From Auricularia sp. M13 (Eukaryota > Basidiomycota > Agaricomycetes > Auriculariales > Auriculariaceae), in contig CM073197.1 of assembly GCA_037042915.1 (NCBI GenBank), forward strand, positions 1,240,001 to 1,304,000: a stretch of DNA of 64,000 nucleotides, given 5' to 3'. Every line of letters begins with the position of its first letter. The stretch's first letter is position 1. The position numbers were made by a program, and so were the translations under genes. Under the pieces are notes generated by a model. That model searched no databases. It saw only the letters and a list, made by a program, of their open reading frames with translations, and was not told the origin of the DNA. This document shows, piece after piece, positions 1 through 64,000 of this stretch.

Positions 1-307
1 CTTGCGTTGCCACAGGTAGCCTACAACTGGCAATGATGCGCTGGCAGTCTGTTTCGCGGTTGCATTTGTCTGTTTCCATGCAAACCATACAAGGCCACCC
101 AAGAGGGGCATGCATATCGCGAAGGCGGTATCGGCTGGCAGATCTTGCGACGAGCGCGAGTCTTCAGAAATCAGCGCTGGGGAAGCGGTGAGCGTCGGCG
201 ACGTGCCATAAACCAGGTGTGGATTAGATTAAGTGTAGAATAAGCGGAGATGAGGCGTATGGCGATGTACAGATGGGTGTGGTGCGGGTTCCAGGTGCAG
301 GTGGTAA
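1..307. other. Left edge, no gene supported
   Basis: No reading frame here is convincing. The segment next to position 308 is probably the 3' untranslated region of the NatD gene on the minus strand. The far left could be the edge of a neighbouring gene outside the window. Confidence 0.4.
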
Positions 308-1129
308 TTAGACTATCTTGGACAGTATTTCGTAGTCGGCCGGAGCTTCTTCTTCGTCTACCCACTCGTCTTCTTCATCCCCAGTTGGGGGATATCCCAA
401 GCTTTGCTGCTGGCTGGGGGATATAGGATCTATGGTGAAACTGCATGGCGGCGGTCAATGTGGCGCGGCATCGCATTGTCGCATGTCCGTACCCGACACG
501 TTTGTAGAATGCCATAGCATCCACATTTGCTGTATAAACACACGCAGTAAGGAATAGGTTGATAGATAAGGTAGTGATGAACGTGCTTACTGAGGAAACA
601 TGTTAACATGACCTTCTTCATCTTCCAGTCCCTCCCGAGACTCTCCAAGTCGGACATGAGGGCAGCACCCAAACCGAGCTTGCGCGCCTTTCTGGACACC
701 TGCAGCTCGTAGCAGTAGACGACAGGGTCTTCGTCCCCGTCCATGTTGTCTTCCGTGTCAAAGCGAAACATGCTGAAGGCGAGCAGCTCGCGCGAGTGCA
801 AGTCGTGTACGAGGATAAAGCGCGATTCTCTGTGGAACAATTCGCGTTTCTTTTGCGGCGGGTCCCATCCAAAGGATGACGCGGTGTATCTACGCAAGAA
901 CGCGTCAGACAGGTTTAGTAGTGCAATGGTGGCAGAAGGGAGCGGACGCTTGTCTCATGTTCTCTTCGAATATTTTCCAAATTGCGGAGCGTTGCACAGA
1001 CGACAAACTGGAAGCTTTGAACGTCTCGAACGCGTATTCTTGATTCTTTATAGCTCGTGGCGAGGGCACTGAGTCTTGTAACCGTGTGGCGGAGGCCTGT
1101 GGAATGGCATTGGACGCGTCAACGGCCAA
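308..1129 (-). CDS. NAT4: N-alpha-acetyltransferase NatD (Naa40/Nat4-like)
   Basis: Acetylates the N-terminal residue of histones H2A and H4, as known for the NatD family. The model has four exons on the minus strand: 1129-948, 889-591, 529-493 and 440-308, giving about 216 residues, which suits the family. The GNAT fold is visible: the AFSMFRFD strand, the CYELQVS strand, and the acetyl-CoA loop with RKLGLGAALM (R-x-x-G-x-G). The segment KVMLTCFL follows, and the conserved AMAFYKRVGF is supplied by a 37-nt micro-exon. The tail DYEILSKIV matches the usual NatD ending. The splice phases join cleanly at each boundary, which supports the model. It is divergent from eIF3h, with about 207 bp between start codons. 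Confidence 0.88.
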
Positions 1130-1336
1130 TTTTGCAACGAATTAGAGCAGTATATAGACAGACATTCTTGGCCTCCGAAATGCGTTGCAGAGTGTCTGCC
1201 ATCGCGGGCACGGCAGTGGCTCACTCGACAGCCTGAGAGCGAGGTTGCGGAGGCAAATTCAAAGACTCGCACTCGGAGCCGGCAACTTTTTCTGCTCATC
1301 GCCGTCACCGCCGCCGGGCCAAATCTCTCGCAAAAA
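1130..1336. promoter_or_regulatory. Bidirectional promoter region of NatD and eIF3h
   Basis: The 207 bp between the two divergent start codons must hold both 5' untranslated regions and promoters. No TATA box or named element is clear. This is inference from layout only. Confidence 0.4.
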
Positions 1337-2661
1337 ATGGCGACCTCGATGGCAGCAGCGATTGCGGCATCTATGCCCGCCCCGACGCCCCAGGCAGCAC
1401 CTGCGCCTGCGCCCATAGAAATCCCAGCGTCCATGGCAAAGGTCATCGACGTGGAGGCAGAAATTCCAATCGACCACGTCCAATTGGACGGCATGGTGAG
1501 CTACAGCCATTGTGCACGGCCTGCTTGCTAACTAGCTCTGGACTGTCAGGTCGTCATGAAAATAATGAAGCACTCCCGGGACGCGATCTCAGGCATTGCG
1601 ACCGGCCTGCTGCTTGGCCTCGACCTCGACGGCACGCTCGAGGTCTCCAACTCCTTTGCGTTGCCCACGCACGGCGATGACGACGAAAAGGGCCCGCGGT
1701 CGACGTCGAGTGCGTACCGGACTACTGCTTCAAACGCACGCTAACGCAATGTCCAGCCAAGTACCAGGCAACTATGCTGCGGCAGCTCGACAGCGTGAAC
1801 GGAGACGACAACATCGTTGGCTTCTATCAATCCTCGTCTATGGGAGCGTTCTTCCACCAGTCGCTTGTGGACTTACAGACAGTGCACCAAGAGCGTCTGA
1901 GACACGGCGGCGTTGTCGTCGTACACGGTTAGCCTGCCATAGGCTCTGCATACGGATGGTCATTCTTATATGTTGATAGACTCGGCCGCTGCTGCACGCG
2001 CCAACGCCGTGTTCCGCGCCTTTCGGCTCACGCCTGCCTTTTTGGAGGCGTCGCGGAAGGACAAGTTCGGCACACAATCGTATGTAGCTCACTTTCAATG
2101 CATCGTCAGCCAGTTACTGAAGTGGGACTCAGCCTGATCAAGCACGAGCTCATCTTCTCTCGTATATTCGAAGAGATCCCCGTTACTGTCCGCAACTCAC
2201 CACTGCTGAATGCATTCATGAACACACTGACGACGCCAACACCTCAACCCACCATTTCGACACCCCCATCCGTTCTCTCTCCTCCGTTTGCGCCTTTGGA
2301 CCTGGACCCGTCGACGCTCGTAACGCGCAACCTGGAGGCCATCCTGGACACGATGGAGGCACAGAAGAACGAAGAGTCCAATGTCTCGTACGCGCACCGG
2401 CAGATTGCGCGCGAGAAGGCCAAGGCGGACGCGTACGTCGCAAAGCGCAAGGAGGAGAGCGCAATGCGTGTCGCGCAGGGCCTCGCGCCGCTCCCGGAGG
2501 AAGACGTGTCGCGTCTTTTCCGCATCCCGCCCGAGCCCAGCAGGCTCGAGGGCATGCTCTACATGGGCCAGCTCGATGCGCAGGCCAAAACTCTCGACCT
2601 CGCCGCCAGCGCCAACCTCGTCAAGATGTATGCTGCACGCGCTGGCTCTGCATCCACTTAG
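1337..2661 (+). CDS. Eukaryotic translation initiation factor 3 subunit h
   Basis: An MPN-domain scaffold subunit of the eIF3 complex, which acts on the 40S ribosome during initiation. Five exons read cleanly: 1337-1495, 1550-1709, 1757-1927, 1980-2079 and 2133-2661, giving 372 residues, close to the family length. The N-terminus is an Ala/Pro-rich leader. The MPN domain begins at IDHVQLDGMVVMKIMKHSRD and continues through LGLDLDGTLEVSNSF and VGFYQSSSMGAFFHQSLVD. There is no catalytic JAMM (HxHxnD) motif, as expected for this non-peptidase subunit. The C-terminal half has EEIPVTVRNSPLLNAFM and an acidic/basic helical stretch. The golgin gene follows in the same orientation 152 bp downstream. 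Confidence 0.9.
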
Positions 2662-2813
2662 ACTACTGTTGTAGCTGTTCCCTGGCTGTTGTGTACCTAC
2701 AATATGACTTTGTGCTGGTCGCTGCAGAATGCAATCATGAGGCCGCCGCTGCAAGCCGACACGGCCCAGTTGCACCGTCTCCGTTTCACCCGCGCTTGCT
2801 ATTCTCATAAGTA

Positions 2814-5800
2814 ATGTTCTCGAGCTTCCGCAGCACAGTGGAGGCTCTCGCGCAGGGCGTAGACCGCCCGAAGACGCCCGACCAGGGCGGTAGTCAGTCG
2901 CGGCGGTCAGGGGACCTGTTCGGCACGCCGTCACTGCTGGCGGAGAGCGCGCTCAGCAACCTCAAGAAGACGCTTGGAACGACCCATACTGCGCAGCCCA
3001 GCACGCCCAGCAGCAGCATCGGACGCTCCGCAGGACGGACGACGAGCCTGAGTCTGGAGGACCGCCTGCGCGCGAGCTTTACCGTTGGCGAGGCGTCCCG
3101 CGCGACGACGCCCGGCACGCCCGGCCGACCTGGCACGCCCTCGCAGTTGGGCAGGGACGAGCACGACGCGAGCAGCAACACCAATGCCGAACGGGACCCG
3201 CTGTCGATTGCGCTGCCCATGTCGCCCGTCAGCCGCTCCGGCTCGCCCGTAGTGGAGCTGCACGCGCGCAGGGACTCGCACGCCGGCAGCCCACAGCCCG
3301 CCCAGATGGCGTCCTATATCTCCGTGCGTGCGCTTGTCAACACGGACGACCACCCGCTCTCGCCCGTCCCGCCTGCGTCGCCTGTGCCACCGACCGCAGA
3401 GTCCAAACCTGAACCAGCGCCGTCTCCGCCTCCGCCAGCCAAGGACACCCCGCCTCCACCAGCAGCTAAGGATACATCGCCTGAGCCTGTCCCTCAACCA
3501 ACACCCCATCCGCCAGCGGTGGAACCTCCAGTCGCGGAGCTGGCGCCAGAGGAGATTGTCGAGGCGCCAAGGGAAGAGCATCCTGACGCCGGTGCTGCCA
3601 ACCCAGAGGAGGCCCCAGCTCCGTCGTCGCCGACAGAGGAAGACATTACCGCAGAACCTTCAGCAGCGCATGTAGCAGCGACGGCCGTGGTTCAAGAGCC
3701 TGCCTCTGAATCTGCTCCTGCTGTTCCTGAACCGGAGGCGCTGCCGCCGAGTCGCTGCCTCTTTCCCCACCAGCCCCTCCGTTGGAAGAGGATGTTGGAG
3801 GTACAGATGAGCATCCGCTACCGACCGCGAAGGACGAGGTCGCCGAAGTCGACGTTGAGAAGCTGCAAGCACGTCTCAAGCTCGTCGAGCAGCGTTTCTC
3901 AGGTTTGCTCGCATCTCGCATTACTCTGTTATCGTATTGAATCATTTCTTGATAGACGTCTCGACTTCGTTTAAACGCCTTCAGGCAGAAAAGCGGGCAG
4001 CAGACGGGCTCCTCAAAGAGCTTACTCCGCTGGAGAGCATTTCAGACACGGAAGGCCTTCGCGAGTACTTGCGCAATTTATCGCTCAAACTTGAGGTGTT
4101 TCCCGCTTTCACATCGGCCCACGTCATTGAGAAGCTCATGCATAGCTACAGCTGTCGATGGAGGAGATCAAGCGCCTCAACGCCGTTCATAAACGTGCGC
4201 ATTATTGCTCTCAGGTCATCTGTGCTTGCCTGACCTTCTGTCAATAGAACAAGAATTGCGGATGGAGGAGATTCGCGACACGCATAAACTGAGAGCGCTT
4301 CGCAAGTCGAGCTGGTCGACCAGTTACGCGCGCAGGTACAAGAGCGCGACGCGAAGCTCGCGGCCATCTCCTCCGAATCGCAATCCCAACACGCTGCGCT
4401 GAGTGAGGAGGTCGAGAAGGCCAAAAAGGTCGCGAAGGAGGAGGAGGAGAAGCGCACCAAGGCCATCAGCCTCCTCAAGACCGTCCGCACGAAACTCGTC
4501 AAAGCGGAGAAGGACTTGGAGGAGAAGAACAAGGAGGTGGCGAAGGAGAAGGAGGATCGCGAGCGGATGGTTGCAGAAGTGAAGAGGGTCGAGGCTGACC
4601 TTGAGCGCGTGCGGAGTGAGCGCGAGCGCGAGGTGCGGTCGTTGCGCGAGACGTTTGACAAGGAGATTGCCAATGTGCGCGAGCGCTTCGAGAGGGAGGC
4701 AGCTGCCCGTAAGGGACAGTTTGAGCTTGAGGCGATCACGACAAAGGTACGTCTCAAATTTCCTTCATGCCCGTTTATGTTTGCTCAAGCAGGCTTCCAG
4801 GCGACACACAACCAGGAATTGGCTGCGAAAAACTCGCAAATAGCCACGCTCGAGAATAGCGTGCGGTCGCTATCAACGGAGAAGAACAACCTCTTTGACC
4901 AGCTGCAACTGCGGCAAGGCGAACTAGAGTCTGCGCAATCGCACCTTGAGACGCTGCAGAGTCAGACCGGCGAGCTGCAGTACCAACTGCGCGAGGCAAA
5001 CGACCGCATCGCACTGCTCACGGACGAACTTGCTGTCGCGGGCACGCAATCCCCCGGCGGCAGCATGCCGTCCGAGGACGTGGCGCGCTTCCTGCGCGAG
5101 GCGGAGGGCAAGTACGAGGCGCGGCTGAGCGACCTGCGCGAGCGCATGCGCGCCATTGAGCGCGAGCGCAACGAGTCCGAGGAGGAGTGGGCACGCAACC
5201 TCAACGAGCGCGGTCGGGAGATCGAGCGCCTTAGACGGCTCGTTGGGGAGAAGGATGGCGAGTATGAGGAGAGCGTGCGCGGGATGAAAGAGCGCGAGAC
5301 GAAGATCGCAGAGCTCGAGGCTATCAATGACGGCCTGCGGCGGGATATGGATGGCCTGCGCGCGGAGGTGTTCAAAGTTCGCGAGCAATTAGAGGCGCGG
5401 GGCGAAGTTGAGGTATGTGAGTCAGGATGAGTTTAGCTCCCAGGCTGAGCAAGTTTCGCAGGAGTCTTTGAGGCAAGAGATCACCGAGCTCCAGTCTCGC
5501 ATAGATGCGATGGCCGAACAAGCAGATGACTTGCGAAGCAAAGAATCGCAACTACGCGCGACCAACAAGGTCCGTTTACTTTCTTTATGGGCGGCAGCCA
5601 TGTATTCATTAGCTCTTGCAGACATTGCGCGATGAGCTGCGTAAAGTTCAACAGTCTGCTGCTTTGCTCGAACGCCAGCGCAATCCCGGTGTTGGGTACT
5701 GGAGCGGCAAAGGCCAACCAAACGGTGCCGCGGGCAATGGTGCTGACTCGCCCGTGAAGCATCGTGCTTCCGAGAGCAGTGAAGTACTTTCACAGCCAGG

Positions 5801-6044
5801 CTCTCCGCGAGCTAGCTCTCCCGCGGTCAGCCAGCGCAGCGAAGAGGACGTGAACCTCGAGTACCTACGCAATGTCATATTGCAATTCTTAGAACACAAG
5901 GAGATGCGGGTGCGTGTTCACAACCATTTGCAGCACTGCGTCTACTTACTCCTGTCTTTGGTGTAGCCCAACCTCGTTCGCGTGCTATCAACCATTCTTA
6001 GATTTACACCGCAAGAGACACGGCGCTTAATCGCAAAAGTGTAA
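2814..6044 (+). CDS. GRIP-domain golgin (Imh1-like)
   Basis: A long coiled-coil protein expected to tether vesicles at the trans-Golgi; the C-terminal GRIP domain normally binds Arl1-GTP. The first 300 or so residues are Ser/Pro/Thr-rich and disordered. From about 3840 to 5650 the translation is almost continuous heptad coiled coil rich in E, K, R and Q. The GRIP domain is split by an intron: EYLRNVILQFLEHKEM, then NLVRVLSTILRFTPQETRR near the stop at 6042-6044. Several introns are clear, for example 3901-3955, 4747-4792 and 5910-5966 (approximate). In two places (near 3670-3750 and near 4290-4320) the frame changes without an obvious canonical intron, so the exact protein is uncertain there. 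Family assignment rests on the GRIP motif. Confidence 0.82.
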
Positions 6045-6464
6045 TCTGCTGCATCGTGCCCATTCAACTATTGCCACCGTAGGCTGGAATACCATTTTGC
6101 ATTGCCATCAGGCCCTCCAGTGTTCCCTCGCGCGTCGTTTCTTGTTCATATTCATGATAGAGCAGTCCAACAACCCAACAATGTATGACAGGAACCTTAT
6201 GATCGGTCGGAAATCCGGTAGCCCTTGGACCCAAAAACTGCGACCACGATGATGTATGGTAGAAATGTCAGCCGGTCCTCCTGCGCATGTTGTCTCTACC
6301 GGTCTGCCTCGAAATCTACTCATCGCTTCAGGAGATATTTCAGCATGCAATCACGTCAATTGAATGTGCTGAGGAGGCCCAGGCGCTGAGGCGGGGATGT
6401 AAGGATACAAAATGAGAGTTCGAGGATGTAAAAAAAGGGAAACAAAGCGTCAGTAAACTGTCCA
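6045..6464. other. Convergent intergenic region
   Basis: Lies between the ends of the golgin (+) and the kinase (-) and probably holds both 3' untranslated regions. No coding signal is convincing. Confidence 0.5.
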
Positions 6465-9400
6465 CTAGAGGCTGGTCGGAACCGCCTGATCTACTCGGAA
6501 GCGCAAGCGAGCGAGGAGCACCGTATCCCACTGGTCAGCGTCGCGTGGGATGGGGTCCTTCAGCGAAACGCGGTTGGTCGACACTGGGGTGGTGTGGTCA
6601 TCTGGGTACGACGGTCCGGTGGGAGGCGACTTCTTGTCTGGCACCTCCTCGACGAACGTCGCCCACGGTCGCCCAGGCTTCCTCTCCGACTCGGGACTGA
6701 TCTGCAGATGCACAACAGCTCCGGGCGAGTTGTGACTGACAAACATTGCCCAGTCCGAAGCATCGAGAGCTCCGATGACTATAAATCAATGAGCTCGAGA
6801 CCAAGATTTTGTGACAAGCCAGAAGACGCACCGAAGCAGACGTCTTCTCGCTGGATCCGGTGCACTCGGCCGTGCTCTTCCATGATCGCACCGATGTTGG
6901 CTGTGAACCACTCCCGTGCGGCGTCGACCTCCTCCATGTAGCGATATACGCTCATCTCGGTGAAGAGGAAAGCCTCCTTGCGCCCGGCATGCAAGTTGAA
7001 CTTTGGCCCATGCGGGATCTGGCTGTTCATGAACGAGATTCCCGAAAGAAAGCTCCAGGCCCGCGGACGACCTGGAGGCCTCTCGCGGTCATCTCTTGTC
7101 TGCCTCGCAATGTTTGGAATGCGGCCGTAGTTTTGCAGAGCGGGGAACGAGCGCGAACCGTTGTGCGCGTGCTGTGCGGGATTGAAGGCGTTCAGCAGCG
7201 CGACGAATGTGCCACGGTTCTTGTCGATGTACCCGACGTCCCCGATTTGCACTTTGTCGGTACCCACAACGGCAACTTTACTGCAAGGAGGTGAGACCAC
7301 CAGGGACATAAATCAGAAAATGTGCTTACGGGACGGATGGTAGTTGTGCAGAAGTCGCAGTCTGTACCGCCGCTCGTCACGCCGGAAGCGAGCACCCGCA
7401 TCTTCGGGGAGAGGTGACTGAGGGCTGTACCAATCCTCAGATTCGGTTGTCTCGTGAGTTTCAGTTGATGTCGAGAACGTCCGTATCGAATGGCCGTCAG
7501 AGCTCTCGACGTCCGATGGGCGACGGACCGAGAGCGCCGAGTAATAAGAGTCGCTGCTGACGCTCCCACTTTGCACCCCTTCCAGCGCTAGACCTTGTAT
7601 CAGTTTATACGATGATCGGGAAAAGAAAACAATGTGACTCACTGTTCGAAACTGGTGGGATGGGAATGGGCTGCAATGGGGGCGACATTATTGCCGGCGA
7701 TTGGTGGGCAGCCGTAGGAGTCTTGGGCGGATCGGCGAAATTTACACTCTCCGAACCAGAGGGCAAGCCACGAAGCTTGTTGAACTCGATAGCAATGGTT
7801 GTAAATGCTGGTCGACGACGAGCATCACGAGCCCACCAGAGGCGGATGTGTCTTTGGAGCAGATGTGCGTCATCCGTATCAGGAAGGGCTGGACGTTTGT
7901 CGAGGTCTACAATCCAAGTATTGAGGATGCGTGCAATCGACGGGTCAAAGAGCACGTACTGATGACCAGGTTGCGGACGTTGTTATCGTTGAGGATGCCC
8001 CAAGGTACTTGCCCGCAGGTCATCACCTGGCACTCTTAGTGAACATCGTATGTGTGGCGCGACGAACATACCTCCACGCAACATATGGCAAAAGAATAAA
8101 CGTCGGCCTCGGCAGTGAGCACGCCGTCGCCGTCCATGAGCTCGGGAGATAGCCAGCGCAACGTGCCATCTGATACATGAGCAGGCATAGACGTCCCCGT
8201 ATGCAATGGAACTCACGAGGCGGTGTCTTGCCCGTCAACCGCAAGACTTCGCTTCTGACCTCGGACTGGCCGAAATCCGCGATGACACAGCGGAAGTGGT
8301 CGTCGACCAGAACGTTGGCAGCCTTCAAGTCCCCGTGAAGCACTAAGTCCAGGTCAGCTATGTGCATGAATCCAGGGCTTCTAAATGCCCCACCGTGTCG
8401 AGAGTGAAGGTAGACCATGCCCAGCACGATCTCGTGCATGATGCGCATACGCTCCGTGGCCGGTGGATGTACACGATGCAGGTACCCGGGCAGAGCCCCG
8501 TTCGCCATGTATGGCGAAACGAAGAAGTACGGAGCTCCACTGTCAGGGGATGAAGCACCCCATAGAGGCAGAACGTGCGTGTGCTTGAGCATGCGCCTAC
8601 CGAATACAGCGTCAACACAGAACACGAGAAGACGATACACAATGCGTACCATATCTCAATCTCTCGCTTGAACGCGTCTTGCGGGGTCACAGGCGAGAGG
8701 ATCTTGATAGCGACGGCAGAATTGCGCCACGTTCCTCTGGGACAGCAACTCAACGCCCGCTCCAATGAGGAAGCGGAGATGAAGACGAACCTGTAGACCT
8801 CGGCAAAGCTGCCCAGACCAATACGATCCTCGCGGTCCAGTTCGTACTTTGTGACCGTGTACGTAGGAACAGCGCGATAATCGCTAAGTCTTGCGAGAGC
8901 GTCGATTCCATATTCGAGGAACTCGCGGTGAAACTCGCGGTCTTCGTCCATGGGATGTGATGACGACATGCTCTCGAGCGCACGGCGCATTGCCCACTGT
9001 GCCTCCGGGAGTTCGTGAACAGGAACTTGGAGAAGAGTGAAGAGCGCCGCGTCTGTGCCGCGGGACAGAGCTTCGCGAATACGTGCATCCATGTCCGCAC
9101 GATCGAGGGCGGCATCTGCGTGTGCACGAGCAACATCGGCGATGACGCGGGAGGGTGGACCGCCTGGGCGTGCTGCTCGTGGAGTAGGCGGGGAGGGGGA
9201 GAGGGTTACGGATGAAGAAGAAAGTGGGGATAAAAGTCCGAGAGAAGAATTTAAAGTGCTCTCCACTCTCAGGATGCGTTGCAATGTACGTGTTGAGATT
9301 GACAACTGTTGACCTGTCAGTATTTCGCCCACATTGGAACTATGTGGACGGACGCGATAATTGTCCATTGCAGATTCCAACGCGTGCTCGCAGTGTTCGA

Positions 9401-10104
9401 TCTTGCGGACATCCTCGTCGCGTTTCAGGTAACGCTTCAAGAAAGGACGTTGGGCTTGTTTCTGAACGACTCGCAAAACACGCTGAAAAGCTCTGCAAAA
9501 CGGGATGAGCAAGGGAAAATATCACGCTCTCTGATACATACTCGTGCAGTGCCACCAGTGGTTCGTTGAGGACCTCGAGAACATCCTGACCGGCTGCGTC
9601 GACATCTGCCCGAACGTACCAAAGCGTGTCGGCGGCTGATCTGGTTAGTCGAAGGCAGGCAAGACGATTAGACTGAAGCAGAAACGTCAGCGATCGGGGA
9701 GCTCAGATAGGGGTAGAACGCGTACCTCGACGCCTTGCACGGTATCCCAGATGAGCAACAGGATGCCAGCCAACTTGGCCACTCCGGGGACAGGCACATA
9801 TTCGAGCGCGTCGACGGCCACGGCAAGACCCTCGTGGGCGATGTCGGCGACGAGCTTGGCGGTTGCTCGCAAGACTGCGGTCTTGGTCTCTGCGAGCGCG
9901 TCTGACGGGCGTGTCAGGACCCGGCCACATCCCAAAGCGGGTGAACTGCCTGGGCGCACCTGATTGCTCGAGAGGGACAGTGCGCTGACGCCTAGGCGGA
10001 TCCGCCCATGGACGCGGAGTCGCCGCGCGCGGTGGCCACCAGTTGGCAGACGGTTCAAGAGCCTCGTTGGTTGACGTCGGCCCGTCGCTCATACAGCGCA
10101 CCAA
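6465..10104 (-). CDS. TKL-like protein kinase with MLKL-type N-terminal bundle and C-terminal fungal domain
   Basis: Multi-exon gene on the minus strand. After a disordered start (exon 10104-9960), the segment from 9901 to about 9350 reads as a helical bundle: VAVDALEYVPVPGVAKLAG, ending in LKRDEDVRKIEHCEHALES. This layout is that of the MLKL/fungal four-helix N-terminal domain. The kinase follows: glycine loop GLGSFAEVYR, lysine strand SAVAIKIL, helix C FKREIEIW, catalytic loop LHGDLKAANVL (HGD instead of HRD), ADFGQS, and a C-lobe end LWWARDARRRPAF near 7830. Next come a Ser/Pro-rich linker and a separate domain from about 7400 to 6465 with GDVGYIDKNRGTFVALLNAF, EMSVYRYMEEVDAAREWF and WDTVLLARLRF. 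I know that last domain only as an uncharacterised basidiomycete type. Exon ends beyond the first few are approximate, and a split into two genes near 7640 cannot be excluded. Confidence 0.72.
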
Positions 10105-11105
10105 TCCGTGACCTGGTCGCTGATCAGGAGAGCAAGGCGGCCCCCTTCGCGGGATGGACGCTCTTTATACGACGGATCTGAGCGCGGCGGAAGAGCTACG
10201 GTACTCTGTACGTGACTATGTCATCAATCCCTGCCTGGCTGTAATAGGGGAGCAGCCACGCGACTGACCTCGCACCCGACACTACCAAACGCGGCCTGCT
10301 GCGACCCGGGAACCCGCCTGCGCTGAGAGAACAAAAACGGGGAGCGTCGGATGTCCAAATCGAGCTCGTTGTCATGTGCGATGCCGCGAAGCTGATGTGG
10401 CGGTTCCACCTCGAATGCACGACGGTCGACGCCGGCTCATCGAACGAATCCCCGCCGCCGCCCCTATAATCATACATAGCCGGGGAATTAGGGACCCTTC
10501 CCGGCGTATGAGTCGCAAAAGGGCCATTATGCCCAGCCTCCCAAGTGCACATGTTTGACTCTCACCCACCAGAAGCCTCGGTTGAACGCCGCTCAGCGCA
10601 TAAACTTGTAGAGAGCACCCTAACTGGGGATCCGCCATTGTGGCGATCCGATCCCGTGGTTAGCACCATGTAAATCCAGGTTGCCGAAGACGCCGGCGGC
10701 GGCGATGCACAGGCAAAGCCGACGTCATGCTATATGGAAAATCTGCTGCAGGGATGTGCAGCAAGGCTCTGCGTCGTGTACCGGTGGTGTAGTGTGGTAC
10801 AGGAGTGAAAGCGCTCACCCTCAATTCCATCCTTCCGAGACGTCGAGGTGAGATGCCGCGGATCGTCGCGAGCCTCGGTCAACGACATCCGGAGTGTACA
10901 CCGGGTATCTCCACGGGAACCATTATATAACCCGCGAGTCAAAGTCATGTGGGAAGAGACTTTCCACGGAGAAGCAGGGAAATGTTTCTTCGTGAACTGT
11001 ATTGACACACATTCAATATCGTGGCCTGACAGGATTGATGAAATCCTCGAGGCAATTGATAAAGCTCGAAAGCATAGATGCACATAAATTAGCGCCTTTC
11101 TCCAT
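10105..11105. other. Intergenic region, no gene supported
   Basis: Short frames exist on both strands but none shows a domain, a sensible splice pattern or a clear start. It contains the kinase promoter on the left and the tRNA upstream region on the right. Confidence 0.5.
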
Positions 11106-11178
11106 GGGCGTATAGCGCAGTTGGTAGCGCGCCTGTTTAGCATACAGGAGGTCTCCGGTTCAAATCCGGATTCGTCCA
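11106..11178 (+). tRNA. tRNA-Ala (anticodon AGC)
   Basis: A 73-nt cloverleaf reads directly: acceptor GGGCGTA, D arm with AGTTGGTA loop, anticodon stem CCTGT/ACAGG with loop TTAGCAT (anticodon AGC), T arm TCCGG-TTCAAAT-CCGGA, and discriminator A. There is no intron. The acceptor has one T-T mismatch and one G-T pair. The same sequence occurs inverted at 24087-24159. Confidence 0.95.
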
Positions 11179-11957
11179 CAGCCTTTTAGTTGTAATTGGT
11201 ATTGAGAGTCCCCAGATTCTTGTCGAAGTCTGCAAATCGCAGCTATCGCTTTTAACGATTTCATGTGTATGGGGCCTTCTCCATGTGCGTGTCAATGTGT
11301 CTGCCTTTTGATATACATAAATATCTCATTGAGAGGGCTGCAATGGAGGCTCTCAATGATTTTGGCTCGTCGGGAACACTGTATCAAGTCCAAATTCCAT
11401 GTGCATTGTGGGTGTCCGGATAACCATGGGAGCCCACGTGAAGCTTACAGGACGACAAGTACTGTATAAGAGATATGAAACAGACGCTCGATGTGATCAG
11501 TAGTACTGCTAGCGCACAATACACGTAGTAAGAACGCCAGCGAGTCTATAACCTCCAAATAGAGTACGTAGGGATCTCTCAGAGCGCTCTGTGTCTTATT
11601 TCACTGTATGAGGTAGGTGATAGCATCTACCGAGAGATCTCGTCCTTCAAGTTACAGCAACGCATTGGCAACGCACAGTGAATCAGATCGCTGCAGTCGA
11701 CGATCGCAACGCAGCGCGCAGACGGCGTCTGTTCAGGCTGAGCGAGGCGGTTCTATCGGTTAAAGACATGAAGGTGCAGTGCCACGTCCGCCCTGCGAAT
11801 GCATGGCTTGTGAATCTCAGGTCTAAGGTAATTCTGGCGGAGACTCAAGGTCACGTGCGCCGATCACTTTGGGGGTCTGCAGCGCGAAACGAGATTTCGG
11901 CGCCTCCCCCCCGGAAGCTTCCGACTACTGTCCTTGACCTCCGCCCACGACCATCTC
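11179..11957. other. Intergenic region upstream of Tra1
   Basis: No coding signal is supported. The right part should contain the Tra1 promoter and 5' untranslated region. Confidence 0.5.
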
Positions 11958-14900
11958 ATGGCTGCCGTCACTGCTGGGCCGCCTCAGGGGTCGATGGACC
12001 TCGAGGTTATTGCGCGCCGTATATCTGAGCCGGGGACGGGTAATTAGTCCACAATTGCTTTTGTAACTATTGACTTACGCCTTGCAATAGACATTAAGCT
12101 GAAGAGTAATCTCGTCGAATATCTGCGCGAGAACATCGATTCGCTTCGGGAACAGGACATGGCGCGCTACATTGCCGTCGTGCTCCCCGTCGTGCTCGAC
12201 ATCCTGCGCAACGGCCAGCCCACAATGCGCAAGGACACGCCCGAGCAGCAGCTGCGCCACGGCCTGCTTGAGCTGTGCCATCGCCATCCGCACCAGGACG
12301 CGTTCAAGCAGCTAGTGCCCGCAATGGCCGCCGCCGTGCTGCACGTTATGCGCGTGGACAACGAGGACAACGCCATCGTCGCGCTCAAGATATTCGCCGA
12401 GCTAGCGCGCACATACAAGCAATTGACCGAGTCGCACATGCCCGCCTTTGTCGATCTCTTTATTGAGCTGCTCGCGGGCGCTGAGCAGTTCTCGAACGAA
12501 ACGTTTCCCGAGGATTGCAGCACTACCGACCCACCGGCCAACCAGGCCACACCCGCGACGCGCTCGTTCAAACTCATCGCCGAGTGCCCAATCACTCTCA
12601 TCCTTATATTCCAAACCCATCGCGAGCAGGCCATGCCCATGTTCCAGAAGCTGATTCCTCCTGTGGTCAAGGTGCGCTCGATTATGTTAGCTGCCTGAGG
12701 GAGTGGAGGCTGGACCTTTCTTCTAGCACATGCAATACGAGGCTCCTGCGCAGAAGAAACTCTACGCGCCAGGAAGACAGATACTCGGGCCAAATCCCGC
12801 CATCCAGAACAAAGCGACGTTCTCGGACTTTATCAGTTCGCAGGTCAAAGTAAGCTCGTTGCCTTCGCCAGGCTCCCCGGGTATCTAAAGTATTCCAGTC
12901 CGTCTCGTTCATTGCATATGCGTTGCGCAGTCACAAGGACTTCCTGCGCCCGTTCGCAGACAGCCTACCCGTTTCAACCATTCGCATTCTGCAGGACATG
13001 CCACCCGATTCCATTCCCATGCGCAGAGTGTGTTGACACAGGTCGTTCATCTTCCTTTCTGATCTAACTTCTAGGAAATGCTCACCGCGCTGCGCCACAT
13101 GCTCAGCGCCGACTACCGGTCGCACCTACTTCCTCATATCGACCTGTTGGTTGACGAGCGCATTCTTCTCGGCCGCGGCATTGGGTCCCAAGACGCTTTG
13201 CGCCATACGGGCTTCATGGTCCTCGCCGATCTCGTGCACCATGTCCGCTCGGATCTCTCTCCGCAACAGATCACGAAAGTCATTAAGCACTTTGCCTGCG
13301 GGCTGCATGCCACCTCGCTCCTCGGCCAGTTGCAGACTGTGCTCGCCAAGCTACTCGTGAATCTCATCGAGGTCGTAGTCAACAAGCACGACAAGGAGGA
13401 GGCGGGTCGCATCCTGACGCAGCTGCTCGAGTGCTTCTCCGACAAAATTGCGTCCATAAAGACCGTGCGCGAGGACTGGCTCGCGATGAGGCCGAACAAG
13501 AAGGAGGACGAAATGGACACCAGCAATGGGACTGAGTACGGTCTCATTGAACGCAGCAAACCCATCCTGGGCGAAGCGTTCTTCACGATTGAATCGCTTG
13601 CTGAATGTCTCCATCGTAAGAATGTAACGACCCCTGGGAGACCAGTCGCACTAACGCCGCTCACAGAAAGCAAGTATCTATTCCGCACGCTCATGCATGG
13701 CGTGAAGAACCTTGTGTGGAACTTGCAGAAGATGGACGACGCGCTCGCACCCAACGCCGAGCGCATGGGACGCATCTTCATCGACTCGCTTCACGCGATG
13801 AACATCTACGACCCCAGTCAGCAGGATAGTCAAGACGAGAAGCTCGCGAGCGACCAGCTCATTGAGGTTCTGCGCGAGCTGCGGCCGCTGGTCTTCCAGG
13901 AGGTGTGGACAATGCACATGGGACGCTACCTCAGCATGGTCCACAAGCACAACGCGCTGCTCTACATCGCGCAGACGCTTCTGTTGACCGAGGGCACGAG
14001 TACCGTATTTCTCGCGCTGCTGCTCAAGCATCTCTCCGAGCGACTCGAGGACCTGGCCGAGATGGATTATAGGGAATCTTCGGTGCCCATCCGCATGTTC
14101 AAGATGGCGTTCATCTCCGTCACGCAGTTCCCCGCGAAGAACGAGACGATGCTCGCTCCGCATCTCTCTCGGCTTATCCTCGACTCGCTCCTGCTCTCTG
14201 CGCGCGTCAAGGACCCGACCAACTACTACATCCTCCTGCGCGGGCTGTTCCGCGCCATCGGCGGCGCTGCTGGCCGCTTCGAGCACTTGTACAAGGAGGT
14301 ACTCCCCCTCCTCCCGGAGATGCTGGAGACTTTGAACAAGCACCTGGACGCGACGCCGGCGACTGACATCAAGCGGCGCGACATGATTGTGGAGCTGTGT
14401 CTCACCGTCCCCGTGCGGCTGACGCACCTCGTGCCGCACCTGCGCTACCTGATGCGGCCGCTGGTGCTGAGCCTGCAGGGCCCACCGGACACTGTCTCGC
14501 AGGGTCTGCGCACGCTCGAGCTGTGCATCGACAACCTGCAGCCGGAGTACATCGACCCGCCGCTTATGCCCATCCTCCCGACGCTCATCCGCGGTCTCAA
14601 CAAGCACCTCCAGCCGGCGCCGGCTTCGCACCTGCACTCGCACACGTCCGCTCGCATACTGGGAAAGCTGGGCGGGAAGAACCGTCTACTGCTGCACGAC
14701 GACCCCGAGCTTAACTATCGCGTGCGGTCGGATCCCGTCGTGCAGTCTATTCCATTTGGGAGCAGCAGGCGCGCTGATATCGACATGGCGCCCGTTGCTG
14801 CGATTGCGCTTGGGCAGCTGACGAGCTCAGACAAAGGCTACCGCGAGCATGCCTTCGACCTGGCGAAACATTGCTTGACGCTGGTCCTCGACGGCGTACG

Positions 14901-17900
14901 TATGCCTACATATCTCCAGTTCCAATGATGCTGATATGTTCTTGCCAGGATATCCGCGAGGCGGAGTACGAGAATATGTATCGTGACACGCTACGCGGAC
15001 TCGTCAGCGCACTCGTAGTTGAGGATAGCAAAGCCAAGATCATGGACTACCTGCGCGGCTTCGCGCGGCACGTCTTCTACATGGAGGTCGCGCGTGACCC
15101 AGACCCCGAAACGGCGAGCATCTTGGGCGGGAAGCGCATGCTGACGTTATACTCGAACGTCCTGATGGAAGTTGTCCTGGAGGGCCTTGCGTCTCCCGTT
15201 GACACAGAAGTCAGTGCGGCAACCGAGCTCTTTGGGCACCTCATCGACGACGTCCTTGCGCTTAAAGAGGCAGCAAACGGCAAGAAGCTGCGTCCGGATG
15301 AGATCGTCTTTATGCTGTCTCAATTCGCGATTCGCTGCCAGCATATGTGCCATGCTGATACTTGGCTGCAGAAGCTAGGCGGCGCGAAGGGCTTCCAGCT
15401 GCTGCTCAAACACCCTGGCTCGGCCAACCGCGCCTGGCTCCATCTCCGCGAGCTCGAGGCTGGCACAGCACTGAACGCCGTTTTAAAGAGCGTGCCTTCC
15501 GACTCGCCCCCATCCGTCATCTCTGATATCAAGGAGGCTGCCATTGTGTGCTTCCGTTCAGGCATCGACGCCTTCATGCAGCTCGACCAGAGCAGCCCCC
15601 AGTTCCGCCAGCGTTTGGAGGTTATGTCCGTTCACCTCACGCCCGAGCTTGGCGGCGGGTTTGCCGCTGTGCGCGAGGTTGCGTATGAGTCTATCAAGTA
15701 TATCGCCGAGCGCACCAACCGCCAGCCCAACGATATCATCCACCCGCACCGTCAGCGCATCCTTGGCCACATCCTCGCGCTCCCGTTGCGCACGCTGCCC
15801 GTGCAGAAGCAAATGGAAAACATGGACGCCATGACCTTCCTCCTGAATCTTGAGACGCCGGTGGTCCCGGAGAACGGCGATGAGCTACTGCGCGTCTTGC
15901 ACGAAGCCATTGGCCTTGCGGACGCTGAAGATAGCTCGCTCGTGGCGCGTTTCCCCTCGCGTCTGGGGCAAATGACGGCCAACAACGTTCGCATATGCGG
16001 GATCAAGCTCATGACGGCATCGTTGCCCGTCACAGACTGCTACGCAAAGCAAACTCAGACGCGGCAGAAGTATGTCCGTTGTCACAGCTCCATCGAAGAT
16101 AGACTGACGTATTTCTTTTCTGCAGGGTTGTGAGTGTCTACTTCAAAGCACTCTATTCCTCGAACCAGGCCATCAAGGACGCGGCGCGTGACGGCCTGAA
16201 GTGTCTCACGGCGCATACCGCCCGTCTCCCCCGCGAATTCTTGCAAACGGGTCTTAGGCCCATCCTGCAAAATCTCGCCGACACGAAGGCTCTGACCGTT
16301 CCGGGGCTGGAGGGGCTCGCGCGGCTGATGCAGTTGCTAACGAACTATTTCCGAGTTGAACTCGGCCAGCGCTTGGTGCTACACTTCAAGACTCTGGCTG
16401 AACCAGCCAACCTTGCCGCCGCTGCTAACGCGCCGCTCCTCGACAACGACTCGATCGCGAAGCTCGTTCGCCTGCTCGACATCTTCCACCTACTGCCCCA
16501 GACGGCGAATATCTACCTGAATGAACTCATCGAGGAGGTTGTGAAGACAGAGTTCACGCTCCTGTCCGCTTCGCCGAGCCCTCTGAGCGAGCCGCTTGGC
16601 AGGTATCTCAACCGCTATCCCGCAGAAACCGTCGAAACGTTTTTCAGCAAGCTTGACGATGGCCGCTACGTACGCACGCTACGGAATGTTATCCTCGCCC
16701 AGAGTGCTCCGGAACTTCTCGTCGAACTCGATAGGCGGACGTCGGACTTGATTGCTGCCTGCTTCATCGACGAGAACCGTGCGCAGGTGCTATACGGTCT
16801 TCAGATCGTGACCGACATTATCACTGTTGATCCGACCTGGATCGGCAAGCACGCCGACGTCGTGGACGCGCTGATTGAGCTCTGGCGCGGCGAGTTCTCG
16901 TCTGGATCCAAAGATGCACCCTTGCCTCCTCTCTGGGTCCGCCTGGCGCTTAACGTGTTTATGAGGTCGCTGGAGCAAGACAAACGCGTCGAGATTCTCT
17001 TCGACGTGTTCCTCATCCATCAACAGTCTGTTGCTCTCGACCTTGCGGTGTTCTCGCGCTTCGTTCACAAGGAGTTCATCGCCACAGACGACGTGGAACT
17101 ACGCCGGAATATCGTCATCACGTTCTTGAACTGGTTCAGCGCGGAAGACAGGGTACACTCCATCCCGCACCTGACCCGCCTACTTCATTGCGTCGTAATC
17201 CCGCTGCTACAAGTTTCGTTATTGAGGAAGGAGGAAGTCGTTGATCAGAGCCTGATTCAGCTCGTCCTCGAGCAGTTCCTCGGGCCATTCAGTTCCGGAA
17301 AATACGACAACGAGGAGGAGTTGCTCAAGGTCGGCATCCTGCACCTTTCGAGCGTACTGGTGCAGTATTGTCCAAGCTTGCTCAATGCCGGTCGCAAAGA
17401 AATTATCAAGACGGGCTGGAACTTCTTGAACAACAGTGACGACCTGGTGGTCAAGCAATGCGCGAATATCTTCCTCTGCCGATTCTACGACGCTTTCGAG
17501 GCGCCGGCCAAGTTCATTCTGGGCACCCTGAGTAACCTCATCCGCACTCAGAATACGGAAGCCAGAGCACTCACCAAGCAGGCTCTCGACATCCTCGTGC
17601 CGACCCTCCCAAAGCGGCTGCCCATTGACGACACCGTCAACTGGGCTCGCTATGTGCGCAAGTTGCTCAACGAAGACGCGCAGGGCGGAATTCCGCAGTG
17701 GACGCTTATATACTCGCTCGTTGTTCGCCACCGCGACGTGTTCTACCCTCACCGAGCGATGTATGTGCCACATATGATCGGCTCGTTCACGAAGTTCGGC
17801 CTCAGTCCACAGTCCAACTTCGAGACGCGCAATCTCTGTCTCGACCTGGTCGACGTTGTGCTATACTGGGAACGTCAGGCCGCGACTGAGCTGCCTGGGG

Positions 17901-20900
17901 CCGATGGCAAAGCGCCGTATATCACACCCTTGACTCAGCGCGAGTCTCTGGTCAGTTTCCTGGTCCGCCTCGTCGTTCAGGTCTCCCCTGGGCCGGACGG
18001 TGCCCAACAGCCTCAGGCTATCAAGCAGACGGAGATCCTGCACACTCGCGCCCTCGGGTTCTTGAAGGAGATCTCCGCGCCCGACGGTTGGCAAGAGGTC
18101 ACCGTCAAGTTGAACTTCTTTTCTCGCACATTGGATTCCGTGAGTTTCTGCGTGTTCGCAATACCGTAATGTGCTAAACCCGCGAGCAGAGCGATATCAC
18201 ACCGCAGAACGTGAATTCCGTGATCAACTCCGCGCGGCTCTTGAACGTCATCTCAGCTGAAAAGCCTGATGCCTGGTACCAAGCAAATGCGCAGACCTTG
18301 CAAAAGCTCGTTCAACGCGGACTCACGAGCGAAGATGCGACGCTACACGACAATCTGCTTCCTGTGTTCAAGCGCCTTGTTCAGCTGTTCCCACCTACGT
18401 ACGACGACGAAGATGCCCAGAATCCTCTGCCAGAGTTCCATGCATTCATCGACCAAGCTATCAACGAGGGCTTGCGGACGGCGCAACACCCGCGTGGCCC
18501 AGTCTACATGCTACAGGCCCTGGTGGAAGTCGCGCCCCGCAAGCTGGAACCATTCGGTCAGCATCTGACCAAACTCTTGGCTCGATTTTCCAGGGACCAC
18601 ACGCACGTAGGCCTAGCTACTCCCGAGGCGAATCTCAAGATGCTGCGCACTATCCTGAATATCTGCCGGATTGGCGTTGCGTACCTGTCCGACCAGCGGA
18701 AGAACCTGCTTACGTGCATGGTCATGCTGGTCGAAAAGTCGACGAGCGTGCCCTTTTGCCAGTATCTGCTCGAAATTGCCCGTGAATGGGTGCTCAAGAG
18801 CAAGGAGCCGTACCCAACGATGAAGGAGAAAGCCAACCTCCTTCTCAAGATGGTCGGCTTCAAGGATCGCAGCGAGGTGTTATTCGCGGAATATCTCGAG
18901 CTCATATACGACATATACACCGAAGCTGCACTCCGCCGTACCGACCTCACGCAGCGGCTGGAACCCGCCTTCTTCGTGGGATGTCACGCCCAGGACCCCG
19001 TCATGCGTGCCAAGTTCCTCGACCTTCTTGACGCCAGCATTGCCACGCCGTTGATGACGCGCCTCAACTACGTTTTTGCGGTCCAGGGTTGGGAACCCCT
19101 CACTGAATACAATTGGATTCACGTCGCCGCGGAACTGCTCCTTGGTAGCGTTGACAATGACGAGGTCATACCGCCGCTGGGCAGACAGAATTCGGCTGGG
19201 GATATCAGCTTCCTAGAATCAGTCCAGGGTCGCCGCGTTGGCTCTATCATCTCGCCTCTCCGCCGGTTACTTTACAGCGATCCGCTCAACACACGCCACC
19301 TGTGGGTCTCGATGTTTTCCTCGATGTGGTCGACGCTCTCGCGCAAAGAGCAAACCGATCTCAGCGGACACATTACTGCCCTCCTCACGCGCGAGTATCA
19401 CATCAAGCAGGCTAACCAGCGCCCCAACGTCATTCAAACTCTTCTCGAAGGCATACATGCTTGCACGCCCTCGATCACGCTGCCTCCCTTCCTCGTCAAG
19501 TACCTTGGAAAAACGTTTGGGGCGTGGCACATCGCGATCGCCATGCTTGAGCATTCAATCGACCATACATTTCAGGACGAGGATACCCTTCGTCAGACTT
19601 GCGTGGATTCGCTTATAGAACTCTACGCAGATATCGCAGAGGACGATCTGTTCTACGGTGCATGGCGCACTCGCCATCTCTATCCGGACACGAATCAAGC
19701 CATTATCTTCGAGCAGCACGGCATGTGGAGTCTGGCGCTTCAGCACTACGAGAGCGCAATGATGAAGGCGCGGACTGGCGCGCAGAACTATACAGAACAG
19801 GAATACTCGCTGTGGGAAGATCATTATATCCTCGCACTGCAGAAGCTGCAGGTCTGGGACGTTCTCCGCGACTTCGCTAAAAGTCTTGACGACAAGGACC
19901 TTTGGCTGGAGGCCATGTGGCGTCAAGGCCCTGATTGGACACGCGACCGGGACCTCATCGAAGCTGAGCTCAGTCAACTGTCCGACGTTGCCACGCCGAG
20001 GCGCAAGGTTTTCGAGGCTTTTATCGCGCTGCAAAAGGGGTATGGCTCAGACCCGATGAAGACCGCCGACTTCCCCAAGATCCTCGAAGACGCCACGCAG
20101 CTTACGCTGCGTAAATGGGTTTCGCTACCTGAGAACCTTTCCGCCGCGCATATCCCGCTGTTACAGCATTTCCAGCAATTCGTAGAGCTTACAGAAGCTG
20201 CGGGCATCTTCCAGTCATTGTCTGTCACCAACTCCACCAACTTGGAAAAGAAGTCGGGCGAGTTGAAACACATGCTCATTACCTGGCGCGAGCGGCTGCC
20301 CAACCTCGAAGATGATATCAGCATTTGGAGTGACCTTGTCTTCTCGCGGCAGCACGTCTTCGAGATGATCAACACGGCATACCTTCCCCTCATCCAGAGT
20401 CAGAGCGGCGCCAACACTAACGCCAGTACGTTCGGATACCGCGGTTACCACGAGACTGCGTGGACTATCAATCGCTATGCCCATGTCGCTCGCAAGCATT
20501 ACCTTCTCGAAGTCTGCCACAGCGCGCTCAACAAGATTTATACCCTGCCTAATATCGAGATTGCCGAAGCATTCCGCAAGCTGCGCGAGCAAGCGCGCTG
20601 TTACTATCAAACGTCTTCCGAGCTCCAACAAGGACTCGAGGTATGCGGCCACTCGTTTGCCTCCAGACTACTGCTCATATCACACAGGTAATCAACAACA
20701 CGAACCTCACGTTCTTCTCAGCCCAACAGAAGGCTGAGTTCTTCACGCTCAAGGGCATGTTCTTCCACAAACTAGGTCATCCCGACGAAGCCAATTCCGC
20801 ATTCGCGCAGGCCGTTCAGCTCGACATGCAGCAGGCAAAAGCGTGGGCTGAATGGGGTCAATACCACGACTCGCTGCTCAAGGAGCAGCCGACCGACGGC

Positions 20901-23566
20901 TCGCACGCAGCCAGTGCCTTGAGCTGTTATATGCAGGCAGCGCAGTTGTTGAACAACAGGAAGTCACGACCTTACCTCAATCGCGTTCTTTGGCTACTGA
21001 GTTTCGACGATGGGAGCAGCGACGCGATAGAAAAGGCATTCGTACAGCACAGGGACCAGATGCCGATTTGGTACTTCTTAACGCTCGTTCCACAACTCAC
21101 GGCCGCTCTTCCTTTGCGCGAGGCCAAGCACGTCATTCATCTGCTCATCAGCATTGCAAAGAACCACCCGCAGGTGCGCCGGGCTTGGCTTGTCGCGAAC
21201 TACGCTAACGCTCATCGCAGGCGCTCTATTATCATATCCGTACCATGCTCGAGGAAATTCATGAACGGCGCCGCCTCGCTGAACAAGCACGTCGCATTTC
21301 AGCTGCACAACAAGGTCAAAGTGGCCATCCACAACATGCTGGGCTACCGATAAGCCCTGTAAAGGCAGAAACAGGTGACAATGACGGCGGCGTACCACCA
21401 TCGCCTGCGACAGAGACAACCAGTTCTCCCCAGCCGCAGCCGGTTGACAAACCTATGCCCGCGGCCTGGGAGCTCCATGTCGAGCAGCTGTTTAGCATCA
21501 TCAAGAGTAGCCATCCGTTACTGCAGATTACGATGGAGCGTTTGGCGGAGAATATTGGGAAATGCAAGGAGACACCGGACGAGGCGGCCTATCGAATCAT
21601 CAGTGCTCTGCTCGCTGAAGGCGTCGCGGTATGTGTTTTAACAATTCAGTTATTGATTGTTCTAACGCCCTAAAGAACACGAACATGAGGGCGAGCACGT
21701 ATGGCGACGATATGGCCATTCTTCCAATCTCAATGACGAACGTCACACGGGTTGCTCGCTCGCACACAATCATTGGCAGTGCTCGCGTTCGTTCCCTCAT
21801 GGCTTTTGGAATAATGTACAACTAACGAACTGTGTGCAGGCCGACTTCGAGTCCGACTTCATCAAGTCGCCGCCGCAGAATATGCGTCAATACGTCCAGA
21901 AGCTTCAGGTCTGGCGGGATCGTTACGAGAAGGCACTTGAAGAGCGCCCTCGCGGCTTCTCCATCGAGTACATCAACCCGTACTTGGCCGCATTCCAGTT
22001 CAACAAGCTGCACGAGATTGAAGTGCCTGGACAATATCTACAGGTGCGCTCGTTCATTCCATCGGACTTACTCTCATGCGTTCGTACGCAGCACGTGGAC
22101 AACGCGTCGCAATTCGCCAAAATTGCTCACTTGTCGAGCAAATTCGACCTTGTCCGCGGCCACCAGCTGTACCTCCGCCGCTTCCAGTTCATCGGTCACG
22201 ACGGCTCGTCGCACTCTTTTTTGATTCATAACCAGGTCCGTCATGCTCGGCGTGAGGAGCGCGTCCATCAGATATTCCGCACGTTCAACAGGTCTGTGGG
22301 ACCACGCCAGCAGCGTTGCGCTTGCTCACAAGCTGTTGCAGCGTTGTTGTGCGCCGCAAAGAGACGCGCCGTCGCAGCCTCACGTTCAACCTCCCGATTT
22401 CCATGCCGCTCGGAATACGGGCGCGGCTCATTCAGTCGGATGAGACGTTCGTCTCACTGCAAGACATCTACGACCAGTTCTGCTCGCGTGCTGGGTTGAC
22501 TCGTGAGGCGCCCTCGCTCGCGTACGCAGAAAAGTTCAAAGCCGTGCAAGAGTCAGCGGGGCGGGCGGTGGGTTGCGCTTCGTCGCCTGACACATTGAGC
22601 TGATAGCCTCTCCAGCTTGATAAGACTCGCATGCAACTTGTCAAAATGGACATCCTGAGCGAAATTGGCGCGAAGATGATCCCCGAGACCGTGCTGACTG
22701 AGGTATGTGTCCTGTTTCGACGCTGTGTCTCTCGTCCATTAAGGTGTGCGGCATAGTACATGTACAAGTCAATGAAGACAGCGACCGACCTCTGGCTGAT
22801 GCGCAAACAATTTGCGTCCCAGCTCGCTGCTGCGAGCTTCATCACGTATATCGTGTCTCTGCCCATGCGCACTCCACACAGGATGACCGTCAGCCGGAAG
22901 AGTGGGCTCATCTCCATGTCGGACATGATTCCAGGTGCGTCTATCGTCTGGGAGGTAGTATTCATGCTGAGTGTCGGGCCACCGTCCAGCTTTCATCCAA
23001 GGCAAGCCTCTGCTCGCGAGTCCGGCGGAACATGTGCCGTGGCGATTCACGCCGAGCATCCAGCACTTCATTGGGCGCGTTGCAACCGAGGGCATCTTCG
23101 TCACAGGCATCGTTGCGTTCGCGCGCTCGCTAACCGAACCAGAGGTGCGCTTGTACTGCTTGCAGTCCTTTAGAGACGTGCAATCACTGAATAACGTGGT
23201 TTGTAGCACAATCTGGAGCGCGAGCTGCCACTGTACATGCGTGACGAGGTGGTATTCTGGTTCCGTGAGAACGCCGCACGGATGGCCATGTCGACGCCGG
23301 AGCAACTCAACAGGGAAATCCGCGAGACGGTGAACGCCAATGTGGACGGCATCATCACCCGCACACAGCACCTCGCCTGCAAGGATGCTTGGGAGAAGGT
23401 CTGTTGTCTTCCTCTGGGTCTTCCCACTGTTGCTAACTACTGTTGGCTGTAGCCTGTCTCGAACGGTAATCAGTCCGCCGTCCAGCCGGTCATCAACCTT
23501 GTCAGCCAGAGCACGATGCCGCACAACTTGGCCCAGATGAAGCACGAATTCTACCCGTGGTATTGA
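11958..23566 (+). CDS. TRA1: Tra1/TRRAP-family pseudokinase, SAGA and NuA4 subunit
   Basis: A giant scaffold of roughly 3,500 residues that in other fungi recruits the SAGA and NuA4 acetyltransferase complexes to activators in the nucleus. Exon 1 is 11958-12039 and exon 2 starts at 12091; many short introns follow, with the longest open exons at 13078-14890, 14950-16125, 16130-18140 and 18190-20640 (approximate). The N-terminal two thirds are helical HEAT-type repeats. The FAT region lies around 18200-21300 (for example FEQHGMWSLALQHYESAMMK and HKLGHPDEANSAFAQAVQ). The PI3K-like region around 21830-23450 includes RRFQFIGHDGSSHSFLIHNQ and a divergent segment IPMPLGIRARLIQSDETFVS. The protein ends in a short FATC tail, NLAQMKHEFYPWY. 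The family is catalytically dead, and no canonical kinase catalytic motif is seen here. Confidence 0.92.
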
Positions 23567-24086
23567 TCTTTCAGCGTTGTTGGGCTTTCGGCTTTCCTTT
23601 CTTGTTTGCTCTCGGTCTTCGCTCCGCCTGTCTGGAAAAAACTGCTCCGAAATTTGTGATTCCTCGCTGATCCTGAACTGTATCATGTACCGCTACCGCC
23701 TGTAGACTTTTGCTCACACACATTGCCGTGCTATCGACGCTTTGTTTTCCCAGCTCCGATTCTTGCAGTTGCTTCGTACGCGGCATCAAGACTGTCTTTC
23801 ACATTTGCGTTAATTCGGGGTAGCTGGCTATGGTACAGGATAACTTCAGCTGTGCTACAGCATGCAATGTTCCTATGCTCCTACTGTATACTATAAGTCA
23901 TTTGGGTGGTACGCATGTGTGCCGCGGACGTGGACGTATCGGGCCTTGGCAAGGTTATTGAGCAAAATTTATGCCCAAACCCCTCGTTACCCACAATACT
24001 TACGCGCGCGCGTGTACGTCTGCAACGACACCAGGTTAGAATGATTCTTGTGACTGAATGGAATTGGTAGGGGAAAAGGAAAGATG
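23567..24086. other. Intergenic region after Tra1
   Basis: Probably the Tra1 3' untranslated region and flank of the minus-strand tRNA. No gene is supported. Confidence 0.5.
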
Positions 24087-24159
24087 TGGACGAATCCGGA
24101 TTTGAACCGGAGACCTCCTGTATGCTAAACAGGCGCGCTACCAACTGCGCTATACGCCC
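24087..24159 (-). tRNA. tRNA-Ala (anticodon AGC), second copy
   Basis: The exact reverse complement of the tRNA-Ala(AGC) at 11106-11178, with the same stems and anticodon loop. The identity extends a few bases beyond the mature ends (CAT before and CA after). Confidence 0.95.
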
Positions 24160-24249
24160 ATGAATAAAGAATGGGGGGATGAAGTATCATTCCTTTAGTA
24201 ACTCTGAGTACGGTATCAAAATACTCATAGCTCTTTTTTCCTGCAACAT

Positions 24250-26308
24250 CTAGTGCTTTGAGATAATCTCCGAAAACATCATGGATAGGCCTATGTGGGC
24301 TGAACCGTACAGCGTTGTCCCTTTCAGACACAGGATGGCAGCAGGCTTAGAGCGCAGCAGAGACAGATCGCGACCAAGGTGCACAAGCTCGCGCCTGTTG
24401 ACAAATGCCAGACGTTCGAGCGAATCGTTGGATAGGACCAATCGACGCAATGCAGGGCAGTTGATATTGTTCCGATTTGCGCCCACGTCCAGCGTATGAC
24501 TTGGCTCGACGTCGGGCCAGGGACCAGGCTCGCTCGCGCTAGGATCACAGTCGTTCGGTACTTCCTCTGGATTGAGTGACGTAAACTCTGAGACCCCGTT
24601 TCTACGGCCACAGAGCCAGAATGATGGTCTGTGGGTTGTAGAGAGTACGTGACCAGTCACGTTGATGCTGAGCAACTGCAGTTCCGGAAGGTGGTGAACC
24701 GTACGAACGAGGTCCGCCAGCAGCGAATGAAGTATGACCAATTCGACGATGCGCGTCTGGATGCACACGAGCTGCGGAATCAGCTGCGTGCTGAATTTGT
24801 CGCTTTGTGCATTGAAGCCGCGAAGAAATGGCGCTGGTGCATCCGGCAAACAACCCTCGATGCGCAGCGTCACGCCAACGCAGTAAGGGTCGAGGTTGAC
24901 GGTGTGCGAGTAAAACGTCAAATTCAGACGACTCGGTGCATAGTGGAGAAAGTGTGCAAGCGTAATCTCGCTGAAGCAAAGGTCCGCGTCGATAACAGGG
25001 ATTGCCTGCGCTGCCAGGGCCATGGCCAAATCTCGAGGAAGCGGGCCGTTGTATCCCCAGGTAATCTTTAACTTGTGAATCCTGGGACCGAAGCTACTAG
25101 GCTGGGGATGTTGATTTGAGCTCCAGTCCCAGTCAGTGCGCCCACACCGAATGCTGAGCCGAACAGGTCGAGTGAAACTGGCCATGATGTGGCGCAAAGG
25201 CGCCTGAGCTGAGCGATAAACCAGCTCTACGTTAGCGACGTTAGAAAACGCAGTTACAGGTGTGGCCGGGAGCGGCGTCCAATTCAATTTGACAGTATGC
25301 AGTCGAGGCGCGTAGCGAGCGAACAAATGGGCTGGAGGCGGTGGTATGGAGCTGTGCTCGGCGACAGACTCGGAGAACTCCAGCACGAACAACTCCAGGT
25401 GCGGCGCGGGAAAGAAAGGGCAGAATAGACATCTTCGGCGTAGACACTTCGACCCTGGATCAAGAGCCTCATGATTCCGCCGACGCTCTCCTTGAGCGCA
25501 GGAATGACGCGGTCGCTGTACAGATCGCGAGGACGGCATCTCTCTTCCTGTGGCCATCCGCCCAAGTCGTGGTACCAGGCAGACGAACCCCCCTCCAGCA
25601 CGAGGTAAATACTGGTTCTGACGCCGCGCCGGCGACAGCGACGGAGCTGGTTGCAGAAGCGCGCCACTTGTAGTTCCCAGTCAGCCGACCACGGTGCTGA
25701 CTTGCTTGGGAGTAAATTAAGTCGCGCGTAATAGTTCTTGTGAGCAGTGGCCATGTTGCGCCATTGGTGCGAGACGCGCGCGACTCGCAAGACGTCCGGT
25801 TGCTCGAGCAGGTCGAAGATGGAGGAGAATAATTCCACTGGAAGACGCGCAGTGTAGTCGAGACAGTCCTTGGAAAGCCCCACACAGAGACCAATGGCCT
25901 TGTCTGGAGGGTCTAGGTGTACCCTGGGCATATCCCGGCCTGGTGACAACGGATGCAAGAGTGCTGAGCGGGTTTCGAAATTGGTGGCATGTGCAGACCG
26001 ATTTTAGAGCATGCTTGCTCTGCAGCAGGCCTACAGTTGACCTTGGGTAACAAGCTTTCGTCAGAGGTCACTCCGCTGGCCCGTCGCACAAGGGGAGTGA
26101 TTTGGACTACTAATTCCTCCTCATCGAATTTAGAAAGATTATCCGGAACACTGAAATACTTAGATGGACTGCAGGCATGGTCCTTCCCACCTTCAGCCGA
26201 CCCGTCGGGGTACACAGAGGAAGTCGTCGCGTCGTCAAAATCATAGTTCGTCGCAGTTGGATTGTTACTTGAAACAGAGTGGATCGTTACAGTGAGAGGC
26301 CTGGGCAT
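24250..26308 (-). CDS. F-box protein with long leucine-rich C-terminal region
   Basis: Probable substrate adaptor of an SCF ubiquitin ligase. The F-box reads RLPVELFSSIFDLLEQPDVL followed by ARVSHQWRNMA near 25850-25740. The C-terminal part (to the stop at 24250-24252) has irregular leucine-rich strands such as CPALRRLVLSNDSLERLAF and is long, as in the many expanded mushroom F-box proteins. The start is uncertain. A methionine at 25958 gives a short leader. An alternative first exon from 26308 can be joined by a 59-bp intron ending just before 25939 and adds a Ser/Asp-rich leader; that start would lie only 31 bp past the end of the dehydrogenase gene. The frame also switches near 25430-25370, best explained by a 53-bp intron. 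Confidence 0.7.
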
Positions 26309-26339
26309 GCTTATCTTACAGTCGCGAGGTTTAGCAACA

Positions 26340-27535
26340 TTAAGACGGCTGTTTAAGGAGGAAGATCTTCTCCCGTTCGCCGTCCAGGAAGGCATTGATG
26401 TTCTCCACCGTGTGACCCCAAAATTCCTGCTCTCAGATTTAGCACTTCACCAGGGCGCAGGAACAAACACGCACGTGGTAGTTTGTGTCGCTGAGGTACC
26501 CCGTATGAGGTGATAGCGTAACGTTCGTGAGTTTCCGGATTGGGTGGTCAATAGGGAGCGGCTCGACGTCGAAGACGTCAAGACCCGCACCTAGATCGCA
26601 GACAACGGTCAGCCTCGAACTGCATGCAACCCATCCCGCGACATACCGGCTATTTTGCCAGTCTTCAAAACATCTAGCAGTGCAGCTTCGTCTATAATCG
26701 GACCTCGGGAGGTATTGATAAGGAATGCGGAAGGCTTCATGAGCGCAAGGTCCTCGGCTTTGAGCAGATGGTGGGTGGCGTCTGAGAGCACGATGTGAAT
26801 GCTGAGCACGTCGCTTTCTTTGAGAAGCGCCTCCTTGGTCGCGACGAATTCGACGCTTGCTGTAGCTGCGCGTTCTGGTGTAAGATTCGGCGACCAGGCG
26901 ATGACGCGCATGCCGAATGCGCGTGCGATCTGAAGCATACAGTAAACGGCTATGAACATTCGTGACGCGTGGAAGCATACCTTTGCAGTGCTCTGGCCCA
27001 GGCGGCCTGCTCCCAGGAGGCCGAGTGTGCGACCTGCGAGGCCAAGGGGCATTGTGCTCTGCCATTGCTGCTTGCCATTCTTGACATTCGCGTCCTCTTG
27101 GACCAGATAGCGTGTAGTCGCGAGGATCAGGGCCCATATATGCTCGAGCGTGGCGTTGCCCCTGCCCTTGGTGCCTGCGACAATTATGCCACGCTCCTCG
27201 GCGGCGTGGAGATCGATGGCACGGTTGTATGCGCCCGTGGTCGTGAGCAAGCGCAGCGAGGGCAGCTTGGCGAAGAGGGAGGCCGTGAAGCGGGTCCGTT
27301 CGCGCATGGTGCAGATGATGGCGTACGGCTCAAGACGAGCTGCGAGCGCGACTTCGTCGTGCAGCGTGTCGTCGTAGACGTCTATCGTCGCGCGCTCGAG
27401 CACCCTGGTCCAGTCGGCCATCTTGAGCGACACATGCTGGATATAGGGCTCAGCTTCACCGCCTGGCGCGCATGATCCCGCGATACTTACCTGGTAGTCA
27501 TCTAGGATCGCTATGCGAATGGCGGTGGCGGCCAT
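26340..27535 (-). CDS. D-isomer-specific 2-hydroxyacid dehydrogenase (copy A)
   Basis: An NAD-dependent dehydrogenase of the D-3-phosphoglycerate dehydrogenase-like family; the substrate is not evident. It starts MAATAIRIAILDDYQ at 27535, and an intron leads into HVSLKMADWTRVLERA. The nucleotide-binding loop is LGLLGAGRLGQSTA (GxGxxG). The catalytic triad is visible: Arg in INTSRGPIIDE, Glu in DVFDVEPLP and His in LSPHTGY. The C-terminus is FWGHTVENINAFLDGE with the stop at 26340-26342. There are about four short introns. It is divergent from the Mim2-like gene with only 85 bp between start codons. A close paralog lies inverted at 30974-32115. Confidence 0.9.
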
Positions 27536-27620
27536 GGCTGCTCGTGGTCGTCAAGTGGCAGAATATAGCAGCTGCATTGCGCCCGACCGGCTTGTCCCAA
27601 ACGGTCATCCGCACCTTTCC

Positions 27621-28042
27621 ATGCCGCGTTCGCGCTCATCGTCGTCGTCTGGCTCGAGCTCTAGCACCTCGTCCGGAGACGGTCATACTCATTTACACGT
27701 CCCCTGGCATTCTGCGAAGCGGCGGCATCACAGCATAGACTCGGACGACGACTATGAGCAGCGGTTGCTTGAGCTCGACCGACTGCAGGCCGAGAAGGAA
27801 TGGCAGGAGGGCTTAGAGCAGCTATACACCATCGTGTGTCTGGTGCTGCTGCCGCTCGCTGGCAGGTACTTTGGTCGGAAAACTTCGGTGCTGTGTGCGT
27901 TGTGTCTGGTCTATGCATTCGGCAACCTTGCTCACCGCGCGTTCAGTACACGAACGATACAACCGCCTGGGCCTGGGACTACGATTCTTCGTCGGGCAGC
28001 GCGTCGCCAGCCTCTTTCCGACCAGATGACACGTGCACTTGA
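27621..28042 (+). CDS. Small membrane protein, possibly Mim2-like
   Basis: A short protein starting MPRSRSSSSSGSSSS. It has a Ser-rich basic leader, an acidic patch (SIDSDDDYEQ), a helix EKEWQEGLEQLYTIV and one hydrophobic segment LVLLPLAGRYFGRKTS. The pattern of acidic leader, W-x-x-x-L-x-Q-L helix and one membrane helix ending in a G-R-K motif resembles my recollection of the mitochondrial outer-membrane import protein Mim2; I could not check this. A 60-bp intron (about 27889-27948) with GTGCTG...TTCAG joins to a Ser/Thr-rich tail ending at 28042. Without that intron the frame runs on to 28190. Confidence 0.5.
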
Positions 28043-28342
28043 ACGACAAATATGTATAGACTGCACAACTCCATTTGTTCAGGAGTGTGTCTGGTGCAAC
28101 CCATGGCGAACGTTCCTCTTCAGTGTCCTCATACGTCTGCAACATCGTATCAGAAAATCATGGTTTTCCGCTTCGTCCGCCCATACTTGAAGTTGCAGAG
28201 TGACATTACGATGCGGTAGACGATTTGTAGCCAGTGTGCAATTAGTGCGCAATCGCAGTTGAAGCACTGAAGGACCCAAATACAGAACGCATGCGAACAT
28301 GTTTATCCTCGTCCAGCACCCCATCTATGCTACATAGATTAT
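28043..28342. other. Convergent intergenic region
   Basis: Lies between the 3' ends of the Mim2-like gene and the PPR gene. Nothing else is seen if the intron model of the former is right. Confidence 0.4.
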
Positions 28343-30691
28343 TCAATACTTAGTCCCAGAGGCCTGCCATTGCACCCTCTGCGCCAACTTGCGAAGTGGC
28401 CCGTCCCCACGCACACCTATCTGGTGCATCGTCCGAACAACCTCCAAGGCCTCATTGTGATCCCTCCCAGAAAGCGTCGTAAGGACAAGCATCCACGCCT
28501 TGTTATTCGGCACTGCGCCCCGCCGAATCATTTCACGGTAATATCGCAGCCCAGTGTCGATTATATGCGGAGAGCGCTCAGCCGCGGTCTCGAGACACAC
28601 GCACACAATGTAGTTGTACGAGAGTTGGCTGAGGTTGATGCGCGCCCTGACCATGCGGCGCTGCAGGTCTTCCTCAATCTGCATCGTCCGCTGGGGCGTG
28701 AGGTCGCGCTGGCGGAACAGGCCCACGAGCATGGTGCTGTACGTGCGCTCGTCGGGCCGCGCGCGCTCACTGACCTCCATCTCGTCCAGTACACCGAGAG
28801 CCTCTGCCACATGCTGCTCGCCTGGCATACTCATGATCGACGAGAGAATCCCGTTGTACACCGGTGTCTCGGGTACCACACCGAAGGCGCGCATCAGGTC
28901 CAGCGTGACCTTGCTGGCATTTGGGTGCTCGGCTCGGAGTAGCGCCTGCAGGACGATCGTAAAGGACGCGGTGTCTGGCGTAAGGCCGTCCTGAGCGATG
29001 GTACGTAGGCGTCCTGCTGCAGCGGGGACGTCGCCGTTCCTCGCGTGGTAGAGGAGAAACGCGTTGTGTGAGAACAGGTCAGGCGCAGGACCAGATGATT
29101 GCATGCCAGCCAGCAAAGCCTCGGCGCGTGCAAAGTACGGGTTCTCCTGTGCGGTAGCGCCGTCCGGTGCCGCCTCAGCCTGCGCACGACTTAAAAGACC
29201 GTCGAGCATAATGTTGCAGATTCTCCGGCGTGAGTCCTCCGACGCGGCCGTTCCGCCTGCCTCAGTGCGCCAGTTAATCTGCAGCAGATAGTCGAACAGC
29301 TTGACGGCGTCGTCGACGAGTCCAAAGGTGTTGTACGCCTTCATCATGGTGCTGTACGAGACGATATCGATCATGCCGAGCTCGACCATCTCGCGCCAAA
29401 TGGTGAGCGTATCCGCAGCGTGTCCGCACGCCGCGTGCGCAAGGAGGAACTCGTTCCACAAGGTCTGCGTGGGCTCCACGCCCTGCGCGCGCATCTCCTG
29501 CCAAGCGGCTTGCACATCCTTGAGCATGCGCATGTTGCCGAACGCGGACAGGAACGCGGCCCAAACGGACTCGTGCAGCCGCAGAGGTAGGTCGATGCTG
29601 GTGCTGGTGCCTGTCTGCTTGAACCAACTTGGCGAGTCGTGGCATGCGCGGATCGCGGTCTCGTATAGTGCGAGCAGACGTTGCGAGTCGTGCTCGCCCT
29701 GGATCCGCCGGATTTCTTGTGCGAGCCACTTGGGGCGCGTGACTGAGCGCGCAGTTTTAATTTGCTCTACGAAGACCATAAACGACGCAGCGCGCTCTCG
29801 TGCCTCGTGAGGATCGAGCGCGATGTAGGCTGTAGAGCAAAAGTTGTTGATCGCGGAGGGCACGAAGCGCAATTGCACGCCAATGACAGCGTTGAGCGCG
29901 CCTTCAAACGAGCCAAGCGCGTGGTGCGCTGCGAGTGCGCAGAGATGCAGGTCGAAGAGACCTGGCGAAAATTGTAGGTAGGTGTGTGTCTCGTCATCCT
30001 GGTCGTTCTCGTCTGCGTTCGTAGATGGTTGTTGGCCATCCACCGCTCGAGCCTCGGCCCTCGCTGAAGCAACACGTTGCATGTCGCCCTGAATGGACCG
30101 GGCTTCTGAGACAAAGCGATTGTACAGCTCCAGCACGCCGTCGAAATTTCCCGCCCTGAACTTTGCGAGCAGGAGTTTCTTGAGCGCGAACGCAGCTTCG
30201 CCATTGCCGCCTCCGTCTGCCGCCGCTGCGTCCACCGCGAGCTCTGCCCAGGAAGGATCCTTCAAGTCGTGGCGAGAGGAGGGTTCCACAGCATGCGATA
30301 CAAAATATGCGAGTTCTTTCCAGTCCCGTTGGGTGATGAGCCCAGCTAGCTTCTTCTGCTTGAACTCTCGAAGCGTGGCAACGACTGTAGCCAGGTCGCC
30401 ATCAAGCATAGCGACGCGCCACTTCTGCAATTCCCTGTGGAATTGGTCTATCTGGCTGTTGGTGAGCTTGACGTCGTGGCGCCTATCTTTGACGATGCGC
30501 CGGAGTGAGTTGAAAAGCGCGTTGCGCTCGTCAGGTGTTGGGACGGGATGCGATGGCTTAGCAGGTCCGTCGCCGTGCAAAGCGCGTGTGCTAACGCGTT
30601 GTGTAACGCGACATATGGCGCTGGGAGCGAGGAACTCGAGAAGGAGCGTACGGTGTGTCAGGGCCCGGCGAGAAAGCATGCAGCAATTCAA
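28343..30691 (-). CDS. Mitochondrial pentatricopeptide repeat (PPR) protein
   Basis: A single uninterrupted 782-codon frame, unusual among the intron-rich neighbours. The start MNCCMLSRRALTHR is basic and hydrophobic without acidic residues, as in a mitochondrial presequence. PPR units are visible in the C-terminal half, for example LWNEFLLAHAACGHAADTL, VSYSTMMKAYNTFGLVDDAV, FSHNAFLLYHARNGDVPAAA and ASFTIVLQALLRAEHPNAS. Such proteins bind organellar RNA and act in its processing or translation; the target cannot be read from the sequence. It is divergent from the second dehydrogenase, with 282 bp between start codons if that gene starts at 30974. Confidence 0.88.
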   Translation of the reverse strand: MNCCMLSRRALTHRTLLLEFLAPSAICRVTQRVSTRALHGDGPAKPSHPVPTPDERNALFNSLRRIVKDRRHDVKLTNSQIDQFHRELQKWRVAMLDGDLATVVATLREFKQKKLAGLITQRDWKELAYFVSHAVEPSSRHDLKDPSWAELAVDAAAADGGGNGEAAFALKKLLLAKFRAGNFDGVLELYNRFVSEARSIQGDMQRVASARAEARAVDGQQPSTNADENDQDDETHTYLQFSPGLFDLHLCALAAHHALGSFEGALNAVIGVQLRFVPSAINNFCSTAYIALDPHEARERAASFMVFVEQIKTARSVTRPKWLAQEIRRIQGEHDSQRLLALYETAIRACHDSPSWFKQTGTSTSIDLPLRLHESVWAAFLSAFGNMRMLKDVQAAWQEMRAQGVEPTQTLWNEFLLAHAACGHAADTLTIWREMVELGMIDIVSYSTMMKAYNTFGLVDDAVKLFDYLLQINWRTEAGGTAASEDSRRRICNIMLDGLLSRAQAEAAPDGATAQENPYFARAEALLAGMQSSGPAPDLFSHNAFLLYHARNGDVPAAAGRLRTIAQDGLTPDTASFTIVLQALLRAEHPNASKVTLDLMRAFGVVPETPVYNGILSSIMSMPGEQHVAEALGVLDEMEVSERARPDERTYSTMLVGLFRQRDLTPQRTMQIEEDLQRRMVRARINLSQLSYNYIVCVCLETAAERSPHIIDTGLRYYREMIRRGAVPNNKAWMLVLTTLSGRDHNEALEVVRTMHQIGVRGDGPLRKLAQRVQWQASGTKY

Positions 30692-30973
30692 GCCGCGCTC
30701 TGAAATCCTTCGTCTCGACTTGCAACAATGCCTGCCATATTTTCATTGACCGACACTCGTCCACAGCTTCATACTTTCTCCCATCGCCAAAATGCCTTAC
30801 GACTGGTATCGTGCTGTGCTGCAAATGGATGACCAGACTCAACACGGTGCACCGGAGCGGTCGGTCCCTATTGGCATCCCTTTCCCTCAGGCTTCCGCCA
30901 TTGCTCGCATTAAGCCTGCAACCAAAAGTGGGGCTCATATGAGTGGAACTTTGTCCGCCCGTCCTCGGCCTCA

Positions 30974-32115
30974 ATGAGCCTTTCTATCATGAACCTTCGC
31001 ATCGCCATCTTGGACGACTACGCGGCAGTCGCTCTGCGTATGGCAGATTGGTCTACCGTCTTGGAACGAGCTGCTATTGATGTGTACGATGAAACCCTCC
31101 GCGATGAAGATGCCCTCGCTGCCAGACTGCAACCATACACCATTATTTGCACCATGCGCGAACGCACACCCTTCCCCGCGTCGTTGATAGCCAAACTACC
31201 CAACTTGCGTCTCCTCACAACCACAAGCGCGACAAACAGGGCGATTGATTTGCAAGCCGCGAAGGATAAGGGAATTATCGTTGCGGGGACGAAGTGGATG
31301 GGCAACACGCCGGTAGAGCATACTTGGGCTCTCATTCTCGCCACGACGCGGTACGTCGTGCACGAGGACGCAAACATCAAGAGTGGCAGCACGAGGTGGC
31401 AGACCCGCATGCCTCTTGGACTCATGGGACGCACCCTTGGTCTCCTTGGAGCAGGCCGTCTCGGTCAGAGCACCGCAAAGGTTTGTAGAAATTCTCGACT
31501 CTCTACACCCTCTGCTAAGGTCATCCAGATTGCCGAAGAATTCGGCATGCGCGTTATCGCGTGGTCTCCGAATCTCACTCCAGAGCGAGCTGCAGCCGCT
31601 GCTGTAGAGTTTGTGCCCTCGAAGGAGGAGCTACTCAGACAAAGCGATGTCCTGAGTATCCACCTTATTCTCTCCCAGTCAACGAAGCACTTGCTTAGGG
31701 CTCAGGATCTCGCCCTCATGAAGTCATCTGCCTTTTTAATCAACACTTCCCGAGGGCCAATCGTCGAGGAGGAGGCCCTTATAGACGTGTTGACACAAGG
31801 AAAAATAGCTGGTCAGCTCAAGGTCATGAATCCGTACCCGTAGACAAAGTTCATGCTGCGCAGGCGCAGGACTGGACGTCTTCGATGTCGAACCTTTGCC
31901 ACTGGACCATCCTATCCGCAAGCTTCGCAACGTCACGCTGTCGCCGCATATGGGATACGTTAACGACATCAGCTTTCGCGTACATACCCTTCACTCATCT
32001 TCGTTTTGTTCTCTCATGCATCCCCCAGGAATATTGGGGACAGACAGTCAAGAACGTGACGGCATTCCTCGACGGAAGAGTGGAGGATATTATGCTGCTG
32101 AACCCCTCAACGTGA
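30974..32115 (+). CDS. D-isomer-specific 2-hydroxyacid dehydrogenase (copy B)
   Basis: Same family as copy A, with the same blocks: LRIAILDDYAAVALRMADWS, TIICTMRERTPFPAS, LGLLGAGRLGQSTA (nucleotide-binding loop), INTSRGPIVEEEAL (Arg), DVFDVEPLPLDHP (Glu) and LSPHMGY (His). It ends EYWGQTVKNVTAFLDGR with a short tail and TGA at 32113-32115. Introns are near 31482-31531, 31811-31868 and 31981-32028 (approximate). The start may be the ATG at 30974 or the in-frame one at 30989; the latter begins MNLRIAILDD and aligns better with the family. Unlike copy A, no intron follows the first strand. Confidence 0.9.
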
Positions 32116-32341
32116 CTGAATAGCCGGTACTTGCCCATGGGCTACCTGTATACTTCCAAGCATCATGATTTGTGTCAATGTGTGTCCAAATTCCACTGGA
32201 AATCTTTGTTTTGGCATGCGCTTCTTGCACCGAGTTGCTGGCGCGGCGCTACGCTGCAAAGCCCGTTTTCAGCCGGTTGTTCCTTTCCTCTCGTCTCCTC
32301 TCTCGAAAACGTGCGTGTGGGATGCGCCGCGGGAGGCATAA

Positions 32342-33894
32342 ATGCCCCTTCTCGCATACGCCGCACGCAATGCTGCTCGATATCCGAACCTGCTCAGGCT
32401 CAAAGCCAATGTCCCAGCGCACGTAGCCAGGTTCAGCGATCTGGTCAAGTATCAATCGCCTGGTGCGTTAACCCATGCGGAGAGCGTGTACAACTGCATC
32501 GGCTGAGCCAACCATGTTGCAGGTGGCATCGTACGTGTGCCGCTCAACTCGCCCAAGGTGATTGGCGTCGCTACGTCGCGAGGAACGCGAGAGTATGTAA
32601 CTTGAAGCTCCTAGGTCGAGCGTGCTCGCTAAACAATTTAATGCAGGTACCAGGAGGATGCCTATCGCGCAGCTACGATATCTCTTCCCGTGGACGAGCT
32701 CGAGCGCGCGGTGAACAGAGACCACGACATCGCCTGGCACCCGTCCAGCTTGCCCAAGGACTTTGCCAACCAGCTGCTGTTTGTGGGCATCTATGATGGG
32801 TGCGTCGGTTGGGCTGCTTGGTTGCCGGCATTGCTAAGTTGGCCAGACACGGCGGCGGACACGCATCGGCGTTCCTCGAACAGAACCTGCACCGCATCTT
32901 CGAGGAGGTTGACGTCGCGCAGGTGCCCGAGGTCTACAAGTGGCTGCGCTCTCGTGGGGGCTACTTCCGACGCTGGTCTGGCGGCGAGCTGGCCGACTGG
33001 ATCAACCCTGCTGAGCATCCAAATGGCCTGCCACCATTTGAGCTCGGCGCCCGGGCGACCCTTGCATTCCTTGAGGTATCTACGACTCATCGTTTGTTGC
33101 ATTCAGGGTTCACATCCTTGACAGGCCGACAAGCAGTTCACTGAGAGCACAGAAGAATCCGCAACATGCGGCGCTACAGCCTCCGTCGCACTGCTTCACT
33201 CGCTCGATGTCCCTGCTGCGCCTTTCTTTGCTGCACAGCAGATCGCCGTAACAGTGGCTCATGTTGGCGACACTCGCGTTTTGCTATGCGCGACCGACGG
33301 CGGCCAAGTCGAACCGCTCACAGAAACTCACCATGCTGAGACGCGTGGGGAGAGCGCGCGGCTGCGGCGCATGGGCACGAGCAGAGTCATGGACTCATTC
33401 GGCGAGAGTAGATGGATGGGGGCGCTTGCTAATACACGATGGTACGTCCTTCCTGGCAGGCATCTACCCAGAAAATGATCCAGTCATCGCAGTATCGGAG
33501 ACTCGCAGTACAAGCAGTATGGCGTAACCCCTGAACCCACCATCACCAATCGTCTCCTGGAAGGTTGGTCCATGAACTGTATACAATATTTGTAAACCTC
33601 CGCTTACGCAGGGCAGGCCCGCATTATGCCTACATGATCCTTGTCTCCGACGGCATATCCAGCATACTCTCCGATGACGAGATAGTGGACCTCGCACGTA
33701 ACGCACCCGACCCACGTGCGGCTGCGCAGACCATCCTCGCCTTTGCCGAAGAGCTCGGCACGCAGGATAATTCGACTGTGGTCGTCGTGCCGCTCGCGGG
33801 ATGGGGCAAGATTCGCGGGCCGGACGCCACAAAAGACCTCCGCGACTACCGCCGCAAGCAAGCTATGAACAGCGAGCGAGAGCGGCGCATGTAG
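32342..33894 (+). CDS. PP2C-family protein phosphatase (Ptc6-like)
   Basis: A metal-dependent Ser/Thr phosphatase. The start MPLLAYAARNAARYPNLLRL is basic and amphipathic, which fits the mitochondrial Ptc6 group. PP2C motifs appear in order: ATSRGTREYQEDAYRAA, LLFVGIYDG then HGGGHASAF (metal-binding DG...HGG), TVAHVGDTRVLLC, LTETHHAETRGESARL, ANTRCIGD restored by splicing, ILVSDGISSILSDDE (SDG) and GTQDNSTVVVV (DN). At least four introns occur, including about 33439-33493. It is convergent with the GGT gene (171 bp between stops). Confidence 0.87.
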
Positions 33895-34065
33895 AGTTTA
33901 CAACTGTAAACCATCGCCTTGTCTTATGAGCGTATCTTATTCGCACTTGCATTGGTTTCTGTCCGTTCAGACTCTCTTCTGCAGAACGCCCATCCCTGCT
34001 ATGCAGTACATATATGTGTAGATACATCGCTCCATCGCATTCCTTTCCAGAACCTCGCTATTCCG

Positions 34066-36429
34066 TCAGATCTGTGCGACAGCGTGCCCATCGATGCGTG
34101 GGTCCGAGCCGGCGGCCCACACGAGTCTGTTGTCCGCAGTGCCATGCAGCTTCTGAATGACCTGCCCGCGACCAAAAAGGCCGCGTCCGGGGCCGCTGAC
34201 GATGTGCGCGTCATGGCCCATCTCCTTGAGCTTGGCCACAACGGACTCGGGGATGCCCTCCTCGAAGAAGACCTCTGCATTGGCATCGCCCGCGCGGCCG
34301 CGTTCTTGACCTGCGTGTTGTCGGGCATGCCGGCTGAGATGCAGAAGCGCGGCGCGTCGAGCGCTGCTTGTGGTCCGAAGCCGCGCAAGATGTTGAGCAG
34401 TACTTGAACGTGCCCTTGCGGCTGAAGGCACAGTTCAGTTGGGGAAGGAGCTTTTGGAGCGAAGTCTGACCTGCATGAACCCGCCCATGACACCGTACGA
34501 GAGGAAGAGCTCGCCGTCGCCGCGAGTGGCAAGCGCTGGGATAATCGTGTGGTAGGGACGTTTTCCACCCTATGCAAAATTTCGTAAGAAGCCGTGAAAA
34601 CAAAACAGGAAAAATCATTCACCTTGAGCTCATTAGGGTGACCTTCCTGCAGGATGAAACCCGTCCCACGGTTCTGGAGCGTAAAGCCACATCCGTGTGG
34701 GATGGCTGAAAGCAAACGATGTCAGTCAGAACTTCGCCAGACGACAATGCGTTCCAAACCTCCTGTGCCGAAGCCAGCATAGTTGCTCTGGATGAAGCTA
34801 CAAGCGTTGCCCCATTGGTCCGTCACTGCCCACATGAGCGTCCATTTTGCTAACCGGTTGGTGAGCCCTACCTGAGAAGTAGACAGTATCCGAGGATTGA
34901 ACGGGGCTGCCCTGCAAACGATCAATTCTACTTTCACAGCGAACTCCTTCGATAAAATCTCACATGGTGGACATCGACTGCTGCTTTTGTAGGGTCGAAG
35001 AGTTTAGCGCGTTTCTGCAGGTACTCCTTGCTCAGGAGCTCCTTGACAGGAACGTGGACAACGTCGGGATCGGTGACATAGTATCGCGAATCTGGCGACG
35101 TCTCGTCAGTTAGCTACTTTCAGCGAGTAGCTCAATTCCATCACCAGCAAACGCGAGACTGGAGACAGCATCAAAAGGTATGGAGCTGCTTTGGCAGCAA
35201 GCGTACCGTAAAGACTCTACAAGCACGTGGAGGTATTCAACTGAGTTGTGTTCCATTTCGTTGAGTGGCTTGATGACTTTCTGCTCCTGAAGAGCATCGA
35301 GAATGCCCAAGGCGATCAATGCCGTTATGCCTATGCGCACAGTTTGGCCCAACGGCAGTCACAAATCTACGACCTGGAAGGCTTACCTTGTCCGTTCGGG
35401 GGGCACTACATGACAGTCAACGGTCACGCCCAGCACGGCGTTTCTCATGCCTCGCACCTCATAGACAGTGACATCGTCCGAATAAGTATACTTGATGGGT
35501 TCCACAAATGTGGAAGAGTGGTTCTCCAAATCGGACAACTCCATGACGCCGCCCTTGCTCTGGATGAGATCGACAATGGCCTGCGCAACGCGTCCTTTGT
35601 AAAAGCCATCCTTGCCGTGTTCTGCCACAGAGCGGAAGGTCTTTGCCAAGTCAGGGAAGGTCTTGACTTCGCCCGGACGCGGGGCTCGTCCGTTCAGAAG
35701 CATGGCCTCCGCGTCGGGAGACGCGTTCTTGATGAGGTTTTCCGAGCGCTGCCACTGTGGATTTGGTGTGAGCGGATTTCCGTGGACCTGAGGCGCGGAA
35801 ACTGACGGCGTAGCTGTGGATTTCAGACACGGGAACCCTGAAAGAAGAGCGTGAGCATGTGCAGGTGCATATGAGCACCTATCTCGTACCCCTCCTCCGC
35901 AAGGCGGGTGGCAGGCTCAAGCACCTCAGCGATACTGAGCTTCCCGCTCCCAAATGCCTCGACGGCGTCGCACCAGGCAGCCGCAGCGCCGGGCACGGTG
36001 ACCGAGTTAAGGTTTGTGAGTGGGATGCTGCTGCCTGTAACCCCCTGGGAGCGGGCGTGCTCAATCGTCAGCTTCGCAGGCGAACGCCCTGATCCGTTCA
36101 GCGCTTTGACTTCCTTCGTCTTTGCGTCGTAGAACAGACAGAACGCGTCGCCGCCGATGCCGCAGCAGGATGGCTCTGTAACATTCAGCGCGGCGCTCGT
36201 CGCGACGGCGGCATCGCCTGGGATCGATATCAAGCTTCAATAGGTGGCATTGCGAGTGCGCATACGAACATGCATTTCCGCCCTTGCGGAGGATCTCCAG
36301 TCCGGCTTCGGCGGCCAAGGGCTGGGAGCATGCGACTACGCCCTTGGTGCCGTAGACGATGGAGCGCCGGCTTGCAAAGCGCTGCAGGACGAGCTCAGGA
36401 CTGTCGACCTTTGACCAGTCTACGGGCAT
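34066..36429 (-). CDS. Gamma-glutamyltransferase family protein
   Basis: An Ntn-hydrolase that self-cleaves and transfers or hydrolyses gamma-glutamyl groups such as that of glutathione. It begins [18 protein letters not shown] at 36429. Family blocks follow: [20 protein letters not shown], the oxyanion region [26 protein letters not shown], and the expected cleavage site SSDTVYFSV where the Thr is the nucleophile. Then come [34 protein letters not shown] and a C-terminal [11 protein letters not shown]. Many short introns interrupt it. There is no signal peptide or N-terminal membrane helix, so this is the soluble bacterial-like subgroup rather than the vacuolar or plasma-membrane GGT. Confidence 0.86.
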
Positions 36430-36912
36430 TGCAGCTGCGGGACGGACGGGGCAGGAGGATGAGGCACAAGTTTAAGACAGGGATCGTAATTGTTCGCGCC
36501 ATGTCCATGCGTTCCAAGCCCGGGCCAGTCGCGCCGGAGCGACGGCGTCCCGTTCAAGAAAGTGGTGCCGAGCCTGGTCCGCCTGGTCCCCAAGAACAGA
36601 GCATGCAATCACCTGCCGGATGCGCATAACTGCAGCGTGCTACCGTCGCGTTTGTAACACATTCAGAGGCCTGTGGCTTGTACTGTATGCAAAGTGACCG
36701 GTGACCAGTGACCGCAGGATTATTATTCGAGCTTAATACCACGAGCAAGAGCGCGAATGAAGATGACTGCGCCGTTTTCATTGAAGATGTAGCGGCGTCA
36801 TGGCGGCGTCGACCAACACGCGTGACAGTGAAGTGGAAGGGAAAGAGACGCGTTGCGGAGTTGGGAGGCGCGTACGCTCTGCTTTGCGCCGCATTCTCCA
36901 TTCACACTCAAA
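36430..36912. promoter_or_regulatory. Divergent promoter region of GGT and RIO2
   Basis: The 483 bp between the two divergent start codons. No specific element was recognised and no coding frame is convincing. Confidence 0.35.
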
Positions 36913-38794
36913 ATGAAGCTCGACGCGACCGACCTGCGCTATATCACCTCGGACGAGTTCCGCGTGCTCACTGCTGTCAGTATTTCAGGCTCTGGTAGCC
37001 AGATACCTTGCGCTTATGCTCTGCGACGGCAGGTAGAAATGGGCTCAAAAAACCACGAAGTCGTGCCTAACCAGCTCATTGCTCAAATTTCTGGGCTGCG
37101 CCATGGGGGTGTCAACAAGATGCTCGGCTCGCTGGCAAAGCGCAACCTCATCAGCAAAGTACAGAACGTGAAATGTGCGTTGCCTTTCCCGAACTTGTCT
37201 GCTGGGCTGAGAGGATTTTTCTGCCAGACGAGGGCTACAGGCTGACGTATGGAGGCTACGATTACCTTGCTATGCGGACGCTCTCGAAGCGTGACTCTTT
37301 GCATTCGGTGGGAAACCAGATTGGCGTTGGTAAAGAGTCAGGTGTGTACAAGCATCAAGATATGCAGGTTCATACTAAATCATTGCAGATATTTACGTCG
37401 TCGCGGACGCCGAAGGCAAGCAGTGTGTCCTCAAATTACACAGGTAAGAGCTTTACTGTGCCGGTTTGTAGACCTAAGCGCTGCAGACTAGGACGTATAT
37501 CCTTCCGCTCGATAAAGAACAACCGAGACTACATGGGGAAGCGCAAATCTGCGTCGTGGATGTACATGTCCCGCCTGGCGGCGCAAAAAGAATGGGCATT
37601 CATGAAGGTGAATTGCCTGCATGTTCCACCGAAACATACTTCACGGACATCGACAGGTCCTGCATGAGCATGGATTCCCTGTCCCCACGCCAATTGATCA
37701 AGCCCGGCATTGCATCCTCATGGAGCTGATTGACGCGTACCCATTGTGCGTCTTTTGGCTTGAACTTTGCTCGCATGGATGGACTTACTTGTGCCTCGTC
37801 GACTCAGACGACAAATCGATGAACACCCGAACCCAGGTCAGCTTTACTCGACGCTTATGGACCTCATCGTGCGCTTTGCGCACGCGGGATTAATTCATGG
37901 CGACTTCAACGAGTTCAACATCCTCATCCGCCGTGAGACCGGTGAGCCAGTCGTCATTGACTTCCCGCAAATGGTCAGCACCAGCCACGAAAACGCCGAG
38001 TGGTGCGTTGCATCGCTTGTTCCATATCATACGCATATGCTGACGAAGACCTTGACTAGGTATTTCAACCGCGACGTCGAATGCATACGCACTTTCTTCA
38101 GAAGAAGATTCCGATACGAAAGTGTGCTCTACCCGCGCTTTAAGAGCACGCTCAAGGAGGACGGCGTAGACGGCGACCACTTCCGATTGGACGTGGTCGT
38201 AGAGGCCAGTGGCTTCAGCAAGAAGGAGGAGACTGTCTTGCAAAGAGTGAGTCATCCCGTTCTTTCCTTCGTTCTCTGTCTGACTCTTCACCACAGTACA
38301 TGGAGTCCGTGCAAGAAAACGAAGGCAAAGATGACGGAGCCGCAGATGGGGCCCTCTCGGGGGGCGACAGCGACGAAGAGGAGGAAGAGGAAGAAGAGGA
38401 GGAGGAAGAGTCTGACGAGGATGACGAAGACAAAGAAGTAGACGACGTACGACCTCCATCTGAAGACCACTCGTCCAAAAGCGACGAGCCCTCCGTCGTC
38501 GCCGTTGCCGAAATACCGCCCATCAGTACGGAACAACTCTCCACCGACGTTGCTGCGGTCTCGTTGGACAGTGCCCCTCCTGGACCAGCCGAAGGACCCT
38601 CCGGCGGAGAAGACAGTGCGGATGACGAGGACCGCATAAAAGCCAAAGTCGCTTCGGACATTTCGCGGCAGCACGCGCGGCAGCAACGCAGGCACCACAC
38701 CGGCAAAAGCGCGAAACGCGTTGGGCGTCCGAAGGGCAGCAAAGCAAAGGCAGACACGCGCGTGAAGGCGCGCGATTATGCTGGTTGGGATTAA
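36913..38794 (+). CDS. RIO2: RIO2 atypical protein kinase/ATPase
   Basis: Needed for late maturation of the 40S ribosomal subunit. The N-terminal winged helix reads MKLDATDLRYITSDEFRVL, then NHEVVPNQLIAQISGLRHGG and YGGYDYLAMRTLSKR. The kinase shows the P-loop VGKES, the Lys in GKQCVLKLHR, the flexible-loop part IKNNRDYMGKRKSASWMYMS, the catalytic loop IHGDFNEFNILI and the metal-binding VIDFPQMVSTSH. An intron at about 38005-38060 joins NAEW to YFNRDVECIRTFF. The C-terminus is a long acidic run of Glu/Asp around 38370-38430, then a Lys/Arg-rich tail. It is convergent with the aldolase gene. Confidence 0.94.
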
Positions 38795-39027
38795 TTTCAC
38801 CTCTTGTTCCAATACATTCGTCGGATGGTTGCTTTTTCCGCAGGTCTTCATGCATCACACGGTGGTTGGGAAGGAGTGCGGCCCTTGTTTCCATCCAATC
38901 CCACAAAAAAGAAATTCGTAATTCCCGCGTCGACACGTTATTCTACGTTATCCACTATCACAGCAGAACACACAGAGCTGGGCAGTTGGGGCGTGGCGAT
39001 TCGTTGAAGTCAGAAGGTAGTCATTCA

Positions 39028-40287
39028 TTAGAGACTCGCTTCAAGCTCGACAATTGCCTGCACATCCGGGTGCGCCCACAGGGTCTCCTCCTCCTTCTGG
39101 GTTAAGCGTTGCAGCGGCTTCCGCGGAGCGCCGCCGTACCCGTGCTGCTTCTCGAGGAGGAACTTCGTGCCTGCTATACCAGTGACAGCAGTCGTCCGAT
39201 CGGCATTGGCAATGATGCCTTGAAGCTCCTGCGCCTCAGCGAGCAACTGTGCGCTCTTTCCTGGATTGGCGAGGGCCTCGGTGGCTAGTTTGTATGTGCG
39301 AACGATCGCCTTCTGTGGGGAGAGTGAGCATACAATATATCCTGCGCACGGCGACACGCACGGGCGCGAGATTTGCGAGTCCAGTGATGGCACCATGGCC
39401 ACGCGCGGCAATGCTAGGGACAAGGAAGTCTGCAAAGCCGCCGAAGATAACGAAAGGCGTCTCCCCTGGCTGAAGAGCGTTCTTGCGAGGGTACTTCTCG
39501 GCGAAATTGGGCGCAGATACGGCAGCGGCAATGCGAGTGAGCTTCCCTACGTTCCCGCAGGTGAGCTTCACGCCGCAGATATTGGGGTGCTGCGCCAGTT
39601 CCGAGATTACGTCGGATTCCAGGTCCAATCCCCCTGTGGCGCCCGGGTCTGCAAAAAGTCAAACGACACGTGAGCAAGACGCGAGAAGGGAACAGAAGCA
39701 GGGCATTCCGCCAGCACATCAGGCTCAACACGTGCCAGCGTATTTCGGCGGGAGGAGGGACATGCACGTACAGTTGTAGATCATGACGGGAATGGGACTT
39801 GCATCCGCAACGTCTCGAAACAGCTGCTTTTGCGCGTCCTTGTTGGAGGCCAGCGAGCCTACAAAGTATCCGGCGCTGATAACGATTGCGACATCCGCAC
39901 CAGCGGCAGCAGCTTCGCGTGTCAATTCAATGGTAACGCGAGTGCCAGCAAGACCAGTGCCCGCGATTATTGGCACCTCCTGCAACCCTGCAGCGTCGAG
40001 ACCAGCGCGCGCGGCCTTTATGAGCGCACTTCGCTCGCTGGACGAGAGATGGTGTGCTTCGCCCATGGTACCGGAGATCACAGGCGGCGCGCCTGCCTGC
40101 GCAACGCGGACAACATGTTTCGTGAACGTCTCCAAGTCTGTCAGACCGGGTCAATCACGCGTGCGCTCGCTGAGTTTTTCAAACACGCACCAAGATCCTC
40201 TGTTCCAGGCAAAAAGAAACTAGGGATTGGTGCATATATGCCAGGCTTGACGACGCGACGAGCATGTGTGTGACCATTGACAGTCAT
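39028..40287 (-). CDS. DHDPS-family aldolase (4-hydroxy-2-oxoglutarate or 2-keto-3-deoxy sugar acid type)
   Basis: A TIM-barrel class I aldolase. Exon 1 (40287-40191) starts MTVNGHTHARRVVKPGIYAP and ends at a 53-bp intron (40190-40138); the next exon begins DLETFTKHVVRVAQAGA. Key residues: GTMGEAHHLSSSER (substrate loop), MIYNYPGATGG (catalytic Tyr, restored by splicing) and ICGVKLTCGN (Schiff-base Lys). After another intron the protein ends VQAIVELEASL. Fungal relatives act in D-galacturonate breakdown or as 4-hydroxy-2-oxoglutarate aldolase; which one cannot be told here. Confidence 0.88.
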
Positions 40288-41093
40288 GGTAGCAGGGAGT
40301 ACGACGAGTTGAATCGTTCAGGTCAAGGGTTGTCCAACGTATTTGAGCCTCCCACGGTGGCTCAAGTGAATGGAAGCACCAGGCTGGGGATCGCGCATTC
40401 GAGTTTTAAGCGTCGCGCGGTCCGCTTTCCCCGGCCGTGCCATCCGGGCCTCCGCACCGAGAAAGACGCGAGCACGAGTTCCCACGCACATGGAATCGAG
40501 GCTGGCTTGACCATGGCCGGGGCCCGCTTGAACACTGTAACCCGTAATAATACGCCTGACGCCGTAGCCGATATTTCGGCTCTTCGTATGCGTGTTCACC
40601 AAAAAAATTGACAGAAGCAGCAGCGCGCACTGGCAAACGCTAATCCAGTTCAAGAACCTTGGACTGAGTTCCCATGGCGTCATATCCGTGAAGCCGGTGT
40701 CTTCCATGCCCAGGAGGCCCTTCAGCTTCTAGATAAAGACGGCAGGGACGGCGGCCTGCCGAGCAAGCACCACAGATATTGCCCTAGTCTCGCCGAAAGT
40801 GGATCCGTGTTCGTCGTTATTTCGAGTAAGCACATGAGCCCGTGACGGATCCATGGGGCTGCACGCAAGCAAGCGAATCGAGAGTTCGAAGGACCGTCAG
40901 GCACAAAAAGACAGCACGGGACACCAAGATTCTAAGAACGCCCAAGTAGCAATAGATTTTGAATGCAGGGCCTGTAGTCTGAAAGAGTGCACTCGGCAAG
41001 AGGACTGTGTCGCAGATTCAGAAGGGCCAGAAGTTGGCGGCCGTTGACAGTGGCAACCTTCGGAAACTCGTCAGTACTCGGACTGCGACGACC
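40288..41093 (-). other. Region left of the retrotransposon with a weak minus-strand ORF
   Basis: A minus-strand frame from about 40707 to 40318 begins MEDTGFTDMTPWELSPRF and contains one hydrophobic segment (VCQCALLLLSIFLV). A TCTAG acceptor just upstream could add KLKGLLG to its start. I do not recognise it. Smaller frames further right could be earlier exons or chance. It may be the remains of a small gene next to the insertion. Confidence 0.25.
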
Positions 41094-41108
41094 GAAATGA
41101 ATCAAACT
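41094..41108. repeat. Left copy of 15-bp target-site duplication
   Basis: GAAATGAATCAAACT, identical to 53927-53941. The right copy begins directly after the poly-A tail of the LINE, exactly where a target-site duplication is expected. Confidence 0.8.
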
Positions 41109-41608
41109 GGTGGCGGCTTCGTCCGGTACCACCATGTACCATTAGCTACACCAGCTGAAGCACACAGAACGCCCCTCTTTCTTTTCGTCTAATTAGAGAT
41201 GAGCGGGAAGATATAAGTGCCAAGAGAATGGCAGCCCAACTCTGACCACAGAGAGGAGCAGCGACTGCTATATTCCAAAACTGCCGAATAGGGCGGTCAA
41301 CGTTATCTTCGTATGGTCCTGTGAACCGAAGCAGGATGCCAGGGTGAAGCATATCTTTCATAAGCACAGAACCTAGAGTACAAGCTCGGGCTGGGCCCCG
41401 CAGGACAGGCGACGGTGCCCATACTTAGGGCGGATGAGCGAACTGGCAGGGACCCCACGACGAAACTATCAGCACCTGGCTGCGAACTAGCGCAGGTCGG
41501 ATACGTACGAGGACTCAGATCGTAACCCAGCGGGGCGCTCCTGCGGCGAATGTGAGCAAATGGACGGCGGCGAGCTCGAGCAAAATCAACGAACCAAAAA
41601 TCGGCCCG

Positions 41609-41848
41609 TTAGTCCCGGGCGTTCACCGCCACTGGACCGATATAGACGCCGAGTGCGGCGATCACGCGAAAGATGAGGATGAGAACGAGCAAGAACGCGA
41701 CGGCGTTGGCAAATGTGAGTAGGCACTGTAGAACGGTGCACATGGTGCACTCGAGATCGACGACGTCGATAGTGGCGAAGGGTCCGAGATCCTGAATTCT
41801 CCTAACATCAGCGGAAACTGGGCCGCGCGCGCTGCACATAGCACGCAC
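41609..41848 (-). CDS. Weak ORF with one hydrophobic segment inside the element
   Basis: A 79-codon frame with a membrane-like stretch (LLTFANAVAFLLVLILIFRV). No family is recognised and its orientation is opposite to the LINE genes. It may be chance; listed because it is the only strongly hydrophobic frame in the upstream segment. Confidence 0.2.
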   Translation of the reverse strand: MRAMCSARGPVSADVRRIQDLGPFATIDVVDLECTMCTVLQCLLTFANAVAFLLVLILIFRVIAALGVYIGPVAVNARD

Positions 41849-43062
41849 CCGGCAACAGACGTCGCAGGTGCAAGCGGCTGGAGGTCCTCCAGCGTTGCAA
41901 TGCGCAGAGCCGCAAGGGACGAGGCGGTAAATTCGGACGTTACGGCCGTAGCGGCACTAAAATGGTAGTGTGAGGTTGGAGACCTGGCGAAGGGAAGCTC
42001 AGACGCACCTTGCACGCCAGAGTCGCATGAGAGCTGCGAACGTTGAGCTGGCAACAGAGACGAGTACAGAAAAGACGCACGAATAGCGGTTGCACATCGT
42101 GGCAAGGGAGAATGTGGGCGCAGTGAGAGTTCCACGCTGCGTGAGGCGAACTTTATGGGCGGACGCCCGCCTCTTGCCGCATTGGCACGCGCTGTCGCGC
42201 ACGTCGCCGCTCAGGCTGAATGCCTTCTGGCAAACGCGACAGCGAGCAAAAGATTGAATGGATCCGGCATCTCGGATCCCCGACAGACTTTGACGACAGG
42301 CACAGCATCCCCCGATCCAGAGCCCGCGCCGGCCCACCGGGTCAGAAGCAAACGCTGCTCCCACAACCCTGGAGCGTGCACGTGGGCTGACGTGGCCAGA
42401 GAGGACACGTATGCGCTGACGCGCCGCGACCGGACGTCGGAACCGGCAGCCCCTCCGAGCCCCCGCGCAAGGGGTCGACCGAACGACCGGAAAGGGCTCG
42501 GAGCGCAGGTCCGTGCGCACGCCCCGACCTCGTCCGCCCGCGGAGGTAGCGCGCTGGCCAGGCCGAACCAGGCATGTACGGTCGGAGTGCCGGACGCGGC
42601 ATGGTGGCCTTGAGGAGCCGCGAACGTGGACGCGGTGCGCCATTCCAGTGCTCTGGGCTCGGCTCCTCGGACAGAGCTGTACGGGAACGAACGTACCGCC
42701 GTACCCCAGGGATAACGTACGAGGGCAACCAACAGCCTATGACGAACATAACGGTGATAGCACAGCGAATAGCGCGCGCCAGCGACATACATATCATACC
42801 CGAAGAGCAGGATTAGGTATCAAGTCTGCCGTGAAATTTGAACATGCGGCGTACCTGAACGAGGAATGGAATACGTTCCGAGGATATAGGCCACGATCAC
42901 ATGAAGCGGAATATGGCGGTACGCGGAGATCTTCGCGGGAAGGACTCGGCGAATACGCGACGGATAATATTGATCCGGAAGCAGAAACTCCGCTTAATCC
43001 CGACGTGGAGGGTCGGAGTACGGATAGTTTAAAATCCACGCTACGGGTACGAGAGGAGTAGC

Positions 43063-43090
43063 ACGCCAGGTGGACCTAGCCACCTGGCGT
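43063..43090. repeat. Perfect 11-bp inverted repeat with 6-nt loop
   Basis: Arms ACGCCAGGTGG (43063-43073) and CCACCTGGCGT (43080-43090) are exact reverse complements, separated by ACCTAG. It can form a strong hairpin. It lies just after a TAG stop of a plus-strand frame (42513-43061) inside the upstream segment of the LINE block. Confidence 0.7.
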
Positions 43091-43685
43091 AAGCAAACCC
43101 AGGCCCGGCACCTGTGGCTGGAATACCAGCAGGTGCGATAGATGTCCTATGCCGACACGCACGGCGCAAACGGTCCACGCACAGCGGGCATTCGTACCAC
43201 TTGTACACCGACGGACTCGGCGACTCGGAGAACGCCCGCACACAAGGGGATCGGATGCCAACAGTGGGCGCAAAGCTGGCCGTGACGTGCACGTCAAAAC
43301 GCCCAGCGCCTAAAGCAAGCAATATAAGAACACACGGCCGGCGCCGGTGGTGAAACCCAGAACCCACACACACCCCGCGACGCAACGAAGCAGAGCGGAA
43401 TGCTGCAGGCAACGTCCAGGGGGTGCCAGGTGGTCAGAGCCTCGGCGAAGCCCATCCCCATACAGCCGACGCCTGCAGATATGACCACGCACCTCTTCTT
43501 CCTGCCACAACCTGACCCAGGATGGCGCGCACCACCTCCCACGCCGGTGTCGGACGAGTACGCGACTCACTTCTTCCTGCCGGCGCATGCCAGTGGTAGG
43601 TGATGGTACATAGCCAGGCTGGAGAATAACAACTACCCCAGCCCCCTCTAGGTCGACAAACAATAGGCCAAGGAGAAAAAAGGAC

Positions 43686-43958
43686 ATGGAAACGACACAT
43701 CCAGGAATCGATGCGCAAGATGGCATGGACAAGCAGCGACAGGCCAAACGCAGGTGGAGGTGCGAAGGAGGATGCGCGAAGTCCTTTAGCACTGCACACA
43801 CGCGTGACCAACACTGGAAGGCGTACGCGAGCTGCGAGGAAAGACATGCAGAGTTCGTGCGCGGCACGGCAGGATGGGAGGAATACTGCGACTCGCTCCG
43901 CCGCCGCATCAGGAAGATAGGTCACCCGCCGAGGAAGAGCCGTCCACATGCCCGATGA
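43686..43958 (+). CDS. Small zinc-finger-like ORF upstream of LINE ORF1
   Basis: A 90-codon frame, METTHPGIDAQDGMDKQ..., very basic. It contains a finger-like core with Cys and His spaced C-x3-C-x12-H-x6-C (RWRCEGGCAKSFS, then TRDQHWKAYASC). The first half fits a C2H2/C2HC finger; the last spacing is longer than usual. It is followed by WEEYCDSLRRRIRKIGH. It lies in the same orientation as the LINE ORFs about 1.1 kb before ORF1. It could be an accessory ORF of this element or the relic of a nested one. Confidence 0.4.
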   Translation: METTHPGIDAQDGMDKQRQAKRRWRCEGGCAKSFSTAHTRDQHWKAYASCEERHAEFVRGTAGWEEYCDSLRRRIRKIGHPPRKSRPHAR

Positions 43959-45058
43959 TGAGATCACTGGAGGGCCGCACGCGCCGGCAGATTATCTGAG
44001 TAATGTAGCGCAATAATGTATATCTGCCGTCGGTATCCACGGGCAGCAAGTCCACGACCCAAGTCACGTGCAGTGCTGAGAAGCGCTCTGAGCGGGAGCA
44101 CACCAATCCGCGCCAGATCAAGATAGCCGTCTCCCGCTCGACCGCTCGTCGTCGCGTAATGGACGCACTCGGCGACACGACAATACCGAGCAATCTTGTC
44201 GGAAACGCCAGGGTATCCCAGTTATATTCTCCCCATAATGTTGGCAGAGTCCACGTCTGGCCGCTGCCAACACCGCGCTCGGCGGCAGCCTATGAGCACA
44301 CTGCGACTCATCTGCAGCAATGCTGGTGCTTGCCCGTGCCATATAAAATACGGGCATCCAAAGCTCCCAAGCTCAGTGTCTTGATCCACTTAAGCCATGA
44401 CGAATTCATAGGCCCACGAATAGCCTAATTCTGCCGGGCATGTCACGCTGAAAATATGAATAAATCGTCGTAAAGAAGTTCCGCCCTCCAACTTCCCAAT
44501 GATGTGTACAAAAGGCGGGAAGCAGACAAGTATAAAGATGCAGCACTCGAATTCTAAACCCCCTCGTAATACTGACACGTGGACCTCTTCGGGGGATGAT
44601 GTCAAGCGGCCCGGCGGCCTGGTCTAGCCCGTGGCCGCTGACACCGGACAACGCGGTCCCGGGGCCCCAACCCGGATGCGGAGTGTCAATTTTGGTCACA
44701 TCCCGATTTGGCCCTCCCCCAGCGTGCGCGCCCCGACTTCGCCAAGCGACAGCGGGCGGGCTGATACGCAGTATCCCAAGCAGATGCGCCCAACCGAGGA
44801 AGTGCGGACAGGCCACCCTCCCATCCAATCAGACTGGAGCTTCAAGCTAATCGTACGCGACGTAGTGCGTCCGGCCCGGCGAACGACTCTACCGGGGTCA
44901 GCAGCGCGCCCAGTATCCAGGATAGCGCGCGCCCAAACCCTGAGCACGCAATCGGACAGATTGGGCTGTCGCAGCATGGAGACCTCGGACCTATTGTAGC
45001 CCGAGCATAAAGTACGTCCGCGGCCCACAAAATACATACACCCAAAAATCCCAAGGTC

Positions 45059-47557
45059 ATGAACAAACTGACCGAAAACAGGTTCCAGCCGCTCGCCCTC
45101 GACGTGTCAGACCCCGACGACCAGCAGACGAGCATGGAGAAGAAGCCCAGCCGCGCCAAGGACAAACGCGCTGCGTCCTTCGGCGGCACCTCAGCCCGCC
45201 CTAGCCTGCAGGACTTGGCGGAAGTGGCCCTCAACGAACGTGCCGCGGCCACCCTGGACGAGCTCCGCAAGGTGGCCTACAAGCAACCTGCGCCGCGCGG
45301 GCAGGTCCGCAAGCACAAGGAGCTCGCGCCGGACGGCACTCCAACGGCCGACCGTACCGCGCGCACCGAACGCTAGGTGCGTGCTCGCGACTCGATATCG
45401 TCGCTCGATGGCCATGGCGCCGACGAACCTGCGGAGGAGCACATTCGGGACGAGGCGGACGCCACCGTGAAGTGCAACGACGCCATTGATACACAAGCGG
45501 GAACGACGGGCGAAGTGCGTCCTGTATCGACGCGGCAGCACGTCTTAGACGAGACCGCGGCCTCGTCTGTGGTAGCGACGCCCGCGTTCGCTCCGGCATC
45601 GAGCCTGGCGCAGGAGAACGCCCGCGCCGCGGGGAGCACCACCTTCCTGTGGCCGAAGGTATGCAACGCTCGTTACCACGAGGAACTTGAACCCGTTGCT
45701 AACGAGAACGCGCAGCCCAAGTCCACGGCCGCTGCCACTGCGGCCCAGCCGGAGCGCGGACGGCCTCTGGCGGGTCGCCCTCCTAATCGCCCTCCACTCC
45801 TTGGCATGGTGCCAGTCGGGAGGGCCGCCTCAGCGGATGCTGCCCGCCCTTTCAAGCCGCCGCAGTTGCCCATCCGAAATGACCGGCGACCGCAGACAAA
45901 GACGGTACAGTCCTTCGACGTCGACGAGGGAGTATGGCGGCCCCTCACCCAGACCATCCCGTCGGAGGACCCGGACAGTTTGGGCACCACGTCGATGGAT
46001 ATATCCCCGCCCCCGTCTCTCGTCGCTGGCCTGCACTCCATCAAACAGGAGGACGACGACGCAGATTCCTGGCTGCACACGAATCTGGGCAACGAGGGAG
46101 CGGAGTACTCACCACCTCCCTCCCCGACGGATGCCGCGCTTGGCCTACGCCGCAGCCACCATTGAAGGGCGACCAGTGCGCTGTCAGGTTTCACAGACCA
46201 ACGCCAAGAGGTCGCCGCGAGCCCCATAGAAAGAGGACGTACCGCCCGTCCTGACGCGGCGAACCGCCAGGGAGAGCAGGGCGCGGCGAACGCGCCAGAG
46301 GTGCACTACGCGCAGGAGCACGGCGGCGACGGCTTGTCCGACGACGAGGCGGACATGTACGTTGACGACGCGCCTGAGCACGGCATCACGCCGGACGCCG
46401 AGCTCTCCGACAACGACGTCGACCTCGACGATCAGGAGATCGAGGATGACCTGGTAGCCACCGAGGAGGAGCGGGCGATAGCGAGCGAAATCGACGCTAT
46501 CTTCGGCAGCACGAAGGTGCCCATGCGCGCAACGGCGCGCACCGACGACGTTGTCGACGGCTTCACGGCGGGCTCGCACTGGACGGGAGTCGACCCCGCC
46601 TCGCTCGCAGAGTGGGCCAGACTTGACACGGCGAGCTTTGGCGTCCGCGTTCACAGTGTCGACGGTGACACCGCAGTCGCGAGCATGAACCATGTGCAAC
46701 TTAATATCGATCTGCAGAACACCATCAGGAGGACGGAACCAGGAAGCGAAGCGCTCCTCGCACCAGGACGCGCAGCGCCAGGAGCGCCGCCCGCCATGCC
46801 CGGCATCTTCCTCGTGTACAACGTCACGCTGGCAACCGCGCGAGCGTGGACCAGTCGCCAGTTCGTCCACGTCGGACGCTACTGCCTGCTCGTATTCAAA
46901 CGTGTGCACGGCGACTCAACTTTCGTCGGCACGTGGGCGGAATCGACGATGCCATGCGAGAGACTCCAGGAGGGCCTGAAGGAGAAGTGCAGGAAGGCAG
47001 GCAAAGTTCGCGCGGTCTTCAAGGACGTCGAGCGCACGGCCAAGGGCCAAGGACGCAAGGCGTATAGGCGCTTCCTTGACTCCATCTCAGTACGCCCGCT
47101 CACGATCAAACCACGCGGCTCACGGGGGGTCGAGGTCGTCGAATACAACGTGTACACGGGCGACATAAGGCACGAGCAGGTGAGCGAAGATGGCACAATC
47201 GAGACGGTCTCACTGTCCTCCGAACGACGCCGCCTCCTTCACGAGGCCATGCTCGAGCTGCGCGTACCGGACGCCTTCCACGGTGCGGCAGTCCGCCGCA
47301 GCCCCAACCTCGTCCAGTATAGTTGCGGCATCTGTAAGGCGTCGTCGCACCCACGTGGCAAATGCCCGGCGCACACGATTCCCACGTGGGACCGCCCCGT
47401 ACGCCGACCCAACAGCGAGAAGCCGTCCCGTGGTCGCAATCAGGCGCCGCCGAGCTCCCGACGTTCCCCGGGTCCTCCTCGGGCAGGTGGCCAGCAACAA
47501 CAACGGGGCACACGCGCCGGCCCAGGCGCCAAGAACCGCGGGGGCCGCCAGACTTAG
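45059..47557 (+). CDS. LINE ORF1 (nucleic-acid-binding, zinc knuckle), two in-frame stops
   Basis: An 832-codon frame starting MNKLTENRFQPLALDVS, expected to coat the element RNA. The same frame stays open throughout except for TAG at 45374-45376 and TGA at 46163-46165; no frame shift is needed. The N-terminal half is Ser/Pro/acidic and disordered. The C-terminal half is folded-looking (RAWTSRQFVHVGRYCLLVFK) and ends with one CCHC knuckle, CGICKASSHPRGKC (C-x2-C-x4-H-x4-C), and a basic Gly/Arg/Gln tail. Both stops could come from a single C-to-T change (CAG to TAG, CGA to TGA). Alternatively, the first stop could separate a short leader ORF. Confidence 0.7.
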
Positions 47558-48273
47558 ATGGCGGACCTGGCCAGCACACAGGCGCATGGCGACCGGCGTG
47601 CGAGGCTGATGTCTATACCCTCAAGAAAGTGCTGCTCCCCCCCCCCACTCCGACCCTCCTATATGCTATCTCACGCCATGGACCAATTCCCTCCCTCGCA
47701 GCGCTGTAAATACGTCCCACCCCCCGCCCAACAGTTTTAGATATCAATCTTGCCAACGCGCGCCATACACGCACGCGCAGCGTTCCGCCCATACTCTTTC
47801 GCTCTCAACCGCAGCCTGTAGTAATTAGTCGCGCCTGACCTATACAGTCTGCTTTCTGGCATCATGAGCTCGCTGCGAAGGCATGGAATATCAGACCAAG
47901 GAACACCGCGTCCCGGGCGCGGAAGCCATTGCCATCTAACAGTGCATCCAAAATTCTAGTATTCTGAGGTAGGACACACACATTGACGGCCGATGACCTG
48001 TGCTGGAGCGGGGAGGCCGGTCGGTGTACGGGGGGACGGAGCTGTGCACGATCTCTGAGCTAAGTGCCCTAGAAGCTCCCTATATACTGGTCATGCAGGA
48101 AGGAGCTTCGAGGAACGGTGGCCTATTTAGGCCAAGGGCGTACCGTGCGGAGACGCTGAAGTAAATCGCCTGGTGCGGAGTCCGGCCTCTAAACCTGTGC
48201 GACGATACATAGCCCAACGTGCTGGCCGTATGCCAGCTGGACGGCACAGGGGCACTGCCCTGCGATCGTGACA

Positions 48274-51200
48274 ATGTCAGTGCAACCAACTTCAACACAG
48301 AGAAACAACATACACACGGCGAGCTATTACTGGCATGGCATCGAACTCCCCGCAGGCGGAGCGCCAGCCCTTCCCACCGTCGGGCGCGGCGTCGAGGAGG
48401 CCGAAGGGAGTAAGGCAGACGGTGGACAGGAAGATGAGACTCGCGCGTCGGAACGACGGAGCCCAGAAGTGCGCACGCCCGAAAGCTGGCGGCGTGCGGT
48501 GGAGCGCGACAGACTGGAGGACAGCATCGTCTGTCGGGACGCGGGACCCCCCGCAGCGGAACACACACCCGCACGCATTGCAGGGCAGCATGCCCTCCTT
48601 AACAATCTGGCCATCGAGCCTGACCATGGGACACCGCTCCCAGCTGCCTTTGACACGCAGGAAGAGACACGCACGAACATAAGTGCACGCTCTGCGCATA
48701 GCGACAATGAAGCGAGTACACCCGGGCTGAATCCTGATGCCCCGTCAGCGACGGCGAGCGGTGGATCTGACGAACCAACTCCTACGCCACCTAGGCGTGT
48801 GTATGCAGGGAATGCAGCGGATAGTTTGAGCAAGAAGAATACGAGGTCTTACCTCAACGTTGCAACTGAGAATATGCGCGGCCGCGGCGCGCCAAACATC
48901 AGGCAAAGCACGAAATGGCGCCGCCTGGCGGACGACGTCAGGTCACAGAGGATGGGAATCATGGCGTTACAGGAAACCCACCTGTCTGACGAACACGTGG
49001 GCGAAATCCACGCGATGTACCGCCACCTGAAAGTATTCAATTCCAAGCTCCCGTCGAACCCCACGGGCGCTGGGGGCGTGGCGATTGTACTGAACAAATT
49101 GACAACAAATGTTGACTCGGCTGTAAGCTACGAACTCGTGAAGGGACGGGCGCTGCTGGTGAATCTCCAGTGGCACAGGGGTAGAGAGCTAGCTGTCCTA
49201 GCGGTATACGCACCCACAGACAAGCGCGAAAACCTGGCCTTTTGGAAGACTCTGAGGCGGAAGCTACGACCGTCTCGGAATATCCCAGCCCCCGAAATCA
49301 TGATGGGAGACTTTAACTGCGTTGAGGACCCAATAGACAGGTTTCCAGCGAAACTCACCCCAATAGATAACCCAGACTCCCTCTCTACGCTCAGGCGGAA
49401 ATTGCACCTGACCGATGGCTGGCGGGAAACTTTCCCATCCACGACAGAGTGGACCTGGAGGAACCCGAACCGCTCGGCGATGTCACGCATCGATAGAATA
49501 TATATGACGGACGAGCTGAACCGGTCTGCACGAGGGTGGTCGACCACGCTGTCAGGCCTGACAACTGACGATCACAGTCGAGTAGCCGTGGCGGTCATAC
49601 ATGCCGCAGCGCCCGACATCGGGCCTGGAAGATGGGCTATGCAACCCGCGCTGGTGAGGGATAAGATGTTCATGACTGCTGTCAACAAGATGGGCCGAGA
49701 GGCCGCCAGCGAAATAAACCGAATAACACGGTCAGGTAGGACACCGTCCGAAAACCCGCAGCGAGTCTGGCAGAACCTGAAGAACGAAATCGGGACGCTG
49801 GCGAAACGTCGCTCGCGGGAGATTAACTGCGCGCGTAACACAAGACTGAAAGCGGCAGTAAAGGAACGAGCAGCCCTGCTGGAAGAGAATGGCAAACCAG
49901 GATTGGAACATGGGGCAACAGATTTCGGAGCAAGACTGCGCGCAGTCGAAAAGCGTATCACTGAAATACGCGAGCACACATTTTCGGCACGCTTGCAGGA
50001 CAGGTCAGCGAGGAACTGGGCGGAAGCTGAGACAATGAGCAAAAACTGGTTCAGGTGGCACGAAGAAGTCAAGCCACGTGACACAATAGTGGCGTTGCGC
50101 CAGGACGGCCAGACACAGGAGTACACGTCAGACTCAAAGACCATGGCAAGGGTGGCACGGGATTACCACGAGAACGTGCAGAGACGAGACCTGGATGTAG
50201 ACGAGCTGGACAGGTCGGTGCAGATCGAGAACGCGCTGAATCATATTTCAAGGGCTTTGAACCCGGAAGATGCTGAGCGGTTCGATGCAGAAGTTTCCCG
50301 CGTAGAAGTGAACGAAGCGCTGAGTGTGTCGAAGAACGGCTCTGCGCCAGGCCTGGATGGCCTGATATACGAGTTCTGGAAAGAACTAAATAGGAAGTTC
50401 GAGGCGGCCAAGCGGAACGAAGAACAGCCCTTCGACGCTGTGGGTACGATGACTGCAGTTTTCCAGGACATCGAGGTCTATGGTGTCGACGAATCCACGT
50501 CATTCACGGATGGATGGCTATGCCCGCTATATAAAAAAGGTGAACGTAGTGACATCGCGAATTACCGTCCGATTACCTTGTTAAACACCGACTACAAGGT
50601 GTATACGAAGACGCTAGCTCTAAAACTAGCGACGGCTGCACCGTCGATTATTCATGAGTCCCAGGCTGGATTCGTAAAAGGCAGAAGCATCACTGACCAG
50701 ACAAAACTGACCAGCTTGATCCTGAACTACGCCGAAGTAAGAGAGGAGAACGGCGCCATTGTCGCCCTGGACCAGGAAAAAGCATACGACCGCGTACGGC
50801 ACGACTATCTGTGGCAAGTGCTACACCGTTTTGGGCTACCTGAAAGGTTTGTCGAAGTAGTAAAGGCGTTATATCAAGGGGCACGCACTTCGGTAATGGT
50901 AAACGGCCACCTCAGTAAACCGTATGTTGTGACGAGAGGTGTCCGACAAGGAGACCCTCTGTCATGTCTGCTGTTCAATCTCGCCATTGAACCGCTATCA
51001 GCGATGCTTAGATGCTCAGCCCTGCGAGGATTCATGCTAGACGGACTCACCGAGAAACTAATCGCAACACTATATGCGGACGACACGACGGTATACCTGG
51101 CGGCGTCGGACTCATACGAGCTACTGCACTCGATCCTCGGTAGGTGGTGCCTCGCCGCTGGAGCAAAGTTTAATGTCCAGAAAACGGAAATCATCCCAGT

Positions 51201-53718
51201 CGGTAGCCCGGCATACCGAGCAAAGGTAACGGAGACCAGAAGGCTGACCCCAGACGGACCGGCACTCCCAGAACAGGTGCGCATTGCGCGAGATGGAGAA
51301 GTGACACGGATACTAGGCTCATGGCCTGGTAATAACGTCGGCGTCGTAGGGGCGTGGTCAACGCTCCTGGACCGAATAACGACGGTACTGAAAGGCTGGG
51401 AACGCTCACGCCCGTCGTTGAACGGTCGGAGCATAATATCACGAGTGATCATCGGCGGGCATACCCAGTTCCTGACAGCAGCGCAAGGTATGCCCCAGAG
51501 CGTAGAGCGCAAACTCGACAAGATCACCATGCGGTTCCTTTGGGCAGGCGCACGACGCCACCCGATAAACATGGAGACGTTGCGAAGGGCCCGTCACGCG
51601 GGAGGGTTGAACGTTCTGCACACGGAGGAACGCAACGAAGCCCAATACTTAGCATGGGTAAGCGCATACATGGCGCCAGCGAATACCCGCCCAGCTTGGG
51701 CCTTCATCGCGGACTACCTTTTCAGCGCAGCCATCATTGCAGCACAACGCACGCGAGTACCAGTGGCCCAGCGCAGGAATGTGTTCTACCAGGACTGGCG
51801 GCCGAACGTGGCGAAGCTCCCGTTCATGCTACGGCAAATGCTACGCACAGCACAGAAATACGACGTGGTGCTTGACGCCCCCCTAATACCGATGCGCCTG
51901 CGCGAAAAATGCGAAGTATGGTCGCACCCAGCGCTCGCAGACAAGGAGATCCTCTCCAAGAAACAAGGGGCACTGAAATGTCTACGGGAACGACACGAGG
52001 CCTGCACGGTGGAGGATCTCGAAGAGATCGCAGAGCTGGACGAACCAACGCACGTCGGTAGGCGCGGCTGCAGATGTGAGAACTGCAGGACAGATAGGGA
52101 AGCTGGCTGCCGTAACCCACACAGATGCCAGCAGCTGGCGGAGGACCTTCTCAGCAGCATTGCGGAGAAATGGAACACGTCCACGTGTGAACAACTGGCA
52201 GACACGCAGGCATGGGATGAGCTCTACCCGTCCAGAGCCTCAGCTATCCGCTCAGGGAAGCCCATTGCCTTTGACGCAGTTACAGAGCGAGCAGAGACGC
52301 CGGAAGAACTATGCCGCGTTTTTGCAGGGACCTTAGCGATGGTTGGCGGGACGGCACAGGATATCGTGAGACGCCCCGCGGGAGTTCGCCAGGCGCAACA
52401 AGCAGCGCCCCGACCGGCACGAGCGATAGTATGCGCAGGCATGCACGCAGCGGAAACAGACGGCGCCCAGGGAGGCTTCTCGATACACTTCCCGGGAGGC
52501 GAGTATGACGACCAATATCACAAGTGCGTTGGCCAGAGACAGACGTACTTGAGGACGATGGCCATCGCCCTATGTATCGCAGTACGCACGGTACCAGCCC
52601 ACGTCGAGCTGCACATCACGATGCCGTGCAAGTTGTTGACAGAGGCATTGACGACGGAGCGGCGCAGATACGAGGCGAAGGGCTGGTGCGACCTGCACGA
52701 GAATGCGGACATCATGAGGACGACGGCGGCTGCCCTACGCTCCCGTTCCGCGGCAACCATCTTTGTACACGTTGCTAAAGATCAAGTGAGCAAGTCCCAG
52801 TTAGTGAAGGACAACGTTGCTCGTGCCCAGACAGCAGCTCTATGGGGCCCGGTGCTCGAGTGGAATCCGCTGGAATGGGCGGCGTACGACCTCCCGGGCC
52901 TCTCGGTGCTAGGACTGACGCAACGGACGGCTCACAGAGCGATTAAACTGGCGAAGCTGATATCAGCGCCGGTCCGGAAGGCGACAGGGAAGATGATAGG
53001 AAGAGTCAAATCTGACATAGCTGACCTTGGGGAACCTACTCCTACGACCGAGCAGCTCTGGTCGGGTCTGGCCAGCAGAGACGTATCGCGCGCGGCCAGA
53101 GTCTTCTTATGGAAAGGCCTGCACGACGCGCACAAAGTAGGAAGCTACTTCTCGAAGATGCCTGAGCCGTGGTGCGCAAGGGCATTATGCCCGCGATGCG
53201 GGGTACTGGAAACAATTGAACACGTGCTTACGGAGTGCCCTGAGTCTGGTCAGAGCACGGTTTGGAGCCTGGTAAGGCGCTTCCTAGCACGCAAACAAAT
53301 ACGCGTGGAAATCAACCTCGGCACTATTCTCGGCTGTGCAAGCGTGCGCCCCGAAGGCACGTGGGGCCAACGCCCGAAGGGCCTCGCACGGGCGTACAGG
53401 ATAGTAGTATCTGAGTCCGCATTACTCATTTGGAAGCTGAGATGCGAGCGACGAATAGAACATGGCCAAGACCAGAACTGGTCGCTCCCTCCCGAGCAAA
53501 TCATCACACGTTGGAAGTCGGTAATAAAAACGCGTGCTGTCCAAGATCGACAATTTGCCAATAGGTATAAATATGGGAATAGGGCTCTGGACGAGGGCAT
53601 CCGATGGGAAACCTGGAGAGATAACCTGAACCCGACCTTTTTCCCGAAGAATACAATGAAAGAGCAGCCCGGAGTTTTAGTGGGTACGGGGGAGCAAATT
53701 GCGCAGGGCGTCGGTTGA
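48274..53718 (+). CDS. LINE ORF2: APE endonuclease, reverse transcriptase, RNase H-like, zinc motif
   Basis: An uninterrupted frame of 1,814 codons; the first ATG is at 48274. After a disordered leader of about 190 residues, the APE endonuclease has NVATENMRGRG, LQETHLSDEH, MMGDFNCVEDP, SRIDRIYMT and TTDDHSR. The reverse transcriptase (about residues 690-990) has NYRPITLLN, GFVKGRSITDQ, VALDQEKAYDRV, GVRQGDPLSCLLFNL and the catalytic LYADDTTVYL. An RNase H-like region (from about residue 1385) contains GMHAAETDGAQGG and HVAKDQVSKSQLV, but the usual acidic residues are not all clear. Near the end is a CPRCGVLETIEHVLTEC motif (C-x2-C-x8-H-x4-C). All visible endonuclease and polymerase motifs look intact. 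Confidence 0.92.
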   Translation: MSVQPTSTQRNNIHTASYYWHGIELPAGGAPALPTVGRGVEEAEGSKADGGQEDETRASERRSPEVRTPESWRRAVERDRLEDSIVCRDAGPPAAEHTPARIAGQHALLNNLAIEPDHGTPLPAAFDTQEETRTNISARSAHSDNEASTPGLNPDAPSATASGGSDEPTPTPPRRVYAGNAADSLSKKNTRSYLNVATENMRGRGAPNIRQSTKWRRLADDVRSQRMGIMALQETHLSDEHVGEIHAMYRHLKVFNSKLPSNPTGAGGVAIVLNKLTTNVDSAVSYELVKGRALLVNLQWHRGRELAVLAVYAPTDKRENLAFWKTLRRKLRPSRNIPAPEIMMGDFNCVEDPIDRFPAKLTPIDNPDSLSTLRRKLHLTDGWRETFPSTTEWTWRNPNRSAMSRIDRIYMTDELNRSARGWSTTLSGLTTDDHSRVAVAVIHAAAPDIGPGRWAMQPALVRDKMFMTAVNKMGREAASEINRITRSGRTPSENPQRVWQNLKNEIGTLAKRRSREINCARNTRLKAAVKERAALLEENGKPGLEHGATDFGARLRAVEKRITEIREHTFSARLQDRSARNWAEAETMSKNWFRWHEEVKPRDTIVALRQDGQTQEYTSDSKTMARVARDYHENVQRRDLDVDELDRSVQIENALNHISRALNPEDAERFDAEVSRVEVNEALSVSKNGSAPGLDGLIYEFWKELNRKFEAAKRNEEQPFDAVGTMTAVFQDIEVYGVDESTSFTDGWLCPLYKKGERSDIANYRPITLLNTDYKVYTKTLALKLATAAPSIIHESQAGFVKGRSITDQTKLTSLILNYAEVREENGAIVALDQEKAYDRVRHDYLWQVLHRFGLPERFVEVVKALYQGARTSVMVNGHLSKPYVVTRGVRQGDPLSCLLFNLAIEPLSAMLRCSALRGFMLDGLTEKLIATLYADDTTVYLAASDSYELLHSILGRWCLAAGAKFNVQKTEIIPVGSPAYRAKVTETRRLTPDGPALPEQVRIARDGEVTRILGSWPGNNVGVVGAWSTLLDRITTVLKGWERSRPSLNGRSIISRVIIGGHTQFLTAAQGMPQSVERKLDKITMRFLWAGARRHPINMETLRRARHAGGLNVLHTEERNEAQYLAWVSAYMAPANTRPAWAFIADYLFSAAIIAAQRTRVPVAQRRNVFYQDWRPNVAKLPFMLRQMLRTAQKYDVVLDAPLIPMRLREKCEVWSHPALADKEILSKKQGALKCLRERHEACTVEDLEEIAELDEPTHVGRRGCRCENCRTDREAGCRNPHRCQQLAEDLLSSIAEKWNTSTCEQLADTQAWDELYPSRASAIRSGKPIAFDAVTERAETPEELCRVFAGTLAMVGGTAQDIVRRPAGVRQAQQAAPRPARAIVCAGMHAAETDGAQGGFSIHFPGGEYDDQYHKCVGQRQTYLRTMAIALCIAVRTVPAHVELHITMPCKLLTEALTTERRRYEAKGWCDLHENADIMRTTAAALRSRSAATIFVHVAKDQVSKSQLVKDNVARAQTAALWGPVLEWNPLEWAAYDLPGLSVLGLTQRTAHRAIKLAKLISAPVRKATGKMIGRVKSDIADLGEPTPTTEQLWSGLASRDVSRAARVFLWKGLHDAHKVGSYFSKMPEPWCARALCPRCGVLETIEHVLTECPESGQSTVWSLVRRFLARKQIRVEINLGTILGCASVRPEGTWGQRPKGLARAYRIVVSESALLIWKLRCERRIEHGQDQNWSLPPEQIITRWKSVIKTRAVQDRQFANRYKYGNRALDEGIRWETWRDNLNPTFFPKNTMKEQPGVLVGTGEQIAQGVG

Positions 53719-53893
53719 CCCCTCTCCCCAAGCCCCACACTGTCTACATGAGACGTGCTAAAGGCGATTTCTCCGGGAGGAGTCACTCCCATAAGGTGCG
53801 GGTTAAATCCCGCCCATCAAGCTCCTGCAACGCTGTTGCAAAAGGTTTGCCGACGCTCCACTGTGTGATACCGTCGTCAGGCCGATGCTCCGC

Positions 53894-53894
<1 letters not shown>

Positions 53895-53926
<32 letters not shown>
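53895..53926 (+). repeat. Poly-A tail of the LINE
   Basis: 32 consecutive A residues at the 3' end of the element, directly followed by the right target-site duplication. Confidence 0.95.
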
Positions 53927-53928
<2 letters not shown>

Positions 53929-53941
53929 AATGAATCAAACT
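53927..53941. repeat. Right copy of 15-bp target-site duplication
   Basis: GAAATGAATCAAACT, identical to 41094-41108. Confidence 0.8.
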
Positions 53942-54288
53942 CCGGCGTTGTTCGACTATGGGCCCTTGTCATTCCCGCAACAATATCTTTCGATAGTTTT
54001 GTCTGGCGCCGAAGTGAAGCTAGCTCCCTGAAATGTAAACGGAAATTATTCACATTGGGTTCAAATACGAGTACATGGCGTGCAATTTTCACTTCAGCAA
54101 AATACCTTTCACACGATGATTCATTCGGGCTCCAAATCCCTCTCGTGGCATAGATAAGCTTTCACACGTCCAGGGATATGGACCTCGAATGAATCATCGC
54201 GATTGAATGGGATTTTGCTAAGGTAAGCGCTTTTCGAGTGAGCGGATGAGAGGCTTAGCTCATATGGCCCGCTCTTTTGGTTCTTGAT
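53942..54288. other. Region right of the retrotransposon
   Basis: Old host flank of the insertion. A minus-strand frame from 54092 runs leftwards to the insertion point; see the findings. No clear gene is supported. Confidence 0.35.
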
Positions 54289-54970
54289 TTATTTGTTATG
54301 CGGTCGTGATTTGCCAGTTATGCGGGTGAACTGTCGAGGAAGAAAGGGTCTGATAAAGGGCATGGTTAGCCTGAAATAACACTGATATTTGGAGACACAC
54401 CGACGACTGGAGCATGCTGAGAACTTCATTCTTCAAAGCATCTCAGCTGTATGTAAGGTCAATAAACCCGCTACATACTTCTTGCTCGAGCTCCTCGATC
54501 TCAACCTCCAACGATTCGATTTGCTCTTCCATGTTGGAGATTATTGACTACTCTGGGTAAGGGATCGAGAGCTGCGGGCCGCGCAAGTGAAGGGCTCACG
54601 GCTGCAGCGTATCCATGGAGTCCCTGAGAGCTGCCGATACGCTGCATGGCTGGCGGCTGCACTCCCAAGGCACGCAGACGATCCTCCATGTGGAGGATAT
54701 GCCGTTCGAGGGCTTCCATGTAGATACGAGGCTTGTGATAAGCTTTCGCGTTGGTCGAGGTATCGGTGCCAAACTTAGGAAGGCTTGGGGCACTGTAAGA
54801 ACAGAATGCAGAGCCAGATGCGGAAGGACTGACAGTGAGCGAGTGAATGCGGAGCAGTCGGCTTTGAAGCCGCTGTTGGCCTCATTGGGCTTGCGAACAG
54901 ATGCACTGGAATTAGACGCCAGTCTCGAGTTTTTGGACATCGGTCGGCTGGGTGAGAAAGTAGTCGTCAT
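54289..54970 (-). CDS. Unknown small coiled-coil protein
   Basis: Not recognised. A coherent spliced model starts MTTTFSPSRPMSKNSRLAS at 54970. A GTCAGT...TTACAG intron joins ...CSAFTRSL to APSLPKFGTDTSTNAKAYHK. It continues IYMEALERHILHMEDRLRAL, and a GTGAGC...GAGTAG intron of about 53 bp leads to SIISNMEEQIESLEVEIEEL. The last small exons are uncertain; one choice ends FTRITGKSRPHNK at 54289. Two helical, charged segments suggest a dimeric or complex-forming coiled-coil protein. It is divergent from SPF30 with only 97 bp between start codons. The consistent phases and canonical splice sites are the main support. Confidence 0.45.
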
Positions 54971-55067
54971 ACTGAAAAGACCGTCGGCGGTGAAAGTGAA
55001 ACGGAGAGTATTGGGCGGAGTTCGAACGTGGACTACCGCACTCAGCCTCACACCCTACGTCGCCAGA

Positions 55068-55833
55068 ATGGATCGCAACGAGCTCGAGACGTACCAGGTC
55101 CAGCTTGCGCAAGTCGAGCAAGCTCTCGAGGCAGACCCAGGCAACGACAAGCTTTCGTCTCTGCGCGATGAGCTCAAAGAGCTCGTGACGCTGACAGAGG
55201 CTGCGCTCGCACAGGCCGAAGCTTCGTCGAAACCAGACACGTCTGCTCGGAAACGCGAGAAGGAGGCTGCTACCTCACACACTTTCAAGGCGGGCGATGA
55301 CTGTCTTGCGCGATATTCTGGCGACAACAAGCTCTACCCGGCCCGCGTCACATCCGTCGGCGGCTCAGCCGAGAAGCGTGTATACAGCGTTGTCTTCAAG
55401 GGCTACAACACCACAGAGCTCTTGCCCGCGTCTTCCGTTCAGCCTCTTCCTGCCAACTACAACATCGCTGCACATACTGCCAAGCGTAAACTGTCGCGCG
55501 AGGAGGAAGAGGAGCGCGAACGCAAGAAAAAGAAGAACGAGAAGAAACTCGAGGTTCGCGCCGCCAAATCCAAGGAGCAGTCGGAAAAGCAGCAGTCGTG
55601 GCAGAAGTTCGCCAAGAAATCCGAGAAGAAGGGTATCCACATCGCCGGCGTCTCTGGCACCAGCATTTTCAAGACCCCGGACAACCCTCTTGGCCGCGGT
55701 GAGTGCTGCACGTTGTTCGTCGTCCATACACTTATTCTCACTCGCTTCAGTTGGCGTCACCAATAGCGGGAAGTCTATGACACCCTACGGTGATCGCGTA
55801 AAGCACAAGTTCGTTGCTGACGAGGCAACATGA
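55068..55833 (+). CDS. spf30: Tudor-domain splicing factor SPF30 (SMNDC1-like)
   Basis: A spliceosome-associated protein whose Tudor domain binds symmetrically dimethylated arginines in Sm proteins. Two exons: 55068-55698 and 55751-55833, 237 residues, the normal size. The N-terminal coiled coil starts MDRNELETYQVQLAQVEQAL. The Tudor core reads DCLARYSGDNKLYPARV then VVFKGYNTTELLP. A Lys/Glu-rich helix follows. The conserved tail TNSGKSMTPYG is created by splicing. The open frame extends upstream to 54615, but that part is antisense to the coiled-coil gene and lacks family similarity, so the start at 55068 is preferred. Confidence 0.92.
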
Positions 55834-56924
55834 ACAGAACCTGCAGGTATGTCCATGCATTCATTCTTGAGTATTTTTTCCTTGATCTGATTTCATTCTT
55901 GTCAGCTCAATTGTTCACGCACGCGGCACTACGATTGTACAATGCTCTTTCCCGGACCATACGGGCTACGTGTCTCCTTTTCGCTCTCTCGTCCCAGCCT
56001 CACCATGTTTAACCCCTGTTACAATATAATCTAGAATCTCGTGCTTCATGTTCACAGTGCGTGTTGCGTGCTGCTCTCGCTCTCGCTCTCTAACTCCTGA
56101 GATCATGCGACGATACCGTCCTGAGGATGCCCGATGACAAGTCATGGGCACGGCCTGCCAATGATACAACTGTGGTGCCAAGTACGTCTTCGAGATCGTT
56201 GTGCGATGTCACCAGCAAGTCGTCGGTGTTGCCCCGCCTAATAGCAATTGTGTTATTCACGCTCTAAACGCGATCTTCGGTCGGCGTTGTGGAAATGCAG
56301 ATCAAGCGAGCTGCAACTTCTCTTGCTCATGCCCCCTTTCATCAAGGTGTTCAAACGCCTGATGGTTATGGATCTCAAGTCTTTCCTCAAAACTTACCGC
56401 CGGGAAATGTCACTGTTGTTGCTCGCGATGCAGTACGGCAAAGACTTCGATCCACAGATCATTCAAACCCTAACGCTCACTATCGTCGCGACATTGCAAG
56501 CGACATTGCCAAATGTTGTGAGCTGTGACGGGCTGACGTCGCCGCCGTGAAAACTGTATCCCCTCGGAATCGGCGTTCCTCGCTTTGCGAAGGTTATCAA
56601 TTGGGCACGACAGAAAATCGGGGCACACGTCTCACAATGTCGAACATGATACAGGAAATCTAGGTTCGCAGCAATCAAGTTCCGTAAATGTTCACCAAGC
56701 TGAACGAGTTTGTCGTGCCCAGGCGAACATCCCTGGCTGGCTCCGGTTCCTGACCATTGAAGCTGTCAATACGGCACGTGCTTCTATGAGAAGCATTCCT
56801 TTTAAACGATACGCTCCGACCGAGCTTTCGGAAATTCGATCCTCGAACCCCAATCGGGTCTCCCCAATTCCCAAACGTCTGGGTGCGACGTTTTCTTCTC
56901 TGCGACTCCCTCTTCATAACGACC
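55834..56924. other. Intergenic region with only weak ORFs
   Basis: Holds the SPF30 3' untranslated region and the upstream region of the next gene. A 79-codon plus-strand frame at 56289-56528 has a stretch GYGSQVFPQNLPPGNVTVVA that looks non-random, but I recognise no family. Confidence 0.4.
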
Positions 56925-58185
56925 ATGGAGTACTCGCACTCGCGATCCAAAGAAGCGGCGGCGAGCGAGTTCGCACCTCCAGAACCATCGCGTTCGTCGC
57001 AGCTATGGTTTGGGGGCGATTTCCCAAACGACATCATTGCTACGGACGCGCCCCTGGGTGGAGGCGCAATTCTTGACGATTGGCCCACGATGTTATGGGA
57101 TTCGACCCTCTCATCATATAACTCACCAGAAATCCCGCCTCCTTCCAATACCATCGACTATAGGATAACGCCATGGAATCTGCTCGACCCGTTCACTTTT
57201 CTGCCGTCCTCAGGAGACACGACGTCGTTCCTACCAACTCCCTCCGCGACGTCCGCTACATCCTCCGCATCATCTGCTCCGGATTCCCCGTTCACCCCGT
57301 TCTACCCTTTGTCTCTTCCGTCCACCACATCTGGAGATGGTTACGATACTGTAGGCATGACTCGGAGCTCCTCGGCTGTGGCTTTGGATGTTCCATTCGA
57401 CTTCAGCGCCTTTGACCCAGAGTGCCGCCCTCTTCCTGGCGCATCCACTGCCTCCGCACTCAATCACTTTCAGTGCGAGGATAACCACAGCGTTCGGTTG
57501 GCCTCGGTTCACCCCGTCGCTGAGGCCTCCCAGGGCCAATTCTTTTATGATCAGCACTCGTCACTGCACGACTGGTCTTTCATTTCCTCCTGCTACGGCA
57601 ACGGCAAGTTGCCAGTACCCCCAGTGCATGCTGGCTCTGCGGGACGCTCTGTTATCGATCTCACGCGTGACTCGGGTGACGAGGGCGGGCAGTTTCACAT
57701 TGCGGCGCAGGAGGCTCTCCAGGCTGCGAGGAGGATGCCCCCTCGTACCTGGAGCTGCGCGTCATCTCAGCCGCGGATATGTGAGTTACAACTTCAGCTT
57801 CGTGTCTGAAATCTGATTGGGATCTCCAGTACTCGCCTCACTGCAGCAGAGCGTCGGGCCATATACATCTGCAGCTTGGAGACGCACGCCGCCCTGCTCG
57901 AATCGATGGCCTTGGGAACCAGCGCGCACTCGTGCAACAGGGACCGCATCGCGGAGCTGAAAGATGTCGACTCAAAGGCAGCCAAGTCGACGGTCATACA
58001 GATGCATTGCCAAATTCAAAAGCTGCGCGATCGCCGTGCCGCATTGAAGGCGCGGGTGAGCCAGACATGCATGCTGTACTATTGCCGATAGATTGACTCA
58101 TTTATTGCTGTAGAACGCAGTACTTCAAGCCGATGCATTGTCTCGTGAGATCCCTCTTCCGGGACCCGAGCATTCGACTTGGTGA
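56925..58185 (+). CDS. Unknown protein with SUMO-interaction-like motif and C-terminal helix
   Basis: Not recognised. It starts MEYSHSRSKEAAASEF at 56925. The first 240 residues are Ser/Pro/Thr-rich and disordered, with aromatic and acidic patches. The stretch SVIDLTRDSG at about 57649-57675 fits a SUMO-interacting motif (hydrophobic core V-I-D-L followed by acid). A 47-bp intron (57676-57722) leads to CEEDAPSYLELRVISAADI. The next exon is helical: TAAERRAIYICSLETHAALL, then IQMHCQIQKLRDRRAALKAR, and after a last intron NAVLQADALS, ending TW at 58185. The layout (acidic disordered N-terminus, helical C-terminus) could suit a transcription regulator, but no DNA-binding domain is seen. Confidence 0.6.
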
Positions 58186-58536
58186 ATAGTCTGCAGCTGC
58201 CAGAATACTTATGCAAGCTCTTGTCCAAACTTCTTGCCACTTCTTGCGATCCTACGAACCGACATTGGCATTCTTTTACGTTGTATTTCAAAAAAACAAG
58301 CCATTACCTTGCACTCAATCAGACTGGAATGGTCTTGTAGTCACCCGGTAGGATACTATGCTCGTGCATCCGATCATCGGTGGCAAAAATGCTTGACGCG
58401 CACTGCCACACGGGCCGGAAGTTGTAGCGCGTCTTGACGCTTGACCGCCTCACCTCCAGCGTGGCAATTAGCGCGCGCGTTCTCTCGTCTTACGATCTAC
58501 AACGATCTACAACGCAGCCCCACGCAAACCAGTAGA

Positions 58537-61500
58537 ATGCTTGACTTCCAAGATATTACCCAGAACGCGTTCTTGCTGGGAATTCCAGCCTCCACAGTCA
58601 GTCTCGTCTGACGCGACACGGGCTGCTTGTTTGACGGACTTGTACAGTGGCAAACCATGCTTGCATCTGCGTACGAGAAGCTGGACTCGGGCACCGACAT
58701 GGCTCAGGTCTGCCAAAGTATCCTCGGTGCGCCCGACGGAAATGGTGTCAACGTTCCAACCACTCACACCGTGCGCAGGGGCAATATTGCATCTATTCGC
58801 CAACTACCCAGCGGACCAAACGTTGCTTGCTTACATTCGCGTTGCAATACAAGGCAACTTCGTCCCTCTGTCCTTTGCGTTAACATACTTCGTCACCAAC
58901 GCGTCGCGAATACAGGACGCCGCGACGCTTCACGTCCTATTCAAATGTCTGCTTGATATTCACTTTGCGTCGGGCGCGTCCCCTTATGGCTCTATTATTA
59001 CCTTCGAGGCCCCCATCACCTCCATCCTCGAGCTACTGCATGCATGTCTGCCCCTGGCCAAAAGTTGGGACACGCTCATTGCTCCAACTCCATTCCATGG
59101 GTCGCAGTCGCCACTCGCGCAGCTGGTCGTACTTTTCATCTCCTGCCTCGACGATCTGGCTTCCGTAACTACTGCTCAAGCCGGCGTGTACTTCAACGAA
59201 GTCAGCTCGGTTCTCCACACGCCAAATATTGACCAGACGCTTCGCCAAGCGTTAGAAAACTATATGATGGCCTTGAGCATGGTCTTGGGGGATAACGCAA
59301 AAGCTGCGCGGGAAGTGGAGATGATGCAGGCGCTTCACTTGAGCATGTCCAAGTCCTCGGGTGGTGGAACCGCAAGCTTCGAGATCATCACCTTTGGCAC
59401 ACTGCTCAGACATTTGGTGAGCAGTGGCTTCAGAACCTGAAGGATAACATGATTCATTATTCATCAGTTTGACGAACGAGCCGATAGCCTCAGCCTGGGC
59501 AATACCGAAGCGGCCATTGCGATATTACGAGCGACTCAACATTACACTGGCGCTCCATTACAAGCGTTCTACACTCAGTTATTGCTAGCTGCCTTTGATA
59601 TCGTCGGGCAAGTTGCCTCGCACCCCACATGCCGACTCCACTACGAGCTCTGGTGCTCTCTCGTAGTATCGAGGGTACGTCAGTTCTCTGTCGGGGCGTA
59701 CATCCGCTGACCATATCTACGCAGTTGCCGTATTTGCTTCGCCAATTTGAGCATTCCGTCAGCTCGGAGATTGCAGCGGACACAACATCAGTAAGACTTC
59801 TAGAAACACAATTGCTGCACGTGTTGAGACTGCTCGACAGCGCACCGCGATGCAGTCTGCTTTGCGCGATGTATTCAGCAGGGCCGATGTGCTTCGTCGT
59901 CTGGACTTACGCGGGTACGGGGGCGGGGAAGAAAAAGCGTTGTCAGTGACTCTGGCTGTGCCTCGAGGTAGCTGATCATCTTGACCAGTCCTTGTAGTCT
60001 CATCTCGTCGTGTTTCTTGCGAGGAATGATGGAGCAACACTTCATCGACCAAGAATTTCTAGCATCAATTGGGCAGCCAGCCATCGTGGAACAGCCCTCC
60101 AAGCTGTCTCAGGAAGCAACGGAAAATGGAATGGATCTCGAGGCACGATTCTGATTATATTTTTTCGCGAGGCTTTGGTTCACTAATTTATGAGTTCGTA
60201 GTCCTACATCGAGACACGGGTATCCATGGATGGCCCAATTCAAGAAGGCCTCGCTCTACTCGATCGTGCTATGATGGACTTTCAGTCCCATAGCACATTG
60301 TCCGACGTTCTACACAAAGTGATTTGCCTGATTGCCAAGTCTGACGAATGCTGATGAGGAAAATACAGCGGTTCATCACTTTGGCAAGCACGCAGGATGT
60401 CGAACCATTGAGTCACTTATGTAGCGTTCTCTCTCTTCACGACGCTGCTGTCGATATTCTCGCGCTGCACACACCGTTTTCGGATATTGTCGGCCATGCG
60501 CTGCATTTCGTCAAGAACTTCAGCTGCGAAGGCGTTGGTAAGAGCACAATAATCGCTATAGTTGTCTGCTGACGTATTCTCAGGCGATCCTCAGACAGCA
60601 GTTAGCCAGTTTGGTGTCGTCGTGCAATTCTTGCAGTTGACTCTGACACGTTATCATGTACGTTTATGGCCACCTATTCTGCGAGCGATGTTTATACAAT
60701 CTGCAGATGCACTCGTTTTCCTATACATTGGGAGGAAAAACTCTGCGAGCAGGCTTTTTGCTTTCCTGCTATCGGACCTATACAATCCCTGAACTATCAC
60801 AAGAGGAGCATGCGGCATTCTTGAGCTGGCACAAAGCGTTGTTTGGACGGGATAGCGACGGCATCGACGACAACATATTGCGGTAAGCGGTACTCCATTT
60901 GATGTTGGACCATGGCTCACGTGCACAGGTCAACTAACCCCTTGACCCTACTTCGAATCGCTCCTACGCTTTTAAGCGAAGCGGTGGCGCAGACTGTCTT
61001 GAAGACTCTCGATGGCGAGGCTCTACGGAACGGCGTCCAGTTTTTCCTCGGACCGTTGCTCAACTGGACGCTGGTCGGCGTTGTGAAGGTTCGCATCCGT
61101 GTATTGCGCTGTCAGAGTTGTTTATGTTTGTGCTAGTCTTTCGTGGCAGACATAGATCGCCTGGGGTATGACATTTCCTCGGAAGCACCAACTATGCTGA
61201 CATCAATCCTACAGGTATTGCGCAACGATGCACATCGACGCCCTGAAGACCATCATCTCTCCGACGAATCAGTTGCCCATCGTCTTCCGGCTCTGTGGTC
61301 TGAACATATTACGCATGGTGCCCGATCCGCAATCCCAGAATCTCGTTTACAAAGCGACCGACCTGAAGGAAATCAAGCGCGTTGCCATGGCTGCTATCAT
61401 TAAGAGTCGCATACAAGGTGCAGTAGTATTCACTGCATTACCCCCACAGCTTGTAATAAAACTACTGGCAGAGCTTCCGGAAGCTGACAAGCGCGCTGCA

Positions 61501-62085
61501 AACGACTTTGCGAGCTTTCCCAGCCTCTCAATTCGCAGCGCCGTCACGGCTGCCCGCGCATCCGGCGCGCCGGGCTTGAATCTACGCCATTGCTTGCTCA
61601 CGCGAGGACCTTTAGCATTCCTGAACATCCTCTGGGCTGAACTGCATGCAATAAGCAGCGACCTGGCACACGATGTCGAGATCTTCCGCCGGCTTGCTTC
61701 CTATGTCTTAGTGGCGTCTGCATTGCATTCGTATCCCGACTGCCCCCCACTGTTGCCGGTTTTTTTAAACAGCTTTGTTCCTCGACAATTGGAAGCCATC
61801 GATATGCAGATGTTCGGCGAGTCACAGACTAGGAACATTGACCTCCTCGTCGCGATCATATCGTCGGCAATGGCTATGGCTTTCCACCTGGAACGATCGC
61901 TCAACACACTTCCTCCGTCGTACCATCCAGCAAAGGTTGCTGCTCATCGGCTCAAGACTGCAGGACTTGCCTCGCGACTGTTCTATCTCCTCCGGTCGAC
62001 CCCGAGCCCGGCAGCCGCCCAAGTTCGCGAACGACTATCTGGTATTCCATCTTTTTCGGCAATGTATCCCGAGTTTGCGAACTGA
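58537..62085 (+). CDS. MED5: Mediator complex subunit 5 (Med5/Nut1)
   Basis: A tail-module subunit of Mediator. The protein is long, helical and multi-exon. The first exon reads MLDFQDITQNAFLLGIPAST, followed by VQWQTMLASAYEKLDSGTD. Continuous helical sequence follows from about 58780 (LHLFANYPADQTLLAYIRVA, YFVTNASRIQDAATLHVLFK). The block GVQFFLGPLLNWTLVGVVK near 61030-61088 is, to my knowledge, the most characteristic Med5 segment. The last exon (about 61220-62085) ends GIPSFSAMYPEFAN. The frame changes between neighbouring blocks, as expected for about a dozen short introns; the middle part around 59900-60650 is hard to resolve. Start codon is tentative. Confidence 0.72.
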
Positions 62086-62387
62086 AAATGCTAATCATGT
62101 ATACTGTATCAAAAGTATCAAGAAAAGATGTACCCATGTCAGGATTTTGGTATGCGTCCAAACACCACCTAATGTACAAATGCTTGCCGCTCTTCCGTTA
62201 CACCCTCGAGGCTCCAGGAGGAGGCGTTACAGCTCCGTTTGCTGGGGCTAGCAGCTAGTAAGTCGGGGCATACAAACGGTGGCAGCGGTTGCTTACGGCA
62301 GCAAACATGCGAATCGTCGCAAACGTTGTTGGGTGGACACTGGACAAGGCATGTAGTGGTATCCTGGGATGACCGCAGTCAGAACTG

Positions 62388-64000
62388 TCAAATTTCCAAA
62401 CAAGTCTGCTTTACCACGAGAGGTTCGATGTCACGGGTATCATATTCAGGCTGGATCGTTGCAGAGTGGACGCCATGCTGAAAAAAAAAGAGTACCCAAA
62501 TCAACACGAGTTCAGTCACGAAAAATAAGAAAGTTGTACCTCATGAAGGACTCGACGTATGTCGGCAGTGATGAGCATGTAATCCGACGAACGGTCGATG
62601 TGGACATGTACAGACGCGATGACCTTGACCTCGGACAGCTGCCACACGTGTAGCTCGTGTACGGACCGTACGCCTTTGACCTCCGAGATGGCCTCACGAA
62701 TATCGTTTAAGGAGACATGTGCAGGCACACCCTGGAGCAGAATGATGGACGTCGAGCGTACTGTCGCCAGAGGTTAGTGTAAGAAGAGCACCAACCGATG
62801 GAACACACCGAGGGGTAGTGCAGACGAGAAAATGATGACGGCAATGACGAGACTGATGGTAGGGTCGAAGTAGTAGCGCCAGGAGCCGTGTGCGAGGAGG
62901 ATGACAAGGCCAGTCATAATCACACCAACGTTGCCCAGGGCGTCGCCAAGAACGTGTAACACCAGGGCGCGCATGTTCATTGACCCATGCGAATGACCGT
63001 GACTGTGTCCATGGCCGTGCGAATGGCCGTCATGGCTATGCGAAGTGCGCTCCGGCTGCGTTGTGACTGTGCTTGTGAGCGGGTTCGGCTGTGTGTCTTC
63101 TGGCGCGGGAGTAACAGTCGAAGGAGACTCCACAAGCGGGCCGTCGTCGAGGTCCATAGAAACGTCGGAGCGGCTCGCGCGAGGAGACTGGATGCGAAGA
63201 TCTTTGTCACCGCCACTTAAAACCCTTCCATGACGAGAAACCGAAGGAGAACGCGCGCGGTTGCTAGTGCTGATGTCGTTAGCGACTTGCATTATCTGAG
63301 CGCGCGTCTGTGCAGGATGCACATAGAGTGACGACGCAGGCGATTCGGAGCGGTTGATAGTTCCCGACCGAATGTTTAGAGGGTGACTCTGGGACCGGAG
63401 CAGCGGCTGCCGTTCGTCGGGAAGTTCAACAGGTGTCTGGACAGGTGTTGTCTCATCCTTTCCATGCGAGTGACCATGCGAATGTTCTAGGAGACATAGT
63501 CAGCACAAGACGACAAGGGGCTGAAGACTGACCGTGGAACAAGAGGAGGCCTACGATATTCGAAACGAGCCCAAGCCCTCCCACGATCATGATGACTTGT
63601 GGACTACTGATCTCTGCACGGACGCTGAGTGGAATCCAAGGAGAAATCGGCACGTCGACGTGCCTGAAGGCTTGACGAAGCGCTCGATGGCTTCCATGAA
63701 GATGGAGCAGCAGAGCGCGAGTAGAAACACGCCGTTTACTAACGCGCCAAGAATTTCAGCGCGATGCCACCCGTACGAGTACTGGTCGGTAGCCGTGTTC
63801 TCGGTGAGCTGGCTCGAACGCGTCAATACGCGCCTGAACCATCGAGTTGGGATGGGGCGATACCTTAATAGCGTACAGTGCCACTATCAAGCTCAGCACG
63901 TCGCTACGAAGACTATGAGTATTGGCAATAGCGAGGCATGGTATATTCGCACTTGAGCATATGGAAACTGTCTGCGACGAGCGCCAAGGACCCGACAGCA
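62388..64000 (-). CDS. Cation diffusion facilitator zinc transporter (Zrc1/ZnT-like), N-terminus outside window
   Basis: A membrane antiporter that moves Zn2+ out of the cytosol, usually into the vacuole. Partial: the N-terminus lies beyond 64000. Visible parts in order: YSYGWHRAEILGALVNGVFL (helix II-III region), PQVIMIVGGLGLVSNIVGLL, a His-rich cytosolic loop HSHDGHSHGHGHSHGHSHG, MRALVLHVLGDALGNVGVIM with the HxxxD zinc site (HVLGD), PTISLVIAVIIFSSALPL, and the C-terminal cytosolic domain with RSVHELHVWQLSEVKVIASV. A last short exon gives HGVHSATIQPEYDTRDIEPL with the stop at 62388-62390. Introns separate the blocks. It is convergent with Med5. Confidence 0.9.

Follow-up and report, generated by a model that had tools for sequence, protein, structure and literature searches.

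Is the unusually long DNA between two identical short repeats at this locus a single retrotransposon insertion, and if so, what does the additional sequence encode? Fungal elements of the Tad type measure about 7 kb. We examined this question in a window of 64,000 nt from Auricularia sp. M13—the whole stretch of DNA that was analysed, corresponding to C5:1240001-1304000 of a 52.1-Mb, 14-contig genome. The preliminary description of this DNA had proposed that a perfect 15-bp duplication, GAAATGAATCAAACT, at positions 41094-41108 and 53927-53941 frames the insertion, and this reading was borne out: the window contains only these two sites even with up to two mismatches allowed, and the right copy begins directly past the 32 A's at 53895-53926. 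The accompanying argument that a chance pair of 15-mers is unlikely also held, as two matches arose in none of 100 dinucleotide shuffles (mean 0.06). Moreover, identity between the two copies ends at exactly 15 bp on both sides. The AT skew amounted to 0.13-0.34 in all 13 of the 1-kb bins covering 41001-54000, and it reached 0.13 or more in just four of the 51 other bins, which were isolated and had a top value of 0.19. Since the skew is high throughout 41001-54000, both halves of the element share one strand-biased composition. When this one assembly was searched with 220 bp of joined flanks, only the two flanks of this insertion were matched; no empty site was found, and a paralogous empty site was rejected as a candidate.

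The class of the element was assigned from ORF2, the 3' end and the termini. ORF2 gave Pfam matches to RVT_1 (8e-36) and Exo_endo_phos (5e-11), aligned with human LINE-1 ORF2p structures over query residues 171-1093 (E 6e-49) and also matched R2 RT structures, while neither Pfam nor PDB profiles matched RNase H in ORF2, where an RNase-H-like look was discernible by eye only. No long terminal repeats were evident, i.e., no direct repeat of at least 30 nt occurs in the window (seed 14). A-tails and target-site duplications are general LINE traits. By the features tested—APE together with RT, an A-tail with a duplication of variable length, and no LTRs—the element is an APE-type LINE. Most copies have a GACGCTCC-type end before the A-tail, and the window copy has GATGCTCCGCC; by analogy, the conserved 3' ends are reminiscent of the 3' stem-loop of stringent-type LINEs. 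The 3' ends of L013-L038 displayed a conserved CACTATGTGATT-like stretch and, in most copies, a TGACGCTCC end before the A-tail.

Relatives of the window ORF2 are present in the same genome in at least 25 copies (26 of 222 candidates were scored, the window copy itself included). The 25 scored relatives are 49-58% identical to the window ORF2, with 24 lacking a stop inside the match, and the seven nearest share 55-58% amino-acid identity with it. Several lineages among these relatives seem to be single or low copy. Upstream DNA was read for six of the seven nearest relatives (all except C11:934335), and their 5' boundaries were located by searching upstream for the 3' flank that lies past the A-tail, which gave one perfect match per element. 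These relatives, termed EA to EF, are listed in Table 1 together with the features of the window copy; with the latter they make up the seven elements compared below.

Table 1. Features of the window copy (window positions) and location of the six relatives read (contig positions).
Feature	Position	Strand	Remarks
Left target-site duplication	41094..41108	.	15 bp
Whole LINE	41109..53926	+	12,818 bp; extent from relatives and AT skew
5' terminal motif common to 7 elements	41109..41178	+	predicted hairpin GGUA/UACC, two-sided changes (GGAA/UUCC)
Predicted antisense exon 4	41609..41791	-	with stop, hydrophobic C-terminus; acceptor picked from three AGs
Predicted antisense exon 3	41849..41956	-	108 nt, Cys-rich
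Predicted antisense exon 2	42009..42033	-	25 nt
Predicted antisense exon 1	42081..42097	-	17 nt, ATGTGC start
Antisense TATA-like CATAAA	42152..42157	-	~60 nt upstream of antisense ATG
ORF0	43686..43958	+	90 aa, zinc-finger-like, C-x3-C-x12-H-x6-C-x3-H; from frame conservation
ORF1	45059..47557	+	CCHC-bearing; two in-frame stops in window copy
Predicted ORF1 intron 1	45659..45715	+	57 nt, GTATGC...GCTAAC...GCGCAG, in frame in window copy
ORF1-ORF2 spacer	47558..48273	+	716 nt
ORF2	48274..53718	+	APE-like endonuclease, reverse transcriptase, weak zf-RVT below cut-off; open; first ATG 48274
3' untranslated region	53719..53894	+	first part matches 3' ends of other copies
Poly-A tail	53895..53926	+	32 A
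Right target-site duplication	53927..53941	.	15 bp
EA	C1:4680601-4693275	-	15-bp duplication, 12,675 bp
EB	C4:843410-855296	+	14-bp duplication, 11,887 bp
EC	C5:3439284-3450928	+	13-bp duplication, 11,645 bp
ED	C1:4868159-4879691	-	14-bp duplication, 11,533 bp
EE	C11:1873326-1884782	-	19-bp duplication, 11,457 bp
EF	C8:2848274-2859764	+	16-bp duplication, 11,491 bp

ORF1 has a CCHC motif near its end, and a 463-aa part of it gave no Pfam match. The two stops in the window copy are a TAG at 45374-45376, a position with a Trp codon in EA and EC-EF and an Arg codon in EB, and a TGA at 46163-46165; because of them, this copy has probably lost its autonomy. The ORF1 frame of EB-EF is interrupted, in a region common to these five relatives. 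A GT...AG stretch of 47-57 nt lies at the homologous place in all seven elements (intron 1), and a second one of 46-50 nt occurs in EC-EF, i.e., in four of the seven (intron 2). With these stretches removed, ORF1 forms open frames of 817-851 aa in all six relatives, as against one of the six (EA) when left unspliced; in EC-EF, 173-302 residues were not fetched, and the frame is reported to be open over them. Within coding ORF2, such an intron of the right length class occurs within 25 nt at 0-2% of places per element, an estimate based on splice criteria chosen after the introns had been seen. Intron 2 is also less alike between elements (0.62-0.65) than its flanking exons (0.70-0.78). ORF1 seems, on these sequence features, to carry one or two conserved introns of the spliceosomal type, although splicing is not forced in the window copy and EA, since intron 1 is a multiple of three there. 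The breaks in EB-EF could alternatively stem from decay, through frameshifts and stops, or from programmed frameshifting, considering that single-copy lineages can decay and that stops are present in the window copy; we judge this unlikely, however, in view of the recurrence of GT...AG stretches at homologous places in 7/7 and 4/7 elements, with lengths (modulo three) that fit the frame, of a frame that is open downstream and of an ORF2 that is open in all seven elements. If the introns are real, the RNA that was copied would have been unspliced, because A-tails and duplications mark these copies as retrotransposed. Downstream of ORF1, the ~220 nt of the spacer just before ORF2 are conserved (70% to EA), and the spacer may hold an internal promoter or a translation signal.

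The leader up to ORF1 is 3.95 kb long in the window copy and 2.6-3.9 kb in the relatives. It appears to contain two genes that the preliminary description had not mentioned, ORF0 on the sense strand and a gene of four exons on the antisense strand. Between element positions ~300 and 1000, protein frames on the minus strand were better conserved than those on the plus strand in the EF/ED, EF/EE and EA/EB comparisons, the exception being W/EA (W denotes the window copy), with 37.7 bits for the plus frame vs 35.8 bits for the minus frame. A full four-exon antisense model fits W, EB, EC, ED, EE and EF, with a start of the form ATGTG[CT], exon sizes of 17/25/108 nt in five of the six modelled elements (11/25/102 in EC) and GT-AG introns of 47-57 nt. 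Some donors are weak (GTACAC in EB intron 1, GTTCGT in ED intron 2). For intron 3, the acceptor had to be picked from two or three AGs in five of the six. In EA, an ATGTGT start and exon 3 are visible, and exon 2 could not be placed. The predicted proteins are 84-110 aa long and cysteine-rich, with a hydrophobic C-terminus; in the alignment of exon 3 from the seven copies, eight positions do not vary, and Cys occupies five of these. The antisense ATG is preceded, at a distance of 44-62 nt, by a TATA-like box, which reads as a plain TATAA in only three of the six elements (ED, EE and EF); for W, EB and EC, looser patterns were adopted once those sequences had been seen. A motif scan over the seven leaders called no sense leader intron and returned 17 nested matches on the sense strands vs 53 on the reverse complements—an excess that fits the antisense gene.

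Substitution patterns were also compared. The antisense gene had dN and dS values of 0.07 and 0.64 in ED/EF, 0.22 and 1.07 in EE/EF and 0.22 and 1.43 in ED/EE, and among these pairs pN/pS was 0.16-0.33 in the coding frame vs more than 1 in shifted frames. The distant pairs EC/EF, EB/EC and W/EB, with dN 0.63-0.67 and dS 1.3-1.7, gave a weaker selection signal. Similarity of the coding sequence amounts to 83% in ED/EF and to 71-73% in the EE pairs, and that of the antisense introns to 60-70%, vs 56-58% for shuffles. These comparisons show selection acting on the predicted antisense gene in the closer pairs, and its predicted exon-intron structure is conserved in six of the seven elements. The same region could instead be a non-coding DNA or RNA control region, conserved on the sense strand, of which the antisense frame is a by-product: a promoter is expected in the 5' region, the TATA-like boxes are loose and the plus frame scores slightly higher in W/EA. 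Against it stand the constancy of exon sizes next to introns that are barely more alike than shuffles, the low pN/pS confined to the coding frame in the ED/EF/EE pairs and the invariant, Cys-rich residues kept over seven copies, which together make a non-coding origin distinctly unlikely. A genome search with the 36-residue exon-3 query (E <=10) yielded 10 matches, the weakest with an E of 0.005; seven are the source elements of the query and three are new (C12:212628, C6:334563 and C7:2511275). In a comparison by hand, each of the 10 was placed 1.1-2.0 kb upstream of an ORF0 match and in antisense orientation relative to it.

ORF0 itself corresponds to the best-conserved sense stretch of the leader, window 43686-43955, a 90-aa frame with counterparts at the corresponding place in EA (E 3e-16) and EB (E 3e-23); in EB, the match extends beyond the stop of the frame, which comes a few residues earlier, and the N-terminal part in EE is without an in-frame ATG. 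The genome search with ORF0 produced 88 matches at E <=0.1, 82 of them without an internal stop. Of these 88, 38 lie 1.4-3.7 kb upstream of an ORF1 match on the same strand and none is wrongly oriented within 6 kb, compared with a mean of 0.27 and a maximum of 3 under random placement (1000 runs). Likewise, 48 have a LINE-type RVT_1 within the next 12 kb downstream, with no case on the opposite strand and two with the RT upstream (random placement: mean 0.67, maximum 4 in 500 runs); guessed lengths were used for two contigs in the random runs, and the smallest contig was left out. Viewed from the other side, ORF0 precedes 39 of 50 ORF1 matches, 22 of 26 ORF2 matches and 45 of 59 LINE RTs, the last being a set of at least 59 with a match length of ~650 bp chosen among the 150 scored of 348 candidates. 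Most of the LINE copies scored in this genome have an ORF0 upstream. In ED/EF, its dN is 0.22 and its dS 1.37, and shifted frames have pN/pS values of 1.2-1.3; judged by this pattern, ORF0 is under purifying selection. Zinc binding is putative and read from the motif. No Pfam family was matched at cut-off (four pieces were given, one of them a wrong 27-aa stretch), and no confident fold was obtained, the single-sequence model having a pLDDT of 61. Neither ORF1 nor a LINE RT is near 32 of the 88 matches. Four ORF0-like frames (C1:3432164, C4:2587657, C7:119575 and C9:904093) have identical scores, and three of the four have no LINE RT within 12 kb downstream; they perhaps represent a different mobile unit with the same zinc finger.

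The predicted introns raise the question of which RNA is copied. LINEs are expected to lose sense introns on copying, since their template is processed RNA. One alternative is that the element copies antisense RNA or uses another intron-sparing route of the kind suggested for Penelope-like elements; the predicted sense introns survive, and an antisense template is one published idea for Penelope in the available part of PMC3846280. We consider this highly improbable, given that all seven elements have their A-tail at the sense 3' end, immediately ahead of the duplication, as for priming on a sense poly-A RNA, and that the antisense gene keeps its introns too, which a spliced antisense template would lose. 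In the mechanism that we favor, sense RNA starting at 41109 would serve as the template, with part of the sense RNA being spliced to give ORF1 while the copied RNA stays unspliced. An antisense promoter near 42.15 kb would direct a spliced mRNA reading towards the 5' end of the element, and its product would be a small Cys-rich protein with a hydrophobic tail that is perhaps membrane-anchoring. ORF0 would act as a nucleic-acid-binding or regulatory accessory protein, and ORF2 would nick the target and copy the RNA by target-primed reverse transcription. Both transcription and splicing of the element are steps that we infer from its sequence.

Whether the left part belongs to the element was decided at its 5' end. 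All seven elements open with a motif that is roughly GGAGGCTTnTTCCGGTACCATCAnnTACC, EA and EB being the most divergent, and the predicted hairpin has modest support from two-sided changes at three of 10 pairs. A search with a strict 5'-end pattern recovered EC, ED and EF only, and no known RNA family, ribozymes included, was matched up to an E of 10 in 41080-42300. Elsewhere in the genome, 41109-45060 is matched at just three places, over 114 bp at most; one of these, at C10:2460251, corresponds to the 5' terminal 62 bp of the element (81%) and is followed on the same strand by an ORF0 match and a LINE RT. The preliminary description had further claimed that 41109-53926 entered as one unit, and the relatives agree with it: all six have an A-tail, a perfect duplication of 13-19 bp and a homologous far-5' end. 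Counted with the window copy, they represent seven independent full-length insertions. The comparison of 5' ends in other copies that it had recommended gave the same answer, with all six relatives read starting at this far-5' end and none near 44-45 kb. Its other suggestion, i.e., that the unusual length might come from later insertion into a LINE, was not sustained, as the relatives measure 11,457-12,675 bp with the same far-5' end. An ordinary LINE of ~8 kb starting near 45 kb, adjacent to or nested within an older, unrelated element at 41-45 kb and with the duplication flanking the composite, is scarcely credible: the left part has no other near-identical copy in the genome and the long ORFs with known domains all lie right of 45 kb, but the six relatives have a common far-5' end and perfect duplications of their own, the gene order of the left part recurs in them, and a composite or nested insertion in 41-45 kb is refuted for the six relatives read. 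Tandem or long repeats were rejected as the source of the length, none of note being present, and no relatives were confirmed in viral contigs. Very probably, then, 41109-53926 is one full-length LINE that arose when a full-length, polyadenylated sense RNA was copied by target-primed reverse transcription. Its clade comprises elements of 11.5-12.8 kb in which the antisense gene (-) is followed by ORF0, ORF1 and ORF2 (+).

Known systems offer partial parallels. Primate L1 has a small antisense ORF0 in its 5' region, with its own promoter. The antisense gene predicted here is likewise a small antisense ORF in the 5' region of a LINE, with a TATA-like box as part of a putative promoter; in contrast to the L1 case, it has four exons within the element and encodes a Cys-rich, hydrophobic protein kept over deep divergence. 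No homology to L1 ORF0 is claimed, and the sense ORF0 of the present elements is a different thing. Tad1 ORF2 contains an RNase H domain, and the ORF1 of the clade is of the I/jockey type; a type I ORF1 combines an RRM with CCHC. Tad1-clade LINEs resemble the present elements in having an ORF2 with APE and RT and an ORF1 with a CCHC knuckle, and differ from them in that the latter are 11.5-12.8 kb long, with an ORF0, a predicted spliced antisense gene, predicted ORF1 introns and no RNase H found—a comparison of architecture. In the available parts of the sources, Tad1 is placed among elements with a type I ORF1 (PMC4120745) and RNase H is given for the LINE I superfamily (PMC4641428). Penelope-like elements of bdelloid rotifers also include low-copy-number retroelement copies with a spliceosomal intron, and the part of PMC3846280 available to us describes the dispersal of intron-containing genes as distinguishing Penelope from every other type of retrotransposon. 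According to the same part, those elements have a GIY-YIG endonuclease and terminal repeats, whereas APE, an A-tail and no long repeats were found here. The plant Retand LTR elements (PMC11963269, TRP28 ORFs) share a conserved antisense accessory gene and an unusual length for a retroelement, yet, as far as the available part of that source goes, they are LTR elements with the gene near the 3' end and another protein domain. The titles and abstract openings searched in openly licensed literature revealed no LINE whose ORF1 retains introns or whose antisense gene is spliced, and no precedent for the combination of features.

The element is a LINE, but a new and elaborate variant. To our knowledge, it would be the first LINE to combine a multi-exon, conserved antisense gene with a dedicated zinc-finger ORF, features that bear on how LINEs gain accessory genes. 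We would put at about even chances a broader model in which this LINE clade works like a complex retrovirus—with unspliced RNA as genome and template, regulated splicing to give ORF1, a sense zinc-finger accessory protein acting on the RNA or DNA of the element itself, a spliced antisense Cys-rich membrane protein that tunes element or host, and introns kept as a rule. If a LINE clade has indeed kept introns through seven independent insertions, it would allow a direct test of whether spliced or unspliced RNA is chosen as the template. In practical terms, repeat annotation expecting elements of ~7 kb could truncate the present ones at ORF1 and mistake their 5' genes for host genes.

Several further observations concern the wider family and the surroundings of the insertion. 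A distant family copy of ~10.1 kb at C8:1447244-1457370 (L030/L041) has an 11-bp duplication, is without an ORF0 match and is apparently 5'-truncated. The insertion in the window is neighbored on one side by a minus-strand gene of the DHDPS family (39.2-40.15 kb) and on the other by a plus-strand frame (54.6-55.8 kb) with weak Tudor matches below cut-offs. Additionally, two tRNA genes of the window (11096-11185 and 24080-24169) form 90-nt inverted arms that are 96% complementary and 12.9 kb apart.
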